64,000 bases of DNA, taken from positions 4,597,501 through 4,661,500 of the forward strand of contig NZ_CP034562.1 of NCBI RefSeq assembly GCF_003970675.1, written 5' to 3'. Source of the stretch: Flammeovirga pectinis (GTDB taxonomy: Bacteria; Bacteroidota; Bacteroidia; Cytophagales; Flammeovirgaceae). A program made the position numbers and the translations under genes. Below are positions 1-64,000 of this stretch, one piece after another; positions within the stretch are counted from its first letter, which is position 1, and each line of letters starts with the position of its first letter. Below the pieces are notes generated by a model. The model made no database searches. It was not told the origin of the DNA and saw nothing but the letters and a program-made list of their open reading frames with translations.

Positions 1-396
1 GGAGAACATGTTTGGGAACATCTTCATCCAAAAGAAGGTTTAATTGCTGCTTCTAATTGCTTTTCTTACCTAAAGAAAGGAGGTATCTTAAGAATTGCAG
101 TTCCAGATGGTTATCATCAAAGTGCTGATTATATAAAAAAAGTAGAGCCTGGAGGAACGGGTGCAGGTGCTGATGATCATAAAATTCTTTATAATTATCA
201 AAGCCTAGAAAAAATGTTGCAAGAAGCTGGTTTCACCACAAGAAGGCTTGAATATTTTGATGAATCACATCAGTTTCATCAAAATCCATGGAAAGAAGAA
301 AATGGATATATCCAGCGTTCATTAAATAATGACCGACGTAATTCTGATGGAAAACCAAACTTTACATCTTTAATAATTGATGGAATAAAGAATTAA
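1..396 (+). CDS. SAM-dependent methyltransferase, C-terminal part (5' truncated)
   Basis: The reading frame is open from the first base and ends at a TAA at 394-396, giving 131 visible residues; the start and the SAM-binding N-terminal half lie outside the window. The visible part reads EHVWEHLHPKEG, then LKKGGILRIAVPDG, which is the late part of a class I methyltransferase fold (the strand that follows the VLEHL-type motif, then a 'KPGG.L.I.VPD' strand). It ends with a region predicting a mixed helix/strand C-terminus. This pattern is common in small methyltransferases near glycan genes in Bacteroidota, but the substrate cannot be told from this fragment. The gene is convergent with the large protease gene and shares a terminator with it. 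Family assignment is fairly sure; function is not. Confidence 0.7.
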   Translation, partial: GEHVWEHLHPKEGLIAASNCFSYLKKGGILRIAVPDGYHQSADYIKKVEPGGTGAGADDHKILYNYQSLEKMLQEAGFTTRRLEYFDESHQFHQNPWKEENGYIQRSLNNDRRNSDGKPNFTSLIIDGIKN

Positions 397-399
397 AAA

Positions 400-430
400 A
401 ACCACCAAAGTAATACCTTGGTGGTTTCAA
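400..430. terminator. Bidirectional terminator between methyltransferase and S8 peptidase genes
   Basis: The 8-bp arms at 401-408 (ACCACCAA) and 418-425 (TTGGTGGT) form a hairpin with A-rich sequence on the left and a T-containing right flank. It lies just after the stop of the plus-strand gene and 40 bases beyond the stop of the minus-strand gene, so it can serve both. Confidence 0.7.
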
Positions 431-468
431 GAATAGACTTCTCTATTCATTATTCATTTTAAATTCAA

Positions 469-3400
469 TTATTTTTTCATCAATTTATTATATGTTTTTA
501 CAGTACCATTTATTGATATTGTATAGATATGAATACCATTAGATAGTGGTGCTAAATCTACATTTAATTCATGATTTCCATTACTTAAAGTACCCATCGA
601 AATTATTTTTTCAACTACTCCATTCAAATTAAAAATCTGAATAACTACATCACCTTGTTGAGGTAAAGTAAAAGTAAAAGTTGTTTTATTAATTACTGGG
701 TTTGGATAATTTCTTAGATTAATTTTTTCTAAGATATCCTTATCAACAGCCGTTGGTAATTCTTCTTCCTCTTCCTCTACTACATCTTTTTCAGATACAT
801 CAACAACAAGCATTGTCATTCCAGAAGCACCATGTACATCTGTAGCTATTAATGCTACTTCTGTAACACCTTCTACTAAGCCAAGAATTGCAAACTGCCC
901 TTGAGACATTGATGCCATTACTTTTCCATCATCAGAAGCAGCAATTCCAAAAGTTAATGCATCTTCATCTTCATCAGAGAATATTACTGATGGATCAAGG
1001 AAAGTAGGTGTATTATCTAAGAATAAGAACAATGTATCTTGCTCAATAGCAATTGGTGCTCTATTTACATCACTAACAAGTACCTCTATTTGAGTTGAAG
1101 TCGATACGCCATGCTCATCTGTAGCAGTTACATCCAATACATAATCACCTGCACTTTCATAATCTGTTGTTAAATTGATAAATAAAGTATCATTGCTTGT
1201 TGATGTACTCTTTACTAAAACATTCTCCTCAATATTAAATGTTATAGCATGACCTTCTATGTCATGAGCTACTACCTTAATCATTTTCTCAGATGCTTCG
1301 TCCATTTCTACCATTGATGGTAATTCTATAAATTCAGGAGCAGTGTTTGATGTTAATGAAGTAACAACTACTTCTACTTCAGCAGTTTTATCATTACTCA
1401 TAAATTTAAACATTGCTTCTTCATAAGAAGAAATAGTATTTGATGGACTAAAAGTAACATCAATTTTTTCTGAACTTCCTGCTGTAACTGTTCCTTCAAA
1501 AGAAGATAAAGTAACCCAAGGAGCAATCTTTGCTGACTGATGTAAAGCATTCATCCATAGTAATAATGGGAATCTATTATCTGTTGTTACATCTAACCAT
1601 GTACCATTTGCTTCTATATATGAAATATCAGACATAGTTTCTGCTGACTCTACAAAACCTTGAGGTCTAGCAGGACCAAATGGATATGTAATAATCATAT
1701 AAATCGTTTCACCTGGGTAAAATTGTATAGCTTTATTTAACTCAAATGTTAGTAAACTACCTTCTAGATCATCAAAAGCTGTTTCTGTTAAGAATGACTG
1801 TTGATGTAAAACAGTAGGATTGTCAATATCACCAACACCAACTGTAATCATTAATTCAGCATTTGCTAAACCTGCAGGAACATACCATGTAGAAACATGA
1901 GATAAGTTAAACCCTGTGTTAGGTGCTTTGAACTTTGTTAATGTACTAAAGCCATTTGCTCCATAACCAATTCCTCCAGCTTTTTCATAACCTTTGAAAT
2001 AATTGATCTCATCATCAAATTCTGTATTTAATACTCCAATTCCTGATGAAACTGATTGCAAACGAGAAGCTGAAAGTGGAGTAGCTATATTTTCAGTATT
2101 TAATATAGAAGTACTATTAATCATACCTTGTCTAGGGTATTCTACTTCAACTGAATAAGCTAAATCTGAAGCTCCTTCAACATTACTAACCACTATTTCA
2201 TCCATAATAACTGATTGGTTATCAAATGAAACTTGATGAATAGTATCTGCTGCTATTTCCATATTAGGAGGTAAGATTAAATTTGCTCTAATCACTAAAG
2301 TATCTGTTAGTCCCATATTATCATTTACAATAATAGAGTCTAAGAATACACCACTTTCTATTGGAGAAACTGAAATTCTAGTTGAAAGATTTTCAGAAGG
2401 AGCAATACCTGGCCATGGAGCCCACATTGGATCAAAGAAAGCCGTATTTTTCCATAATGGATCTCCAAATGGATTTCCATCCCAATCTAAGTTATAACCC
2501 CAAATCTCAATTGTTGGATTTGTTCCTTTTATGGATTTCATCTCCATAAGATCTAACCCTTTTGTACCAATATTTTGTGTATTAAGAATTACTTCTAAAG
2601 ATTGTCCTTGTGACCAAAGTAAATCGCCTAAATCAATTACTTCTTTATCCCATTGAAGTATAGCAATACCATTAACAGTAAGATTTACTGGAACTTCTAC
2701 TTTTTCATTATTTGGAGATTCACTCTGTAAAGCTAATGTTGTTTTATATTGACCATCTAATAAATTACCCGCATCAACAGCAAAGTTTAATGTTTTAGAC
2801 TCTCCTGCAGGAATAATCGTTTTCTCAGTTGGTGTATATTCAATTACTAAACCATCTCTAATATATGAACGGTAAAAATTAACCATCACACCTTCCGTAC
2901 CATCGTGGTTTTCTAAACCAATTGTTAACCATTTACTCCAGAAGTCAACACCATCTTGATTCCAAGTCTTATACTGCATTTTGATTCTTCCATCTTTATA
3001 GAAAACCGTTTCTGCAGTAGCATGACCTCCCATAATATTACCAAAATGTTGGTAACGTTCATACGTTACAACAAACTTCTCTTCATCTTCATAATACCAA
3101 ATTCCTTTATTTGGATTCTCATCATAATAATCTGTTTCACCTGCCATCCATAATGGTGTTACAATATTATTAATATCAGGAGCAAAAGGTATTTCTAAAG
3201 GATACCAAATTTTATCACCTAAAGGTGCACCGTTATAATAATTAAAGCTTATTTGACCATGAATACCAATGTAAACACTATCATAATTAATACCATAATA
3301 TTCAAACGTAAATGGTAGTTTTACTGGTTTCCAATAATCATCAAGTTCAATATCTATTTTTTCACCATTCTTTGTGATATCAATAAATTGATAAGAAGGA

Positions 3401-6400
3401 GATTCTAGATCTTCAAAACCTGACAATTCTTTCATGTTATCTTTCCAAGCATAAGAATAGTTTGGAATAACACTTGCCGGCTGAATTTCTTTTTGCTCAT
3501 ATAACCAATGAGATCCCAATGGTAATACTTCAAGGTCTGCTTCACCTGCTGAGTTATCAACAATTATTGATAATAGATCACTTTCACCTGCATTTAATGT
3601 GAAAAAACGCTCTGAGTTATCAACATTAATCATTGGTGCGTGGATAACATTTGCTGTAATTGGGAATGTATATACAGTTCCTAATTCATCTGTTACAATA
3701 AGATTATCTTCTAAAGGACCATCTACGGTTGCTGTAAAAGATACTTTTAGTGTTTCTGAAAGACGAGGGTCAATAGTAAATGTATTTTTATCTACTGTAA
3801 ATAATCCATTTTCTACAACCGCAGAAGTAAAATTAATAGGCTTATTTCCTTGGTTCCTAAACATTACAACCGTTGATGGTGACGCTGTTTTGTACACATC
3901 TCCGAACGGTAAGTCATCTCTTGTTGTCGTTACAATTGCTTCTCCACCACTTATTACATCTGCATGTAAAGTAAAGTGTGCAAGAGGTGTTAAAGGATCG
4001 TTAGTAAAGATGGATACATTTTGAGTGTTTCTCATTTCGTCTAAACCTTCTGTAACTACATCATAAGTAATATCTACAGATTGTCCAACAGGAACTACAC
4101 CTTTTACACTACTTAAATTTCTAGCTATTTTTCTACCTGGATGATTTACTTTAATCGTTACATTAGAATTCTTAGAAGAAAATAATTTTTCAGGTTGCAG
4201 AGAGTTTTCATAGATATAAAAACCATCTTTTTTATCTGGACTTTCCACTCCAATAAATGGAGCATTAGAATTTCTGATTCCCCAAACATCTTGATATCTA
4301 TATTCAATATTACCATCAGCATAGAGTACTATTTGATACGTAATTTTATGTGATTCATTAAAATCATCTTCTTCTGGCTTAGAATACAAGTTTTTGTATT
4401 CCATGATCACATAGTTACTAAATCTTTTATATAGAAATTTAGTATCAAGCCCAATATTAGTATATAAATATAAACCTGCTACATACCCGTTAGAAGTAAA
4501 ATTCGAGCCTAATAGCTTACCCCAACTACCATTCACCGGATCTTTGGTATCTAAAGCAATCATACCTACATGAGAAACATGCATTTCATTTACGAGAGTA
4601 TCAAAGAAAGGGAATTCAAATCCTAGTTCAACATCAATAAAATCTAAGAATGAATTATCTTTAAACTGTTGAGTAAAATCAAGAACATCTTCTTGACCTT
4701 CTAATTCTTCCCAAACAAAATTATCTGAAACTAAATCCCATGAGTAACCAAAACGATGAACACCTTCTTCTCTATCTTCATCATAAAGAGGAATAGAATA
4801 TTGCAATGGATAATTACCTAAATTATTGATTGTAAATAATCCTGTATCAGTTCCTCCTAAAGGAAGAGTGTAAGCTTGCTCTACCGGAGTAACCTCTATT
4901 TTAGACGGTTCAATACCAACTGCTGTTAGATTAATTTCAAATGATCCTCCATAAGTATTATCTGTAAAAACAAACTTTGCAGTTTCAGTACCTGCTTGAG
5001 TAGGTGTATATTTTAAAGTAATTTGATTTACTTTTCTAGCATAGAAAGTATAAGGTTTTTGTGTCAATTCAAATGATGTACTTCCTTCTAACGTTACATT
5101 ATTTGCTAATTTGAAAATACCATAACCATAGTTTGCTACTTCAATTATTAATTCTTTTTCATGCCCTACCTGAACACTTCCGAAATCAACAATATCAAAC
5201 GTTTTCATATCCGAAGTATGACCTTCTACTTTCGTAGAAATATTCAATTTCTTTAGTGGTTCTACAGGGTCATTTGATTCTACAAATAATACAGAAGTAT
5301 AAGATCCATTTACTAACGTAGAGGCGTCTACAGTTGCTATAATCGTTTGTTCTGAATTCCCTAAAACATCACCAGAAGCGGGAGCCAATGTAATAAATTC
5401 ACCTACAGAAGGATTTTTACTAATTGCTGAGAATAAAAATGATTGTGTTTTATCATATACTGCATCTACTAAATAAGACCACGATTTCCCATCATCATCA
5501 CTGTAGAACATTTTATCTTCTCCCTCAGTTGTGAAATTATATTCACCTATTACAAGAGGATATTTATTTCCTGCAGGTATTCTTGCTACCAACCAAAATA
5601 CTTCACCTTCAGAGAAAAATAATTGTTCTTCTAAATTAAAGTAATGAATATCTCTTTTTTGTGGTTCTAATTCTTGCTCCCATTTTAAAGTTGCTGAACT
5701 CAAAATATTACCTTGATACACCTGTATTTTGGTAGTACCTTCAGTAAGATCATTCAAGAAAATCTCAAAATTTGTAAGGTTAAAACCACCTTCTGGAGCA
5801 ATATACGCTACGGCTGCAGTATTTGATTTTGCTAGATCATTATCTCCTATAAAGAATGAAGGAGAGAACCATTTGTTACAGTATTCTAAATACTGATCTT
5901 CAAACTCTTCTAATTCAGCATGATCATTTAATGACATTACATCTATTTGAGGATAAACCTCTCGTCCAACATTAGAAGGTTCTACAAGTGCACCTGCCGA
6001 TAACGTTGCATAATTCTTTGGGTAGTGATTTTTATATCTTGCCTCTAAAGAATAAATTAATTTGCCTTCTTCTTCATTAAGAAATATAATCTCATCAGAA
6101 GCAGTTGTAGAAGTTACTAAATCAGCTGTGATAGATAATGAAGATTTAGAAAATGTAAGCTTAGGCCCTAAGTTTGTTGCACCTACAATAGAAGAAGATA
6201 AAGCTGATTCATTTCCCCATCTATCTTTTGCTAAAATGGCAAATGAATATTCTGTCTCTGCAGCAAGTTCATTTAATCTATACTCATTCCACTCTCCCAA
6301 TCCACTTGCTGAATTAACAACAACTTTTGTAGCTGATGCTAAATCAAATACTCCTTCATTGTAATAAATTTCAAAAGTACTTGCTTGTCCATCATCTTCA

Positions 6401-8004
6401 TCCGAAGGTGTAATCCATTTTAAAGCAATATGATCCACACCTGCATATGCTACTTCAAATAAAGTTACATCATCAGGAATTAATCCTTCATTTTCTTTTA
6501 GAGCAAAAGACGCATCAATTCTACCAGTACCTAATTGCCCGATATAATTAGGATTTAAGTCGTCAATACTTACTACACCATTTAATAGCTGAGCTTTTAG
6601 TTTAGATGGAGTCATTGTTTCTCCTCCTAAATGAGATAAAACTAAAGCTGCAATACCTGATACATGAGGACAAGCCATAGATGTACCCTGGAAAAAACCA
6701 TAATCATTTCCTGGTAAAGTTGATAATACGCCATTAATTTGACCTGTAGTTGTTTCTCCACCTGGTGCCGATAATTCTATCCAATCACCATAATTAGAGT
6801 AATCAGCTTTTGTATCATTTGGTCCTGTTGATGCTACTGTAAAGCAGTTTTCATAATACCCAGGGTACCATTTTCCATCAAGATTACTATTACCAGATGC
6901 AAAAATTACAATACCACCTTTCATTGGTGCTCCTTCATAATCTCCTGCTTCAGCAATAAAATAATCGATGGCATCTAAAACTGCTTGATCAAAATATCCT
7001 TCTGTAGTATACCCCCAAGAGTTTTGAGAAATTACTGCTCCATTATTTGCTGCATAAATATAAGAGTTGGTGATATCAATAAGCGGTCCTCCAAGTATTT
7101 GGCAAGACATTAATAAAGCACCTTGATTTGTTCCGTCTCCACCTGCAACACCTGCTACTCCGATACCATTATTATTAACTGCAGATACAGTACCTCCAAC
7201 GTGTGTACCATGAGATTGAGCAGCAATATTTCCAGATGCCGAAGAAAAGTTCCATCCATAAATATCATCTATGTAACCGTTCCCATCAGAATCTTCTCCT
7301 TCAACTCCATTTAATTCGGCTTCGTTCACCCAGATGTTATTTTTTAAATCTTCATGGTTAACATCAATACCTTCATCATGAATAGAAACAATTACTCTAT
7401 TAGAGCCCATTGTAGTTTCCCATGCTTTAAATAGATTTACATCAGCACCTTTTGTCCATGTATTTGATCCATCATTATTGTAATGCCATTGCTTCTGAAG
7501 CAAAGGATCATTAACTGGCATGTTATCCGATAATGTTTGGATTTGATCTTTAGAAATTGGTTCAAATTTAGCATCTGGTTCAATTAATTGTTTCTCCTTA
7601 ATTGTCTCTGCTAATTCTACATCTGGCAAACTTGAAAAAGATTGCACAACTGCATCTAACGATACATTAGATTGCACATCCATTTGATACCATAAATGTA
7701 AATCATGTTTACGTAATTTATGTTCAAATTTAGCATTGTAAGGGAACACCCTTTTCATATTTTCTGCACCATATTGATGGGCAGTTGCATCAAAAGAAGC
7801 AATACCTAAAGTGGCAACACCTCCGTTCATTGGTGCAATTTGTAACCTTGCATCTGTGGCTTCTTTAAACTTTACTCTAATCACTCCTTGAGCTACTCCT
7901 TTAGAAAAAGTAATAGGAGTTTGTGCATAACTTTCTGAAGCATTTAATACTCCAAAAAATAAACACATCAAGAAAGTCAATACTCTTAGTAGATGAATTT
8001 TCAT
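469..8004 (-). CDS. Giant secreted S8 (subtilisin-like) peptidase with T9SS sorting domain
   Basis: The 2,511-residue protein begins with a signal peptide of about 28 residues ending in SYAQ. The subtilase domain (about 165-510) has the whole catalytic set: Asp210 (HDEGID), His265 (SHGTHVGG), oxyanion Asn328 (SQNSWG) and Ser442 (GTSMACPH). A fibronectin type III-like segment follows (about 510-620), then some 1,600 residues of immunoglobulin-like repeats of the kind that bear ASPM/HYDIN-type signatures ('...LNISTKV', 'SNDP..P'), a cadherin-like pair near 2250-2400, a short acidic Glu-rich linker, and a C-terminal domain of about 75 residues starting LRNYPNPV and ending in Lys-Lys, typical of type A T9SS sorting domains. 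It is therefore probably exported by Sec, then by the T9SS, and anchored to or released from the cell surface. The substrate is unknown. Length is far above that of ordinary subtilases because of the repeats. Confidence 0.93.
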   Translation of the reverse strand: MKIHLLRVLTFLMCLFFGVLNASESYAQTPITFSKGVAQGVIRVKFKEATDARLQIAPMNGGVATLGIASFDATAHQYGAENMKRVFPYNAKFEHKLRKHDLHLWYQMDVQSNVSLDAVVQSFSSLPDVELAETIKEKQLIEPDAKFEPISKDQIQTLSDNMPVNDPLLQKQWHYNNDGSNTWTKGADVNLFKAWETTMGSNRVIVSIHDEGIDVNHEDLKNNIWVNEAELNGVEGEDSDGNGYIDDIYGWNFSSASGNIAAQSHGTHVGGTVSAVNNNGIGVAGVAGGDGTNQGALLMSCQILGGPLIDITNSYIYAANNGAVISQNSWGYTTEGYFDQAVLDAIDYFIAEAGDYEGAPMKGGIVIFASGNSNLDGKWYPGYYENCFTVASTGPNDTKADYSNYGDWIELSAPGGETTTGQINGVLSTLPGNDYGFFQGTSMACPHVSGIAALVLSHLGGETMTPSKLKAQLLNGVVSIDDLNPNYIGQLGTGRIDASFALKENEGLIPDDVTLFEVAYAGVDHIALKWITPSDEDDGQASTFEIYYNEGVFDLASATKVVVNSASGLGEWNEYRLNELAAETEYSFAILAKDRWGNESALSSSIVGATNLGPKLTFSKSSLSITADLVTSTTASDEIIFLNEEEGKLIYSLEARYKNHYPKNYATLSAGALVEPSNVGREVYPQIDVMSLNDHAELEEFEDQYLEYCNKWFSPSFFIGDNDLAKSNTAAVAYIAPEGGFNLTNFEIFLNDLTEGTTKIQVYQGNILSSATLKWEQELEPQKRDIHYFNLEEQLFFSEGEVFWLVARIPAGNKYPLVIGEYNFTTEGEDKMFYSDDDGKSWSYLVDAVYDKTQSFLFSAISKNPSVGEFITLAPASGDVLGNSEQTIIATVDASTLVNGSYTSVLFVESNDPVEPLKKLNISTKVEGHTSDMKTFDIVDFGSVQVGHEKELIIEVANYGYGIFKLANNVTLEGSTSFELTQKPYTFYARKVNQITLKYTPTQAGTETAKFVFTDNTYGGSFEINLTAVGIEPSKIEVTPVEQAYTLPLGGTDTGLFTINNLGNYPLQYSIPLYDEDREEGVHRFGYSWDLVSDNFVWEELEGQEDVLDFTQQFKDNSFLDFIDVELGFEFPFFDTLVNEMHVSHVGMIALDTKDPVNGSWGKLLGSNFTSNGYVAGLYLYTNIGLDTKFLYKRFSNYVIMEYKNLYSKPEEDDFNESHKITYQIVLYADGNIEYRYQDVWGIRNSNAPFIGVESPDKKDGFYIYENSLQPEKLFSSKNSNVTIKVNHPGRKIARNLSSVKGVVPVGQSVDITYDVVTEGLDEMRNTQNVSIFTNDPLTPLAHFTLHADVISGGEAIVTTTRDDLPFGDVYKTASPSTVVMFRNQGNKPINFTSAVVENGLFTVDKNTFTIDPRLSETLKVSFTATVDGPLEDNLIVTDELGTVYTFPITANVIHAPMINVDNSERFFTLNAGESDLLSIIVDNSAGEADLEVLPLGSHWLYEQKEIQPASVIPNYSYAWKDNMKELSGFEDLESPSYQFIDITKNGEKIDIELDDYWKPVKLPFTFEYYGINYDSVYIGIHGQISFNYYNGAPLGDKIWYPLEIPFAPDINNIVTPLWMAGETDYYDENPNKGIWYYEDEEKFVVTYERYQHFGNIMGGHATAETVFYKDGRIKMQYKTWNQDGVDFWSKWLTIGLENHDGTEGVMVNFYRSYIRDGLVIEYTPTEKTIIPAGESKTLNFAVDAGNLLDGQYKTTLALQSESPNNEKVEVPVNLTVNGIAILQWDKEVIDLGDLLWSQGQSLEVILNTQNIGTKGLDLMEMKSIKGTNPTIEIWGYNLDWDGNPFGDPLWKNTAFFDPMWAPWPGIAPSENLSTRISVSPIESGVFLDSIIVNDNMGLTDTLVIRANLILPPNMEIAADTIHQVSFDNQSVIMDEIVVSNVEGASDLAYSVEVEYPRQGMINSTSILNTENIATPLSASRLQSVSSGIGVLNTEFDDEINYFKGYEKAGGIGYGANGFSTLTKFKAPNTGFNLSHVSTWYVPAGLANAELMITVGVGDIDNPTVLHQQSFLTETAFDDLEGSLLTFELNKAIQFYPGETIYMIITYPFGPARPQGFVESAETMSDISYIEANGTWLDVTTDNRFPLLLWMNALHQSAKIAPWVTLSSFEGTVTAGSSEKIDVTFSPSNTISSYEEAMFKFMSNDKTAEVEVVVTSLTSNTAPEFIELPSMVEMDEASEKMIKVVAHDIEGHAITFNIEENVLVKSTSTSNDTLFINLTTDYESAGDYVLDVTATDEHGVSTSTQIEVLVSDVNRAPIAIEQDTLFLFLDNTPTFLDPSVIFSDEDEDALTFGIAASDDGKVMASMSQGQFAILGLVEGVTEVALIATDVHGASGMTMLVVDVSEKDVVEEEEEELPTAVDKDILEKINLRNYPNPVINKTTFTFTLPQQGDVVIQIFNLNGVVEKIISMGTLSNGNHELNVDLAPLSNGIHIYTISINGTVKTYNKLMKK

Positions 8005-8045
8005 TGATAGTCCGTTTTGCGTTTAAAAATTGAATTGGTTAGAAA

Positions 8046-8183
8046 TTATTTCATCTTCAATAGATTTAATAACTTCTGAAGTACGTCAGTCTCCTTCTTT
8101 CGCACTTCAATCATCTCAAGTAACTTTTCCTTGTCGCTGGTTATGTTACTGTGTTGAGATTTTTTCGTGTTTTTGTCAGACAT
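8046..8183 (-). CDS. Possible small protein of 45 residues upstream of the S8 peptidase
   Basis: An uninterrupted frame runs from ATG (8181-8183) to TAA (8046-8048), 41 bases before the protease start and on the same strand. The product begins MSDKNTKKSQHSN and continues with a charged amphipathic stretch (LLEMIEVRKKE, then VLQKLLNLL) that could form one coiled-coil helix of about 28 residues. There is no signal peptide or transmembrane segment. It fills part of a 500-base interval that otherwise holds no gene. I do not recognise a family. Lys/Glu/Leu-rich composition is like that of a real small protein, but a frame of this size can arise by chance, and no promoter is evident. Confidence 0.45.
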   Translation of the reverse strand: MSDKNTKKSQHSNITSDKEKLLEMIEVRKKETDVLQKLLNLLKMK

Positions 8184-8437
8184 GTTTCTGATAAAAAAGT
8201 TATCGTCAGATCTCACACAATTTTAAGTGCTAAACGAGTGTTAATGCAATTATTCTAATGCTACATGAACTCTCTGGTAGTGCTACATCAATGCTACAGC
8301 TATAAAAAAACAATGAACAAGACATATCAATAAAATACTTAGAACTCTATAAATCAATAATTTAAAAAGTGAACATGCTAAATTTAAATAATTGATTTTT
8401 TTAGACGTATATCAATGCATAAGTGTCCTCAAAGAAG

Positions 8438-8480
8438 AAAAACCTCCACCTTATTACGAATAATAAAGTGGAGGTTTTAA
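8438..8480 (-). terminator. Terminator after the cyclase-family gene
   Basis: A long hairpin (AAAACCTCCACCTTATTA, CGAA loop, then the near-perfect complement through 8478) lies 30 bases past the stop of the cyclase gene. Read on the minus strand it ends in a T-rich tail. Confidence 0.75.
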
Positions 8481-8507
8481 TTTATTTTCATCTAAAAAGT
8501 AATTGAT

Positions 8508-9272
8508 TTACTCTTCCATCATTGCTACTACACGAGCTGGAGCTGCAGATGCTCCAACAATTTTAAGTGGAAAAACAGCTACCTTAAATCCTGAATAAGG
8601 CAATGCATTTAAGTTTACCAATTGTTCCATATGGCAATATTCTTTCTCTTGACCAACCAAATGAGCCTCCCAAAATAATTCTGAGTTACCAGTTTTCTTT
8701 GCTTGCTCAACTAGATAAGGTAAGGGTAAATCCCAACCCCAACTATCTATACCCATTACTTTAATTCCACTATCGATTAAGAAATGAGTAGCTTCTGCAC
8801 TCATCCCTGTTCCAATTTTATGGAAGTTTTCTGTACCGTTAAACTTGTCTCTTCCTGTTTTAATCAGAACAATCATTCCTGCTTTTAAAACTAGATTTTG
8901 AGCAGTAAGGAACTCTTTAATGTCTGTAACTGTAATTGGATCAAAATCTACTTTATGTTCCATATCAATTACAATCCCATCTCCATAACACCAGTCTAGA
9001 GGAACTTCATCTATGGTTTTTGCTTTTTCGCCTGCAACGGTTGGAGAGTAATGCCAAGGGGCATCAATATGGGTTGTAGAATGAACGCCCATTTTTTCTA
9101 TAGTATCATCTGCCCAACCCGTAAATCCTTTCGGAAATAATTTAAAAGGTAAACCAAATAGCCTGATTAACCATTTTGCCTTTTTATGCGGTTTGTGCTT
9201 AATTTTCACACGCATAAACCAAGGGTCTTTTTTATTGAATTTAATTGGTTTAGAGAGGTCTATTATTTTCAT
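8508..9272 (-). CDS. Cyclase family protein (kynurenine formamidase-like metal hydrolase)
   Basis: The 254-residue protein belongs to the putative cyclase family (PF04199), whose best-known members are bacterial arylformamidase (KynB) and isatin hydrolase. It has the metal-binding signature H64-x3-H68-x-D70-x3-H74 (HSTTHIDAPWHY), and starts MKIIDLSKPI, the usual first strand of the family. There is no signal peptide, so it should be cytoplasmic. No kynurenine pathway gene lies nearby, so a role in tryptophan breakdown is not supported by context; another amide or lactone substrate is equally possible. The gene stands alone between two terminators. Family assignment is firm, the substrate open. 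Confidence 0.85.
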   Translation of the reverse strand: MKIIDLSKPIKFNKKDPWFMRVKIKHKPHKKAKWLIRLFGLPFKLFPKGFTGWADDTIEKMGVHSTTHIDAPWHYSPTVAGEKAKTIDEVPLDWCYGDGIVIDMEHKVDFDPITVTDIKEFLTAQNLVLKAGMIVLIKTGRDKFNGTENFHKIGTGMSAEATHFLIDSGIKVMGIDSWGWDLPLPYLVEQAKKTGNSELFWEAHLVGQEKEYCHMEQLVNLNALPYSGFKVAVFPLKIVGASAAPARVVAMMEE

Positions 9273-9420
9273 TGTTAGTTTTGGTTTTATAATTATCTAA
9301 TCCTCCATTTTATCAGATTTTCTAATAACTATGAAGTACAATTTGAGTTAGATGTCACGAATATAAACACTTACACAAGTAAAATCATAACAATTTAATT
9401 ACCACCACCTCTTTAAACAT

Positions 9421-9454
9421 AAAAAAGCCAACCCGAAACAGGTTGGCTTTTTTT
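9421..9454 (-). terminator. Terminator after the acyl-CoA dehydrogenase gene
   Basis: A GCCAACC / GGTTGGC hairpin (9427-9433 and 9441-9447) is flanked by A6 and T7 runs. In the minus direction it lies about 90 bases after the stop of the dehydrogenase and before the cyclase gene, so the two are probably transcribed separately. Confidence 0.75.
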
Positions 9455-9544
9455 CATGTAACCAAGTATTTAATCGTCCTATTTCACCTTTCCCTTCTTC
9501 TAAAAAGAAGAAGTTCTTGGCAAATTTCTTTTATTATTTTCTGA

Positions 9545-11350
9545 TTAAACTACAAAGAAAGGATATGCTTCTTTCTCTATTAATTCATCAGCTAACTCTC
9601 TTCTTAATGCATGAACATTTTCTAATTCATACTTTGTAAAACGTTTTAAGCCCATCAACATTACACGTTGCTCATCGCCAGTGGCAATACCTGCAATTGC
9701 TTCTCTTCCAGATACTGCTACAGCTTCTGCTGCTTCGCGAATAAATATCTTAGAGATGTTGATTTGTTGCTTAGCTGCAGCTTCACCTTTTTCTTCTACT
9801 AACTTCTCTGTACGAAGAATTGCAGATTCAGCAGCATAAATTTGAATTAGCATATCAGCAACGTTCATTAAAATTTCTTGCTGATCATTGATTTTAGCTT
9901 CAAAAACCTGTACAGATCTACCTGCTACCATCAATGCTGCTTTTTTCAAGCGCTTTAAAATATCTTTTTCTGTAGTGAATAATACAGATGTATCAAGCGT
10001 TTCGAAAGAAGGTACACTTGTTAATTCTTTTGCTACATCCATTGCTGGAGAAACAATATCAAGTTCTCCTTTCATGGCACGTTTAATCATCATGCCTACT
10101 AGAAGCATTCTGTTTATTTCATTTGTACCTTCATAGATTCTAGAAATACGAGCATCTCTATATGCTCTTTCCATTGGTGCATCAGCAGAAAAGCCCATAC
10201 CACCATAAACCTGAACTCCTTCATCTACTACAAAATCTAAGACTTCTGAACCGAAGACTTTAAGAATTGCACATTCAATAGCGAATTGTTCAACTCCTTT
10301 TAATTTTGCTTTTGCATCGTCCATACCACTTGCTAAAAGCTCGTCTGTATGGTCTTCTATATTTTGACCAGCTCTATAACACATCGACTCAATTACGTAT
10401 GTTTTTGTTGCCATTTGAGCAAGTTTTTGCTTGATAGCTCCAAAGTTTGAGATCGGTTGTTTAAACTGCTTTCTTTCTTTAGAATATCTGATTGAATGGT
10501 TGATTACTGCACGACATCCCCCTAAAACACCTGCACCTAATTTAGCACGTCCGATATTTAGAATGTTTACTGCGATTTTAAAACCATTACCTCTTTCAGA
10601 TAACATGTTCTCTACAGGAACCTTACAATCGTTAAAGAATACCTGACGAGTAGAAGATCCTTTAATTCCTAATTTCTCTTCTTCTTCGTTCATTGTAATT
10701 CCGCCAAACGACTTTTCTACAATAAATGAAGAGTAGTTTTTATCATCACCAATTTTTGCAAAAACAATAAATAGTTCAGCAAACCCAGCATTTGATATCC
10801 ACATTTTTTGTCCTGTAATAAGATAGTGCTTACCATCTTCTGAAAGAACTGCTTTTGTTTTACCAGAGTTTGCATCAGAGCCAGCATCTGGCTCTGTTAG
10901 TGCGTAAGCTGCAGCCCACTCACCAGTAGCTAATTTTGGTAAATACTTATCTTTTTGCTCTTGTGTACCATAATACAAAATTGGTAATGTACCAATACCT
11001 GTATGTGCACCATAAGTTGTAGAGAACGAACCTGCTTCTCCAAATACATCAGCAATCAACATAGATGTATTGAAGCTCATTCCTAAACCACCTAATTCTT
11101 CTGGAACAGAAATACCTAATAAGCCAAGTTCACCTGCCTTATCAAAAATATTTTCTACCAATTCCCAGTTATGACCATCAATTTCTTTTGCCTTAGGCGT
11201 AATTTCTTGATCAATAAAATCTTTAGTGGCTTGTGCCATCATTACTTGCTCCTCCGAAAATTCTTCTGGAGTGAAAATGTCATTTGCTTCTGTTTCGCGG
11301 ATTAAAAATTCTCCACCTTTGATTGCCTTCTTATTGGTTACAGTATTCAT
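9545..11350 (-). CDS. Acyl-CoA dehydrogenase, long (VLCAD/ACAD9-like) form
   Basis: This flavoprotein should oxidise acyl-CoA to trans-2-enoyl-CoA in beta-oxidation, passing electrons to electron-transfer flavoprotein. The 601-residue length exceeds the usual 380-400 of short and medium-chain enzymes and includes a C-terminal helical extension after about residue 440, as in the very-long-chain type. Visible family motifs are YALTEPDAGSDANS (FAD/substrate loop), WISNAGFAELF, and RISRIYEGTNEINR, in which Glu407 is the catalytic base expected in YEGT. It begins with a short hydrophilic N-terminus and lacks a signal peptide. The gene is divergent from fumarase, and a pair of palindromes in the shared upstream region may be operators. 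No other beta-oxidation gene is next to it. Chain-length preference is inferred from architecture only. Confidence 0.9.
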   Translation of the reverse strand: MNTVTNKKAIKGGEFLIRETEANDIFTPEEFSEEQVMMAQATKDFIDQEITPKAKEIDGHNWELVENIFDKAGELGLLGISVPEELGGLGMSFNTSMLIADVFGEAGSFSTTYGAHTGIGTLPILYYGTQEQKDKYLPKLATGEWAAAYALTEPDAGSDANSGKTKAVLSEDGKHYLITGQKMWISNAGFAELFIVFAKIGDDKNYSSFIVEKSFGGITMNEEEEKLGIKGSSTRQVFFNDCKVPVENMLSERGNGFKIAVNILNIGRAKLGAGVLGGCRAVINHSIRYSKERKQFKQPISNFGAIKQKLAQMATKTYVIESMCYRAGQNIEDHTDELLASGMDDAKAKLKGVEQFAIECAILKVFGSEVLDFVVDEGVQVYGGMGFSADAPMERAYRDARISRIYEGTNEINRMLLVGMMIKRAMKGELDIVSPAMDVAKELTSVPSFETLDTSVLFTTEKDILKRLKKAALMVAGRSVQVFEAKINDQQEILMNVADMLIQIYAAESAILRTEKLVEEKGEAAAKQQINISKIFIREAAEAVAVSGREAIAGIATGDEQRVMLMGLKRFTKYELENVHALRRELADELIEKEAYPFFVV

Positions 11351-11467
11351 AATTCTATATCTGTATTGTTATGTGTTGTTATTGGATGAACATTAACTCT
11401 AATGAGCTTATTTATGTGTTGATTATTGGATGCTTTATCAAGAGATCTACCTTTGAAGTATGTATTA

Positions 11468-11475
11468 CAAAAGTA
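11468..11475 (-). promoter_or_regulatory. -7-like promoter element of the acyl-CoA dehydrogenase gene
   Basis: TACTTTTG on the minus strand fits the TAnnTTTG element of Bacteroidota promoters and lies 118 bases before the start codon. No clear -33 TTG is present at the usual distance; the first of two palindromes occupies that place. Confidence 0.4.
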
Positions 11476-11493
11476 TTTCTTCACTTAAAAATG

Positions 11494-11547
11494 TATGCTT
11501 GCATAACATTCATTATCCAAATATAATAAAATTATTATGCAAGCATA
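11494..11547. promoter_or_regulatory. Pair of operator-like palindromes TATGC-N2-GCATA
   Basis: TATGCTTGCATA at 11494-11505 and TATGCAAGCATA at 11536-11547 are each palindromic around two central bases, are each followed by ACATT, and have centres exactly 42 bp (about four helical turns) apart. They lie between the divergent acyl-CoA dehydrogenase and fumarase genes, and the first sits just upstream of the dehydrogenase -7 element. This looks like a double binding site of a dimeric repressor or activator. The regulator is not in the window. The remaining sequence of this 427-base interval shows nothing else clear. Confidence 0.5.
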
Positions 11548-11704
11548 ACATTATTATTAAAAAATGTTGAATCAACGTTTATTTTTTTACGAAATATTCA
11601 TTTTTGAGACGTATTCGATGTTTTGAATACAAAAATTTATTAGAATCATTAAAATCTATTTACCAAGTATGACTAATCTCACTGATGTAATCATTATCGG
11701 TGTG

Positions 11705-11712
11705 TATTTTTG
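11705..11712 (+). promoter_or_regulatory. -7-like promoter element of the fumarase gene
   Basis: TATTTTTG fits the TAnnTTTG consensus and lies 66 bases upstream of the chosen ATG. No -33 TTG is visible at the usual spacing. If it is real, transcription starts within the GTG-initiated N-terminal extension of the open frame, which supports the later ATG. Confidence 0.35.
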
Positions 11713-11777
11713 TCTATCTGATAATTTTTAACCATTATCAGCATATTCGACACAGATATTTAATTAGACAGATACAA

Positions 11778-13382
11778 ATGAGCGACTTTTTTTATCAGAA
11801 GCCTTTCCCAATACAGAAAGACTCTACGAAGTACAGATTACTAACAAAAGATTTTGTTTCTACTATAGAAGTAGAAGGTAAAACATTTATTAAGGTTGAC
11901 CCTAAAGGATTAGAATTGCTTTCTAAAGAAGCAATGGCTGATGTATCCTTCTATTTAAGAACTGCACACTTAGAAAGTGTTGCTAAAATTTTAGAAGATC
12001 CAGAAGCTTCAGACAACGATCGTTTTGTTGCACGTACATTATTAGAAAATGCTGTAGTTGCAGCAGAAGGACAATTGCCAAGTTGCCAAGATACTGGTAC
12101 TGCAATTGTAATGGGTAAGAAAGGTGAAAACGTACTTACTTTTTCTAATGATGCCGAGCACTTATCAAAAGGTATATACGATACTTACCAAAGCAGAAAT
12201 CTTCGTTACTCTCAAGTTGTTCCTTTAACAATGACAGAGGAGAAGAATACAGGTACAAACCTACCTGCACAAATTGATATTTATGCTGAAAAAGGTAGTG
12301 AATATGAGTTCCTATTTATGGCTAAAGGTGGTGGTTCTGCTAACAAAACATTCTTATACCAACAGACTAAAGCGTTATTAAACGAAGAAAGCTTAACTGC
12401 TTTTGTTAAAGATAAATTAATGACAATTGGTACTGCGGCTTGCCCTCCTTACCACTTGGCATTTGTAGTAGGAGGTACTTCTGCTGAAGTAAATATGGCT
12501 ACAGTTAAGAAAGCTTCTGCTGGTTATTATGATCATTTACCTACAGAAGGTAATATGGGTGGACAGGCTTTCCGTGATGTTGAATGGGAAGAAAAGATCC
12601 AAAAAATCTGTCAAGAGAGTTTAATTGGAGCTCAATTTGGTGGTAAATATTTTACTCACGATGTAAAAGTAATTCGTTTACCTCGTCATGCAGCATCTTG
12701 CCCAGTTGGTATTGGTGTTTCTTGTTCTGCTGACCGTAATATTAAGGGTAAAATTAATGCTGATGGTATTTGGTTAGAAGACTTAGAAAGAGATCCTGCA
12801 AGATTACTTCCTACAGAAGAATCTCAAATAGATAATCCTATCGACATCGATATTGACCGTCCTATGGATGAAGTTCTTGCGGAACTATCTAAATACCCAA
12901 TCAAAACTCGCTTAAACTTAAAAGGTACATTGATTGTTGCTCGTGATATTGCTCATGCACGTATCAAAGAGATGTTAGATAATGGTGAGGCAATGCCTGA
13001 GTATTTCAAAAATCACCCAATCTATTATGCTGGTCCAGCTAAAACTCCAGAAGGAATGCCTTCAGGATCTTTTGGACCAACAACTGCTGGTAGAATGGAC
13101 TCTTATGTAGGTTTATTCCAACAACAAAGAGGTTCTATGATTATGCTTGCAAAAGGTAATCGTTCGCAACAAGTAACAGATTCTTGTAAGGAAAATGGCG
13201 GATTTTACTTAGGTTCTATTGGTGGGCCTGCTGCAATTTTAGCAAAAGAAAATATCAAATCTGTTGAGTTAGTAGACTTTGAAGATTTAGGTATGGAGGC
13301 TGTTCGTAAAATTACGATCGAAAATTTCCCTGCCTTTATTATTGTTGATGATAAAGGTAACGACTTCTTTAAAGCGTTATAA
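11778..13382 (+). CDS. fumA: Fumarate hydratase, class I (iron-sulfur)
   Basis: The 534-residue enzyme interconverts fumarate and malate in the TCA cycle. It is the oxygen-labile [4Fe-4S] class, in one chain (N-terminal fumerase domain, about 45-315, then C-terminal domain, about 320-525). The three cluster cysteines are Cys103 (LPSCQDTG), Cys222 (TAACPP) and Cys316 (GVSCSADRN); their spacing is the same as that of Cys105, Cys224 and Cys318 of E. coli FumA. The open frame continues upstream to a GTG at 11700, but that part (hydrophobic, tyrosine-rich) is unlike the family, and ATG at 11778 gives the expected N-terminus [10 protein letters not shown]. It is a single-gene unit ended by a strong terminator. 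The class is certain; the fumA rather than fumB label is conventional. Confidence 0.93.
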
Positions 13383-13410
13383 CTCTGCATTGATAATTAT
13401 ATAGGTTTCA

Positions 13411-13455
13411 AAAAATAAAACTCCCTTACAGTTATCGCTGTAAGGGAGTTTTTTA
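13411..13455 (+). terminator. Terminator after fumarase
   Basis: AACTCCCTTACAG and CTGTAAGGGAGTT form a 13-bp stem with a short loop (TTATCG) and a T6 tail, starting 30 bases past the stop. Confidence 0.85.
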
Positions 13456-13520
13456 CTTTACAACGGAATAATTATAAAGCTTGTCTATAAGACTATAAAC
13501 ACTATTTAATCATTTTATCA

Positions 13521-14834
13521 ATGAGAAAATCGATCATTATTTTATTTACTTTCTTAAGTACATTATTGAGCTGTCAAACTCAACAGAAAACTACTATCAA
13601 AATCAAAACTGACGCTCAACATGTAACAGTCAAATCTCTTAAGGAGAATATTATTAATTCAGATACTTTACTATCTTCCTCTCAAGGAATTTATCATATT
13701 GATATCAAAGAGCCTCAATATATCACTATTGAAATTGATGATCAATTTCTCTCTGTTTACAGTTCTCCTTATTCACAAATTGAAATAGAGCATGATAATA
13801 CAGGAATAAATTTTAAAGGTGATTACAAAAGATTTAATACAGCTCTTTATAAATTAAGACAGATCGATAAGAGTGACTATTTTTTTGAAACAAATTTACC
13901 TATCAATCAATATTATCAGTATCGAGATAGTATCGATCAACTTATTAAAAATATTTCAGTACATGAACTCAATAATAATGAAAAAGAGCTATTTGACCTT
14001 GAAGTTAAAACCTATCAATTACTCTCTAAGTTCAATGCCATTTTAGTTCGAGATTATATCAACAAAGAAAATAACTTTACTAACCAAGAGGAAGAAATAC
14101 TATTAAAAGAAATCTTTAATCAAAATAAATATTTAGATACAGGCAGTGGACCTTATGAATCATTATCAACTGGATTAATGTATACATTTCTAGACTTTAG
14201 AGAAAGAGAAGTAAAAACAAACCCTTTTGAAAATACTATTGATAATGTAAATATCCCTTCAAATATACTAGAAGTAATCCAATCAATAGCCATCAAAGTT
14301 TTATTACAATCCACAAGTGATATTACTTTAATTGATCAAACTATTTTAAACTATCAGCAAAAATTTCCTAGTTCCCCTTATATAGAAGAATTCAAAAATG
14401 ATTATCAAGATTATGTCAAGCTTAAAAAGGGTGAACAAGCAAAAGATATTATAGCCTTTAATTCCAAAGGTGATTCTGTTTCTTTATTTACTTATAAAGA
14501 GCAAATACTCATTTTAGATGTTTGGGCTACTTGGTGTCCTCCTTGCTTAAAAGCCTTTGAGGGTATTAATGAACTTGAGCAAAAATATTCTAATAAAAAT
14601 ATTTCCTTTCTTAAAGTTTCAATTGATAATGATTTTGAGAAATGGAAAAAATCAAAATATGTAGAAGAGGGGAACCATCATTATAATATTCCTAGAACGT
14701 CATTAAATTCTTTTTTTAATGACTACAGAATAAAAACTATTAGTAGGTATATTATTATCGATAAACATAGACGGATTATTAATGCTCATGCTAAACTAAA
14801 TGAACTAGATTCCATCATTCAAAATAACATTTAA
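13521..14834 (+). CDS. TlpA-like thioredoxin-fold lipoprotein
   Basis: The 437-residue protein begins with a lipoprotein signal (hydrophobic core, then LLSC with Cys18), so it is tethered to a membrane in the periplasm. The middle (about 25-295) is a helical and strand-rich region of the kind placed before the thioredoxin domain in Bacteroidota TlpA/AhpC-TSA lipoproteins (DUF4369-like in the first 100 residues). The C-terminal domain (about 300-437) holds the redox site WATWCPPC with Cys339 and Cys342 and would reduce or transfer disulfides in envelope proteins. The partner is unknown. It is a single gene between two terminators. Some members serve cytochrome c maturation; nothing here supports that specifically. 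Confidence 0.85.
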   Translation: MRKSIIILFTFLSTLLSCQTQQKTTIKIKTDAQHVTVKSLKENIINSDTLLSSSQGIYHIDIKEPQYITIEIDDQFLSVYSSPYSQIEIEHDNTGINFKGDYKRFNTALYKLRQIDKSDYFFETNLPINQYYQYRDSIDQLIKNISVHELNNNEKELFDLEVKTYQLLSKFNAILVRDYINKENNFTNQEEEILLKEIFNQNKYLDTGSGPYESLSTGLMYTFLDFREREVKTNPFENTIDNVNIPSNILEVIQSIAIKVLLQSTSDITLIDQTILNYQQKFPSSPYIEEFKNDYQDYVKLKKGEQAKDIIAFNSKGDSVSLFTYKEQILILDVWATWCPPCLKAFEGINELEQKYSNKNISFLKVSIDNDFEKWKKSKYVEEGNHHYNIPRTSLNSFFNDYRIKTISRYIIIDKHRRIINAHAKLNELDSIIQNNI

Positions 14835-14856
14835 GGAATTATTTTTAACCCTAAAA

Positions 14857-14894
14857 AATAAGCCAATTGCATTTTAAATACAATTGGCTTATTT
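14857..14894. terminator. Bidirectional terminator
   Basis: AAATAAGCCAATTG and CAATTGGCTTATTT flank a short A/T loop, between the convergent TlpA-like and DsrE-like genes. Confidence 0.8.
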
Positions 14895-14958
14895 GATATA
14901 ATATATTTTCATTTTCTAGATACATCTAGTAATCAAATTACAACTTTTCAGTTATCTT

Positions 14959-15372
14959 TTATTCCATATCTATACCTTTATAACCAGATTCTTGTAACTC
15001 TAAAAACCTTACTAGGCCATTAGAAATTATATTTACCTCTTGAGGAAAATCTGCTATATTAATATTATGCTCATCAATAGATGATTGACAAATAGATAAT
15101 TGAACTCTATCAGGATCAATAGATGCAATTCTTTCCATGGTATCTATATCATCCATAATGTTATTTAATGCATCTCCACAGACAATTACTTCTGCCTTGT
15201 GAAATTTTATTTTATCATTCGTTTCTAATGAATCTGTAGTCGACAAAACTTCTTCTAAATGCTCTTTGCTTTCTACATGAAAGACAAAGCTATCTTCTCC
15301 ATATTTTCCAAAAGCGAGAGTCATTGTAATAAAAATTGAAGCTAGTACGACACCTACTATATGCCTTTCCAT
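14959..15372 (-). CDS. Exported DsrE/DsrF-like protein
   Basis: The 137-residue product has an N-terminal hydrophobic segment (VGVVLASIFITMTLAFG) that could be a signal peptide or anchor, followed by a DsrE/F-like alpha/beta domain: a first strand FVFHVES, a middle strand EVIVCGDALNNI that matches the 'V.VCG..L' step of the family, and the C-terminal ending VNIISNGLVRFLELQESGYKGI that matches the family's 'V.VVPSGV..L..LQ..GYAYI'. Two cysteines are present, in VVCGD position (VIVCGD) and in SICQSS. The family includes sulfur relay proteins, but exported members are of unknown role. The gene is alone downstream of rpsP, with a terminator between. Fold assignment is by motif reading, moderately sure. 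Confidence 0.65.
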   Translation of the reverse strand: MERHIVGVVLASIFITMTLAFGKYGEDSFVFHVESKEHLEEVLSTTDSLETNDKIKFHKAEVIVCGDALNNIMDDIDTMERIASIDPDRVQLSICQSSIDEHNINIADFPQEVNIISNGLVRFLELQESGYKGIDME

Positions 15373-15576
15373 ATCTTTGATTGTATAATGTTTGGTGTGT
15401 TATGAGAGTTATACGTGATAATGTTAATCAGTAGATAATAAATTATGATTCTTTAATATAAAGATACGTTTATCATCAACTATATAACAATCATGCACTT
15501 TGTTATGGCAATTAAGTAGTGTTAATATTATTCAATATAACATTACTAATAAATGATATCTTAAAAAGGTAGGCAA

Positions 15577-15610
15577 TAAAAAAGTCCTACCCTTGGGAGG
15601 GGTAGGACCA
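15577..15610 (-). terminator. Terminator after rpsP
   Basis: GTCCTACC (15584-15591) and GGTAGGAC (15601-15608) form a G+C-rich stem. On the minus strand it is followed by T7, about 90 bases after the rpsP stop. The 88 bases between hold no recognised feature. Confidence 0.8.
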
Positions 15611-15697
15611 TATATTTTCGATTTGAGGCTTACAATAAACCTAGTTTACGGGGTAAATACAGCGGTATCCACCTTCGACTTCAGATTTTTGCTGGAA

Positions 15698-16282
15698 TTA
15701 CTCAGCAGAATCTTCTTTTGTTTCTTCAGCAGGAGCTTCAGCTTCACCTTCTTCAGATGTTGCTTCTACTACAGCCTCAGCTTCTTCTTTTGCAGCTTGA
15801 GCAGCAGCGGCAGCAGCAAGTACTTCAGCAGCAGCTTTTTTCTCAGCTTCTACTACAGCCTTACGAGCAGCAATACCAGCTTCTAATTCAGCTTGTACAG
15901 CAGCTTCAGCAGCAGCTTTCTTAGCATCTAACTCAGCAGCGTATGCAGAAGATCTTTCTGACATCCAAGCATCAAATAATTTGTCTGCTTCTTCTTGAGT
16001 TTTAGCACCTTTACGAACACCTACTTGTAAGTGTTTTTTGTACATAGCACCAGCTTTAGAAAGAACCATACGAGCCGTATCAGTTGGTTGAGCACCATCT
16101 AATAACCACTTTGCAGCAGTATCAGGATCGATATCGATAGTTGCAGGATTAGTATTAGGGTTATAAGTACCTAACTTCTCAATGAAACGACCATCACGAG
16201 GTGATCTCGAATCAGCTACTACTACGTTGTAAATAGGTCTTCTCTTACGGCCACGACGTGCCAAACGGATTTTTACTGCCAT
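15698..16282 (-). CDS. rpsP: 30S ribosomal protein S16 with long Ala/Glu-rich C-terminal tail
   Basis: Residues 1-80 are S16 ([20 protein letters not shown], then [13 protein letters not shown]), a small-subunit assembly protein. The full length is 194 residues against about 80-90 in E. coli; residues from about 115 on are a low-complexity tail rich in Ala and Glu, predicted to be helical and then disordered, as is known for S16 of many Bacteroidota. The open frame extends 29 codons further upstream, but the ATG at 16280-16282 gives the universal MAVKIRL start. No rimM, trmD or rplS follows, unlike the order in proteobacteria. A TATCTTTG element 87 bases upstream is a probable promoter. Confidence 0.95.
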
Positions 16283-16368
16283 TTTATATGCAATTTGTGT
16301 GTTGGAAAGGAACGCATCCTTTATGACACAGTTAAACAAATGAGGAAACTCGTTCCCCTTAAACGGCA

Positions 16369-16376
16369 CAAAGATA
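16369..16376 (-). promoter_or_regulatory. -7-like promoter element of rpsP
   Basis: TATCTTTG on the minus strand matches TAnnTTTG and is 87 bases before the rpsP start. No -33 element is seen at the usual spacing. Confidence 0.4.
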
Positions 16377-16527
16377 ATATAACTTATTGAATTCTACCAC
16401 TTAAATTATGCATCAAAGGGTTATCAAATTCAAATAAGTAATATATATTGCGAAATTTGTACTGTAAGAGCAGTTAGAATGCAGTATCTTGCAAAACATT
16501 TGTATTGAAATTTACTAAAAAAGACAT

Positions 16528-17151
16528 ATGAACCTCACAATCATACTAATAGCATTAAATGTAGGAATTAGCTACTATGCGTGGCAAAACCCTAATATTC
16601 TAGATAAATTGATGATGCAACCTTATATGGTTCAGAAGAAAAATGAGTGGTATCGTTTTATTACTTCTGCTTTTGTACATGGTAGTTGGATGCATCTTTT
16701 GTTTAATATGTTTACACTCTATTTCTTTGGTAGAAATATAGAAATGTGGTTTTTATATATCTTAAAAGATCCAATATTAGCTTCTGTTGCCTATTTTAGT
16801 TTATTTATAATAGGTGCAATTGTTGCAGATATTCCAACGTATATAAAACAACGTAATAATATTAATTACCGATCTTTAGGAGCTTCTGGAGGTGTTGCTT
16901 CTATTATTTTTGCTAGTATTATTTACTCTCCCGTTAATGATATTTGTTTGTATGGAATACTTTGTTTTCCTGGTTTTATTTGGGGTGGTATTTATTTAAT
17001 TTACACACAATACCAAACAAAAAATCTAGATAGTAATATTAATCATTCAGCACATCTTTACGGTGCTCTCTTTGGTATTTTATATGCAATAGCAATTGAA
17101 CCAAGTGCTTTCTCAAACTTTGTAAATCAGGTCCTTTCATGGCGCTTTTAA
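16528..17151 (+). CDS. Rhomboid family intramembrane serine protease
   Basis: The 207-residue multi-pass membrane protein has the catalytic dyad of rhomboids: Ser120 in GASGGV and His176 in SAHLYGALFG. The family's HxxxN-type loop is present as HGSWMHLLFNMFTLYFFG. Six membrane segments are suggested. Rhomboids cut transmembrane segments of membrane proteins; the substrate here is unknown. It is the first gene of a plus-strand run and its end overlaps the start of the DUF2062 gene by 13 bases, which implies translational coupling. It is divergent from rpsP. Confidence 0.88.
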   Translation: MNLTIILIALNVGISYYAWQNPNILDKLMMQPYMVQKKNEWYRFITSAFVHGSWMHLLFNMFTLYFFGRNIEMWFLYILKDPILASVAYFSLFIIGAIVADIPTYIKQRNNINYRSLGASGGVASIIFASIIYSPVNDICLYGILCFPGFIWGGIYLIYTQYQTKNLDSNINHSAHLYGALFGILYAIAIEPSAFSNFVNQVLSWRF

Positions 17152-17654
17152 ATAAAATAAGACTTTCGGTAAAACATACATTCACACACCGTGTTATTGT
17201 TCCTATTCGTAACCTTCTTAGAGAAGGACTTACTCCAAATAAATTAGCTTGGAGTTTTGCTATAGGATTATTAATTGGTTCATCTCCTTTATTAGGATTT
17301 TGTACATGGTTATGTATTCTTGCAGCATTTATTTTTAAACTCAATCAATTAGCTATTCAAGTTGCTAATTATATTGTTTATCCATTACAAATCTTAGTAA
17401 TTGTTCCTTACATAAAATTGGGAGCATCTTGGTTTGGAAACAACGCGGATGGCATTACTATGGATCAGTTACAAGCAAGTATTGATCAGGGATTACTTAA
17501 TGGGTTAAAAGAAATTGGTATTTTAATGTTACAAGGTGGAGCCGCTTGGGTAGTGGTTTCATTAATTATTATTTTGCCGCTTAAATATGTGCTCAAAATT
17601 GCATTTACTAAAATGTTACAAAAGATGAACCGCGAAAAACACGCAGTTAAGTAA
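17139..17654 (+). CDS. DUF2062 domain membrane protein
   Basis: The 171-residue protein begins MALLNKIRLSVKHTFTHRV and carries the DUF2062 pattern: a short amphipathic N-terminus (RNLLREGLTPNKLAWSFAIG), two membrane hairpins (GLLIGSSPLLGF; VANYIVYPLQI with a conserved N-x2-hydrophobic step), and a third hydrophobic region at 125-155. The ATG lies within the end of the rhomboid gene, and mutY starts two bases after its stop. No biochemical function is established for the domain. The link with rhomboid and mutY may be only transcriptional. Confidence 0.82.
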   Translation: MALLNKIRLSVKHTFTHRVIVPIRNLLREGLTPNKLAWSFAIGLLIGSSPLLGFCTWLCILAAFIFKLNQLAIQVANYIVYPLQILVIVPYIKLGASWFGNNADGITMDQLQASIDQGLLNGLKEIGILMLQGGAAWVVVSLIIILPLKYVLKIAFTKMLQKMNREKHAVK

Positions 17655-17656
17655 TT

Positions 17657-18709
17657 ATGGAATTTGCAGAGCAACTTATACATTGGTATCATCAGAATAA
17701 AAGAGACCTCCCTTGGAGGCACACAAAAGATCCTTACAAGATTTGGTTATCAGAAATTATTCTTCAGCAAACTAGAGTAGCACAAGGGCTTCCTTATTAC
17801 GAGAAGTTTGTTGAAAATTTTCCTACAGTAAAAGATTTTGCTTCTGCTGATATTGATAAGATTTTACATTTATGGCAAGGTTTAGGATATTATTCTAGAG
17901 CTAGAAATATGCATATTGCCGCAAATGAAGTTATCAATAATTGGGGTGGTAAGTTTCCTAATAATTACACTGATTTACTTTCTCTAAAAGGAGTAGGTAA
18001 ATATACAGCCGCAGCTATTGCTTCTTTTGCTTTTGGTGAAAAAGTGGCTACTGTTGATGGTAATGTGTATAGAGTTTTATCAAGAGTATTTGATATACAT
18101 GATGATATTGCTTCTGGAAAAGGACAAAAAATATTTTCTGAGGTTGCAAATGATTTAATTTCAGTAAAAGAGCCAGATACTTTTAATCAAGCAATAATGG
18201 AGTTTGGAGCAATTCAATGCTCTCCAAAAAAACCGAATTGCGAAACTTGTCCTTTTGTACAAGAGTGCTTAGCTAGAGAAACAAATCAAATTGGTGTTTT
18301 ACCAGTAAAGCTAAAAAAAGTAAAAGTTACCAACAGGTATTTTCATTATATTGTCATTGAAGCTGATAATCAGTTCATATTAAAAAAACGCCCTAGTGGT
18401 GATATTTGGACTGGCTTAAATGACTTTCCTTTAGTAGCTTCCAAAGAAGAACACCCTTTTTCTATTCAAAATATAGAACAAGAAACAGGACTTATTTTAG
18501 AGGATGGTATAATTTATAAGAAGAGTGAAACCTTTAAGCATTTGTTATCACATCAACGGTTATTTATTGACTTTTTTCACGTAAAATTGCGCTCTAAAAT
18601 AGCATTACCTAAAAATCTATTTGATTATAAATGGTATGATATCGAAGAAATAAAATTGATTGGAAAGCCGATCATTGTCGAGAATTATTTGACAACATAC
18701 ATTTATTAA
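17657..18709 (+). CDS. mutY: A/G-specific adenine DNA glycosylase
   Basis: The 350-residue enzyme removes adenine mispaired with 8-oxoguanine or guanine. Catalytic residues are present: Glu33 in LSEIILQQTRV and Asp134 in ATVDGNVYRV, the latter after the helix-hairpin-helix LKGVGKYTAAAI. The [4Fe-4S] motif is Cys188-x6-Cys195-x2-Cys198-x5-Cys204. The C-terminal third (about 225-350) is a NUDIX-like 8-oxoguanine recognition domain. The gene begins two bases after the DUF2062 stop and is followed by ssb after 91 bases. The mutY-ssb-gldE-gldD order is known from other Bacteroidota. Confidence 0.95.
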   Translation: MEFAEQLIHWYHQNKRDLPWRHTKDPYKIWLSEIILQQTRVAQGLPYYEKFVENFPTVKDFASADIDKILHLWQGLGYYSRARNMHIAANEVINNWGGKFPNNYTDLLSLKGVGKYTAAAIASFAFGEKVATVDGNVYRVLSRVFDIHDDIASGKGQKIFSEVANDLISVKEPDTFNQAIMEFGAIQCSPKKPNCETCPFVQECLARETNQIGVLPVKLKKVKVTNRYFHYIVIEADNQFILKKRPSGDIWTGLNDFPLVASKEEHPFSIQNIEQETGLILEDGIIYKKSETFKHLLSHQRLFIDFFHVKLRSKIALPKNLFDYKWYDIEEIKLIGKPIIVENYLTTYIY

Positions 18710-18800
18710 GTATTTTGGAATCACGGAAGAAAATCTTCTATGATTATCATTGACTTAATGATTCACATTTTATTAATTAACAGAACATTAAAAACAAAAA

Positions 18801-19283
18801 ATGGCTGGAGTAAATAAAGTCATCTTAGTAGGAAACTTAGGACAAGATCCTGAAGTAAGACACCTTGAAGGAGGTGCTAGTGTTGCAACATTTTCTATTG
18901 CTACATCTGATTCTTACACTGACAGAGATGGAAATAGACAAACTCAAACAGAATGGCATAACATTGTTATGTGGAGAGGTCTAGCTACAATTGCTGAAAA
19001 ATATTTAAAAAAAGGAAGTAAGGTTTATATTGAAGGAAAACTTCAGTACAGATCTTATGAAAAAGATGGTGTAACTCGTTACATTACAGATATTGTTGCA
19101 AGAGATATGCAAATGTTAGACTCCCGTCAAGATGGGCAATCTAATAATGGTGGATACGTTCCTCCAACTGCTGCAAATGCTCCTGCTGCTCAACCTACTT
19201 CAACACCAACTCCTGCTGCTGCTACACCACAAGCAACTCCAGATTTAAGCGGTGCTGAAGGTAAAGATGATCTACCATTCTAA
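18801..19283 (+). CDS. ssb: Single-stranded DNA-binding protein
   Basis: The 160-residue protein has an N-terminal OB fold (about 1-108; [20 protein letters not shown], then [13 protein letters not shown]) and an Ala/Pro/Thr-rich flexible linker that ends in the acidic tip DDLPF, used to contact replication and repair proteins. The start follows an A-rich stretch (AAAAACAAAAA), which may aid initiation in place of a Shine-Dalgarno sequence. gldE follows after 26 bases. Confidence 0.96.
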
Positions 19284-19309
19284 CAAAATTTAGAATTTAA
19301 AAAGAATCC

Positions 19310-20689
19310 ATGGAAGGTGATTTATCACACCCTATAATACCACTATTAATGTTTGCACTAAACGATATTCCTTTAGGAGCAGCGTTTATAGTGGTGTTAT
19401 TACTTATCGTATCAGGCCTTATTTCTGGCTCTGAAGTTGCTTTTTTCTCTTTAACTGCAGATCAAATAAAAGAATGCAGAGAAGGGGATGACCCTGTAGG
19501 GAAAAAGGTATTTAAATTGCTACAGACCCCACAAATTTTACTAGCAACAATACTTATCTGCAATAATTTTGTAAATGTTGCTATCGTAATGATTTCTACA
19601 TTTATTGCTTGGCAAATTGCAGATCAACTAGGTATAGCAAGAAATAGCTTCGAAATTTTCGTTACGCTTACTTTTGTTGTTACTGCCTTAGTTGTATTTA
19701 TTGGAGAGATTGTACCTAAAATTTATGCCACTAAAAATAGCTTAGTTTTTGCTAAAAAAATGATCACTTTTTGGAGTGTAAGCATAAAAATATTCAAACC
19801 ATTTGCCTTATTGCTAACTAGTATGGGGAATACAATGGAAAAAGCACTTGCCAATAAAAATTATAACCTAGAAGTATCAGTTAACGAAATAGATCAAGCA
19901 GTATCTTTGGCTACAGACCAATCTGATGATAAAGCCAAAGAAATGCTTAAAGGTATTGTTCGTTTTGGATCCAAAACTGTAAAACAGATAATGGTTTCGA
20001 GAACAGACATGAATGCTTTAGATAAAACCATTGATTTCCATGAACTCATGGACCATATTAATAAATCTACCTATTCTAGATTACCTGTTTATATAGATAC
20101 TATCGATTCTTTAGTTGGTCTTTTATATATAAAAGATTTACTGCCATACCTAGATAAAAAAGAACATTTTGAATGGCAAAGAATTATTAGAAAAGATATT
20201 TACTATGTTCCAGAATCTAAAAAAATTGATGAACTTTTAAGGGATTTCCAAGAAAAGAGAGTCCATATGGCAATTATTGTTGATGAATATGGAGGTACTA
20301 CTGGCTTGGTTACTTTAGAAGATATTATTGAGGAGATAGTTGGAGAAATTAATGACGAATTTGACGGTGATTTAGTACAAGATTATTGGAGTAAAGATGC
20401 TAGCTTTAACTTAGATGGTAAAACTTCTTTAATAGATTTTGAACGTATCAGCTTACTTCCTGCAGATTATTTTGATAAGGTAAAAGGAGAAAGTGATTCT
20501 TTAGGAGGGTTAATTTTAGAGTTACTTCAAGAAATGCCTTCTTCGGGTAAGGTTATTGATTTCGAAGATATTCAGTTTACTATAAAAGCTGTTGATAAGA
20601 AAAGAATTAAAACTGTTCATGTTAAGTTTAATGACGAAGGGCATATTAAAAAGCTCAGAGAAGAATTTGAAAAACAAGATCAGGATTAA
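19310..20689 (+). CDS. gldE: Gliding motility-associated protein GldE (CNNM/CBS/CorC protein)
   Basis: The 459-residue membrane protein has a CNNM (DUF21) transmembrane domain at about 15-190 (LISGSEVAFFSLT), a pair of CBS domains at about 205-335 (starting IMVSRTDM and containing EYGGTTGLVTLEDIIEEIVGEI) and a CorC/HlyC domain to about 445. Proteins of this kind transport or sense divalent cations. The position directly before gldD, after mutY and ssb, identifies it as GldE, which in Flavobacterium johnsoniae supports GldD function in gliding and T9SS. The ATG at 19310 gives a short leader before the first membrane helix; ATG at 19349 is an alternative. Confidence 0.92.
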   Translation: MEGDLSHPIIPLLMFALNDIPLGAAFIVVLLLIVSGLISGSEVAFFSLTADQIKECREGDDPVGKKVFKLLQTPQILLATILICNNFVNVAIVMISTFIAWQIADQLGIARNSFEIFVTLTFVVTALVVFIGEIVPKIYATKNSLVFAKKMITFWSVSIKIFKPFALLLTSMGNTMEKALANKNYNLEVSVNEIDQAVSLATDQSDDKAKEMLKGIVRFGSKTVKQIMVSRTDMNALDKTIDFHELMDHINKSTYSRLPVYIDTIDSLVGLLYIKDLLPYLDKKEHFEWQRIIRKDIYYVPESKKIDELLRDFQEKRVHMAIIVDEYGGTTGLVTLEDIIEEIVGEINDEFDGDLVQDYWSKDASFNLDGKTSLIDFERISLLPADYFDKVKGESDSLGGLILELLQEMPSSGKVIDFEDIQFTIKAVDKKRIKTVHVKFNDEGHIKKLREEFEKQDQD

Positions 20690-20704
20690 TAAAAATAGAT
20701 ATTA

Positions 20705-21316
20705 ATGAAAACACTTTTTTATCTTTCAATACTTAACTGTATTATTTTTTCATTTACAAATTGTGGTAATCAAGAGGAAGAAGCCTACTTACCTAAACCT
20801 AGAGGTTTCCATAGATTAGAATTTCCACAGCATTTATACAACACAGATAAATTTGCTACTAAAGAATTTAAGGATTATCCTTATATTTTTGAAGTTGCTC
20901 AAAATGCGGAAATAATTCCTGACGAATCTTTTATGTCTGAACCGTATTGGGTAGAAGTACGCTACCCTCAATACAATGCTATTGTAGATATTTCTTATAA
21001 AGAATTACCAAACTTTAATTCTTTAGTTGGCTATATTAATACATCTAACACACTTACATTTAAACATAATGTAAAAGCTACTGCAATAGATGAATACGCA
21101 GCTAGAACTAAAAATGGATATTCTGCAGTAATGTATGAGATTGAAGGAGACGTACCTAGTCAATTTCAATTCTTTGTAACAGACTCTACAAAACACTTTT
21201 TTAGAGCTGCCTTATATTTCCCAACATCATCTCAGAACGACTCTTTAGCACCTATTATAGAGTTTGTAAAAGAAGATATGTTACACATGATGAACTCACT
21301 TGATTGGAGGGACTAA
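20705..21316 (+). CDS. gldD: Gliding motility lipoprotein GldD
   Basis: The 203-residue lipoprotein has a signal sequence ending at Cys20 (FTNCGNQ) and the GldD hallmark PKPRGFHRLEFP soon after the lipid anchor, followed by YPYIFEV. GldD is required for gliding and T9SS function in F. johnsoniae; its exact task is unknown. It starts 15 bases after gldE and is certainly co-transcribed with it. Its last bases overlap the end of the convergent response regulator gene by four bases, with no terminator between them. Confidence 0.92.
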   Translation: MKTLFYLSILNCIIFSFTNCGNQEEEAYLPKPRGFHRLEFPQHLYNTDKFATKEFKDYPYIFEVAQNAEIIPDESFMSEPYWVEVRYPQYNAIVDISYKELPNFNSLVGYINTSNTLTFKHNVKATAIDEYAARTKNGYSAVMYEIEGDVPSQFQFFVTDSTKHFFRAALYFPTSSQNDSLAPIIEFVKEDMLHMMNSLDWRD

Positions 21317-21708
21317 TTATATTCTTTTTCAATTAAAAAACATGCTACCTGCAATGTCTTTTGTAGGTACTTTAGACAGGCATCACTTTTAACGATATAA
21401 TTAAAAATCCCGATATCTTGTAAGTCTGCAATCATCTGTACATCTTCTTGAGCCGACATTACAATTAATTTTGTTTGTGTATTCTGTTCTTTCAGAATTT
21501 TTATTATTTCCTTACCATGAATATCAGGTAAGATTAAATCTGTTACAACAATATCAGAAGGGTCTTCTTTAAACTGATGAATTAAAGAGTTTCCATCTTT
21601 AAAAAACTTAGCTTCAACATTTTGTACTTGTTGTAAAGCTAGCTTCATTAACATCATTTCTGTAGGATTATCTTCTACAAAATATACTTTAAATTTTCTT
21701 GGGTTCAT
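21313..21708 (-). CDS. Stand-alone response regulator (CheY-like)
   Basis: The 131-residue protein is one receiver domain with no output domain. The phospho-acceptor is Asp57 (VVTDLILPD), the acidic pocket is in VEDNPTE near residue 12, the Ser of SAQE follows the fourth strand, and Lys in IVKSD is the conserved lysine. It may act by protein contact, as in chemotaxis or a phosphorelay. No kinase is adjacent. The gene is convergent with gldD and overlaps its stop. Confidence 0.9.
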   Translation of the reverse strand: MNPRKFKVYFVEDNPTEMMLMKLALQQVQNVEAKFFKDGNSLIHQFKEDPSDIVVTDLILPDIHGKEIIKILKEQNTQTKLIVMSAQEDVQMIADLQDIGIFNYIVKSDACLKYLQKTLQVACFLIEKEYN

Positions 21709-22011
21709 GCGTTAGAAAATAGAGGTCATAGCCTTGGTGAAAAATCTTCTTTACTACTATATAAAAAAGTAAAGAATGGAGTATATTTAAATGCTTGATC
21801 AATTTTTAAAGAGAGTCTTTCAAAATACTTTTCATATAAATAGGTTTATATAAACTCTCTTATATTTAGATCAATTACCTCTATTAATATACAAAAAATG
21901 AAAGATAGAATAATTATAACACATCGTTAAGGTTATGTATTCTTTATTGATTTCTTTTTATTCAAAAGGAAATACAACTTTTTTTGTACTATCAATCAAA
22001 GAAAAAAGAAA
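21709..22011. other. Intergenic region between divergent response regulator and ispD genes
   Basis: These 303 bases hold no gene that I can support. There is a perfect 12-bp palindrome (GTTTATATAAAC, 21844-21855) and an outer inverted repeat, AAGAGAGT at 21809-21816 with ACTCTCTT at 21854-21861, which could fold as a stem in RNA. No clear TAnnTTTG promoter is seen. Confidence 0.5.
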
Positions 22012-22676
22012 ATGAAAAAATATAGTATTATCGTAGCAGGTGGAAAAGGAACCAGAATGCAGAGTTCTACACCTAAACAGTTTTTGATAGTTAATGGTCT
22101 CCCTATCTTAATGCATACGATTAATAAATTTTTTACTGCTGAAAGTGATAATCAAATTATTTTAGCGTTACCAAAAGATCAAATTGGTACTTGGAAATCA
22201 TTAGTTAAAGAATATAACTTTTCAACACCACATCAAGTGATTACAGGGGGGACACTCGCTTCCAATCTGTAGATAATGCAATACAATACATTCCAAACCA
22301 AGAATGTCTTATCGCCATACATGATGGTGTACGTCCATTAGTTGCTACAAGTGTTATTCAACGTAGTTTTAAAGAAGCACTAGAGCATGGCTCTGCAATT
22401 CCTACAGTTGCGGTGAAAGAATCTATTAGAGAAATTACAGCAGAAGGAAACACAGCTAAAAATAGAGATGAATTTGTATTAGTACAAACTCCTCAAACTT
22501 TTAGATCTGATGTACTTTTCCCTGCCTTTGAAAATGCATACAATACTTCTTTTACAGACGATGCTAGTGTTGCAGAATTTGCAGGTTTTAAAATGCATTT
22601 ATTCGAAGGCAACAACGAAAACATTAAAATTACTACTCCAGAAGATTTAAAAATAGGGGCTACTTTACTAGCTTAA
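22012..22676 (+). pseudogene. ispD: 2-C-methyl-D-erythritol 4-phosphate cytidylyltransferase, frame interrupted by one base
   Basis: IspD makes CDP-methylerythritol in the MEP isoprenoid pathway. The first frame encodes the nucleotide-binding start (IIVAGGKGTRMQ, then TPKQFL) and ends early at 22270-22272. The rest of the protein is in another frame: DTRFQSVDNAIQYIP, then AIHDGVRPLV, VQTPQTF and a normal end. The switch falls at a run of six G (22246-22251) where the family reads GGD; one more G would restore a 221-residue protein of normal length. Because both halves are well conserved and the pathway is normally essential, a sequencing or assembly error in the run, or slippage during expression, is likelier than loss. 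A separate late ATG at 22413 would not give a working enzyme. Confidence 0.85.
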
Positions 22677-22713
22677 GAAAGTAGTAATTGTAACACATAA
22701 TATTTATTAAAAA

Positions 22714-22755
22714 TAAAAAAGTGCATTATTCTGAATCGAATAATGCACTTTTTTA
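22714..22755. terminator. Bidirectional terminator between ispD and the DUF2795 gene
   Basis: AAAAAAGTGCATTATT and AATAATGCACTTTTTT form a strong hairpin with A and T flanks between convergent genes. Confidence 0.85.
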
Positions 22756-22772
22756 TTTCACTATTTTTAGAA

Positions 22773-22994
22773 TTAATATTCGTCTTCGTTAAAGAAGAAA
22801 TCATCCTTAGTAGGATAATCAGGCCATATCTCTTCGATACTTTCGTAAGGTTCGCCGTCGTCTTCTAATTCTTGAAGGTTTTCAATTACTTCAACAGGAG
22901 CACCTGTACGATCAGAGTAATCAATTAGCTCATCTTTTGTTGCAGGCCAAGGCGCATCTTCTAAATAAGATGCTAGTTCTAATGTCCAGTACAT
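22773..22994 (-). CDS. DUF2795 domain protein
   Basis: The 73-residue acidic protein fits DUF2795 (MYWTLELASYLEDAPWPATK, then ELIDYSDRTGAP and VIENLQEL). The family is widespread and small in Bacteroidota and its function is unknown. There is no signal peptide. It is followed by a terminator shared with ispD and preceded by 230 bases of AT-rich sequence without a clear promoter motif. Confidence 0.85.
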   Translation of the reverse strand: MYWTLELASYLEDAPWPATKDELIDYSDRTGAPVEVIENLQELEDDGEPYESIEEIWPDYPTKDDFFFNEDEY

Positions 22995-23222
22995 ATTTAT
23001 ATTTGTTTATTTATCTATATTTTATAATAAATCACACTCTAATCGTTGCAGCTATTCTGGATTATTGAATAGTTTATTTTTTAGAGACTATTTGATTTCT
23101 CGCGAAAATACATGAATTTTTGAATATGTCAATAGTAATAACCAAAGATTCTATTCTTATATGAAGATAAATCTTTAATTAAATACTCAAAAACCATATA
23201 AATAGTTTCAAACCTAATTGCT

Positions 23223-23870
23223 TTAATTTGCAAATACGATTCTAGATTTATAAATCCCGTTCAAATCACACCCCTTAATTTCTAAAGGAACAAATCCAGA
23301 ACCTACCTTTCTAAAGTGCTTTTTACGCCACGAGCCATCAGATTTTTGTAAATACATTGTTACTTCAACTTTCTCTCCTTTAGGCGTAAATACTTCTGCT
23401 TGTTTAAAGTAAGTTCCTGTAATATCTCCTTCACATTCTTTAAATGGAAATTTTTCTGTTACTCTAAATTTCGGGTTGTTACCCAAACTCTCGTGTTTTT
23501 CTTGTACTTGAGTAATACTAGGCATTCTCTTCGCATTATTGTAAGAGTAATCTGCCATTGCGTAGTAATTACCTGTAAAATTACATGATGAAACATCTAA
23601 TTTGACAACACCTCCGCCCTTTCTCTTAAACATTTGTTTAGACCAAGTACCATCATAATTCTGTAGGTAGATATACACATCTACATACTCACTTGAATTT
23701 GCAGACCTAACAATACCTTCTATTAAGTGTAAACCTCCTAAAGGACAGGCCTTGGGTACTCCTTGCTTTATAATTGTAAATGTAGGTCTATCTTCTTCCA
23801 ATATATTGGCATCAAAGATATTTAGTGAAAAAATAATGAATATTGAAAGAGAATATATAATAGTCTGCAT
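23223..23870 (-). CDS. Secreted protein of unknown function with two internal repeats
   Basis: The 215-residue protein has an N-terminal signal peptide (about 1-22) and no lipobox. It consists of two copies of a unit of roughly 43 residues: 62-104 (YVDVYIYLQNYDGTWSKQMF...) and 167-209 (KVEVTMYLQKSDGSWRKKHF...), each with the order 'YLQ..DG.W.K..F.K.G.G.V.L....C...G.Y'. A Cys lies before (42, 146) and near the end (96, 201) of each unit, so each repeat may close a disulfide. The shape suggests a pair of beta-rich domains outside the cytoplasm. I do not recognise a family, and neighbours give no hint. Confidence 0.75.
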   Translation of the reverse strand: MQTIIYSLSIFIIFSLNIFDANILEEDRPTFTIIKQGVPKACPLGGLHLIEGIVRSANSSEYVDVYIYLQNYDGTWSKQMFKRKGGGVVKLDVSSCNFTGNYYAMADYSYNNAKRMPSITQVQEKHESLGNNPKFRVTEKFPFKECEGDITGTYFKQAEVFTPKGEKVEVTMYLQKSDGSWRKKHFRKVGSGFVPLEIKGCDLNGIYKSRIVFAN

Positions 23871-24340
23871 GATTAAAATTCAATGTTTTGAGCTAACTAA
23901 TACTCAAGTTACTCTAATTAGTAGTATAGTAATATAGTTCTAAAACTCTATACTAATATATAACTAATTGCTTCCACTTCAAAAATTATACTTACTTCAC
24001 TAAAATCAATAAATTAATGTAGAAATAGATAAAAATTTATAAAGTAGTATTTCTGATCAATAAAAAAATACATATTTAATTATTTAATAATCAATCACTT
24101 GAGTTTAAATTGTAAATGAATGTTATTAAAAATTAAGGTTTTATTTGCTTTTTTTAACTAAATAAGTTTAAATTTACAGTGTTATCAACATAAAGAAAAG
24201 AATTTTTATTACTACTTATTTACTTTACATACTGTCGTAAGTGTTTAATTAATAAATACTTACAAATTGTTTGTTCAACCTATTACGCTATTACTCATAG
24301 CTACTTTTTACTATGAAATTTGCTACTATTTACACCTATT
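23871..24340. other. Long AT-rich intergenic region
   Basis: About 470 bases without a supported gene. The one clear structure is an imperfect inverted repeat, GTAAGTGTTT at 24237-24246 with AAATACTTAC at 24254-24263 (9 of 10 pairs). No perfect TAnnTTTG element is evident for the secreted protein gene to the left. Confidence 0.5.
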
Positions 24341-24369
24341 AAGAAGACACCTTGAGTGTCTTTTTTTTA
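24341..24369. terminator. Hairpin with T8 tail at the end of the PorE-like gene
   Basis: AAGACAC and GTGTCTT enclose a short loop and are followed on the plus strand by T8, while on the minus strand the stem begins right at the stop codon of the OmpA gene with an A8 lead. It can end the minus-strand gene, but the T run favours plus-strand termination, for which no plus-strand gene is known here. Confidence 0.55.
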
Positions 24370-26997
24370 TTGTAAAATTGTAAATACAACTCTTCTGTTT
24401 TCTTGACGGCCATGATTTGTTTTATTTGAATCTAAAGGTCTTTCTTCACCAAACCCGTAGGCATCTAATCTTGTTTTGTCTACACCCTTTAAAACCAAAT
24501 AGTCTTTAACTGCCGCTGCTCTATCTTTAGATAGTTGAATATTGTACTCTTTTGTATTAATATTATCAGTATGTCCTTCGATAATAAGAATCCATAAATC
24601 ATTTCTTAAAAGTGCTGCAGCTAATCTATTTAAATCAAATTCAGATTCTTCTCTAATTTCTGAAGAACTTGAATCAAAATTTAAACTTGTCATTATAAAA
24701 CTAGCATCTTCAGCATCATCTGTAAGACTAACTGTTTCCATTGGGGTTAATTGAATATTATGATCAGGGTCTGACCCGTCATCAATTTTTATACTGCTAC
24801 CAATAAAATCTTCATCATCTACATAAACAATATAATCTTCATCAGGTGGTAATGCTACTTGAAAATCTCCTGTTTCTGATGTTGTTTTTGTTTCAATATC
24901 TTTTCCATCAACAGTTTGAATTCTTATTCTCACTTTAGATAAACCTTCACCACTTGGGTCTATTACTTTACCATGTGCAAAAGTTAACGGTAGAGGCCTA
25001 TACTTCTTTGGGATATCTATTTCATAAATATCATCACGCCCATAGTTTTTATTCCCTTCTGATGACACTACTAATGCTTTCTTACCCATAGATGTTAGGT
25101 AAAAGGCGTCATCTTCAACACCATTAATAGAAACACCTAAATTAACAGGCTCACTCCATTCCGTCCATGAATTTGGGTTTAGTCTTTTAGACATAAAGAT
25201 ATCATAACCTCCAAAACCTGCATGTCCATCTGAACAAAAATATAATGTCTCTTTATCTGGATGTAAGTATGGATTTTTCTCAGCAAAAGGAGTATTGATA
25301 ACATCACCTAAATTTATAGGTTCTTTCCATGTTCCATTTTCATTTTTTTCGCATACATAAAGGTCCGTATTAAACTCCCCTGCACCATGAAAATATAAAC
25401 CATCATCTGGGTAGTTTGGGTTGTACTCGCCTATAGCTCCTGGTCTATCAGAAGTAAAAAAAGCCACATCTCCATCTAAACTCATACTTAAACCTGCTTC
25501 GTAATAAGGAGTATTTATAGGGTAAGTGAAAACATTTACAGCCGACCAGTTACCATCCTTCATTTTTTTAGCATAGTAAAAATCTCCTTTACCTAATCTT
25601 GTTTCTGTTGCTCGAACATAAGAAAATCGTCTTATCTTACTGTAATTTCCATATAAAAATAACGTTTGTCCGTCACCACTAATACCTACGGGTACTTCAT
25701 GTGATTCTGTATTAACTTCTACAACCTCTTCTGCTTGTCCCCACTCACCATAAGGGTTCTTTTTAGAGAGATACACATCTTCACCGGATTTAGCTGTTTT
25801 TCTAGCAAAATAAAGGTATTGTTCGTCTAATGATATAACAGGTTGATAATCTCTAGTGATAGAATTTATACTAGGACCTATATTTATGAGTGATCTAGCC
25901 GCTTCTGCTTCTGATAAAGCTTCTAAAATATGATTAAAGTTTTTCTCTTTATCTGGAAATAAAGGAGCATATGATTTATAAATCCTTGTTACTTCATCTA
26001 GATCAAAATCTAGAAATGCTCGATTAGATACTTTCTGAACAGCAATAAAAGCAATATCCATAGGAGCCATACTTTTAATAAACCTGTCGTAATAGGCTAC
26101 ATCAGCATCACCACAACCTCTATCATGAATATTTAACTGACACAGAGCCTCAATAATACTCATGCTCTCACTTTCAGAGAACTTCTTTAAACGTTTATAA
26201 CCATCTGCCTTATACATATTATGACTAGTAAAGCCATATTCTTTTCCATAGAATAATGGAACAATATTTTTCAATTCTTCAGATGAATAAAGGTCTATAA
26301 TTTCTTTACAGAACCTTTCATACATATGCCCAGATCTATTTCCATATTGCCTTAAAGTAGTATTACTCAGATACTCTTTTAGTACACCTTTTCTAATTTC
26401 ATTTACTTTTGTATTGTAAGGTGATTTAGGGTAATCAATTAAATAGTCACCACATTGTTCAATAAAGATTTCTCGAAGGGCCATTAATGTATCACCTTCC
26501 ATTATTCTATTATAAACTTCTGTTCTGTACAACTGGTTAGTTGGCCTTCTATAAGGAGCTTGATTTAGATAGGTAAAGGCTTGTTGCTGAATCCTTGCAC
26601 TTAGAAAACCCGTTACTTCGTCGCTTGCAACAGATAAAGATTGACGAATTACTTTTTTCTCTTCTTCCGAGAGTTTATCATAGCTTTCAGAAGCAAGGAG
26701 AGACCATTTATATGCTTCTCGCAAATCATTGAAATAAGGTTCCATATTCTTAAATCGAATAATAACCATTTCATTTTTACGCTGTTGATCTACTTTTTCA
26801 AACAATTGATGTGCAAGAGCAAATTGAGATAAAGCTGATTTAGGATTTTCTTCTAAAGAAGCTCTAAAAGTTTCAATAGAACCTATTACATCTCCATCAA
26901 AGATTTGTTTAATACCTTTTTGTTCCTGTTCTGATTGGGCAAAAGCTATAACTGGAAAGCAAAAAATTAATAATGTGTACAATAGTCTTCTTAGCAT
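24367..26997 (-). CDS. OmpA family protein with TPR, beta-propeller and CRD domains (PorE-like)
   Basis: The 876-residue protein has a signal peptide (cut after AFA), an N-terminal helical TPR-like region (about 22-350), PD40/WD40-like propeller blades (about 380-665; 'YFARKT', 'LYFCSDGHAGFGGYDIFMSK'), a carboxypeptidase-regulatory-like domain (about 671-760) and a C-terminal OmpA domain (766-876, with IEGHTDN and RAAAVKDYL, ending ENRRVVF) that binds peptidoglycan. This is the architecture of PorE, the T9SS protein that links the trans-envelope machinery to the wall. P. gingivalis PorE is a lipoprotein; here no lipobox is visible. Bacteroidota carry several proteins of similar layout, so orthology with PorE is inferred from domain order only. 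Confidence 0.85.
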   Translation of the reverse strand: MLRRLLYTLLIFCFPVIAFAQSEQEQKGIKQIFDGDVIGSIETFRASLEENPKSALSQFALAHQLFEKVDQQRKNEMVIIRFKNMEPYFNDLREAYKWSLLASESYDKLSEEEKKVIRQSLSVASDEVTGFLSARIQQQAFTYLNQAPYRRPTNQLYRTEVYNRIMEGDTLMALREIFIEQCGDYLIDYPKSPYNTKVNEIRKGVLKEYLSNTTLRQYGNRSGHMYERFCKEIIDLYSSEELKNIVPLFYGKEYGFTSHNMYKADGYKRLKKFSESESMSIIEALCQLNIHDRGCGDADVAYYDRFIKSMAPMDIAFIAVQKVSNRAFLDFDLDEVTRIYKSYAPLFPDKEKNFNHILEALSEAEAARSLINIGPSINSITRDYQPVISLDEQYLYFARKTAKSGEDVYLSKKNPYGEWGQAEEVVEVNTESHEVPVGISGDGQTLFLYGNYSKIRRFSYVRATETRLGKGDFYYAKKMKDGNWSAVNVFTYPINTPYYEAGLSMSLDGDVAFFTSDRPGAIGEYNPNYPDDGLYFHGAGEFNTDLYVCEKNENGTWKEPINLGDVINTPFAEKNPYLHPDKETLYFCSDGHAGFGGYDIFMSKRLNPNSWTEWSEPVNLGVSINGVEDDAFYLTSMGKKALVVSSEGNKNYGRDDIYEIDIPKKYRPLPLTFAHGKVIDPSGEGLSKVRIRIQTVDGKDIETKTTSETGDFQVALPPDEDYIVYVDDEDFIGSSIKIDDGSDPDHNIQLTPMETVSLTDDAEDASFIMTSLNFDSSSSEIREESEFDLNRLAAALLRNDLWILIIEGHTDNINTKEYNIQLSKDRAAAVKDYLVLKGVDKTRLDAYGFGEERPLDSNKTNHGRQENRRVVFTILQ

Positions 26998-27273
26998 ATT
27001 TAACTTAAAAATATCGAATATTATTTAAACATTAACGTTACAATTACACTTAAATTGAATTTATCTAAGATATTAAATTCAAATATTGTACTATTCTTAT
27101 TTTTTTAATAAAAATTTAAACAATTCATTAGTTTTTTGATTAAATTAAGAAATAAATACTACAATCTAGATTTAATACTTTTTAATCGGGTTTTTCGACT
27201 ACTTTTTAATTATCGTCTACAATTTTTAGAATAACCCGAATTTACTACCAGCTTAATATAAAAGAATAGAGTT

Positions 27274-27612
27274 ATGAGAACACTAACATTAATTGCAGTA
27301 GTAGGAATATTAATTCCTTCTTTACTTTCGTTATTCCAACACAGTTCAAAACTTCCACTTTTGGAAAGAGTAATTAATTCTTTGGCTAAAATGGTCAAAT
27401 TATCTCTTGTCTTAGGTTTTGCTTTTGGAGCTGTCGGTTTTGGAGCCGCATTTATTTATTACGTATCTCCATATCTTGGCTTATCAGTCGATACGGAGAC
27501 AATTGAAATTTCGAGTATGGCGTTAAGATATTATGCTTTAATTGGCGTGGTTCTTCCTGTTACAGGAATTCTTATTGGTACTACGTTAACTAGGCAACAA
27601 GAAATATCTTAA
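27274..27612 (+). CDS. Small membrane protein of unknown function
   Basis: The 112-residue protein has three hydrophobic segments: 5-20 (LIAVVGILIPSLLSLF), 43-65 (LSLVLGFAFGAVGFGAAFIYYV) and 85-105 (YYALIGVVLPVTGILIGTTL). I do not recognise a family. It ends 20 bases before a strong terminator and starts 276 bases after the divergent PorE-like gene. The preceding 276 bases contain nothing clear apart from AT-rich sequence. That it is real is supported by the membrane pattern, the terminator and codon usage like its neighbours. Confidence 0.7.
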   Translation: MRTLTLIAVVGILIPSLLSLFQHSSKLPLLERVINSLAKMVKLSLVLGFAFGAVGFGAAFIYYVSPYLGLSVDTETIEISSMALRYYALIGVVLPVTGILIGTTLTRQQEIS

Positions 27613-27630
27613 GGTAAATCTTGATCACTT

Positions 27631-27675
27631 AAAAAAAGTCTCTTTATTTCACGTAAATAAAGAGGCTTTTTTTTA
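27631..27675 (+). terminator. Terminator after the small membrane protein gene
   Basis: A hairpin of TCTCTTTATTT with AAATAAAGAGGC around a CACGT loop is followed by T8. Confidence 0.85.
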
Positions 27676-27704
27676 TTTCAATACTTTACTTCGCTCATCC
27701 TAGC

Positions 27705-27712
27705 TATATTTG
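27705..27712 (+). promoter_or_regulatory. -7-like promoter element before the SpmA-SpmB-like gene
   Basis: TATATTTG matches TAnnTTTG and lies 30 bases before the ATG. A TTTAC at about the -33 place is only a weak match. Confidence 0.4.
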
Positions 27713-27742
27713 TTTAAAATATACACTTCATAGACCTATTTC

Positions 27743-28975
27743 ATGGCATTAAATTACATTTGGATATTTTTTATACTTGGAGCTTTTGTTGTAGCACTCT
27801 GCAAATGGGTGTTTCTAGGTGATGCTTCTACATTTGCTGCTATTATTGAAAGTACTTTCAGTATGTCCAAAACAGCTTTTGATATATCAATCGGCCTAAC
27901 AGGTACTCTTGCCTTATGGATGGGACTAATGGGTGTTGGAGAAAAAGGTGGCGCTGTAAATATAATGGCAAAACTTGTTGGTCCATTCTTTTCAAGAATT
28001 TTTCCTGATGTACCCAAAGATCATCCAGCAATTTCATCTATGATGATGAATTTCTCTGCAAATATGCTTGGTTTAGATAATGCAGCTACTCCTTTAGGAT
28101 TAAAAGCTATGAAAGAACTTCAAGAAATTAACCCTAAAAAAGATACAGCTTCTAACCCTATGATTATGTTCTTAGTATTGAACACATCAGGGTTAACTTT
28201 AATACCAATTACAGTTATGATGTATAGGTCACAATTGGGAGCTGCTACACCAACAGATGTCTTTATACCAATATTATTAACCACGAGTATATCTTCTTTA
28301 GCTGGTCTATTGATCGTTTCAATTTATCAAAAAATAAATTTATTCGACAAAGTAATTTTAGCTTATATAGGAGGTTTAGTTGCTCTTATAGCTGGTACTA
28401 TTACACTATTTTATAATTTATCAAGCGAGCAAGCCAATACTGTATCTTCTATTGCAGGTAACTTTATTCTACTTTTCATTATCACTTCATTTGTAGGTTT
28501 AGCAGCCTATAAAAAAATAAATGCCTACGATGCTTTTATTGAAGGAGCAAAAGAAGGTTTTAAAACTGCAGTTACTATTATTCCTTATCTAGTGGCCATT
28601 TTAGTTGCTATTGGAATGTTTAGATCATCTGGAGCTTTAGATTATATTATGGATGGTTTAAAATGGGTAATTACTACTGGTTTTGGTATTAATGCTGAGT
28701 TTGTAGATGCTCTCCCTGTAGCTTTTATGAAGCCATTAAGTGGTAGTGGTGCTAGAGGAATTATGTTAGATATTATGAATTCGGAAGGTGTTGACTCTTT
28801 TGCAGGTAAACTTTCTTCTATGATGCAAGGTGCTACAGACACAACTTTCTATATTATTGCAGTATACTTTGGCTCTGTCAATGTAAGAAAAACTAGGTAT
28901 GCAATCACTTGTGGTTTATTTGCTGATTTTGCAGGAGTTATCGCAGCAATTTTCTTAGCATATCTTTTCTTCTAA
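27743..28975 (+). CDS. Nucleoside recognition (Gate) domain membrane protein, SpmA-SpmB fusion
   Basis: The 410-residue membrane protein joins two halves of the nucleoside recognition/Gate family: residues 1-200 resemble SpmA (ALWMGLMGVGEKGG, then MMMNFSANMLGLDNAATPLG) and residues 215-410 resemble SpmB (GAKEGFKTAVTIIPYLVAI, then PLSGSGARG and GATDTTFYIIAVYFGSV). In Bacillus these are separate spore maturation proteins; fused, non-sporulation versions are known in Bacteroidota and other Gram-negatives. Transport of a small molecule is suspected from the Gate fold but not shown. It lies alone between a terminator and the DUF5916 gene, which starts 83 bases later and may be co-transcribed. Confidence 0.87.
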   Translation: MALNYIWIFFILGAFVVALCKWVFLGDASTFAAIIESTFSMSKTAFDISIGLTGTLALWMGLMGVGEKGGAVNIMAKLVGPFFSRIFPDVPKDHPAISSMMMNFSANMLGLDNAATPLGLKAMKELQEINPKKDTASNPMIMFLVLNTSGLTLIPITVMMYRSQLGAATPTDVFIPILLTTSISSLAGLLIVSIYQKINLFDKVILAYIGGLVALIAGTITLFYNLSSEQANTVSSIAGNFILLFIITSFVGLAAYKKINAYDAFIEGAKEGFKTAVTIIPYLVAILVAIGMFRSSGALDYIMDGLKWVITTGFGINAEFVDALPVAFMKPLSGSGARGIMLDIMNSEGVDSFAGKLSSMMQGATDTTFYIIAVYFGSVNVRKTRYAITCGLFADFAGVIAAIFLAYLFF

Positions 28976-29058
28976 TTAATTTTATTATCACATAGCAATG
29001 CTTAGATTTACTACCTAGACATACACTTTACTTATACTACCATATTCAATTTACTTCA

Positions 29059-31695
29059 TTGAAACTTCTACTACTCTTCATTACACTACTATCTTGTGCC
29101 ATAGGTTCTCATCTATTTGCACAAAATAAATCTCACCGAAACTATACCACTAATAGTTTAGGAGGTAAATCTATTACTATAGATGGTAAATTTGACGACC
29201 CTGCTTGGGATGCAATTGAATGGGCTGATGATTTTACACAAAGAACGCCTATAGATGGAGCAGCTCCTTCTCAGAAAACCGCTTTTAAAGTACTATACGA
29301 TACCAAATATATTTATTTCGCAATTAAAGCTTTTGATTCATCTCCTGATAGTATAGTCAAAAGAATGTCTCGAAGAGATGGTTTTGAAGGAGACTTTGTA
29401 GAAGTAAATATTGATTCCTATCACGATAAAACCAATGCTTTTTCTTTTACAGTAAGTGTATCTGGAGTAATTGGAGATGAAGCAATCAGTAATAATGGTA
29501 GAAATTGGGACTCTAACTGGGACCCAATTTGGTGGACAAAAACATCTATTGATGAAGAGGGATGGAATGCTGAAATTCGTATTCCTTTGTCTCAGCTTCG
29601 TTTTGCTAAATCAGACAATATGACTTGGGGATTACAGGTTACAAGAAGATTGTTTAGAAAAGAAGAACGTTCTTATTGGCAGTATATCCCAAAAGATTCT
29701 CCCGGTTGGGTTTTCTTATTTGGAGAGCTTCATGGTTTACAAGGTATTAAACCTCAAAAACAATTAGAGATAGCCCCATATGTTTTAGGGAGAAATGATA
29801 GAGCCCCAAAAGAAGATGGCAACCCTTACAAAACAGGTTCTGAATATAGTGCAAATGTTGGTGTAGATGGTAAAATTGGTATTACGAGTGATATTACTTT
29901 TGACTTTACAGTTAATCCCGATTTTGGTCAGGTAGAAGCAGACCCTTCACAACTTAACCTATCGACATTCGAAATATATCTGAGAGAGAGACGGCCATTC
30001 TTTATTGAAGGTAGGAATACGCTATCTTTTGATGGTACAAAATCTAATGCAGGTGGTAGCTTTTCTAGAGATAACCTTATTTACACAAGGAGAATTGGTA
30101 AAAAACCTAGTTATGAACCAGATGTGGAAGATGGCCAGTACTTAGATCAGCCTAAAGTTGTTCCTATTATTGGAGCTTACAAGCTAACGGGAAAGAATAA
30201 AAAAGGATTTGCTTTTGGTGTAATGCAAAATTTCACTGCAGAAACAAAAGCTGAAATTGATACAAAAGGTGTAAAATCAAATCAAATAGTAGAACCTTTT
30301 ACAAGTTATTTAGCTGCAAGAGCTACTCAAGATATCAACGAAGGTAATTCTGTAATTGGTGCTGCATTTACAGCTACAAATAGAAATATCACTTCAGATA
30401 ATCTTAATTTCCTACATAAAAATGCATATTCGGGTGGGGTTGACTTCTTACATCAATGGGATGACAGGTCTTATTATCTTCAAGGAAACATAATGGTAAG
30501 TCATATTGAAGGTAGTACAGAATCGATTACATCAACGCAAGAATCTGGTCGACATTTCTTTCAAAGACCAGATGCAAATTATGTTTCTGTTGATACAACC
30601 GCTACACAAATGACGGGAACTGGAGGATATTTAAAATTTGGTAGAGGAGGTGGAAGTCCTTGGCAATATGAAGTTGGTACTACTTGGAGATCTCCCAATT
30701 TTGAAATTAATGATATTGGCTTTTTAAATCATTCAGATCTAATTGATCAATGGGCAAGGGTTGGTTTTCAAACACTCCAACCCGTAGGCGTATTTAGAAA
30801 TATAAATGCTGACCTTAGAGAATATATGTATTTTGATTATGGTGGAAATAATACCTATTTCGGAATACATGGACGTTTAGTACTAGAATTTAATAATTTC
30901 TGGGAATTTGCTACAGGCGGTTCAGCTCAAATAAAACGTTTAGATAATTTTATGCTGAGAGGAGGCCCTGCCTTTTTAAAACCAAGTAAAGAAGAAGTCT
31001 GGTATAATATAGAAAGTGATGATAGGAAGAAAATCTCTTTCAATTTTGGGAATGAGTTTGCCTTTACACACAATAATGCTGGTTTTAATGCAGACGCTTG
31101 GGTTGGTGTAAACTACAGACCAATAAACGCTATTGAACTTCAATTATCCCCTTTTATCTCTTACAATAGAGATAATATCCAATACGTAACTACAGAACAA
31201 AATAATGCAGGTAGCAATTATATTCTTTCAAGGTTAGAGCAACATACATTTGGTTTAACAATACGGGGCAACTTAATTATAAGACCAAACTTATCTCTTC
31301 AATATTATGCTCAACCTTTTGCTTCTAGAGGAGACTATCATGATTTTAAAAGAGTAGAAACACCAAAGGCTAGTAATTATTCAGACCGATTCCATCAATT
31401 TTCATCAGATGAAATCACTTACAATAATACATCAGAACAGTATACTGTAATTAACCAAGATGGAAATTATACTTTTGACAAGCCCGATTTTGATGTAATA
31501 GATTTTAATTCTAACCTCGTACTAAGATGGGAATATATACCAGGATGTACTTTTTTTGCTGTATGGTCTCAGGGAAGAGGAGATATTATCGAACCGTTTA
31601 GAGAGTTCTCTTTTTCTGAAATTGTAAGTAATATAGCAGACTCACCCTCTGAAGATGTCTTTATTATGAAATTAACTTACCGTTTTAGAAAGTAA
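29059..31695 (+). CDS. DUF5916 protein with CBM9-like N-terminal domain
   Basis: The 878-residue protein has a signal peptide (ends LFAQ), a carbohydrate-binding family 9-like domain (about 35-215; SITIDGKFDDPAWDAIEW, then YDTKYIYFAIKAFD) and a DUF5916 region (about 235-878; TVNPDFGQVEADPSQLNLST, then ERRPFFIEG). The second half shows alternating strands and ends in an aromatic residue near the C-terminus (LTYRFRK), as in outer-membrane barrels. It is very common in Bacteroidota; function is not established. The start is TTG at 29059, because no ATG lies near and the signal peptide begins there. The gene ends one base before the convergent hydrolase gene, with no room for a terminator. Confidence 0.88.
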   Translation: MKLLLLFITLLSCAIGSHLFAQNKSHRNYTTNSLGGKSITIDGKFDDPAWDAIEWADDFTQRTPIDGAAPSQKTAFKVLYDTKYIYFAIKAFDSSPDSIVKRMSRRDGFEGDFVEVNIDSYHDKTNAFSFTVSVSGVIGDEAISNNGRNWDSNWDPIWWTKTSIDEEGWNAEIRIPLSQLRFAKSDNMTWGLQVTRRLFRKEERSYWQYIPKDSPGWVFLFGELHGLQGIKPQKQLEIAPYVLGRNDRAPKEDGNPYKTGSEYSANVGVDGKIGITSDITFDFTVNPDFGQVEADPSQLNLSTFEIYLRERRPFFIEGRNTLSFDGTKSNAGGSFSRDNLIYTRRIGKKPSYEPDVEDGQYLDQPKVVPIIGAYKLTGKNKKGFAFGVMQNFTAETKAEIDTKGVKSNQIVEPFTSYLAARATQDINEGNSVIGAAFTATNRNITSDNLNFLHKNAYSGGVDFLHQWDDRSYYLQGNIMVSHIEGSTESITSTQESGRHFFQRPDANYVSVDTTATQMTGTGGYLKFGRGGGSPWQYEVGTTWRSPNFEINDIGFLNHSDLIDQWARVGFQTLQPVGVFRNINADLREYMYFDYGGNNTYFGIHGRLVLEFNNFWEFATGGSAQIKRLDNFMLRGGPAFLKPSKEEVWYNIESDDRKKISFNFGNEFAFTHNNAGFNADAWVGVNYRPINAIELQLSPFISYNRDNIQYVTTEQNNAGSNYILSRLEQHTFGLTIRGNLIIRPNLSLQYYAQPFASRGDYHDFKRVETPKASNYSDRFHQFSSDEITYNNTSEQYTVINQDGNYTFDKPDFDVIDFNSNLVLRWEYIPGCTFFAVWSQGRGDIIEPFREFSFSEIVSNIADSPSEDVFIMKLTYRFRK

Positions 31696-31696
31696 T

Positions 31697-32521
31697 TTAT
31701 TGATGATCTTCCATCATTATATCACATAAATCCTCATCTATTAAAAGGTGGCCTTTTGGTAAAGTAAAGAAACGTACGTTATCTAATTGTTTTGAAAATT
31801 TAATAGCCCCATCGAGAAGTATCACCTCATCTCTCTCCCCAAAATACATATCCACTGGTATTTTTTTCTGATTGATTTTAGAAGCGACTTCCTTTAAATC
31901 AGGTTGCATATACCTTGATGAAGTTGCTGTTCCAAAAAATCGTCTCCGTTGCTCTTTTGTCTCAAAATGATTCATAAAGAAATCATACAAGAATTTAGAA
32001 AGCCAACCTCTTTTATAAATCCAACCAACTAGTTTAAACATTGCTTTAGGAAAACGCATTAATAGCATCATAGATTCTAAATACCATCTTGGTAATTTAG
32101 AAACATCGTATAAAATATGTGTTTTTAAACCATCTGAAGCACATAAAACTAACCTATCAATTTTATCACTAAAGTATTTTTGTACGCAATACATAGTGAT
32201 TTTACCTCCCATACTGTACCCTAAAATAGAAAACCGTTCTTGCTTAAATTCTACTAATATCGCATCTATAATACTCTTTATATTCCGAGAAGAATAATAG
32301 GAGGGAGTCCACTTTGTTTTACCATGAAAAGGAAGAGAAAAAGCAACAATGGTATATTCTTTTTCCCACGCAGGAGCAATATGTCTAAATAAATTAACAC
32401 TGTCTCCAAAACCATGGATACAAATTAATAGTTTAGGACCATCACCAAATTGCAAGCATTCTACCTTTCCTTGCTCTAAGGTTAAAAAAAATGATTTAGG
32501 AAGTGTTGAGTTGGTAAGCAT
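31697..32521 (-). CDS. Alpha/beta hydrolase
   Basis: The 274-residue enzyme has the alpha/beta-hydrolase order: oxyanion motif HGFGD (residues 36-40), nucleophile Ser103 in GYSMGG, acid Asp231 (FGERDEVI) and His258 (LPKGHLL). A helical cap lies between about 135 and 215. There is no signal peptide. The substrate cannot be told; the motif set would fit an esterase, a lipase-like enzyme or an MhpC-type hydrolase. It lies downstream of rplY after a terminator and is convergent with the DUF5916 gene. Confidence 0.88.
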   Translation of the reverse strand: MLTNSTLPKSFFLTLEQGKVECLQFGDGPKLLICIHGFGDSVNLFRHIAPAWEKEYTIVAFSLPFHGKTKWTPSYYSSRNIKSIIDAILVEFKQERFSILGYSMGGKITMYCVQKYFSDKIDRLVLCASDGLKTHILYDVSKLPRWYLESMMLLMRFPKAMFKLVGWIYKRGWLSKFLYDFFMNHFETKEQRRRFFGTATSSRYMQPDLKEVASKINQKKIPVDMYFGERDEVILLDGAIKFSKQLDNVRFFTLPKGHLLIDEDLCDIMMEDHQ

Positions 32522-32573
32522 GAGTATAATGACTATTTATTCATTCACATTATACAATAAAAAATTGAGACAA

Positions 32574-32614
32574 AAAAAGAGGTACAGTATTTCTACCGCA
32601 CCTCTCTTTTTTAT
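32574..32614 (-). terminator. Terminator after rplY
   Basis: On the minus strand GAGGTGCGGTA, a GAAA loop and TACTGTACCTC (with two G-T pairs) precede T7, 15-50 bases after the rplY stop. Confidence 0.8.
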
Positions 32615-32627
32615 ATTAAGCTGCTGA

Positions 32628-33203
32628 TTACTCTGCTGCTGCGTCCATAGCTGAACGTAAAGCTCTTGGAATAGTAACTGATGCAACTGTAACTGAGTCG
32701 TTATAAAGGATCTCGTAGTTATCAGGCTTGATAGCACCAACACGTACCGACTTACCAAGTTCCATACCTTCGATAGATACTTCAACGTTTTCTGGCATGT
32801 TAGCAGGAAGTGCTTTTACTTTAATCTTTCTGATTTTAGCAACTAGTTTACCACCTTGTTGGATACCAGGAGATTTACCAGAGAAAGATAAAGGAACGTC
32901 CATTTTGATAGGAGTATCTTCTTTCAATTCTAAGAAGTCTGCGTGAAGCAATACTTCAGAGATTGGGTGAAGTTGGTAATCTTGAAGGATAGCCGTTTTC
33001 TCAACACCTTCGATGTTGATTTTTACGAAACATACTTCAGGAGTATAAATGATGTCTTTGAACAAGTACATTGGTACAGCAAAGTGGATAGGCTCTTCGC
33101 CACCATATACTACACATGGAGAAAGACCTTCATTTCTTAAATCTTTAGAGCTTTTTTTACCTAAAGACTCACGCTTGTAACCAACGATTTCAACTATTTT
33201 CAT
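32628..33203 (-). CDS. rplY: 50S ribosomal protein L25/general stress protein Ctc
   Basis: The 191-residue protein is the long Ctc type: an N-terminal 5S-rRNA-binding L25 domain (about 1-92; KRESLGKKSSKDLRNEG, then PCVVYGG) and a C-terminal TL5-like beta domain (about 93-185; LSFSGKSPGIQQGGKL). The first residues MKIVEIVGYKRE support the chosen ATG. A TACCTTTG element 126 bases upstream gives a leader that contains a small hairpin. prs lies upstream on the same strand but a hairpin between them suggests separate transcription. Confidence 0.93.
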   Translation of the reverse strand: MKIVEIVGYKRESLGKKSSKDLRNEGLSPCVVYGGEEPIHFAVPMYLFKDIIYTPEVCFVKINIEGVEKTAILQDYQLHPISEVLLHADFLELKEDTPIKMDVPLSFSGKSPGIQQGGKLVAKIRKIKVKALPANMPENVEVSIEGMELGKSVRVGAIKPDNYEILYNDSVTVASVTIPRALRSAMDAAAE

Positions 33204-33302
33204 CTGATTTTTTATTATAAAAGTAAAACATGTATTAACGCTTTGGTACTTGATCTTCCTTTACCCGAAAGTAGGATCCCATCCCAAAACATGCTTAACA
33301 AA

Positions 33303-33336
33303 GATTTCCTTAGAGGGAAATCAGCGTGCAAAGGTA
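33303..33336 (-). promoter_or_regulatory. Promoter element and leader hairpin of rplY
   Basis: TACCTTTG (33329-33336 on the minus strand) matches TAnnTTTG well. Transcription would begin close to a hairpin formed by GATTTCC and GGAAATC (33303-33309, 33316-33322), leaving about 120 bases of untranslated leader before rplY. Whether the hairpin regulates is unknown. Confidence 0.45.
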
Positions 33337-33381
33337 CATATATTATTTTATAAAATGAAATATCTGTTTAACCTTATTAGC

Positions 33382-33430
33382 ACAAAAAAGGCTATTTACC
33401 AACAAGTTATGATGATAAATAGCCTTATAT
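33382..33430 (-). terminator. Terminator after prs
   Basis: AAGGCTATTTA and TAAATAGCCTT are complementary with a loop of about 17 bases, and an A6 run on the plus strand gives a T-rich tail on the minus strand. It begins about 25 bases after the prs stop. Confidence 0.7.
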
Positions 33431-33452
33431 AAAAAATTCTCGACTTATCTTA

Positions 33453-34376
33453 TTAGATAAATAGAGAACTAATTGATTCGTGATCTTGAATCTTTCTAAT
33501 TGCTTTAGCAAATAACTCTGCTACAGAAAGAACATGAATTTTTTCCCTGTTCTCTACCTGTAACGTATCTGTTACTACTAATTCTTCTAATACAGAAGCA
33601 GCTACTCTATCGTATGCAGGGCCAGAAAGTACACCGTGTGTACAAATTGCTCTTACAGACTTAGCACCTTTTTCCATAATAATCTCTGCAGCATTACACA
33701 AAGTTCCAGCAGTATCTGCAAGGTCATCAATAAGAATTACGTTCTTATCTTTAACATCACCAATAACTTGCATAGAGGCAACTTCATTAGCTCTTTCGCG
33801 ATGCTTATCACACATTACGATGTCTGCTTTAAAGTGCTTTGCATAAGATCTTGCTCTTTTTGCACCCCCAACATCAGGAGAAGCAAAAGTAAGGTTATCT
33901 AAACCTAAGCTCTCAATGTAAGGAACAAAAATTGGTGAACTTTGAAGGTGAACAACTGGGATATCGAAGAAACCTTGAATTTGATCTGCATGAAGTTCAC
34001 ATGTTACAACACGTGTTGCTCCAGCTGCAGTTAAAAGGTTTGCAATCAATTTTGCTCCAATTCCCACTCTAGGCTTGTCTTTTCTATCTTGACGTGCATA
34101 TCCGAAATATGGTAGTAAGACAGTAACAGTTTGTGCCGATGCTCTTTTAGCAGCATCAATCAACAACAATAATTCTAATAAATTATCTGCTGGTGGACAA
34201 GTAGATTGGATGATAAATACATCACAGCCTCTAACAGACTCGTTGAAGTGAGTAGAGATTTCTCCGTCACTAAAACGTTGAAGAACTACATCTCCTAAAG
34301 ATTTACCGTAAGAGTGTGCAATTTTGCTAGCGAGATATTCTGTTCCCGAAGCTGAAAAGATTTTAACTGAAGACAT
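33453..34376 (-). CDS. prs: Ribose-phosphate pyrophosphokinase
   Basis: The 307-residue enzyme makes PRPP from ribose 5-phosphate and ATP for nucleotide, histidine, tryptophan and NAD synthesis. Family motifs are present: FSDGEISTHFNESVRGCDVF near residue 36 in the N-terminal half, the flexible-loop region with YARQDRKDKPR, and the PRPP-binding motif VILIDDLADTAGTLCNA. Length is normal. The start MSSVKIFSASGTEYLA is the usual one. It is a single gene between its own terminator and an AT-rich upstream region holding a TAAATTTG element (34484-34491). Confidence 0.95.
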   Translation of the reverse strand: MSSVKIFSASGTEYLASKIAHSYGKSLGDVVLQRFSDGEISTHFNESVRGCDVFIIQSTCPPADNLLELLLLIDAAKRASAQTVTVLLPYFGYARQDRKDKPRVGIGAKLIANLLTAAGATRVVTCELHADQIQGFFDIPVVHLQSSPIFVPYIESLGLDNLTFASPDVGGAKRARSYAKHFKADIVMCDKHRERANEVASMQVIGDVKDKNVILIDDLADTAGTLCNAAEIIMEKGAKSVRAICTHGVLSGPAYDRVAASVLEELVVTDTLQVENREKIHVLSVAELFAKAIRKIQDHESISSLFI

Positions 34377-34483
34377 CAGTAATTTTTTTTTGGTACGCTA
34401 TAATTCCAAAACCATTGGATGATTCTGTTTAGGTTTGCCTATCACTTATAATAAGTTTATGCATTCTTAAACAATCACCGCTG

Positions 34484-34491
34484 CAAATTTA
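34484..34491 (-). promoter_or_regulatory. -7-like promoter element of prs
   Basis: TAAATTTG on the minus strand matches TAnnTTTG and lies 108 bases before the prs start. A -33 TTG is not apparent. Confidence 0.3.
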
Positions 34492-34592
34492 TAAGAATCA
34501 GTTATATGTTATGCTATTCATTAAAAAGAATTTAAATAAAAAAGGTAATCTTTTGCAAGACTACCTTAAAACGTATTAATATTCTGTATTTT

Positions 34593-34973
34593 CTACTCTC
34601 GCATTACATAGTAATAAATTCCTTCGTTGTTCATTAAGAGATCTGCCTTCTGTGCAATCTGATCTAAATCAACATCATGTACATCTCCATTATGGTAATG
34701 AATTAGTCGAAAATCTTCTGCACTATATACATATACCTCGGATACTTTTACTATTTCTTCTTGCAACGCTACATTTTCGTGATTTTCTAATCCCCAATTT
34801 AATTCATGTAGTGTTACTTCTAAACTTGATAAATAATGTGGCCCTAACTTTTCTAAAGCTGTGAACTCATCTTGTGAGTATTCTTGTTCAGAAATTTTTT
34901 GAATCTCTTCTGTTTGAGCCAATAATGATAAACTACAAAAGAGGATAACTAATAGAAGTGATAATCGTTTCAT
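34593..34973 (-). CDS. Small secreted protein of unknown function
   Basis: The 126-residue protein has a clear signal peptide (MKRLSLLLVILFCSLSLLAQ) and a mature part of about 106 acidic residues (SEQEYSQDEFTALEKLGPHY, then a mixed helix/strand part ending YYYVMRE). There is no lipobox, membrane segment or Cys after the signal. I do not recognise a family. It stands alone between prs and the PLP enzyme gene. The signal peptide and even codon use make a real gene likely. Confidence 0.7.
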   Translation of the reverse strand: MKRLSLLLVILFCSLSLLAQTEEIQKISEQEYSQDEFTALEKLGPHYLSSLEVTLHELNWGLENHENVALQEEIVKVSEVYVYSAEDFRLIHYHNGDVHDVDLDQIAQKADLLMNNEGIYYYVMRE

Positions 34974-35173
34974 GACGTTTATGGTTTTTGAGTTATTACT
35001 ATATAAACGCTTAAAAGAGTATTTTAAGTTTCAATTTTGATTTTACTAGACGTAAGTTTTTTACTTTTATCTAATAACTTTAAAATATGTTAATTATTAA
35101 TCAAAGTCAATTATTAATTGTATTTAAAACACTTAATTGATGATAATCACCAAAATTAGCTTCTAAATTCTAT

Positions 35174-36067
35174 TTATCTATTAATTTGTAACCCTCCAGA
35201 GTGTAAAGCGACTATAACACTATCTCTTTTAAAAAAACCTTTTTTAATTAGGTCAATTACTCCGTACATCATTTTACCTGTATAAATCCGCTCTAACTCA
35301 ATGTTATGTTTTTCTTTAAAATTTTCCATAAATGCTAATAATTCTGGTTTCTTTTTAGCATATCCTCCAAAATGATAAGAAGTATTTAAAGACCAATTAG
35401 TATTTATATTTTCTGAAGATGATAAGAACTCATTAATATCATCATATAAAAATTCACCTCCTTTTAAAGCAGGAAACCCTATAATCTCAGTAGTAGTATC
35501 AATAGAATTGATTAATCCCGCCAAAGTACCACCTGTTCCACAAGCTGCACATACATAATCAACTTTTTGATCAAAGCTATTGATCTCTTCACCTAATTCT
35601 GCAACTCCTTCTAAAGCCAACTGATTAGACCCTCCCATTGGAGCCATATAAAAATCGCCAAATTGCTCTCTCAATTTTGGTATTGCTGCTTTATAATCTC
35701 TAAATGATGTACGGTCTAGATAAGTAAGTTCCATACCCTGAGAGGTAGCAAAACTCAATGTTTTATTTAAAGGAAGATGTTCTTCACCTCTAATAACACC
35801 TATTGTTTTCATACCATATAACTTCCCTGCAGCTGCAAAGGCATGAATATGATTAGAATATGCTCCTCCAAAAGTTAGTAATGTTGAATACCCTTCTTCT
35901 TTTGCTTTTAAAAGGTTGTATTTTAATTTTCTCCATTTATTTCCTGAAACCTCCGGATGTGTTAAATCATCTCTTTTTACAAAAAAACGGACCCCATTCT
36001 GTTCTAGAATAGGGTCCTTAATTTCTTGCATTGGAGTATTTTCAGAGGGTTGCTCTAAATAGTCCAT
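35174..36067 (-). CDS. ACC deaminase/D-cysteine desulfhydrase family PLP enzyme
   Basis: The 297-residue protein belongs to the fold-type II PLP family with 1-aminocyclopropane-1-carboxylate deaminase and D-cysteine desulfhydrase. Lys44 (SGNKWRKLKY) is the expected PLP lysine; GGAYSNHIHA binds substrate, and CGTGGTLAGL is the phosphate-binding loop. It is about 30-40 residues shorter than typical ACC deaminases, so a D-cysteine desulfhydrase-like or other deaminase activity is as likely. Its start is eight bases from the stop of hslV, so the two are co-transcribed, hslV first. Confidence 0.87.
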   Translation of the reverse strand: MDYLEQPSENTPMQEIKDPILEQNGVRFFVKRDDLTHPEVSGNKWRKLKYNLLKAKEEGYSTLLTFGGAYSNHIHAFAAAGKLYGMKTIGVIRGEEHLPLNKTLSFATSQGMELTYLDRTSFRDYKAAIPKLREQFGDFYMAPMGGSNQLALEGVAELGEEINSFDQKVDYVCAACGTGGTLAGLINSIDTTTEIIGFPALKGGEFLYDDINEFLSSSENINTNWSLNTSYHFGGYAKKKPELLAFMENFKEKHNIELERIYTGKMMYGVIDLIKKGFFKRDSVIVALHSGGLQINR

Positions 36068-36075
36068 ATTTTGAG

Positions 36076-36621
36076 TTATTCTTTTACTGTTTCAATAACA
36101 AAGTTATGGTTAGTATAGATACAGATATCTGCAGCAATATCTAAACCTTCTCTTACCATATCTTCTGCTGTCATATCTGGTGCATGTTTTTTTAATGCTA
36201 AAGCAGCAGATTGTGCATACATACTACCAGAACCGATAGCTGCAATATCATGATCTGGCTCTATTACATCACCAGTACCAGAAATAATCAATACGTCTTC
36301 TTTATCTGCAACAATCATCATTGCTTCTAACTTTCTTAAATAACGGTCTGTACGCCAATCTTTTGCTAACTCAATAGCAGCACGTTTCATGTTACCCTCA
36401 CCAAAAGCATTTAATTTTTCCTGAAAACGTTCCATTAAAGTAAATGCATCTGCAGTAGAACCAGCAAAACCACAAAGAATTTTACCTTCCATTAAAGTTC
36501 TTACTTTTTTTACATTACTTTTTGCAACTGTATTTCCAAATGTTGCTTGTCCATCGGCACCTAATGCCACTTGACCGTTTTTCTTAACGGCAAGGACGGT
36601 TGTTGATCTAATTTTTTCCAT
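36076..36621 (-). CDS. hslV: ATP-dependent protease subunit HslV
   Basis: The 181-residue peptidase is the proteolytic half of HslUV. It has the N-terminal nucleophile region STTVLAVKKNGQVALGADGQ and the family's GFAGSTADAF. The active Thr should be Thr7, so six residues (MEKIRS) must be removed, unlike E. coli HslV, where only Met is lost; short propeptides are known in other bacteria. hslU is not in the window, so the ATPase is encoded elsewhere. The gene is followed by the PLP enzyme after eight bases. Confidence 0.93.
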   Translation of the reverse strand: MEKIRSTTVLAVKKNGQVALGADGQATFGNTVAKSNVKKVRTLMEGKILCGFAGSTADAFTLMERFQEKLNAFGEGNMKRAAIELAKDWRTDRYLRKLEAMMIVADKEDVLIISGTGDVIEPDHDIAAIGSGSMYAQSAALALKKHAPDMTAEDMVREGLDIAADICIYTNHNFVIETVKE

Positions 36622-36855
36622 AATATTTTTTTATGATAGCGTTTCAATAAACGACCCACCCGGAAAATCATCGCCAAATTGTCAGTTTATAAGATTTTTT
36701 AGCCTTCAATTTTTCAAAAATCGTATGATTTCTACCTAATTTGTCATATTCTACATTAATATCCTTAATACTCTCGATTTTCTGAAGTATTTTCAATGTA
36801 GATTATTAAAATAATTCATTTAACTAGAGAATTTTTTCAATTGACCAATTTTTAT

Positions 36856-39450
36856 ATGATTTCAAATTATAAACATGCCATCTTTTGTGCTCTCCTTTTA
36901 GGTAGTTCTTTAAATGCCTGTAAAACGGTTAAACCTGCTGCTTCCGACCAAGCCGCAATTACAGAAACACCTGATACACCTATTACACCAGAGGTATTAC
37001 CAGAAGATGATACCACTCAACCAGATTGGATTTCTAAAGGTGGTCCTTATCAAGCTGCATATGATCGTTCTTTTAATTTACTACATACACAATTAAAAGT
37101 TAGCTTCGATTGGGAAAAGCAACACATGAGTGGTGATGCAATATTGACTTTACAGCCACATTTCTATTCTCAAAAGGATGTTATTTTAGATGCAAAAAAC
37201 TTTGATATTCATAAAGTTGAACTAGTTGATAAAAATCAAAAAGTTATTAAGAGTCTCGATTTTACTTATGATAGTTTACAAATTACTATAGCATTAGATA
37301 AATCTTATTCAAGAAGTGATGTATGCTCAATTCATATTTCATATACTGCTAAACCAAATGAAAGAGAAATTCATGGGAGCGAGGCCATCACATCAGACAA
37401 AGGCCTTTATTTTATCAATCCTTTAGGTGATGAAATAGGAAAACCACAACAAATTTGGACACAAGGTGAAACTGCAGCAAACTCTTGTTGGTTTCCAACT
37501 TTTGATCATCCAAATGTAAAAATGAAACAAGATATATTTATCACTGTAAATAATAAATATGTTACGTTATCGAATGGTAAGCTAGTTTCTCAACAAAAAA
37601 ATAGTGATGGTACACGTACTGATCATTGGAAACAAGAATTACCACATTCTGTTTATCTAACAATGATGACTGTTGGCGATTTTGCGATTGTAAAAGATGA
37701 ATGGAGAGGTAAGGAAGTCAGTTATTATGTTGAGCCTGCATTTAAACAATATGCTCGAACAATTTTTGGTAATACACCAGAGATGTTAGAGTTTTTCTCT
37801 GAGAGGTTTAATTATGATTACCCTTGGGCTAAATACTCTCAGGTTATAATTAGAGATTTTGTATCGGGGGCAATGGAAAACACTACAGCTTCTACATTTA
37901 TGGAGTCTGTACAAGTAGATGATAGAGAAAAGCTAGATCAAGATTGGGACTTTATTGTTGCTCACGAACTTTTTCACCATTGGTTTGGAGATTTAGTAAC
38001 TTCAGAATCATGGTCTAATTTACCACTTAACGAATCTTGGGCAAACTATTCTGAATACCTTTGGAGAGAACATAAAATAAGTAAAGAAGAGGCTGATTAT
38101 GCTTTACAATCAGAACTAGATAGTTATTTAGCAGAATCAGAAACTAAACAAGAACCTTTAATTCGCTACCATTATCAAAATAAAGAAGATATGTTTGATA
38201 GCCATTCTTATGCAAAAGGTGGTTATACTTTAAATTTACTTCGTCATACTATTGGTGATGATGCATTTTTTGAAGGTGCTTCTTTATACTTAAAAGAAAA
38301 TGCTTTTAAAGCTGCAGAAATTGCTCATTTAAGGTTAGCATTTGAAGAAGTGACAGGCCAAGATCTAAATTGGTTCTTTAATCAATGGTTTATGGAAGCT
38401 GGTCATCCTGATCTATTTATTAAAGATTCTTTTAGTAATGGTAAAGTAAAATTACTTGTTCAACAACGTCAAGATCCAGAATATACTCCTATCTATAAAA
38501 TTCCGACAACAATAGAATTTTGGTGGAAAGATGGACATTCAGAGAAAAGACAAATCACTGTAAAAGAAGCTAATGAAACATTCTCTTTTGCATTTGAGGA
38601 AAAACCAAGCTTAATTATTTTTGATACTGAGCATATTATACCTGCTGTAATTACGCATTCAAAAAATACTGAAGCTTATTTACAACAAGCTAAAGTAGCT
38701 ACTAATATTATGCATAGGGTAGAAGCTGTGCTACAATTAGGAGATATGATTACAGCAGACCCTTCTTTAATAACAGTATTGAATACTTATTTAAAAGATC
38801 CATTTTGGGGTATAAGAGAAACTACTGCTTCAATTTTTGAAGGTTATAAAGGTACTGGAGATCTCAACCCAACAATTGCAATACTTCGCAGTCTTGTTAA
38901 AACTGATCCAAAATCTACAGTTAGAGCAACTGCGTTAAGCACATTAAGTTCAATTGATGAGAACTTCTTACCTATAGCACAACAGGCTTTAAACGATAGT
39001 TCTTATATGGTTATTGCAACTTCTTTATATGCTACATCTGCAATTGAAGGTCCTAGTATTGTTCCAACTTTAGAGAGGTTTGCTGATGCAAGAAACCCTA
39101 ATATTGTATTTGTATCTTCTATGATTTATGCTGAGTTAGGTACTGAAGGTAAATTACCTTGGTACGATGCTAAATTAGCAGAAATGAATGATCAGTATAG
39201 ACAGTATATGTTTAGAACAATGACGGGTTATATTCTTTCTTTACAAAAAGAAGAAGAGAAAGAAAAAGCAGTTGATATAGTCTTAAAATATGCTCAAAAT
39301 AGTGGGAGTAGTACACAAACTAAAATTGCTGCTTACCAAGCTTTAAGTCCTCTATTAGAAGATGAAACTCTGAAAGAAAAAATAGAAGAAACCTTAAATA
39401 AAGAAGCTGACAAAAATGTTATTGATGCATTAAAGCAGCAAGGTTATTAA
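36856..39450 (+). CDS. M1 family aminopeptidase, lipoprotein, with HEAT-like C-terminus
   Basis: The 864-residue zinc metallopeptidase has the M1 signatures GAMEN (338-342) and H370-E-L-F-H374 with the third ligand Glu393 (NESWANYSEYLW). It begins with a lipoprotein signal (LLLGSSLNAC, then KTVKP), so it is anchored in the envelope and probably trims peptides outside the cytoplasm. An N-terminal saddle domain (about 60-280), the catalytic domain (about 285-510) and a HEAT/armadillo-like helical part (about 610-860) follow. The open frame extends to a TTG at 36841, five codons earlier, but ATG at 36856 gives a normal signal peptide. It ends before a terminator shared with nadD. Confidence 0.92.
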   Translation: MISNYKHAIFCALLLGSSLNACKTVKPAASDQAAITETPDTPITPEVLPEDDTTQPDWISKGGPYQAAYDRSFNLLHTQLKVSFDWEKQHMSGDAILTLQPHFYSQKDVILDAKNFDIHKVELVDKNQKVIKSLDFTYDSLQITIALDKSYSRSDVCSIHISYTAKPNEREIHGSEAITSDKGLYFINPLGDEIGKPQQIWTQGETAANSCWFPTFDHPNVKMKQDIFITVNNKYVTLSNGKLVSQQKNSDGTRTDHWKQELPHSVYLTMMTVGDFAIVKDEWRGKEVSYYVEPAFKQYARTIFGNTPEMLEFFSERFNYDYPWAKYSQVIIRDFVSGAMENTTASTFMESVQVDDREKLDQDWDFIVAHELFHHWFGDLVTSESWSNLPLNESWANYSEYLWREHKISKEEADYALQSELDSYLAESETKQEPLIRYHYQNKEDMFDSHSYAKGGYTLNLLRHTIGDDAFFEGASLYLKENAFKAAEIAHLRLAFEEVTGQDLNWFFNQWFMEAGHPDLFIKDSFSNGKVKLLVQQRQDPEYTPIYKIPTTIEFWWKDGHSEKRQITVKEANETFSFAFEEKPSLIIFDTEHIIPAVITHSKNTEAYLQQAKVATNIMHRVEAVLQLGDMITADPSLITVLNTYLKDPFWGIRETTASIFEGYKGTGDLNPTIAILRSLVKTDPKSTVRATALSTLSSIDENFLPIAQQALNDSSYMVIATSLYATSAIEGPSIVPTLERFADARNPNIVFVSSMIYAELGTEGKLPWYDAKLAEMNDQYRQYMFRTMTGYILSLQKEEEKEKAVDIVLKYAQNSGSSTQTKIAAYQALSPLLEDETLKEKIEETLNKEADKNVIDALKQQGY

Positions 39451-39507
39451 GTAATTGAAAGATTTTAATTAATCGACTACTTAATTTTTATTGAAAAATT
39501 ATTTCAG

Positions 39508-39551
39508 CAATAAGGGCAATCTCCAACTTAGGAAATTGCCCTTATTTTTAT
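39508..39551. terminator. Bidirectional terminator between the M1 peptidase and nadD
   Basis: AATAAGGGCAAT and ATTGCCCTTATT form a 12-bp stem with a 16-base loop and T-rich flanks. Confidence 0.8.
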
Positions 39552-39569
39552 ATCAAATGATACACTTAC

Positions 39570-40142
39570 TTATTCATAAAAGCTTCTGCTATTTATCAGT
39601 TTTAAAACCCCTTCTGGAACTAGGTATCTAATATCCTTTTCTTCCTTAATTGAGTTTCTGATAAATGTTGCTGAAATATCTACCATAGGTGCATCAATCA
39701 TTTTCACATTCTCATGTTCTCTTAAATCCGATTCCTTTACTTTTGGTCTAGGATAGACAAGTAACCCATAATCATTTAAGATGATTTCATAATTTTTCCA
39801 CTTTTTAAATCCTGATAAGTTATCCTCACCAACTATCAATTTAAAATCAAAATGTGGATGCTTTGATGATAAATAAGCTAAGGTATCCACAGTGTAACTT
39901 GGCTTAGGCATTCTAAACTCAATATCTGATGATCTGAATTTAAAATTTCCTTCAATTGCTGCATTCACCATATCTAAACGATCGAATTCATGCAACAACG
40001 TATTCTTCTTTTTAAAAGGATTGTGAGGTGAAACAACAAACCACACTTCATCTAAATTTCCATTTTGCAACATGGCATTTGCAAGGATTAAATGCCCTAC
40101 ATGAATAGGGTTAAATGATCCAAAAAATAGTCCTACTTTCAT
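39570..40142 (-). CDS. nadD: Nicotinate-nucleotide adenylyltransferase
   Basis: The 190-residue enzyme joins nicotinate mononucleotide and ATP to deamido-NAD. It has the nucleotidyltransferase motifs GSFNPIHVGH (residues 9-18) and, near the end, ISATFIRNSI (the ISxTxxR signature). Length is usual. It follows mnmD on the same strand with 12 bases between, so both are probably in one transcript. Confidence 0.95.
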   Translation of the reverse strand: MKVGLFFGSFNPIHVGHLILANAMLQNGNLDEVWFVVSPHNPFKKKNTLLHEFDRLDMVNAAIEGNFKFRSSDIEFRMPKPSYTVDTLAYLSSKHPHFDFKLIVGEDNLSGFKKWKNYEIILNDYGLLVYPRPKVKESDLREHENVKMIDAPMVDISATFIRNSIKEEKDIRYLVPEGVLKLINSRSFYE

Positions 40143-40154
40143 TAGTATGCATTT

Positions 40155-40835
40155 TTATTTCTTCCAACCTCTTAACATTTCTCTTTTACCTGGAGGTCCT
40201 GGATATCGCTCCACTTTGTAACCCACACTTACCAAATCTCTTCTAAGCTGCCCTTTAGCACAGTATGTTACAAATATCCCTTGATCTATAGTAGCAGAAA
40301 AGCATTTTTCAAGGTTATCCATAGACCATACTTCAGGCTGTTTATTTGGAGCAAAAGCATCGAAGAAAATAACATCGAAGCCGCTACTTTTAGGGGCCGT
40401 AAATGTTTCTAATGTTTCCTTCTTCTTAGTAAGAATAAAGTTAGATAGGATTGCTACCTCTTCTTCCCAATTACATGAGTGTATTTGTTCAAAATAAGGA
40501 GTTAGCTCATTTGTTAAAAGGGAAGTGTAATTTAACTCTTCGAGTAATTCTGGCGTTAGAGGGTAAGGTTCTAGAGTTGTCATTCTAATAGTAACATCAG
40601 GATACTTTAAAGCCTGTTCTACCATCAGTATAACATTTAAACCCGTTCCCATACCTACCTCTAAGATAGACACGTCACTTTTTCCTTCTCTTATCGCATC
40701 CCATCCAGATTGTACAAATACATACCTAGATTCAGTTAACGCACCATGAGAAGAGTGATATGTCTCATTTAATGCCTCATTATATAATGAGCTTGAGCCA
40801 TCACTTGTTTCAATAACTTTAATTTTTCCCATCAC
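40155..40835 (-). CDS. mnmD: tRNA (5-methylaminomethyl-2-thiouridylate)-methyltransferase MnmD
   Basis: The 226-residue stand-alone methyltransferase domain resembles the N-terminal half of E. coli MnmC (DUF752): LEVGMGTGLN is the SAM-binding loop, and DVIFFDAFAPNKQPEVWS is the family signature. It carries out the last methylation in making mnm5(s2)U at position 34 of some tRNAs. The oxidoreductase half of MnmC is absent, as in most Bacteroidota. Two ATGs (MMGKIK) start the frame; either would do. It precedes nadD and follows a terminator of the ppiD gene. Confidence 0.9.
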   Translation of the reverse strand: MMGKIKVIETSDGSSSLYNEALNETYHSSHGALTESRYVFVQSGWDAIREGKSDVSILEVGMGTGLNVILMVEQALKYPDVTIRMTTLEPYPLTPELLEELNYTSLLTNELTPYFEQIHSCNWEEEVAILSNFILTKKKETLETFTAPKSSGFDVIFFDAFAPNKQPEVWSMDNLEKCFSATIDQGIFVTYCAKGQLRRDLVSVGYKVERYPGPPGKREMLRGWKK

Positions 40836-40865
40836 AAAAGGTTTTGGTTATAATTTCTATTTGAA

Positions 40866-40908
40866 ACAAAAAGAGACCACCCTTTTGAGGTAGTCTCTTT
40901 TTTATATC
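40866..40908 (-). terminator. Terminator after the ppiD-like gene
   Basis: AAAGAGACCACC and GGTAGTCTCTTT form a near-perfect stem around TTTTGA, with A and T flanks, 12-50 bases past the stop. Confidence 0.8.
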
Positions 40909-40919
40909 TTAATCAATTT

Positions 40920-43019
40920 CTAGAAGAATTTGTAACGATTATCTTTCACATCAGAAAGAGTTTTTACAGCTTCTAAGATATTGTAATTAGCAGATCTTAC
41001 GTATCTTCCTTCTACTTGACGTTGGTAAATAGAGTAGTCAGCAGTTTCTAAAGCTTTATCAGCTTTTCTCACTTTAATAACTAATACACTATTTTCATCA
41101 ATGATTGGTTTTGATACATCACCTTGTTTTAAACCAAATGCAGTACCAATTGCTTTAGGAGCAAGACCTACACCTTGGATAGAAACATCATTTAAAGAAA
41201 GGTCAGAAGCAATATCAGATTTTGCACCATTACCATAACCTTTTCTGATATCCTCAATAGACTTACCAGAAAGCTTATTTAATTTAGCAGCAATTGCTTC
41301 AGCTTTTTTACCTTTTGTTGCTTGAACTTTAGCTTCGTTTTTAACATCAGCAAAATCAGCAACACCTTCTTCACGTGCACTCATTAAAGTAGCTACGATA
41401 AAACGGTCATCAAGATCAAATACTTCAGATACATCATTAACATCAGCATCATTATATGCCCAACGTATAACTTGTCTTACAGTATTTCCTCTTAAGCTAT
41501 TGATAAATGTAGCAGTTGGAGCAATAGTTAATGCTTGCTCAATAAAGATTTTTTGATCTTCAGCTATTTTTTCAAAATCTTTTCTACCACCCTTAACAGA
41601 CGCTGCAAATACAGATGCCTTACGGTATGCTTCATTTACTGTAGCATCAGATGGAGTTAATTTTTTCTCAACAACAGCTAAGTCAAACATTTTCTTTGTT
41701 TTTACTGCTGTTACTTTAATGATATGGTAACCAAATTCAGTTTTTACAACTCTATTGATTAAACCTGTTCTTCTAGCTGCAAATACAGCTTTATCAAATG
41801 CAGGAACCATACGTCCTTCAGAGAACCACTGTAAATCTCCACCTCTTGATTTAGTTGTTGGAGCAGCATCACCTACTTTCTTCGCTAATTCTTCAAAGTT
41901 TTCACCATTCTGAATTTTTCTTAAAGTAGCATAAGCTTCTTTTTTAGCAGCAGCATCATCTTTATCATTTTTGAATAAGATGTGTGATGCTTTAGCAGAA
42001 TAAACAGAATCTGTAGACTCTCCTATAACTTTATAATCTCTATAAGAACCAGCAGCAAAGAAAGGTCCGTAAACTTTTCCTGTCTCTAATTGATCTGCTT
42101 CTAATACTGAAGGAAGACCAGTCATGTTAACTGACATAAAGTTAGCATTTCCATCTGTATGTGATTCTACAAAAGCAGTATCGTTAGATGTTCTTGCAAA
42201 AGAGATTGAAAGATCTTTCATTTCGTCTTCTAAGTTCTTTTTATCTCCCTCAGAAGCTTGAACTTTAAAAGTTACGAATTCGATACCTCTATTAGCATCA
42301 CGCTTAAATTCTTCTTGGTTAGCATTGTAATATGCTTTAGCATCAGATTCAGTTACATTAACTGCAGAATCTGGCATAGAATAGAAAGGTACATTTACAT
42401 ATGCAATTTCTACTTTATCATTTTGCTTTTCGTATTCTTTCTTTCCTTCAAGATCAGAAGCAAAGTAAGTTCTTGAAATCAAGCTTTCGTATTTAATACG
42501 GCTACGAGAAGTTTTAATTTGTTGTTCAAATCCTAAGAATTGTTGGTACTGAGGAGATGTTGGTCCTTGCTGCTTTAAAGAAGCTAAGTACATTTTAATA
42601 TTCTCTCTGCTCACTTGACCAGTAGAATCTCTAAAATATTGACCGAATTCTGGAGAAATATTATTTCCAGAGATCATATCATTTAACTCTTCAGGAGTAA
42701 TCGTGATACCTAACTCTTCAATTTGTTGTCCATATGCTTCACGGTAGATTAACTCATTCCATGCCATTTGACGTACTCCTTGCATTTGCTGCTCATTAGG
42801 AGGAGTTGGGTAGTTTGATTTAATCTGATCGACTAACTCACTAAATTGTCTTAATTCGATTTCTTGTCCACCAATTTCACCAACAATATTTTTGTTGTTA
42901 CCAAGTAGTGTTGAGTTAGGTGAGAATAAATCTCCTCCAACCATAAATAAAATCAGACCTAACGCGATGAATCCAACTGCAACGCCAGATTTTTCTCGGA
43001 TCTTCGTAATTATTGCCAT
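40920..43019 (-). CDS. PpiD-like peptidyl-prolyl cis-trans isomerase (SurA N-terminal/parvulin)
   Basis: The 699-residue protein has one N-terminal membrane helix (about 14-33, GVAVGFIALGLILFMVGG), a SurA-like N-terminal domain (about 45-190), and a parvulin domain at about 340-445 (ASHILF, then GGDLQWFSEGRMVPAFDKAVF and FGYHIIKV). A less clear second parvulin-like part lies near 450-600. The layout is that of PpiD, an inner-membrane-anchored periplasmic chaperone for newly exported proteins. The frame starts MAIITKIREKSG, typical for Bacteroidota members. A TACATTTG element lies 117 bases upstream. Confidence 0.9.
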   Translation of the reverse strand: MAIITKIREKSGVAVGFIALGLILFMVGGDLFSPNSTLLGNNKNIVGEIGGQEIELRQFSELVDQIKSNYPTPPNEQQMQGVRQMAWNELIYREAYGQQIEELGITITPEELNDMISGNNISPEFGQYFRDSTGQVSRENIKMYLASLKQQGPTSPQYQQFLGFEQQIKTSRSRIKYESLISRTYFASDLEGKKEYEKQNDKVEIAYVNVPFYSMPDSAVNVTESDAKAYYNANQEEFKRDANRGIEFVTFKVQASEGDKKNLEDEMKDLSISFARTSNDTAFVESHTDGNANFMSVNMTGLPSVLEADQLETGKVYGPFFAAGSYRDYKVIGESTDSVYSAKASHILFKNDKDDAAAKKEAYATLRKIQNGENFEELAKKVGDAAPTTKSRGGDLQWFSEGRMVPAFDKAVFAARRTGLINRVVKTEFGYHIIKVTAVKTKKMFDLAVVEKKLTPSDATVNEAYRKASVFAASVKGGRKDFEKIAEDQKIFIEQALTIAPTATFINSLRGNTVRQVIRWAYNDADVNDVSEVFDLDDRFIVATLMSAREEGVADFADVKNEAKVQATKGKKAEAIAAKLNKLSGKSIEDIRKGYGNGAKSDIASDLSLNDVSIQGVGLAPKAIGTAFGLKQGDVSKPIIDENSVLVIKVRKADKALETADYSIYQRQVEGRYVRSANYNILEAVKTLSDVKDNRYKFF

Positions 43020-43135
43020 GATAAATTATAAATGCTTTATATATGAACCCTGTTCGTTTATTTATATAAATGTTTTTATCGCTGAGTATTGAAAAATATA
43101 TACTTCAAAAAGTCACAAAGCGAATTTAAAACATG

Positions 43136-43143
43136 CAAATGTA
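43136..43143 (-). promoter_or_regulatory. -7-like promoter element of the ppiD-like gene
   Basis: TACATTTG on the minus strand matches TAnnTTTG, 117 bases before the start codon. No -33 TTG is found at the usual spacing. Confidence 0.35.
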
Positions 43144-43209
43144 ACAAGGAAAAACGATTGCTACACTAATTAACACAAAAAAATGTAGGTATAACACCAA
43201 AAAAAAATA

Positions 43210-43247
43210 CAAAAAAAAGCCTAACAGATAAATCTGTTAGGCTTTAG
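43210..43247 (-). terminator. Terminator of the tRNA array
   Basis: AGCCTAACAGA and TCTGTTAGGCT enclose TAAA, and on the minus strand T8 follows. The stem begins four bases after the last tRNA-Gly, so this ends the tRNA operon. Confidence 0.88.
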
Positions 43248-43320
43248 AGCGAAAAACGGGGTTCGAACCCGCGACCTCAACCTTGGCAAGGTTGCGCTCT
43301 ACCAGCTGAGCTATTTTCGC
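43248..43320 (-). tRNA. tRNA-Gly (anticodon GCC), copy 1
   Basis: The 73-base minus-strand sequence folds as a cloverleaf: acceptor GCGAAAA/TTTTCGC, D-arm GCTC...GAGC, anticodon arm CAACC-TTGCCAA-GGTTG and T-arm with TTCGAAC. CCA is not encoded. It is the last gene of the array. Confidence 0.95.
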
Positions 43321-43326
43321 GATTCG

Positions 43327-43410
43327 TACCAGAAGTGGGAATCGAACCCACACGAGGTTACCCTCACAAGATTTTAAGTCTTGCGCGTCTACCAGTTCCG
43401 CCATTCCGGC
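43327..43410 (-). tRNA. tRNA-Leu (anticodon TAA), copy 1
   Basis: The 84-base class II tRNA has acceptor GCCGGAA/TTCTGGT (two G-U pairs), anticodon arm CAAGA-CTTAAAA-TCTTG reading UUA codons, a long variable arm (TGAGGGTAACCTCG) and discriminator A73. CCA is not encoded. Only six bases separate it from the Gly gene that follows it in transcription. Confidence 0.95.
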
Positions 43411-43536
43411 TCATCTATCATAAATGACAAATGAATTAAAATCTTTACATATTCATCATAACTGACACTGATGTTTCACATTACTGTGTTGAAGATGTCT
43501 CTCCAATTCAAATTACTAAATCACTTTAGTACTCCG

Positions 43537-43609
43537 AGCGAAAAACGGGGTTCGAACCCGCGACCTCAACCTTGGCAAGGTTGCGCTCTACCAGCTGAGC
43601 TATTTTCGC
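43537..43609 (-). tRNA. tRNA-Gly (anticodon GCC), copy 2
   Basis: Identical to the first tRNA-Gly over its 73 bases. It is separated from tRNA-Leu copy 1 by 126 bases that carry no gene I can support. Confidence 0.95.
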
Positions 43610-43615
43610 AATTTG

Positions 43616-43699
43616 TACCAGAAGTGGGAATCGAACCCACACGAGGTTACCCTCACAAGATTTTAAGTCTTGCGCGTCTACCAGTTCCGCCATTCCGGC
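43616..43699 (-). tRNA. tRNA-Leu (anticodon TAA), copy 2
   Basis: Identical to tRNA-Leu copy 1 over its 84 bases, again six bases from the next Gly gene, so the Gly-Leu pair has been duplicated as a unit. Confidence 0.95.
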
Positions 43700-43736
43700 C
43701 CATTCATCACAAGTGACGAATGAATCTTTTTAACTG

Positions 43737-43809
43737 AGCGAAAAACGGGGTTCGAACCCGCGACCTCAACCTTGGCAAGGTTGCGCTCTACCAGCTGAGC
43801 TATTTTCGC
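43737..43809 (-). tRNA. tRNA-Gly (anticodon GCC), copy 3
   Basis: Identical in sequence to the other two Gly copies. It is the first gene of the array in the direction of transcription, 46 bases downstream of a promoter match. Confidence 0.95.
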
Positions 43810-43854
43810 TTATCTCAATTAACTTTCTAAGGGTGCTTCCCGTTGAAAGCGATG

Positions 43855-43884
43855 CAAAGGTAAGTCAAGATTTTTTAAATCCAA
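43855..43884 (-). promoter_or_regulatory. Promoter of the tRNA array
   Basis: On the minus strand TTG (43882-43884, within TTTTTTGG) is followed after 19 bases by TACCTTTG (43855-43862). Both elements and their spacing fit the -33/-7 promoter of Bacteroidota, 46 bases before the first tRNA. This is the best promoter match in the window. Confidence 0.65.
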
Positions 43885-44037
43885 AAAATATTTAATAAAA
43901 AGATTCAAACGAATGTCAACAACCTGATAATCAATTACGAATAATTTTAGAAGAGAATATATTAATGAACTTCTTCTAATCTTTAATGATAGTTATTGAT
44001 TTACTTTTATTAAGCTATTACTTCATTAATTCCTATC

Positions 44038-44061
44038 ACTGATATCTATATTTGTATCAGT
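44038..44061 (+). promoter_or_regulatory. Inverted repeat enclosing a promoter element before the HPt-like gene
   Basis: ACTGATA (44038-44044) and TATCAGT (44055-44061) are perfect 7-bp arms. The ten bases between them contain most of TATATTTG (44047-44054), a TAnnTTTG -7 element. A protein bound here would cover the promoter, so it may be an autoregulated or repressed gene. Elsewhere in the 356 bases between the tRNA array and this gene I see only the tRNA promoter. Confidence 0.45.
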
Positions 44062-44165
44062 AATCGTAGAATTCTTGTTTAAATCAGAAGGTTTTAATCA
44101 TTTAATTCCACATAATCTAGAGTATTCTAGAAAGATTTCACTACTTTTAAAAGGACTAAAATATT

Positions 44166-44531
44166 ATGGCAATATCAACATATCCTATGGATTTCAGTTT
44201 CACAGATACTCTTTTTGAAGGAGACAAGGAAGGATACATAGACTTTTTATCAATCTCTATTGATGAGTTTGAGTCTGACTTCCCAAAGTTAAAAGTTGCG
44301 TTAGAAGACAAGGATTCTGACTTATTTAGTGCTGTTAAGCATAAATTTAGCACAAGGTTACACACATTTAACCTCGATACTCTTGAGCGTTTTATGGCAG
44401 ATGTTGGTGCTAATTATAAAGAAGATGTAAACTCTGTAGATCCAACAATGGCTTGGGCAGAATTAGAACGTCACCTTCGCAATATTCTTGATACTTTAAA
44501 CGAGAAGTTAAGCGAAATCAAAAACAACTAA
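44166..44531 (+). CDS. HPt-like helical protein
   Basis: The 121-residue protein is predicted all-helical and has the look of a histidine-phosphotransfer (HPt) domain: FLSISIDEFESDFPKLKVAL is a first helix, and VKHKFSTRLHTFNLDTLERF fits the helix with the phosphorylated His (His59) and the turn 'L..F.L..L' that follows it. The usual Lys-Gly-Ser-Ser after the His is replaced by Lys-Phe-Ser-Thr, as in some divergent members. It would pass phosphate between a kinase and a response regulator. A response regulator gene lies 1.8 kb away in the convergent unit. The assignment is by pattern and moderately sure; a structural homologue without phosphate transfer remains possible. Confidence 0.6.
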   Translation: MAISTYPMDFSFTDTLFEGDKEGYIDFLSISIDEFESDFPKLKVALEDKDSDLFSAVKHKFSTRLHTFNLDTLERFMADVGANYKEDVNSVDPTMAWAELERHLRNILDTLNEKLSEIKNN

Positions 44532-44536
44532 TATAC

Positions 44537-46306
44537 CTAAGGTATATTTTTCTCTTCTGAAAATATTATGACCTGTATCTCTTGTGCGTTTCTTTCGTAC
44601 CTGCGAGACAGGTCTTCTTTGTTTACGGCTAGGTAATAATTTGACAGGTTGATATTGGCCTTGTAGGACACTTCGTTGTTCTTTAAAAACAATTTTGGAG
44701 CTAGACGTATAGGTTTGCTATAAAACTTCTCTACGGCTGCTTCTGTATCTCCTGTATCAAAAACTATGTTCCCTAGCAATAGATAACAACCCAATGTTTT
44801 AATATAATCTCTTCCGTAATTTGTTTGATAATACTCTAACAAAGAATTTCCATAAAAATAGGCAGAATCATATTCTTGATTACCGTATTTAATCATGGTT
44901 AAATTATTGAATGCTATAGCCTTCCATCTACTTTCTCTATCTTTTTCTAGGTCGATTACATTATGATACAATATAGACGCCTCTAAAGTATCTCCTTTCA
45001 TTAATAACAACCCTGCCAGATCAATATTCTGAACTGCAATTTGAGTGCTATCTTTCTCTGTACCTAACTCCCATTCAATTTGATACGCCTTATTTGTATA
45101 AGTCTCTGCTTCAACAAAGTGCTCTAATTTTGTTTTACTTCTTGATAGTAAATGATAAATTTTAGCAGCCTCTAGATTATTTTCTCCAAATTGTTTTTGG
45201 TTTAATTTCAAAGAACTCTCAAATACTAAGAAAGCAATAGAATCTTGTTTTACTCTTTCAAACTTTTCACCTACCTGAATATACCAATCTGTTAAGTTCT
45301 GTAACTCTTCAACATCTTTTGTAGAAATAATTACATCATCAAATAACTTATTGTACCATTTATGCGATAGGTGATATTGATATCTACCAAAAAAAGAATC
45401 TGCAATTCTTCTTTCATACGTTTGCCTTCTTTGGTTAGTCCCGATATTTCCTACTAAAATACGTACAAATGCAGTTGCATTTTCATCAACCTTAGCATAA
45501 TCTTCCTTTTGTAAATAAACAGAAGCAAGAGATTCGTACTGATCTGCCAATTGTAATGAATTCTTACCAAAAACCTTTAATGCAATTTTAACCGAACGCT
45601 CTAAATTAACAATAGCTACTTTAAAAGATCCTGTTTTTGCTTGTGCAGTAGCAATTCTATTTAGAATTTCTACCATATCTGCACGGTACTCAGTATCCAT
45701 TTTTGCAATTACATCAGATGCTTTTGTGTAGTAAGAACTAGATGTACCGTAATTTTCTATTTCATAATGGAAAGTACCTAACGTCATATAAACATTTACT
45801 AAAGAAAAATAATGTGCTTTTCCTTCTGCTTGTTCATAAGCTTCTAAGGCCTGTTCGTAATAATTAATAGCAATGTTAGATAACTGATGATGTCTAAATA
45901 TCTGGGCAAGATAAATATACATATCACCAATAAAAGCATAGTTAGGGGTAGGATTTGACCTGAGGACAGCTAAACCTCTTTGAATATATTGAGAAGCGAT
46001 ATTGGAATAGCCATTATCTGCAAACTTTTCGGCAATCCTTTTATGAAGTAATACTATTCTTTCGTCCGTATTACTGTAGTTTTGATTAGCAATATCAATA
46101 AGACTATCTGCAAGTGCAGTAGCTTCGATATGATATTTATTAGAAATTAAAGAATCTAACTCTACTTGAATATCAGAAATTGAATGTTCTTGAATTTTAA
46201 TTGAGTCTTTTTCTTCTGTTTGTGCAGACGCAAAAAAAGGCAACAGCATTAATATATACACACCAATCCCTACAAGCACACTTCTATGTATAGTAATTAC
46301 TCTCAC
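44537..46306 (-). CDS. Exported tetratricopeptide repeat protein
   Basis: The 589-residue protein has a signal peptide (hydrophobic 12-28, ending FASAQ) and about ten TPR-like helix pairs from about residue 60 to 560 (for example YYEQALEAYEQAEGKAHYF, then SLVNVYMTLGTFHYEIENYG). In Bacteroidota this type of TPR region is often the sensor half of a membrane histidine kinase or guanylate cyclase, but here the frame ends without a membrane segment or kinase domain. It follows a response regulator gene by 28 bases in the same transcript and is convergent (5 bases) with the HPt-like gene. Function is unknown; a sensor role is only suggested by neighbours. Confidence 0.8.
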   Translation of the reverse strand: MRVITIHRSVLVGIGVYILMLLPFFASAQTEEKDSIKIQEHSISDIQVELDSLISNKYHIEATALADSLIDIANQNYSNTDERIVLLHKRIAEKFADNGYSNIASQYIQRGLAVLRSNPTPNYAFIGDMYIYLAQIFRHHQLSNIAINYYEQALEAYEQAEGKAHYFSLVNVYMTLGTFHYEIENYGTSSSYYTKASDVIAKMDTEYRADMVEILNRIATAQAKTGSFKVAIVNLERSVKIALKVFGKNSLQLADQYESLASVYLQKEDYAKVDENATAFVRILVGNIGTNQRRQTYERRIADSFFGRYQYHLSHKWYNKLFDDVIISTKDVEELQNLTDWYIQVGEKFERVKQDSIAFLVFESSLKLNQKQFGENNLEAAKIYHLLSRSKTKLEHFVEAETYTNKAYQIEWELGTEKDSTQIAVQNIDLAGLLLMKGDTLEASILYHNVIDLEKDRESRWKAIAFNNLTMIKYGNQEYDSAYFYGNSLLEYYQTNYGRDYIKTLGCYLLLGNIVFDTGDTEAAVEKFYSKPIRLAPKLFLKNNEVSYKANINLSNYYLAVNKEDLSRRYERNAQEIQVIIFSEEKNIP

Positions 46307-46334
46307 CTCCTCAATTCATTCTATGGAATAAGAA

Positions 46335-46697
46335 TTACTCTATTTCCTTCAATTTAACCGGTGTTAATGGCTTAATGATAATACCTGCTACTTGTTCATA
46401 TTGAGCCGCTCTTTTACGATCATCAGAAGTTACATCAGCAGATAACATATATACATTACTCGCATCTATCCCTTTTGTTTTTAATTGATCAAGAAAATCC
46501 CAACCAGTACTTGGAGGCATATTAATATCTAAAAATACAATTTCAGGTTTATAATCATCCCAAGCATTTGCCGCTTCAGTAACATCTAAAAAAGTTGTCA
46601 CGTTTTCACCAAAATTAGTTTTTTCGATCATCTTTCTACAAATCAAGTTATTTGTAGGGTCATCATCAATAACAAAAACGTTTTTATAATTACTCAT
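46335..46697 (-). CDS. Stand-alone response regulator (CheY-like)
   Basis: The 120-residue receiver domain has the acidic triad DDD (11-13), phospho-acceptor Asp57 (VFLDINMPP), SAD after the fourth strand, and the conserved Lys-Pro (IIKPLTP). There is no output domain. It is the first gene of a two-gene unit with the TPR protein. A promoter match stands 68 bases upstream. The partner kinase is not in the window. Confidence 0.9.
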   Translation of the reverse strand: MSNYKNVFVIDDDPTNNLICRKMIEKTNFGENVTTFLDVTEAANAWDDYKPEIVFLDINMPPSTGWDFLDQLKTKGIDASNVYMLSADVTSDDRKRAAQYEQVAGIIIKPLTPVKLKEIE

Positions 46698-46764
46698 GTT
46701 TTTTTTGAAGGGTATCTATATTTTAAATCAGATAGATTATTGAATCATTAAATAAGAATTCCTA

Positions 46765-46798
46765 CAAATGTAAAATTCTTTACTGACACTTTTACAAA
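46765..46798 (-). promoter_or_regulatory. Promoter of the response regulator-TPR unit
   Basis: On the minus strand TTTG (46795-46798) is followed after 22 bases by TACATTTG (46765-46772), both in agreement with the -33 and -7 elements, 68 bases before the start codon. Confidence 0.55.
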
Positions 46799-46807
46799 AA
46801 TTTGCAT

Positions 46808-46838
46808 AATAAAAAAAGGTGAGCATTACTCACCTTCT
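46808..46838 (-). terminator. Minus-strand terminator without an evident gene
   Basis: AAGGTGAG (46816-46823) and CTCACCTT (46829-46836) form an 8-bp stem, followed by T7 on the minus strand. There is no recognised gene on that strand to the right, apart from a 14-codon frame ending 12 bases before the stem. Confidence 0.65.
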
Positions 46839-46849
46839 TTCTAACCAAT

Positions 46850-46894
46850 TCAATTATTTAAACTTCCATCGAAATATTTATAACCTAAAGGCAT
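46850..46894 (-). CDS. Possible 14-residue micropeptide or the end of a small RNA
   Basis: ATG (46892-46894) to TGA (46850-46852) encodes MPLGYKYFDGSLNN. It matters only because a good terminator follows 12 bases later, in a 549-base interval that has no other gene on this strand. It may be part of a small RNA rather than a coding gene. The rest of the interval up to recQ holds an inverted repeat TTGCG-N5-CGCAA (46927-46941) and AT-rich sequence without a clear promoter. Confidence 0.25.
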   Translation of the reverse strand: MPLGYKYFDGSLNN

Positions 46895-47246
46895 AAATTG
46901 TTTCTAGAAAACAATCATCGGTAAATTTGCGTAATTCGCAATAAAATAACTTTTTGTTTGCTTTCTTGACTGTAAACATATTATAATATTAACTATTTCG
47001 CAAATAATCAGCTGTATATTTTCATTATTACCATTAAAAATCTATATATCTATCTATTTTATTATCAAAACAATAGCTATTCTTATAAGTACTACATAGA
47101 GTAAGTAGAGTAATGAATTATCATTCAATTATTCTAAGTGTAATTCAATTTATTTTTTTCTATCATAAAAGATAATAGTTTAAAATCTATTTGAGAAGAT
47201 TACCTATAGGTCGTAACTTGTCAAGAAATTCTGTTAAAATATTTAC

Positions 47247-49388
47247 ATGGATATATCCACTGCTCAACATGCCCTTAAGCAATACTTTGGGTACGATCGA
47301 TTCAGACCAATGCAAGAAGACATTATTGCTAATGTCTTATCAAAACAAGATACGGTAGTATTAATGCCTACAGGTGGTGGTAAATCTATCTGTTATCAAA
47401 TTCCTGGGATTATTTCTCACGGAACAGCTATTGTAATTTCTCCGTTAATTGCATTAATGAAGGATCAGGTTGAAAGCTTAAAAGCAAATGGTGTTCCTGC
47501 TGCTTTTATTAATAGTTCTCAAAACTATGTTGAACAAAGAGAGATAGAAGAAGACCTTATTCATGAACGCTTAAAATTATTATATATATCTCCTGAAAAA
47601 TTATTGGCTCCTCAGTTTCTTGATTTTTTATGTAGACTACATATTAGTTTTATTGCCATAGATGAGGCACACTGTATCTCTCAGTGGGGACATGACTTTA
47701 GACCAGAATACACTCAATTAGCTTCATTAAGACTACGTTTTCCTGATATCTCATTTATTGCGCTTACAGCTACAGCTGATAAAGCAACAAGGAATGATAT
47801 AGCTAGACAGTTAAATATGAAGGACCCTAGAATGTATATTTCTTCTTTTGATAGACCCAACCTAAGCTTAAGAGTAGAGGCTGGTCAGAAAAGGATTGAA
47901 AAAATCATTCACTTTTTAAGAGATAGGCCAAATCAATCTGGTATTGTATATTGTCTTTCTCGAAAAAACACAGAGTCTTTAGCTAAAAAGCTAAGAGCAG
48001 CCGGTCACAATGCTATGTATTACCATGCAGGAATGCCTGCAGCTGAACGATCTAGGGTACAAGAAAGTTTTATTAAAGATGACATTCCTATTATTTGTGC
48101 TACTATAGCCTTTGGTATGGGAATCGATAAACCCAATGTACGTTGGGTAATACATTATAACCTACCTAAAAATTTAGAAGGGTATTACCAAGAAATTGGT
48201 AGAGCAGGGAGAGATAGCTTACCATCTGATACTTTATTGTTTTACACTTTTGCAGATGTAATGCAACTGCGTGAGATGGTTGGCGATAGCGGACAATCTC
48301 AACTACAGCTTTCCAAACTGGAACGTATGCAACAATATGCAGAAACACGTACTTGTAGAAGACGGATTCTTTTAAGTTACTTCGGAGAAAGTTTAGGTAA
48401 AGATTGTGGTAACTGTGATGTTTGTAGAAATCCTCCTGAATTATTTGATGGTACTGTGATTGCTCAAAAAGCTATGTCTGCTATTATTCGATCTTCGCGC
48501 GAGATGAATAAAAGCCTATCTGCAGGTATGCTAATTGACTTATTAAGAGGATCTCGTAGAATTGACTTAGTACGTGCCGGTTTTGATCAGATTAAAACAT
48601 ACGGAGCAGGTAAAGATATTAGTTATGATCATTGGCAATTGTACCTTCAGCAAATGCTTAATTTAGGTTTAGTAGAAATAGCCTACGATCAGCATAATAC
48701 TTTTAGAGTTACAGAAACAGGTAAGAATATCCTTTTAGGAAAAAATCCTGTAAACTTTGCAAAGTTATCTCAATTTAAAGCTACTCCATCAACAAAAACA
48801 CCTACCAAAAAGGTTTCTGCAAAAGAAGAATTATTTACAACTCTTTTCGAAGCTTTACGTGTTTTACGAAAATCTATTGCAGATAAAGAGGGAATACCTC
48901 CTTATGTTGTTTTTAGTGACGTTACCATTAAAGATATGGCAGAAAAAATGCCTATTGCTGTAAATGATATGGTGAAAGTATCTGGTGTTGGTGAAGTTAA
49001 ATTGAAAAAATATGGGAACCAGTTTATTGGAGCTATTGTTAGGTTTATTATCACTAAATCTAAAGAAGGTTTTAAAATAAAAGGCAGTTCTCTCTTGTTA
49101 ACGTATGAATTATATCAAAAAGGACTTGGTATTCATGAGATAGGACAGCAAAGGCAGTTAAGAGATGAAAGTATCTTTAACCATCTTGCTACTTTATACG
49201 AGATGGGTTATACTATTGATATCTTTCAGTTTATTACAGGAGAACAACTAGAAGCTGTCGCAGAGGCTATTCGTACTATTGGTAGCAATCAAGGAGTTAA
49301 GCCAATTTTTGATTTTTTTAATGGAGAGCTACCTTATAGTTGTATTTATTTCGGACTCGCACATTTTAATCGAACTGTTGGAGTCTAA
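47247..49388 (+). CDS. recQ: ATP-dependent DNA helicase RecQ
   Basis: The 713-residue helicase unwinds DNA 3' to 5' in recombination and repair. The Walker A motif is PTGGGKS (Lys46), the DEAH box is at 139-142 (IDEAHCISQWGHDFRPEY), and motif VI is in QEIGRAGRD. The zinc-binding region has cysteines in TCRRRILLSYFG...DCGNCDVC (about 371-395). RQC and HRDC domains follow (about 400-510 and 530-610), and then a C-terminal helix-turn-helix part often seen in Bacteroidota RecQ. The long interval before it contains no clear promoter. era follows after 117 bases. Confidence 0.95.
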   Translation: MDISTAQHALKQYFGYDRFRPMQEDIIANVLSKQDTVVLMPTGGGKSICYQIPGIISHGTAIVISPLIALMKDQVESLKANGVPAAFINSSQNYVEQREIEEDLIHERLKLLYISPEKLLAPQFLDFLCRLHISFIAIDEAHCISQWGHDFRPEYTQLASLRLRFPDISFIALTATADKATRNDIARQLNMKDPRMYISSFDRPNLSLRVEAGQKRIEKIIHFLRDRPNQSGIVYCLSRKNTESLAKKLRAAGHNAMYYHAGMPAAERSRVQESFIKDDIPIICATIAFGMGIDKPNVRWVIHYNLPKNLEGYYQEIGRAGRDSLPSDTLLFYTFADVMQLREMVGDSGQSQLQLSKLERMQQYAETRTCRRRILLSYFGESLGKDCGNCDVCRNPPELFDGTVIAQKAMSAIIRSSREMNKSLSAGMLIDLLRGSRRIDLVRAGFDQIKTYGAGKDISYDHWQLYLQQMLNLGLVEIAYDQHNTFRVTETGKNILLGKNPVNFAKLSQFKATPSTKTPTKKVSAKEELFTTLFEALRVLRKSIADKEGIPPYVVFSDVTIKDMAEKMPIAVNDMVKVSGVGEVKLKKYGNQFIGAIVRFIITKSKEGFKIKGSSLLLTYELYQKGLGIHEIGQQRQLRDESIFNHLATLYEMGYTIDIFQFITGEQLEAVAEAIRTIGSNQGVKPIFDFFNGELPYSCIYFGLAHFNRTVGV

Positions 49389-49505
49389 TTATAGTTAATA
49401 ATTAATAGTGGAATACAGTTTCTATTTAAGAAAACATTAAATAGAAACTCTAATCCACTTTAAACATAGAATTAAACATTAATAATATTTATTTATTAGT
49501 AAATC

Positions 49506-50399
49506 ATGAGTGAAGCAAAAAAACATAAAGCAGGTTTTGTGAGTATTGTAGGAAAACCTAATGTGGGAAAATCTACACTCATGAATGAATTGGTAGGCGA
49601 ACGTTTATCAATTATTACTTCAAAAGCACAGACTACACGTCACCGTATTATGGGGATTATGAGTACTGAAGATTATCAGATTGTTTATTCTGATACTCCT
49701 GGTATTATCAACCCTAAATATGAGTTACATGAGTCGATGATGAACTTTGTTGATAACTCTCTACAAGATGCAGATGTTATTCTTTTTGTTACTGATATTT
49801 TTGAGCAGTTCAAAGAGAAAGATGCCTTGATTAAACTTGAGAAGACAAATGTTCCAATTATTGTAATCATCAATAAAATTGACCTAGCAAAACAAGATGA
49901 TGTTTTAACTAAGGTAAATTATTGGCAAGAAAAATTAAATCCTAAAGTGATAATGCCCGTTTCGGCTTTACATGGTTTTAATGTTCCTGTTATTCTAGAT
50001 GAAATCTTAAACTTGCTTCCAGAACATGAAGCATTTTATGATAAAGAAGAATTAACAGACAAGCCTATGCGTTTCTTTATTTCTGAGATTATTCGTGAAA
50101 AAATATTCTTACATTATAAAGAAGAGGTGCCTTACTCTTGCGAGGTGATTGTAGAAAGCTATAAAAACGAAAAGGATATTGTAAAAATCCGTGCCGTTAT
50201 TATGGTTGAAAGAGAAAGTCAGAAAGGAATAATTATTGGTAAAGGTGGATCTAAATTGAAACACGTGGGAGCCGATTCTAGAAAGGATATGGAAAAGTTT
50301 TTACAAAAGAAAGTATTCTTAGAGACGTTTGTTAAAGTAGATTCTGATTGGCGTAAGAATGATAAGAGTTTAAAAATGTTTGGTTACAAGCAAGATTAA
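49506..50399 (+). CDS. era: GTPase Era
   Basis: The 297-residue GTPase helps 16S rRNA maturation and small-subunit assembly. G1 is GKPNVGKS (Lys22), G3 is DTPG (63-66) and G4 is NKID (123-126). The C-terminal KH domain (about 205-290) includes IIGKGGSKLKHVG, the RNA-binding GxxG loop. Length and start are normal. It ends before a bidirectional terminator. Confidence 0.96.
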   Translation: MSEAKKHKAGFVSIVGKPNVGKSTLMNELVGERLSIITSKAQTTRHRIMGIMSTEDYQIVYSDTPGIINPKYELHESMMNFVDNSLQDADVILFVTDIFEQFKEKDALIKLEKTNVPIIVIINKIDLAKQDDVLTKVNYWQEKLNPKVIMPVSALHGFNVPVILDEILNLLPEHEAFYDKEELTDKPMRFFISEIIREKIFLHYKEEVPYSCEVIVESYKNEKDIVKIRAVIMVERESQKGIIIGKGGSKLKHVGADSRKDMEKFLQKKVFLETFVKVDSDWRKNDKSLKMFGYKQD

Positions 50400-50413
50400 A
50401 TTTAATGATATAA

Positions 50414-50460
50414 CAAAAAAGCGAGAAGCATCAATTACAGATTCTTCTCGCTTTTTTTAT
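50414..50460. terminator. Bidirectional terminator between era and the lipoprotein gene
   Basis: AAAAAAGCGAGAAG and CTTCTCGCTTTTTT form a strong hairpin; the right end overlaps the stop codon of the convergent lipoprotein gene. Confidence 0.85.
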
Positions 50461-51263
50461 TTAGGAACTCCAATAGTAATTATTGAATTGGTTATATTTC
50501 TTTTATCATCAAACCCCGACATCCTTAGTTCATAAATGCCGACACTATCAAAATCAAATGTCTCATTAACTATGTAAGGTCCTGCACCAGGTACTGGAGG
50601 AGTTAAAGTATAGGCTAGTAACGAATCATATACAATACCATCCGTTTCTATAGAATCAGGTTCATATACTTTAGAGTACATTGTCATATTACATGCATTC
50701 AGATTATTATCTAAATCATCTAATGTAAATCTGATATTAAAAGTAGAAGTTGTTGTACCATTTACACTATCTTCTTCAAAATCTTGATACTTAAAAAATG
50801 GTGCATAGTTTCTAAATTCCATAGGAATAGTTACCCTAGAACCATCATTTAATGCTAAATCTCTATAATCTAAATGTATATCATATAACCCCGAAGCTGC
50901 TATATGGTAACCCTCTGAATTCTCTCCACCTGATATGGTTGCTTTTGAATATGTTTCTGACTGAGCTCCTCCAATTGCAAAAGTATCAATTGTATTTAAG
51001 AAAGCTGGAACCCTTAAACCAGGAACATCATTATCTTTAGATTCATAAGTGATAGAATAAGATAACATACCACCAACATCTCTAAAAAAGGCTCTAAATT
51101 CTAAATCTGTATATAAGGTATCAATCATTACCTCTCCAGATCCATCATTATCATTTATAGTAAACCAATCTACTACAGGAGGTACAGTATCAACATACTT
51201 TTCGCAAGATGATAAAAGTAGTAGTAAAATGATTTTTATATTTAGAGAGAAAAAACTCTTCAT
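50457..51263 (-). CDS. Lipoprotein of unknown function downstream of batD
   Basis: From ATG at 51263 the 268-residue protein has a lipoprotein signal (IILLLLLSSC, Cys20) and two beta-rich parts separated near residue 150, each with Asp/Gly-rich loops (TINDNDGSGEVM; TLDDLDNNLNAC), so an Ig-like or calcium-binding surface protein is possible. The frame extends ten codons upstream (MYCCLKKSNS), but the later Met gives a normal signal sequence and sits four bases after the batD stop. I do not recognise a family. It is co-transcribed with batD and may share its membrane role. Confidence 0.75.
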   Translation of the reverse strand: MKSFFSLNIKIILLLLLSSCEKYVDTVPPVVDWFTINDNDGSGEVMIDTLYTDLEFRAFFRDVGGMLSYSITYESKDNDVPGLRVPAFLNTIDTFAIGGAQSETYSKATISGGENSEGYHIAASGLYDIHLDYRDLALNDGSRVTIPMEFRNYAPFFKYQDFEEDSVNGTTTSTFNIRFTLDDLDNNLNACNMTMYSKVYEPDSIETDGIVYDSLLAYTLTPPVPGAGPYIVNETFDFDSVGIYELRMSGFDDKRNITNSIITIGVPK

Positions 51264-51267
51264 ACTA

Positions 51268-52734
51268 TTAGATTTTTTTAAACAACAATACACCTGTTGT
51301 TACTAAGGTTATTACTACAAAGATGTTTAAAATTATTTGAATCCAAGAAGTTTCACTCATCGATACAAGAGAATTGTCTGCATTTTTCATAGAATCATAA
51401 AAAGATCCTAAATCTGTTTTTGAAATATTTGCGTCTCTTAAACTTTTTCCTTCAACTGTAATTGTTCCTTCAGGATGTAGAATCTCATACTTTTTAGTTC
51501 TAGGGTTAAATATCGACAAGCTTACAAAATCTTTTAGATTATATGTTCCTGGTTCTTGTGGCTCTATATAATATGTAAATTGCTTAGAACCCACTACTCG
51601 GTTATTTGCTCTCTTAATATTTTGAGAGATACTTGGAGGATAGAATAAAAGATTTTCAGAATCTATTACATCTGGTTCTCTAATAGACGATATATTACCT
51701 TCACCTTCCACTTTAAACTCAAGTGTTACACTTTCTCCAGTCTTAATTTTGGTATCACTCACACCTTCCTTCATGCGGTAATTACCAACACTAGCAATAC
51801 TTTTAAATTGACTCTCTGGAAGTGGTTTTACTTTTATAGTTCTTCCCTTTGATTTAAAAACCTCAACATCTTCTTTCCTATTTCTCCCAAAAAATGATTG
51901 ACGTTGTGCAACTTGATACTTAATCATTTTTAATTGAGTAGGAGCTACAACAATATCTTCGGTATTAAGTGGGTAAAACATGGCTTCATATATTTTATAC
52001 TGACGATATGATTTACCATTTACTGTTACATATTCTGGATGAATAGACTCAATATTAAAATTCTCTTCCCAACAATTCTTCGGCTTGACCTTTTTAAGAA
52101 TATCCGATATTTGCTCATCTATTTTAAAGAACTCTAATTCTGCTCTGTTTGTAACAGAAACATAAAAGGAAATATCCATTCTAAAACCTTCTCCTCTATA
52201 AACTGATCTCTTATCTGTACTTACAGCATAAAAGGCATCTGCCTTTACATCTATAAATTGTTGCTCTTGTTGTTGCTTCTGAGAACCTCCATTCCCCCAG
52301 AAATCTGCAAAAGGATCGTAAGACTGACGCTGAACAGGATTACCAACTTTAATTGTTGCCCCTTTACTATTTACAGATTTGCCATTTACTGACATCTTAA
52401 ATGGTTTTAATACAAATGTTCCCTTTTTAGTTGGAGCATACATTTGTGTAACACTCTGCTGAGTAGATACTTGGCCATTTATGATAGAGGTTTGGCTAGA
52501 TGTAGAAGGTCTTCCTTTTCTAAATCCTTGTATATCAGGAAATTGAGAATAGTTAGTTAATCTTCCATTCTTTACTGTTAAGGTAATTTCAAAATTTTCA
52601 TTCTGACCTATTTCAGTTCCTCCAATGTTGACTGTAACTGTTTGTGCTATACCTTCTATTCCTAATAAAAGTAAGCCCAATACAAAAACTATATGCTTAA
52701 TTTTATTATGGTATTTGAATGCTACTGATTTCAT
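51268..52734 (-). CDS. batD: BatD family protein
   Basis: From Met at 52734 the 488-residue protein has a signal peptide (IVFVLGLLLLGIEGIAQ), BatD beta-sandwich repeats (TVNIGGTEIGQNENFEITLTV as first strands; VTLEFKVEGEGNIS later) and one membrane helix near the C-terminus (IILNIFVVITLVTTGVLL). BatD belongs to the Bat proteins linked to aerotolerance or stress in Bacteroides and Leptospira; its role is not clear. batA, batB and batC are not adjacent, so this may be a detached paralogue. The open frame begins seven codons earlier (MNLDIYG); either start is possible. Confidence 0.85.
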   Translation of the reverse strand: MKSVAFKYHNKIKHIVFVLGLLLLGIEGIAQTVTVNIGGTEIGQNENFEITLTVKNGRLTNYSQFPDIQGFRKGRPSTSSQTSIINGQVSTQQSVTQMYAPTKKGTFVLKPFKMSVNGKSVNSKGATIKVGNPVQRQSYDPFADFWGNGGSQKQQQEQQFIDVKADAFYAVSTDKRSVYRGEGFRMDISFYVSVTNRAELEFFKIDEQISDILKKVKPKNCWEENFNIESIHPEYVTVNGKSYRQYKIYEAMFYPLNTEDIVVAPTQLKMIKYQVAQRQSFFGRNRKEDVEVFKSKGRTIKVKPLPESQFKSIASVGNYRMKEGVSDTKIKTGESVTLEFKVEGEGNISSIREPDVIDSENLLFYPPSISQNIKRANNRVVGSKQFTYYIEPQEPGTYNLKDFVSLSIFNPRTKKYEILHPEGTITVEGKSLRDANISKTDLGSFYDSMKNADNSLVSMSETSWIQIILNIFVVITLVTTGVLLFKKI

Positions 52735-52909
52735 ACCGTAAATATCTAAATTCATATCTACAAAAAATGTGAAAAAAATAAAAAATTAAAGAATAATTAC
52801 TAAAAATGTAACTTTTACACTATATTCACGTTAACGAACATAGGAAATATAATTGATGACAACTATATATTTTATATAACCAAACAACCAAGTAACAAAA
52901 AACCCGATC

Positions 52910-53116
52910 ATGCTTGAATATTCAAAAATAATTCTAAAGAAAGTTTCGTTCGATCGTCACCTATTCTTAAAAGAATTACGCAAGTCTTTGGGGATTCTCT
53001 CGATCAATGAAGTTTTATCATTAAGATCATGGAGTAAATCAACTTTCCCAAATTATGCATTTTTAATACAAAACGAATGTAATAAACATATTAGCTCATA
53101 TTCTTTAGTTGGCTAA
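52910..53116 (+). CDS. Conserved small protein of unknown function
   Basis: The 68-residue protein begins MLEYSKIILKKVSFDRHLFL, which matches a pattern I know from small conserved proteins of Bacteroidota ('YxKxILxKVSFDxxLFxKELxKS'). It continues KELRKSLGILSINEVLSLRSW. It is cytoplasmic and basic. A terminator follows 25 bases later and the frame starts in a plain intergenic region, so it is a single-gene unit. The function is unknown. Confidence 0.75.
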   Translation: MLEYSKIILKKVSFDRHLFLKELRKSLGILSINEVLSLRSWSKSTFPNYAFLIQNECNKHISSYSLVG

Positions 53117-53137
53117 TATAAAGTTACAGAACTTATA

Positions 53138-53174
53138 AACTAAAAAGTGATTATTTAGATAATCACTTTTTTTT
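53138..53174 (+). terminator. Terminator after the small conserved gene
   Basis: AAGTGATTA and TAATCACTT surround TTTAGA and are followed by T8. The tail overlaps the end of the convergent queG gene. Confidence 0.85.
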
Positions 53175-54101
53175 TGCGAAAGAAATATTTCGCATTAGCC
53201 CAGCATATTTTGTTCTCTTAATTGCAGATTTTCTAAATAGCTCTTTAAAGACATCCTCTGTTAATTCTTCCCACTCTTTCTTATTTACATTACCCAATTC
53301 TTCATGAGGATTAAATGCATTGGTAGAATGTGAAGAAGAAAACCGATTCCATGGACACACATCTTGGCAAATATCACAACCAAAAATCCAATCATTCATT
53401 TTACCTTCGAACTGTGTTGGAATTTGATCTTTCAATTCAATCGTTAGGTATGATATACATTTACTACCATCTACAACACCCTTTTCTGGGATTGCCTCAG
53501 TAGGGCAAGCATCTATACACCTTGTACATGTTCCACAAAAGTCTTTAACAGGAGGATCTGCTTCTAGATCAAGATCAATTATTAGTTCTGCAAGGAAAAA
53601 GAAACTGCCCATTTGTCGGTTAAGTAATAAACTATGTTTTCCTACCCAACCTAAACCTGCTTTTTTTGCCCAAGCCCTTTCCATTACAGGAGCTGAATCT
53701 ACAAAAACACGTCCATCTACTTCTCCAATTTCAGCATTAATAAATTTAACAAGATCTTTCAACTTATGTTTTATTACATAATGGTAATCTTCTCCATAAG
53801 CATATTTAGCAATCTTATAATTACCTTCTTGTCCTAAATCTTTTTCGGGATAGTAGTTATAAGAAAGCATTACCACAGATTTTGCTCCTTCAACTAGTTT
53901 GGTAGGATCTAATCGCTTGTCAAAATGATTCGCCATATAGCCCATTTCTCCATGCATGTTATTTTTAAGCCATTTCTCTAAAGGGTCTGCTTCTTCCTCT
54001 AAAAAACCAGCCTTGGCTATACCACATTCAGAAAAGCCCAAGCGTTTGGCTTCGGCTTTTATTAAGGCAGCATTTCTTTCTTTTTGTAATTGTTTATTCA
54101 C
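53163..54101 (-). CDS. queG: Epoxyqueuosine reductase
   Basis: The 312-residue iron-sulfur, cobalamin-dependent enzyme performs the last step of queuosine synthesis on tRNA. It carries the first [4Fe-4S] motif [12 protein letters not shown] (C-x2-C-x2-C-x3-C) and the second with [11 protein letters not shown]. The cobalamin-binding part has [20 protein letters not shown], the family signature. No C-terminal HEAT part is present, as in the short form. Its start overlaps the end of the HPt gene by 8 bases, so the two are translationally coupled. Confidence 0.94.
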
Positions 54102-54462
54102 TACTACTATTCATTGCTTTTAGAGAAGCGTTACCACATTGTTCTATTTGATCAATAATTCTCTTCTCTTGAAGTCGTTTGATACTTAATTTTTCAGCAC
54201 CTTGAGCCATTTTATGTAAACGAGTAGCTCCTAAAGTTCCTGCAATACCTTTTAAAGTATGCATAGCCTCAAAAATACATTGCTGATTATCATTTTTAAG
54301 ACCCGAACGAGCACTATTAATAAGATCGTGTAAGTCTTGTTCAAAACTTTCAACTAATCCTTTTAATTGATACTCATTAATTGCAAAGGTCTGAATTTCT
54401 GTCCAAATCTTTAGCTTTAATAATGGTATTGTAGTATATGTTGTGAAATAATTAGGTTTCAT
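54094..54462 (-). CDS. Histidine phosphotransfer (HPt) domain protein
   Basis: The 122-residue protein has a single HPt domain: [22 protein letters not shown] includes His68 as the expected phospho-acceptor, followed by Leu-Lys-Gly and the Gly that lets the kinase approach. The first 30 residues vary from the family and include a possible extra segment ([19 protein letters not shown]). It would pass phosphate to a response regulator such as the two stand-alone ones in this window, but a link with them is not shown. It overlaps queG by eight bases, an unusual pairing. Confidence 0.88.
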
Positions 54463-55092
54463 AGATACTACCTACAACGTTTTAAAGACAGGATCGTTTG
54501 TGAGGACATGTACTAATTTTATAGTAAAGCAGTATATTCAAAATAATTATTTGAAAAATTACTTTATAATTACTTATTGGAACTTTTTTGTAAAGTGTTT
54601 ATTAGATAGTAATAAACAGCGAAGTACCTACTCAACTTCTTGGAAGAGTAAAAATATCTATTCTTATTATTCCAAATTACCCATGATCTATTCTTTAATA
54701 ATTTATGTAAGTATTTTCATCAACTAGATAGTAAAGATGTAAGCGTAAATATTTACGTAGTTAAGTTAACTACCTAAATATCAACTATTAATATGCATTT
54801 ATCTTTTACAATATCATTTATACTCTATATATTTTATATATCTATTAATAAGTGCAATACTTGTGCGTAAATAAATACGTAGTAATTTATGCTAAGGAAA
54901 TAAAACCAACTAAAAAGGAAATATATCCAATTAAAATTCAATTTTAATGATTGATATTTACAATATTATCATATTTCATATAAATAGAATTTTGATAGTA
55001 GAAGCCTTATTTTAATTTATCCTTTAAAATAAGAAACGAAAAATAGTTGATTTCTAGTAGAGTGTGTATTTTGCAAAAAAATAAAAAATTAC
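54463..55092. other. Longest gene-free interval, with palindromes
   Basis: These 630 AT-rich bases hold no gene that I trust; a 75-codon frame at 54500-54727 is Tyr/Asn/Ile/Ser-rich and looks random. A perfect 14-bp palindrome CGTAAATATTTACG (54744-54757) touches a second, GTAGTTAA-G-TTAACTAC (54757-54773). A related copy, GCGTAAATAAATACGTAGT, is at 54865-54883. They look like binding sites. Confidence 0.5.
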
Positions 55093-55404
55093 ATGATCTT
55101 ATATAATATATCATTCCACGTTGAAGACGAAATGTTATCTTCTTGGAAAGAATGGATGAAGGCCTTCTTTATCCCTGAAGTGATGAAAACGGAATGTTTT
55201 CAAGGTTATAAATTAATGAAACTTCTCTCTGAAAAAGCCGAGAATCAAGGTACTAACTTTGCATTAATGTTAGATGTAGAGAATTTGTCTTCCGCAGATA
55301 AATTTATGCGTTCACATGAAGCCGAATTACACGCTACCTTAAAAGAGAAATTCGGAGAAAAAGTCAATCAGTTTAGATCTGTACTAAGAGAAGAAACACT
55401 CTAA
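55093..55404 (+). CDS. DUF4286 family protein
   Basis: The 103-residue protein fits DUF4286: MILYNISFHVEDEMLSSWKE, then FFIPEVMKTECFQGYKLMKLL, with a ferredoxin-like alpha/beta pattern. It is probably cytoplasmic; the function is unknown. A region with palindromes lies upstream. It is followed by dsbD after 117 bases that carry a CRP-like site. Confidence 0.85.
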   Translation: MILYNISFHVEDEMLSSWKEWMKAFFIPEVMKTECFQGYKLMKLLSEKAENQGTNFALMLDVENLSSADKFMRSHEAELHATLKEKFGEKVNQFRSVLREETL

Positions 55405-55427
55405 TCATCATAATAATTAGTATAATT

Positions 55428-55479
55428 GATCACTTTTAATTCTAAATGTGATCTGCCTCACAGATTAAAGTTACTTTAA
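55428..55479 (+). promoter_or_regulatory. CRP/FNR-like site and flanking inverted repeats upstream of dsbD
   Basis: TGTGA-TCTGCC-TCACA at 55447-55462 has perfect 5-bp arms and the spacing of E. coli CRP sites. GATCAC (55428-55433) forms another inverted repeat with GTGATC (55448-55453), and TTAAAGT-T-ACTTTAA (55465-55479) is a third. They lie 40-95 bases before the dsbD ATG. A CRP/FNR-family regulator is the likeliest user. None is encoded here. Confidence 0.45.
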
Positions 55480-55521
55480 GTAGTAAATAGTGACTTCTAA
55501 TTATTATATCAATCATAAATA

Positions 55522-57531
55522 ATGTATAAAATTACTAAATCAATCAGCCTAACTTTGATGTTTTTATTAATGACCCTGTCATCAATAAATGCTCAATTAA
55601 TTAACCCAGTAACATGGAATGCGGAGTTATCTAATCAAGATGCCAAAGCCGGAGATGTTATTGAAATTTCATACCATGCAACAATTAAAGATGGATGGTA
55701 TTTATACTCTTCAGATTTTGATCCAGATTTAGGACCAATGTTAACTGAAGTTGAGTACAAGCCTAATAACACTTATCAAATAGCAGGAGAGTTTACACCT
55801 ATCAACCCTAAAAAGAAATATGATGAACTTTGGGAAGGAGATGTTACTTACTTCAAAAAACATGGTGAGTTTACTCAAAAAATCAAAATCTTAAAAGATG
55901 ATTTCAAAATTGAAGTAGATATTTCGGGACAAAGTTGTTCTGATGAAACAGGACAATGTATCCCTTTAGGTAAAGAATTTGTTCTAGGGAATAAAGAAGC
56001 TAAAGTTTCTAGTATTAGTTCTGTTACTGAAACTAAAAATACAGAAGAACTAAAAGCTGTTAGTTCTAGCGGACAACCTGCAGAAGATGAAAGTATCTGG
56101 GGTTTTATGATCTCAGCGTTCATTTTTGGTTTAGCTGCTATTTTTACGCCGTGTGTATTCCCAATGATTCCTCTTACAGTATCATTTTTTACTAATCAGA
56201 GTGGAGGAAAAGCAAAAGCATTATTTTATGGTTTAAGTATAGTAGGTATTTATGGTTTGTTTGGTGTTGTATTAGCACCTCTCGCTGGCGATCCTAGTGT
56301 TGCAAATGCAATTAGTACTCACTGGATTCCAAACATCCTTTTCTTTACAATATTCATCATTTTCGCTATGTCATTTTTTGGCATGTTCGAGATTACAATG
56401 CCTAGTTCATTAGTAAACAATGTTGATCAGAAGTCTGATAAAGGAGGTTTCTTCTCTGTCTTTTTTATGGCATTTACACTAGTATTGGTTTCTTTCTCAT
56501 GTACAGGGCCAATCGTTGGAACAATTCTAATTGAGTCTGTAGGTGGAGCATATCTTAAACCTATTTTTGGTATGTTAGCTTTTGCATCAGCATTTGCACT
56601 ACCATTTACAATTTTTGCTTTATTTCCTGGTTTAATGAAGAATTTACCAAAATCTGGTGGATGGTTAAACTCCGTAAAAGTTGTTTTAGGTTTTGTTGAA
56701 TTAGCCTTAGCATTCAAATTTTTATCAACAGTAGATTTAGTATACCATTGGGGTATCTTGGATAAAGATATTATGGTTGCTATCTGGATTGCAATATCAA
56801 TTATGCTAGGATTGTATTTATTAGGTAAAATTCGTTTACCACACGATTCTCCAATGGATACAGTTAGTCCTCCAAGACTTATTTTAGCAACAATTGTATT
56901 CTCTTTTGTATTTTATTTGATTCCAGGATTATTTGGAGCTCCATTAAAAATGTTGTCAGGTATTTTACCACCTCAAACACACCACACATTTGATATTAAC
57001 GCTATAGTAAGACAAGAAGTCGAAAATGCATCTATATCAAATGGTGAACAAAATGAGATGCTATACCCAGTAAAATATGGAGATATATTCCATTTACCAC
57101 ACGGTTTAAAAGGATACTTTAATTATAATCAAGCAGTAGCTGCATCTAAGAAATTTGGTAAACCTATCTTTTTAGATTTTACAGGACATGGTTGTGCAAA
57201 CTGTAGAAAAATGGAAGATAACGTATGGTCAGACCCTAGAGTTCTTCAAAGATTAAAAGAAGATTATATCATTTTGGCATTATATGTAGATGATCCAACT
57301 AAGCTTCCAAAAAGTGAGTGGATAACGTCAACTTTTGATGGTAATGTTAAGAAAACAATTGGGGCGAAAAACTTCGATTTTCAGATTACTAAATTTAATA
57401 GCAATGCTCAACCTTATTATTGCCTATTAGATAGTGATGGAGAGAAAATGATCCCTGCCAAAGCATATGATTTAAATGTTGAAAACTTTATCGAATTCTT
57501 AGATAATGGTGTAAAATCATTCAAGAAATAA
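55522..57531 (+). CDS. dsbD: Protein-disulfide reductase DsbD family protein
   Basis: The 669-residue protein carries electrons from the cytoplasm across the inner membrane. It has a signal peptide, an N-terminal immunoglobulin-like domain (about 25-150, with two Cys in GQSCSDETGQCIP), eight membrane segments (about 190-470) with the redox pair Cys211 (TPCVFPMIPL) and Cys327 (FSCTGP), and a C-terminal thioredoxin-like domain (about 525-665) with Cys558-x2-Cys561 (GHGCANCRKM). All three redox pairs are present, so it should be active. The TlpA-like lipoprotein near 14 kb is a possible acceptor. A strong terminator follows it. Confidence 0.93.
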   Translation: MYKITKSISLTLMFLLMTLSSINAQLINPVTWNAELSNQDAKAGDVIEISYHATIKDGWYLYSSDFDPDLGPMLTEVEYKPNNTYQIAGEFTPINPKKKYDELWEGDVTYFKKHGEFTQKIKILKDDFKIEVDISGQSCSDETGQCIPLGKEFVLGNKEAKVSSISSVTETKNTEELKAVSSSGQPAEDESIWGFMISAFIFGLAAIFTPCVFPMIPLTVSFFTNQSGGKAKALFYGLSIVGIYGLFGVVLAPLAGDPSVANAISTHWIPNILFFTIFIIFAMSFFGMFEITMPSSLVNNVDQKSDKGGFFSVFFMAFTLVLVSFSCTGPIVGTILIESVGGAYLKPIFGMLAFASAFALPFTIFALFPGLMKNLPKSGGWLNSVKVVLGFVELALAFKFLSTVDLVYHWGILDKDIMVAIWIAISIMLGLYLLGKIRLPHDSPMDTVSPPRLILATIVFSFVFYLIPGLFGAPLKMLSGILPPQTHHTFDINAIVRQEVENASISNGEQNEMLYPVKYGDIFHLPHGLKGYFNYNQAVAASKKFGKPIFLDFTGHGCANCRKMEDNVWSDPRVLQRLKEDYIILALYVDDPTKLPKSEWITSTFDGNVKKTIGAKNFDFQITKFNSNAQPYYCLLDSDGEKMIPAKAYDLNVENFIEFLDNGVKSFKK

Positions 57532-57549
57532 GTTTTTTATAAAATAGTT

Positions 57550-57594
57550 AAGGCCTACTCTTTGATTTATGATCAGAGAGTAGGCCTTTTTTAT
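57550..57594 (+). terminator. Terminator after dsbD
   Basis: AGGCCTACTCT and AGAGTAGGCCT form an 11-bp stem with a T6 tail, about 20 bases past the stop. Confidence 0.88.
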
Positions 57595-57711
57595 TACTTT
57601 TGTTAGATTAGGAACCCCAATGGAAAGTAAAGATTTTCCATCTAATTTTTTTATAAGTTTTATCAAAAACTCTTTCGCTAAATTGATAAATGCTTTGTGA
57701 TAATTCGAAAC

Positions 57712-58626
57712 ATGAAATACAAACATTATATATATACTCTTTTACTACTTTTGGTTGCTTTATCATCTTGCTCTATACGTAAGAGTATTCTATTTAAAAC
57801 AGACGAGAGTATTAATGAAGATGCATTTTTAAATGCAGAAAATTCCGCAATGAATAACTACACCATTGAGGTAGATGACTTTATCGCAATGTCTGTTTTT
57901 ACAAACGATGGAGAAAAAGTAGTAGACCCTAACGGAGATTATTTACAACCTTCTCAAATTGCATCATCAAGAAGAAATTCTTCTTCTGGAAATGCAGGTA
58001 ATAATGGGATGATTGAGAACCCTAATAGTGCCATGAATGCTCCTATTAGAGAAAATGGTGATGAACCTAAAAAATACCTTGTAAAATCTGATAGTTCTGT
58101 AAACTTACCTCTAGTAGGAAATATCAATTTAGTTGGACAAACATTAGAACAAGCAAATATCACATTAGCAAAAGCATATAGTAAATTCTATTTAGATCCT
58201 TATGTAGCCACTCAATACACAAATAAACGTGTAATTGTAATGGGAGCAACTGGGGCTGAAATTATACCATTAAGAACAGAACACATGACTTTATTAGATG
58301 TTATTGCATTAGCTTCACAAGGAGCTGCTGCAACAGCAAAAAATAATGGTGTACCTGTTCAAAACGATATTATGGCAACAAATATTCGTATGATTAGACC
58401 TGACCCTAAGTATGGGTTTAATAAACCATCAGTACAAATTGTTGATTTAAGTACAATTCAAGGTCTTGCTAAAGCAAATATCAATGTAATGCCAAATGAT
58501 GTGATTTATCTTGAACCAAGAAGAAAATCTGATACACGTAATCTTCAAGATTTAACGTTATTGGTAAGTGTAGTATCAAGTGTTGTATCACTTTACTTGC
58601 TAGTTCAACAAATTGCCACAAATTAA
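57712..58626 (+). CDS. Polysaccharide export lipoprotein (Wza-like)
   Basis: From ATG at 57712 the 304-residue protein has a lipoprotein signal (LLLLLVALSSC, Cys20), a polysaccharide-export domain (about 40-165, beginning YTIEVDDFIAMSVF), and an SLBB-type domain (about 168-255, beginning KRVIVMGATGAEIIPL), then one C-terminal membrane-spanning helix (VSVVSSVVSLYLLVQQI). An Asn/Ser-rich insert in the first domain (about 85-120) is a common variation. It forms the outer-membrane exit of capsular or exopolysaccharide. The frame begins at a GTG five codons earlier; the later ATG fits the signal sequence. It is the first gene of the polysaccharide run. Confidence 0.9.
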   Translation: MKYKHYIYTLLLLLVALSSCSIRKSILFKTDESINEDAFLNAENSAMNNYTIEVDDFIAMSVFTNDGEKVVDPNGDYLQPSQIASSRRNSSSGNAGNNGMIENPNSAMNAPIRENGDEPKKYLVKSDSSVNLPLVGNINLVGQTLEQANITLAKAYSKFYLDPYVATQYTNKRVIVMGATGAEIIPLRTEHMTLLDVIALASQGAAATAKNNGVPVQNDIMATNIRMIRPDPKYGFNKPSVQIVDLSTIQGLAKANINVMPNDVIYLEPRRKSDTRNLQDLTLLVSVVSSVVSLYLLVQQIATN

Positions 58627-58652
58627 TAGTGAAAGTTTAAAAGCTTCCGTTT

Positions 58653-61130
58653 ATGACAGATTTTGATAAAGAATGGGACGACCTCAATAATGAAGGCGAT
58701 AACCTTTCTAATAATATAGATTTTGATAAACTTGAATTTGTAATCAAGAAAAAGTTTATCTGGGTTATTCTCATTTTAATGATGGCAGGTATATGCGCAT
58801 TCCTCTATATAAGATGGACACCTAGAATCTATGAAGCAAGCACACTTAATCAAATTAAGTTAACCTCTTCTTCTCAAGATTTTGCTGAGAAATTTGGTAT
58901 CATGAACAACTCCTTGAATGATGGTAAACTAGAAAGTGAGATGGCTCTAATTACTTCTGGTGTTACATATAACCGTGTTATTGATTCTTTAATTGATCTA
59001 ACAGTTACTTATCAATCTGTTGGAGATGTAAGAGATTCAGAATTATTTGGAGATGCAGTTCCTTTTACCTTTGAATACCCCAATAATGTTCAACCTACTT
59101 TAAAGGATTTACCTTTCTTTTTAGAATTTAGTAATGGAGGTAAAGATTTTATTATCACCTATAAAATTGGTGAACAACAAATAGAAATTGCAGGGAAATC
59201 TGGGCAAAGATTCTCTTTAGGTGGACGCCCTATTATCATTAGAAGTAAATCTCCAAATGTTGATAATAATAAATATTCCTTTCAGTTTAATTCAAAGTCA
59301 AGTATCACTAATTTTATTCGAAAAAATATTAGTGTTTTAATATTCGATCCAAAAGCAAATACAATCCAAATTTCTTTTAAAGCAGCAAATAGAGAAAAAG
59401 CAGTAGCCGTGCTAAAAGCTATAAATACAGCCTACAGTCAGTTATCTAGAGAGAGTAAAGCTTTAGTTTACGAAAGAGCTTTAACTTATCTATTTAAACA
59501 AATTGATACAACAAAAGACTCTCTAGCACTTCAAGAAAAAAAGATGAGAGCAATAAGCTATGGTAAAGATTTATCTTCTTATATGGAAGCCGGACCTATT
59601 GTAGGCAATATTCAAGAATTAGAGAAGTCTTTATCTTCACTTAAAAATGAAAAGAAGAAATACCAAAAATTAAGACACTTTCTTGAAGCCGATAGTAGTA
59701 TAGTTTACATACAAGCTTATGCTACTATTCTTACAGATGGTAGTATTTCTTCTAGTCTAGATGAGCTTGCAAAATTAGAAACTGAAGCTTTAAGAATTAA
59801 AGACTCTTATACATCAAATACAATTGCTAGTAATGCTAAACTAGAACTTTATAAAAAGCTACGTTATGAGGTGGCTGAATCTATTAAATTCGCAGAAGAA
59901 TTTTTAGACGGTAATATTAGAGATCTTCAAAGAGAAATCTCAAAATTAAAAACTGTCTTTTATAAAAATATTGGAGGAGATCCTGATCTTAAAAAGATTG
60001 AAAAAAGAGTTGAAATTTATACTAGTATTTATGATCTGCTTACCAATAAAATGATTGAGGTAAGTATGGCACAAGCTAGTACAATAGAAAGTTCTGCCGT
60101 AATTAATGAGGCTTACGCAAGTAAGATTCCTATTGCTCCAAAAAAGTTTATTGCGGTAGCTATAAGCATGGCTATTGGTCTATTCATCTCTGTTATAATG
60201 CTTGTTATTGTATACATCAGAATGGATAAAATTAGTGGTATTAAGCATCTGGAGCGCAGAACAGGAATGCCAATTTTAGGACTAATTCCAAAATATCAGA
60301 AAGAGGAAATGGCTGTCTCTAGATTAGTTGTTTCTGCAGATCCAAAATCTACAATGAGTGAAGCTTTTAGATCTGTCAGAACTAACTTAGATTTCATGGT
60401 TTCAGATAGTTTTGATGCAGAAAATAGTAAAGATGCTCGTGTAATTTCTGTTACTTCTACCATTAGTGGAGAAGGGAAAACATTTATTGCCTCTAACCTT
60501 GCTGGTATTATTGCTATGTCAGACAAAAAAGTAATAATGGTAGACCTCGATCTACGAAAACCAAAAGTTCATTTAGCATTTGGAGGTAGTAATATTAAAG
60601 GAGCTTCATCAATTCTTATTGGGCAAACTACTATTGAAGAATGCTTACAAGATACTGATATACCTACTTTAAAATATATTAGTGCAGGTCCTATTCCTCC
60701 AAACCCATCAGAATTGGTCATGTCTAAGAACTTTATCAATTTCTTGGCAAAATTAAAAGAGGAGTACGATGTGGTCATGTTAGATTCACCTCCTGTAGGT
60801 TTAGTTACAGATGGAATGATAATTATGCGTCATGTAACTAACCCTATTTATGTTGTAAGAGCAGATTATTCTAAAGTCTCTTTTATCGATAACGCAAACA
60901 ACCTTTACAAATCTAGTAAGTTTCCAAATATCTCAATTATTCTTAATTCAGTTCCAGACAGAAGAAGTTATGGTGGTTATGGCTATGGCTATGGTACAAT
61001 GTCTTATAGTGCTGATGGTTTTGGCTATGGATATACCTACGGATACGAATCTGATATGACAGAAGGAGACTTAGCCTACTTCGATGAGAAGAAAAAGCCA
61101 TTTTGGAAAAAGCTATTTAAAAATAAGTAA
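58653..61130 (+). CDS. Polysaccharide co-polymerase/tyrosine autokinase (Wzc-like)
   Basis: The 825-residue inner-membrane protein has an N-terminal Wzz region (first membrane helix about 34-50, second at about 500-525, a coiled-coil between), then a BY-kinase domain: Walker A SGEGKT (Lys609), Walker A' VDLDLRKPK, and Walker B VVMLDSPP. The C-terminus is the tyrosine-rich tail (RSYGGYGYGYGTMSYS and further Tyr) that is autophosphorylated. It controls chain length and export of the polymer with the Wza-like protein encoded just before it (26 bases). The phosphatase encoded downstream is the expected antagonist. Confidence 0.94.
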   Translation: MTDFDKEWDDLNNEGDNLSNNIDFDKLEFVIKKKFIWVILILMMAGICAFLYIRWTPRIYEASTLNQIKLTSSSQDFAEKFGIMNNSLNDGKLESEMALITSGVTYNRVIDSLIDLTVTYQSVGDVRDSELFGDAVPFTFEYPNNVQPTLKDLPFFLEFSNGGKDFIITYKIGEQQIEIAGKSGQRFSLGGRPIIIRSKSPNVDNNKYSFQFNSKSSITNFIRKNISVLIFDPKANTIQISFKAANREKAVAVLKAINTAYSQLSRESKALVYERALTYLFKQIDTTKDSLALQEKKMRAISYGKDLSSYMEAGPIVGNIQELEKSLSSLKNEKKKYQKLRHFLEADSSIVYIQAYATILTDGSISSSLDELAKLETEALRIKDSYTSNTIASNAKLELYKKLRYEVAESIKFAEEFLDGNIRDLQREISKLKTVFYKNIGGDPDLKKIEKRVEIYTSIYDLLTNKMIEVSMAQASTIESSAVINEAYASKIPIAPKKFIAVAISMAIGLFISVIMLVIVYIRMDKISGIKHLERRTGMPILGLIPKYQKEEMAVSRLVVSADPKSTMSEAFRSVRTNLDFMVSDSFDAENSKDARVISVTSTISGEGKTFIASNLAGIIAMSDKKVIMVDLDLRKPKVHLAFGGSNIKGASSILIGQTTIEECLQDTDIPTLKYISAGPIPPNPSELVMSKNFINFLAKLKEEYDVVMLDSPPVGLVTDGMIIMRHVTNPIYVVRADYSKVSFIDNANNLYKSSKFPNISIILNSVPDRRSYGGYGYGYGTMSYSADGFGYGYTYGYESDMTEGDLAYFDEKKKPFWKKLFKNK

Positions 61131-61184
61131 AAACACATTTGGGTTTTATAACGTACATAAGTATATGTTTATACTTAGTCTTCG

Positions 61185-61192
61185 TACTTTTG
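61185..61192 (+). promoter_or_regulatory. -7-like promoter element before the tyrosine phosphatase gene
   Basis: TACTTTTG matches TAnnTTTG and lies 37 bases before the ATG in the 98-base gap after the Wzc-like gene. It may allow the phosphatase to be made apart from the kinase. No TTG is seen at -33. Confidence 0.4.
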
Positions 61193-61228
61193 TAAGCTAA
61201 CAATGATTTTTAAACAAGAGCATCCATC

Positions 61229-62002
61229 ATGAAGTGGTTTACTAATTTATTCAAAAAAAATAAAAAAGAGGTAGCTGTATCTGAGCCTTTAGGTCCTCAG
61301 ATTACAAGTGATATGCACGCCCACTTTTTACCTAATATTGATGATGGTGCACAATCTCTAGAAGAGTCTATTGATATTATTAAAGGACTAGTAGAAATGG
61401 GGTATAAAAACCTAGTTGCTACTCCTCACGTAATGAGTGATTTTTATAAAAACACTCCAGAAATCATTTTAGAAAAATTAGCGTTAGTTCAAGCAGAAGT
61501 TGAAAAACAAAATATTGATGTTCATTTAACTGCTGCTGCTGAATATTATTTAGACGAAGGCTTTCTGAAGAAATTAAAGAGTAATGAACCACTTCTTACT
61601 TTTGGCGATAATTATATTTTACTAGAAACATCTTTTATAAATTCTTGTTTCTTTATAGATGAAGTAATCTTTTTGTGTATTTCAAAAGGATATAAACCAG
61701 TAATTGCTCATCCAGAACGTTATACGTATGTCTATGGTAATTACAATGAAATTAAACGTTGGAAGAACTTAGGAGCACTTTTACAAGTGAATGCTTTATC
61801 GTTAGCAGGGTATTATTCATCTAAAGCAAAAGAAATAGCTCAAAACCTTATTAATGATCAATTAGTTGATTTTATAGGTAGTGATTGTCACAAGGCAAAA
61901 CATTTAGATTGGTTAAAAAAAGTACGCACATTGTCGTACTATAATAAAGCACTTGGTTTACCTTTACAGAATAATCTTATTATTAAAGTACCTCAAAAGT
62001 AA
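61229..62002 (+). CDS. Tyrosine-protein phosphatase, CpsB/CapC (YwqE) type
   Basis: The 257-residue enzyme is a PHP-fold metal phosphatase. Metal ligands are visible in SDMHAHFLPNIDDGAQ (His30 and His32), VATPHV (His67), VIAHPERY and FIGSDCHKA. It would remove phosphate from the tyrosine cluster of the Wzc-like kinase. The N-terminal 25 residues are hydrophilic and lysine-rich with no signal peptide, so it acts in the cytoplasm. It follows the kinase gene after 98 bases and precedes the epimerase gene after six bases. Confidence 0.92.
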   Translation: MKWFTNLFKKNKKEVAVSEPLGPQITSDMHAHFLPNIDDGAQSLEESIDIIKGLVEMGYKNLVATPHVMSDFYKNTPEIILEKLALVQAEVEKQNIDVHLTAAAEYYLDEGFLKKLKSNEPLLTFGDNYILLETSFINSCFFIDEVIFLCISKGYKPVIAHPERYTYVYGNYNEIKRWKNLGALLQVNALSLAGYYSSKAKEIAQNLINDQLVDFIGSDCHKAKHLDWLKKVRTLSYYNKALGLPLQNNLIIKVPQK

Positions 62003-62008
62003 ATTCCA

Positions 62009-62986
62009 TTGTTACTAGAAGGAAAAAAAGTATTTATAACTGGAGCAACAGGTTTTGTAGGAGGATATATTCTAAAAAGTATCTTACAAAAAGGAGCTCA
62101 TGTAATTGCCTTAAATGGTAAACGTAACGATAAATCATTTTTAGGTGATGACAGTAAGTTGGTGACTTGGGTAGATATAGATATTCTCGATCCTAACTCA
62201 CTTTTAGAAGAACTCAAAGAAATAGATTACGTGATTCATACAGCATCTATTGTTTCTTTTAATACAACTTTAGATGAACTTAGAGCTGTAAATGTAAATG
62301 GTACTGCAAACCTTGTAAATATTTCGTTGCAAGCAGGTATCAAAAAGTTTATTCACATAAGCTCAATTGCTGCTTTAGGAGTACCTGAATACGGTAATTT
62401 TATTAATGAAAACTCAAAATGGACAGGTGACAAAGGAATGTCAGCCTATGCTATTTCAAAATATAATGCTGAACAAGAAGTTTGGCGAGGTTACAGAGAA
62501 GGATTAGATATTGTAGTTTTAAATCCATCTGTAATTTTAGGAGTAGGTAATTGGGATAGAAGTAGTCTCACTATATTTAAAACAATACAAAAAGGCGTAA
62601 AATACTATCCTTCCGGGCTTTTTAGTTCTGTAGATGTAAGAGATGTTACAGCGGCAGTTATTAAAGCTATTGAGTTACCTATATCTGGAGAACGATTTAT
62701 TTTAAATGCTTCTAATATTCCATTTAAACTTGCTTTAGAGACTATAAGTAATGGTTTAAATGTAGAAGCTCCTTCTAAAAAAATATCAAAGACTTCAGTC
62801 AATTTTATTTATTATGCTGAGAAAATATTTTCAGTATTTACCGGGAAATCGAGTCAACTATCAAAAGACCTAATAAAATCGCTTTTCTCAAGGTATGAGT
62901 ATGATAATAAAAAGGCTCAAGAACAAATCAAAATCCCGTTTATATCGTTAAACGATACAATGAAATGGGTAAAAGAATCACTTTAA
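62009..62986 (+). CDS. NAD-dependent epimerase/dehydratase (extended SDR)
   Basis: The 325-residue enzyme has the nucleotide-binding motif GATGFVGG (residues 12-19) and the catalytic YxxxK with Tyr147 and Lys151 (SAYAISKYNAE); Ser118 or Ser119 would complete the site. It is close in style to dihydroflavonol-4-reductase-like enzymes and other sugar or small-molecule reductases, so a nucleotide-sugar role is suggested only by the polysaccharide genes before it. The start is TTG at 62009; no ATG is near and the family N-terminus begins right after it. The gene is six bases from the phosphatase. Confidence 0.88.
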   Translation: MLLEGKKVFITGATGFVGGYILKSILQKGAHVIALNGKRNDKSFLGDDSKLVTWVDIDILDPNSLLEELKEIDYVIHTASIVSFNTTLDELRAVNVNGTANLVNISLQAGIKKFIHISSIAALGVPEYGNFINENSKWTGDKGMSAYAISKYNAEQEVWRGYREGLDIVVLNPSVILGVGNWDRSSLTIFKTIQKGVKYYPSGLFSSVDVRDVTAAVIKAIELPISGERFILNASNIPFKLALETISNGLNVEAPSKKISKTSVNFIYYAEKIFSVFTGKSSQLSKDLIKSLFSRYEYDNKKAQEQIKIPFISLNDTMKWVKESL

Positions 62987-63013
62987 TTTAAAAATGATTC
63001 TTTTATAATTAGT

Positions 63014-63055
63014 GGAATAAATTGGCTATTAACAGCACCAAATGGTATTTATTCC
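63014..63055. other. Inverted repeat between the epimerase and TPR genes
   Basis: GGAATAAAT (63014-63022) and ATTTATTCC (63047-63055) are perfect 9-bp arms with a 24-base loop. There is no T run, so it is a weak terminator candidate or a protein site. Confidence 0.4.
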
Positions 63056-63114
63056 GATATTATACAACTTATAAACTGTACTGAGGTACGGTATTGATTA
63101 ACAAAATCTTCAAA

Positions 63115-64000
63115 ATGTCAGATAGTCAAAGTGATATAAAAAAAGCGATTGAGAAATACGAGTTGATGGAAAAAGAGGGGAGAATCGAGTTTTTTGATTT
63201 AAGTACCTTTGAAGACATTATAGAACACTATTTTATCAATTTTAAAATTCCACAAGCATTAAATGTATGTGAGAATGCACAACAAGTATATCCTTTTTCT
63301 ACATCAGTTCTAGTTTTAAAAGCACGTATTCTAGCCTATTCTGGTCAGTTTAAAGAAGCTTTTACTGCAATTAATAATGCTGAGAAAATTGCACCAACAG
63401 ACTTTCAAGTTTTATTTCATAAAGGTAATTTACATTCTATTTTAGGAGAAACAGATTTAGCAATTGCTAGTTTTGAGCAAGCTTTACCTGTAGCCGAAAA
63501 TCCTGCCGATGTGTTTTATAATATTGGTATTACACTCCAATCAATTAATGATTTTGAGAAAGCTACACTCGCTTACAAAAGAGCAATTGAAAGTGATCTT
63601 ACTCATGAAGATGCCATTTATGAACTTATTGACTGCGGAAGCCAAACTGATAAGTTATTAGATATTAGTAACTTCTTACAAGAATTTATTGATAACGATC
63701 CCTATTCTGCTGATGCATGGTACAATATGGGTATCTTTTATAGTCAGACAAAAAATTACTCTAAAGCATTAGCGGCATTAGAATATGCTACTCTGATAAA
63801 CGATAAATTTGATCTAGCATACATGCAAATGGGGCATTGCTTTATGAACTTAAAGCAGTATCCAGAATCATTTAGAATGTATCTTGAAGCACTTCAATAT
63901 ACAGAATCACCTACTGCAGAATTATATTGTCATTTAGGGGCATCTGCAGAATTAATGGATGATTTTAATGTTGGAATTCGTTATTTTAAAAAAGCCATTG
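63115..64000 (+). CDS. Tetratricopeptide repeat protein (3' truncated by window end)
   Basis: A continuous frame runs from ATG at 63115 to the last base, giving 295 residues with no stop. It is made of TPR units from about residue 50 on: PQALNVCENAQQVYPFS, ETDLAIASFEQALPVAENPA, DFEKATLAYKRAIESD, NYSKALAALEYATLINDKFD, QYPESFRMYLEALQYTESP. The N-terminus (MSDSQSDIKKAIEKYELMEK) has no signal peptide, so it is cytoplasmic. Similar TPR proteins with this acidic N-terminal part are conserved in Bacteroidota, without a known function. The beginning is certain to belong to the frame; the C-terminus is outside the window. Confidence 0.85.
   Translation, partial: MSDSQSDIKKAIEKYELMEKEGRIEFFDLSTFEDIIEHYFINFKIPQALNVCENAQQVYPFSTSVLVLKARILAYSGQFKEAFTAINNAEKIAPTDFQVLFHKGNLHSILGETDLAIASFEQALPVAENPADVFYNIGITLQSINDFEKATLAYKRAIESDLTHEDAIYELIDCGSQTDKLLDISNFLQEFIDNDPYSADAWYNMGIFYSQTKNYSKALAALEYATLINDKFDLAYMQMGHCFMNLKQYPESFRMYLEALQYTESPTAELYCHLGASAELMDDFNVGIRYFKKAI

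Follow-up and report, generated by a model that had tools for sequence, protein, structure and literature searches.

Two palindromes between fadE, which encodes an acyl-CoA dehydrogenase, and a divergent fumarase gene of Flammeovirga pectinis are probably operators (we put the probability at roughly 0.87) for a dimer of a MarR-family protein encoded elsewhere in the genome, which would repress a regulon for fatty-acid degradation. In a wider sense, we consider it likely that a MarR-type protein is the master repressor of fatty-acid degradation in several orders of one Bacteroidota class, that it takes the role of FadR by means of TTATGCN2GCATAA placed over the −33 region of promoters that are unusual in this phylum, and that its reach to acpP-fabF in Flammeovirga couples fatty-acid breakdown and synthesis. 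This reading is built on sequence comparison, which shows the sites themselves, how far they are conserved, that they go with MarR, and how the fadE and marR promoters are arranged around them. The relevant features of the window, by which we mean the whole 64,000-nucleotide stretch of DNA that was analysed, are the following.

9545..11350, minus strand: fadE, acyl-CoA dehydrogenase, 601 aa (NCBIfam NF058590 FadE, 798.6 bits, cutoff 600; Pfam acyl-CoA dehydrogenase domains)
11468..11475, minus strand: TACTTTTG, the fadE element of the original prediction, not conserved and probably not the promoter box (at that place in 2/9 Flammeovirga)
11494..11505, no strand: Operator 2, fadE-proximal, predicted just past the transcription start (exact TATGCTTGCATA, matrix 21.5, conserved pair; extended palindrome 11490-11509)
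11518..11525, minus strand: predicted −7 box of fadE, TATATTTG, flanked by the two operators (in 15/17 genomes with the pair)
11536..11547, no strand: Operator 1, fadE-distal, predicted to cover the fadE −33 region (exact TATGCAAGCATA, matrix 26.5, conserved pair; extended palindrome 11532-11551)
11705..11712, plus strand: TATTTTTG, predicted fumarase −7 box, apart from the operators (same box in 9/9 Flammeovirga)
11778..13382, plus strand: class I fumarase of 534 aa, divergent from fadE and unlikely to be a target (Pfam Fumerase)

Both palindromes are exact, their starts lie 42 bp apart and each continues with ACATT, just as the original prediction had described; together they form a long imperfect inverted repeat. 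Within the 64-kb window, three matches with at most one mismatch were found where 2.1 would be expected, a count that 37 of 100 shuffles attain. The palindrome count inside the window alone is weak evidence, and the case rests on comparison. For this, a 20-bp weight matrix was derived from 67 distinct sites, none of them from the window's genome or its nearest relative. In a scan of the window with this matrix the pair ranks first and second (26.5 and 21.5 bits), the next-best place scores 4.9 bits and the maximum over 20 Markov-randomised windows is 14.8.

The exact-site pair at fadE is present in all nine Flammeovirga genomes, in seven other genomes of the family and in one of another family, and a single site was found in three more. 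Conservation across species, named beforehand as a check, is thus observed in 17 genomes. The fixed phasing of four helical turns that had been proposed along with it does not hold: the spacing is 39, 41, 42, 44, 46 or 47 bp across these 17 genomes and not confined to whole turns, so that strict helical phasing of a cooperative pair was discarded, and it is the bracketing of the promoter that is conserved rather than the exact phase.

The bracketed promoter was located by its −7 box. As far as the available text of PMC9723704 goes, mapped Flavobacterium promoters carry TAnnTTTG at −12 to −5 relative to the start; with this offset, the box at 11518-11525 puts the predicted fadE start near 11513, and the proximal operator therefore just downstream of it. 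TATATTTG occurs between the operators in 9/9 Flammeovirga and in six of the eight other family genomes whose fadE was read. A box is found in 16 of the 17 pairs, as TATATTTG in 15 and as TACTTTTG in one. TATATTTG starts 16-17 bp after the centre of the distal operator in 11 pairs and 21-22 bp after it in four; the inter-operator stretch, the promoter box excepted, varies in length and letters. The element that the original prediction had assigned to fadE is indeed present at 11468-11475 but is not conserved, and it was rejected as the fadE promoter box in favour of the conserved TATATTTG between the sites. Separately, the fadE leader (11369-11432) holds an imperfect duplication in which TTATGTGTTG and TTATTGGATG each occur twice, 43-44 bp apart; both units are doubled here and in the nearest relative alone, and the CATCCAATAA unit is found once or twice in five other Flammeovirga. 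A putative cyclase gene (PF04199; 8508-9272, minus strand) lies on the same strand as fadE, 272 bp downstream.

The window's genome (6.68 Mb, three contigs) contains nine exact TATGCN2GCATA sites, three of them intragenic and six intergenic. The intergenic ones precede fadE (two), etfB-etfA, acpP-fabF, a gene that matches both nitronate-monooxygenase (NMO) and FabK models without reaching the FabK cutoff, and the marR-fadB-fadA operon; apart from this NMO/FabK-like gene, all of these are genes of fatty-acid metabolism. A FadL-family outer-membrane gene and a thiolase gene each have a one-mismatch site in front of them, the former with flanks that complete the 20-bp palindrome bar one position; a third such site, at C2:1367201, lies inside an unrelated gene. 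The site that was to be sought at other beta-oxidation genes is present there. What is found, one site common to several beta-oxidation genes and conserved in relatives, is as expected of a fatty-acid degradation regulon and supports the proposal that a dimeric regulator of fatty-acid oxidation uses these palindromes as operators. A reversed pattern, itself CpG-rich, gave no match in the window's genome and 0-7 in relatives, among the matches listed. By itself, the genome-wide site count is weak support.

The gene marR (G000:C1:3768996-3769511) is the first of the marR-fadB-fadA operon, which carries the same operator. Its product of 172 residues contains a winged-helix domain (Pfam MarR PF01047, 41.9 bits, cutoff 24.6). 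It reaches the cutoff of none of the named NCBIfam regulator models, and its domain matches are of MarR type or to other winged-helix or HTH families, with no TetR or GntR DNA-binding domain among them. The protein is 84-87% identical to the MarR of five named Flammeovirga genomes, and a clear orthologue is encoded in 29 of the 38 genomes of the order. Read by eye, these 29 marR genes show an exact upstream site in 23 cases (including L073, where it overlaps a listed ORF start), a one-mismatch site in three (L072, L078, L079) and an exact site between marR and fadB in one (L064); of the other two, one lies at a contig end (L066) and one has neither a site nor an adjacent fadB (L074). L066, whose contig ends at marR, and L081, a 28% paralogue, were set aside; counting them in gives 22/30.

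A search of 296 genomes of the phylum (E up to 1e-12) returned MarR orthologues in 54, of which 12 belong to the window's order and 42 lie elsewhere in its class. All 54 were read: the site stands within 450 bp upstream of marR in 46 as an exact match and in 50 if one mismatch is allowed. Palindromes, frequently at the promoter of the regulator's own gene, are the usual operators of MarR proteins. The four without a site have 36-38% identity; three lack a fadB neighbour and one stands beside fadB. Fifty-nine palindromes built from rearranged half-sites (TATGC) matched exactly nowhere in the marR, fadE or etfB set; in the fabF set none exceeded 1/30. At those marR promoters that have the site, TAnnTTTG begins 17-18 bp past the operator centre (19/25 at the level of the order, 16/27 further ones), which places the marR operator near −29, over the −33 region. 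When the query is taken together with 56 orthologue rows of 40% identity or more, the winged-helix residues G65, E67, S70, L71, R73 and L75 show conservation of 95% or higher, and this fits one conserved operator. A structure model of a MarR orthologue (five close sequences) was poor, with a pLDDT of 61, and adds no weight. As a second pair geometry, seven loci (L158, L161, L162, L169, L179, L181, L327) carry two sites upstream of marR, 29-30 bp apart, and at L331-L335 a second operator lies 78-83 bp further upstream.

To relate fadE sites to the presence of MarR, the 36 of 38 genomes of the order in which fadE was found were considered; outside these counts stand G017, which has MarR and gave no fadE match, and G024, which has neither. 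In all 28 genomes that have both MarR and fadE, the fadE gene is either equipped with a site of its own or located behind marR, on the same strand and no more than 8 kb away; in the second arrangement the gene order suggests a common operon. Four genomes of the second kind were read through: the order marR-fadB-fadA-fadE is plainly visible in three, and in L347, the fourth, longer overlapping ORFs hide marR and fadA. In two of the eight genomes with fadE behind marR (G029, G032) the marR site has one mismatch. An own exact fadE site was found in 20 of the 24 MarR-bearing genomes read versus none of six MarR-less ones (Fisher p = 0.00035), and by genus in 11/15 versus 0/6 (p = 0.0039), both p values being rough because the genomes are related and not independent. 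Taking all MarR-less genomes, none of eight fadE upstream regions has an exact site, and one has a one-mismatch match about 240 bp upstream.

Other candidate targets differ in how far they are conserved. The etfB site is exact at 17 of the 30 loci read, i.e. at 17/26 from MarR-bearing and 0/4 from MarR-less genomes. Among 30 acpP-fabF loci, the site is found in all nine Flammeovirga (seven exact, two with one mismatch) and in one other genome of the family; a further one-mismatch match, at L314, is weak and has unlike flanks. At locus L012 the operator occupies 5256-5267 and the fatty-acid synthesis genes acpP-fabF occupy 5360-6973. The FadL site, with one mismatch, is present in 9/9 Flammeovirga and at none of ten loci elsewhere. 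The thiolase was dropped as a conserved target: a site occurs at 2/30 loci, and allowing two mismatches adds only scattered, poor matches (two loci of that test had only ~250-300 bp of upstream DNA). No exact TAnnTTTG stands at the marR/fadE offset at etfB, acpP, fadL or the NMO/FabK-like gene, and a one-mismatch box was found at this offset at four etfB loci; control at these genes may thus work differently.

The original prediction had suggested that control is possibly shared with the divergent fumarase, a TCA-cycle gene. That the pair jointly governs fadE and fumarase, linking beta-oxidation to the TCA cycle, would agree with its position between the two genes in 9/9 Flammeovirga. However, we regard it as quite unlikely: the operators lie 167-211 bp from the fumarase TATTTTTG box in these nine genomes, and three other genomes in which this fumarase is placed elsewhere have no site at it. 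In those three, fadE keeps the pair beside other neighbours in two and lies behind marR in the third. On these grounds fumarase was rejected as a target, and it looks like a bystander. Even less can be said for chance palindromes, or for a hairpin or terminator acting as RNA in this intergenic stretch, a possibility that we consider negligible; the insignificant one-mismatch count in the window and the long imperfect inverted repeat would be compatible with it, but neither the sites in 20/24 MarR-bearing genomes nor the failure of all 59 rearranged palindromes to match is, and the sequence between the sites varies except for the box.

With regard to the protein that binds, a TetR or GntR regulator had been named as one to look for; the site goes with marR instead, and the TetR/GntR reading was rejected on this ground. 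One could still argue that some other regulator, e.g. a TetR protein, occupies the sites and that marR itself is merely one of its targets, given that other bacteria use FadR proteins of the TetR type for this purpose (PMC5597230 and PMC6449355, in the text available, concern such FadR). The presence of the site at 50/54 marR orthologues, together with the absence of exact fadE sites from 8/8 MarR-less genomes, renders this very unlikely. An unlikely alternative is that MarR does bind but activates, or represses some promoters and activates others. MarR-type activators exist according to the accessible part of PMC5487221, and the sites at etfB, acpP and fadL deviate from the repressor-like offset. 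At marR and fadE, on the other hand, the prediction puts the centre of the operator near −29, over −33, and a second operator past the start at fadE; this suits blocking.

For repression by MarR we propose the following scheme, in which the binding itself, the negative sign of the control and the acyl-CoA signal are what we infer. The operator is a palindrome whose core is TTATGCNNGCATAA and whose flanks are rich in A/T. At fadE, one MarR dimer would cover the −33 region and a second one the transcription start, with the −7 box between them, so that RNA polymerase would be kept off. Further targets of repression by this protein would be its own marR-fadB-fadA operon and etfBA and, in Flammeovirga, acpP-fabF, fadL and the NMO/FabK-like gene as well. 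MarR would let go when fatty acids enter the cell, probably sensing them as acyl-CoA; this signal is suggested by analogy, because CouR and FerC are released by CoA thioesters and FabT senses acyl-ACP.

In other bacteria, the role is filled by different protein families. FadR of Bacillus and that of Thermus, which we take to be a TetR-family member as well, act in the same capacity on comparable genes. The dehydrogenase encoded in the window passes the FadE model of the Bacillus type, whereas the regulators differ, with a TetR fold and other operators there and a MarR protein and TATGCN2GCATA here. FadR of E. coli is a GntR-family protein and links genes of fatty-acid breakdown and synthesis; it is set apart by its GntR fold and another operator, and the MarR protein described here gives no GntR match. 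Closer in family is FabT of Streptococcus and Enterococcus, according to the accessible text a MarR-family repressor of lipid genes whose gene likewise leads the operon it controls (PMC13046290) and which senses an acyl thioester (PMC5487221, in the part available). FabT, however, governs fatty-acid synthesis and is strengthened by acyl-ACP, while the sites here are mainly at degradation genes: marR precedes fadB and fadA, and synthesis is touched by the acpP-fabF site only. The MarR protein scores 23.8 bits against the FabT equivalog model NF050133, below its cutoff of 200. CouR and FerC are, as far as the available text of PMC5487221 describes them, MarR repressors of catabolic genes that CoA thioesters release, and CouR (6c28) is among the PDB sequence matches of the MarR protein (E 1.9e-05); they serve aromatic rather than fatty-acid catabolism, and the similarity is at family level only.

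MarR control of lipid genes as such is already known. A literature search covering mostly titles and the beginnings of abstracts, and few subscription papers, found no earlier description of the motif or the regulon, and from our own reading, which is no survey, fatty-acid regulation in Bacteroidota seems little known. In Flavobacterium psychrophilum, beta-oxidation genes rise with fish mucus and plasma in a transcriptome study (PMC9723704, text as available), as expected for an inducible regulon. The study, in the text available, ties no regulator to this rise, and the word MarR is absent from its main text. With the present analysis, a candidate regulator, its operator and the promoter position are named precisely enough for direct tests. 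Alongside the TetR and GntR proteins that take this role elsewhere, MarR would be a third family, and the operator offers a handle for annotating fatty-acid genes in related genomes.

Among the matches listed for further genomes, many exact sites lie inside reading frames and resemble chance occurrences. Three of nine do so in G002, where L117 is intergenic and stands beside genes for which no link to fatty acids was found, and three of nine in G006; in G015 (12 of 15 sites read) seven are in ORFs and five intergenic, with L142 unexplained, and in G021 all of the 8 of 10 sites read are in ORFs. The sites of L134, L135 and L136 (G035, G032) are also within ORFs. In the MarR-less genomes G019 (3 of 6 read) and G036 (3 of 3), five of six sites are in ORFs and the sixth (L253) is without a fatty-acid link.

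Elsewhere the operator also precedes an acyl-CoA dehydrogenase paralogue (L144) and a second fadB (L130). At L129 and L145 it stands beside small phasin-like proteins, named by eye, which hints at a link to storage granules. In G015, an operator (L143, 2501-2512) lies 38 bp before the gene of a 455-residue membrane protein for which the search gave no name. In G037, neighbouring gene copies for a 635-636-residue protein (L132 and L133) each have an operator about 180 bp upstream.
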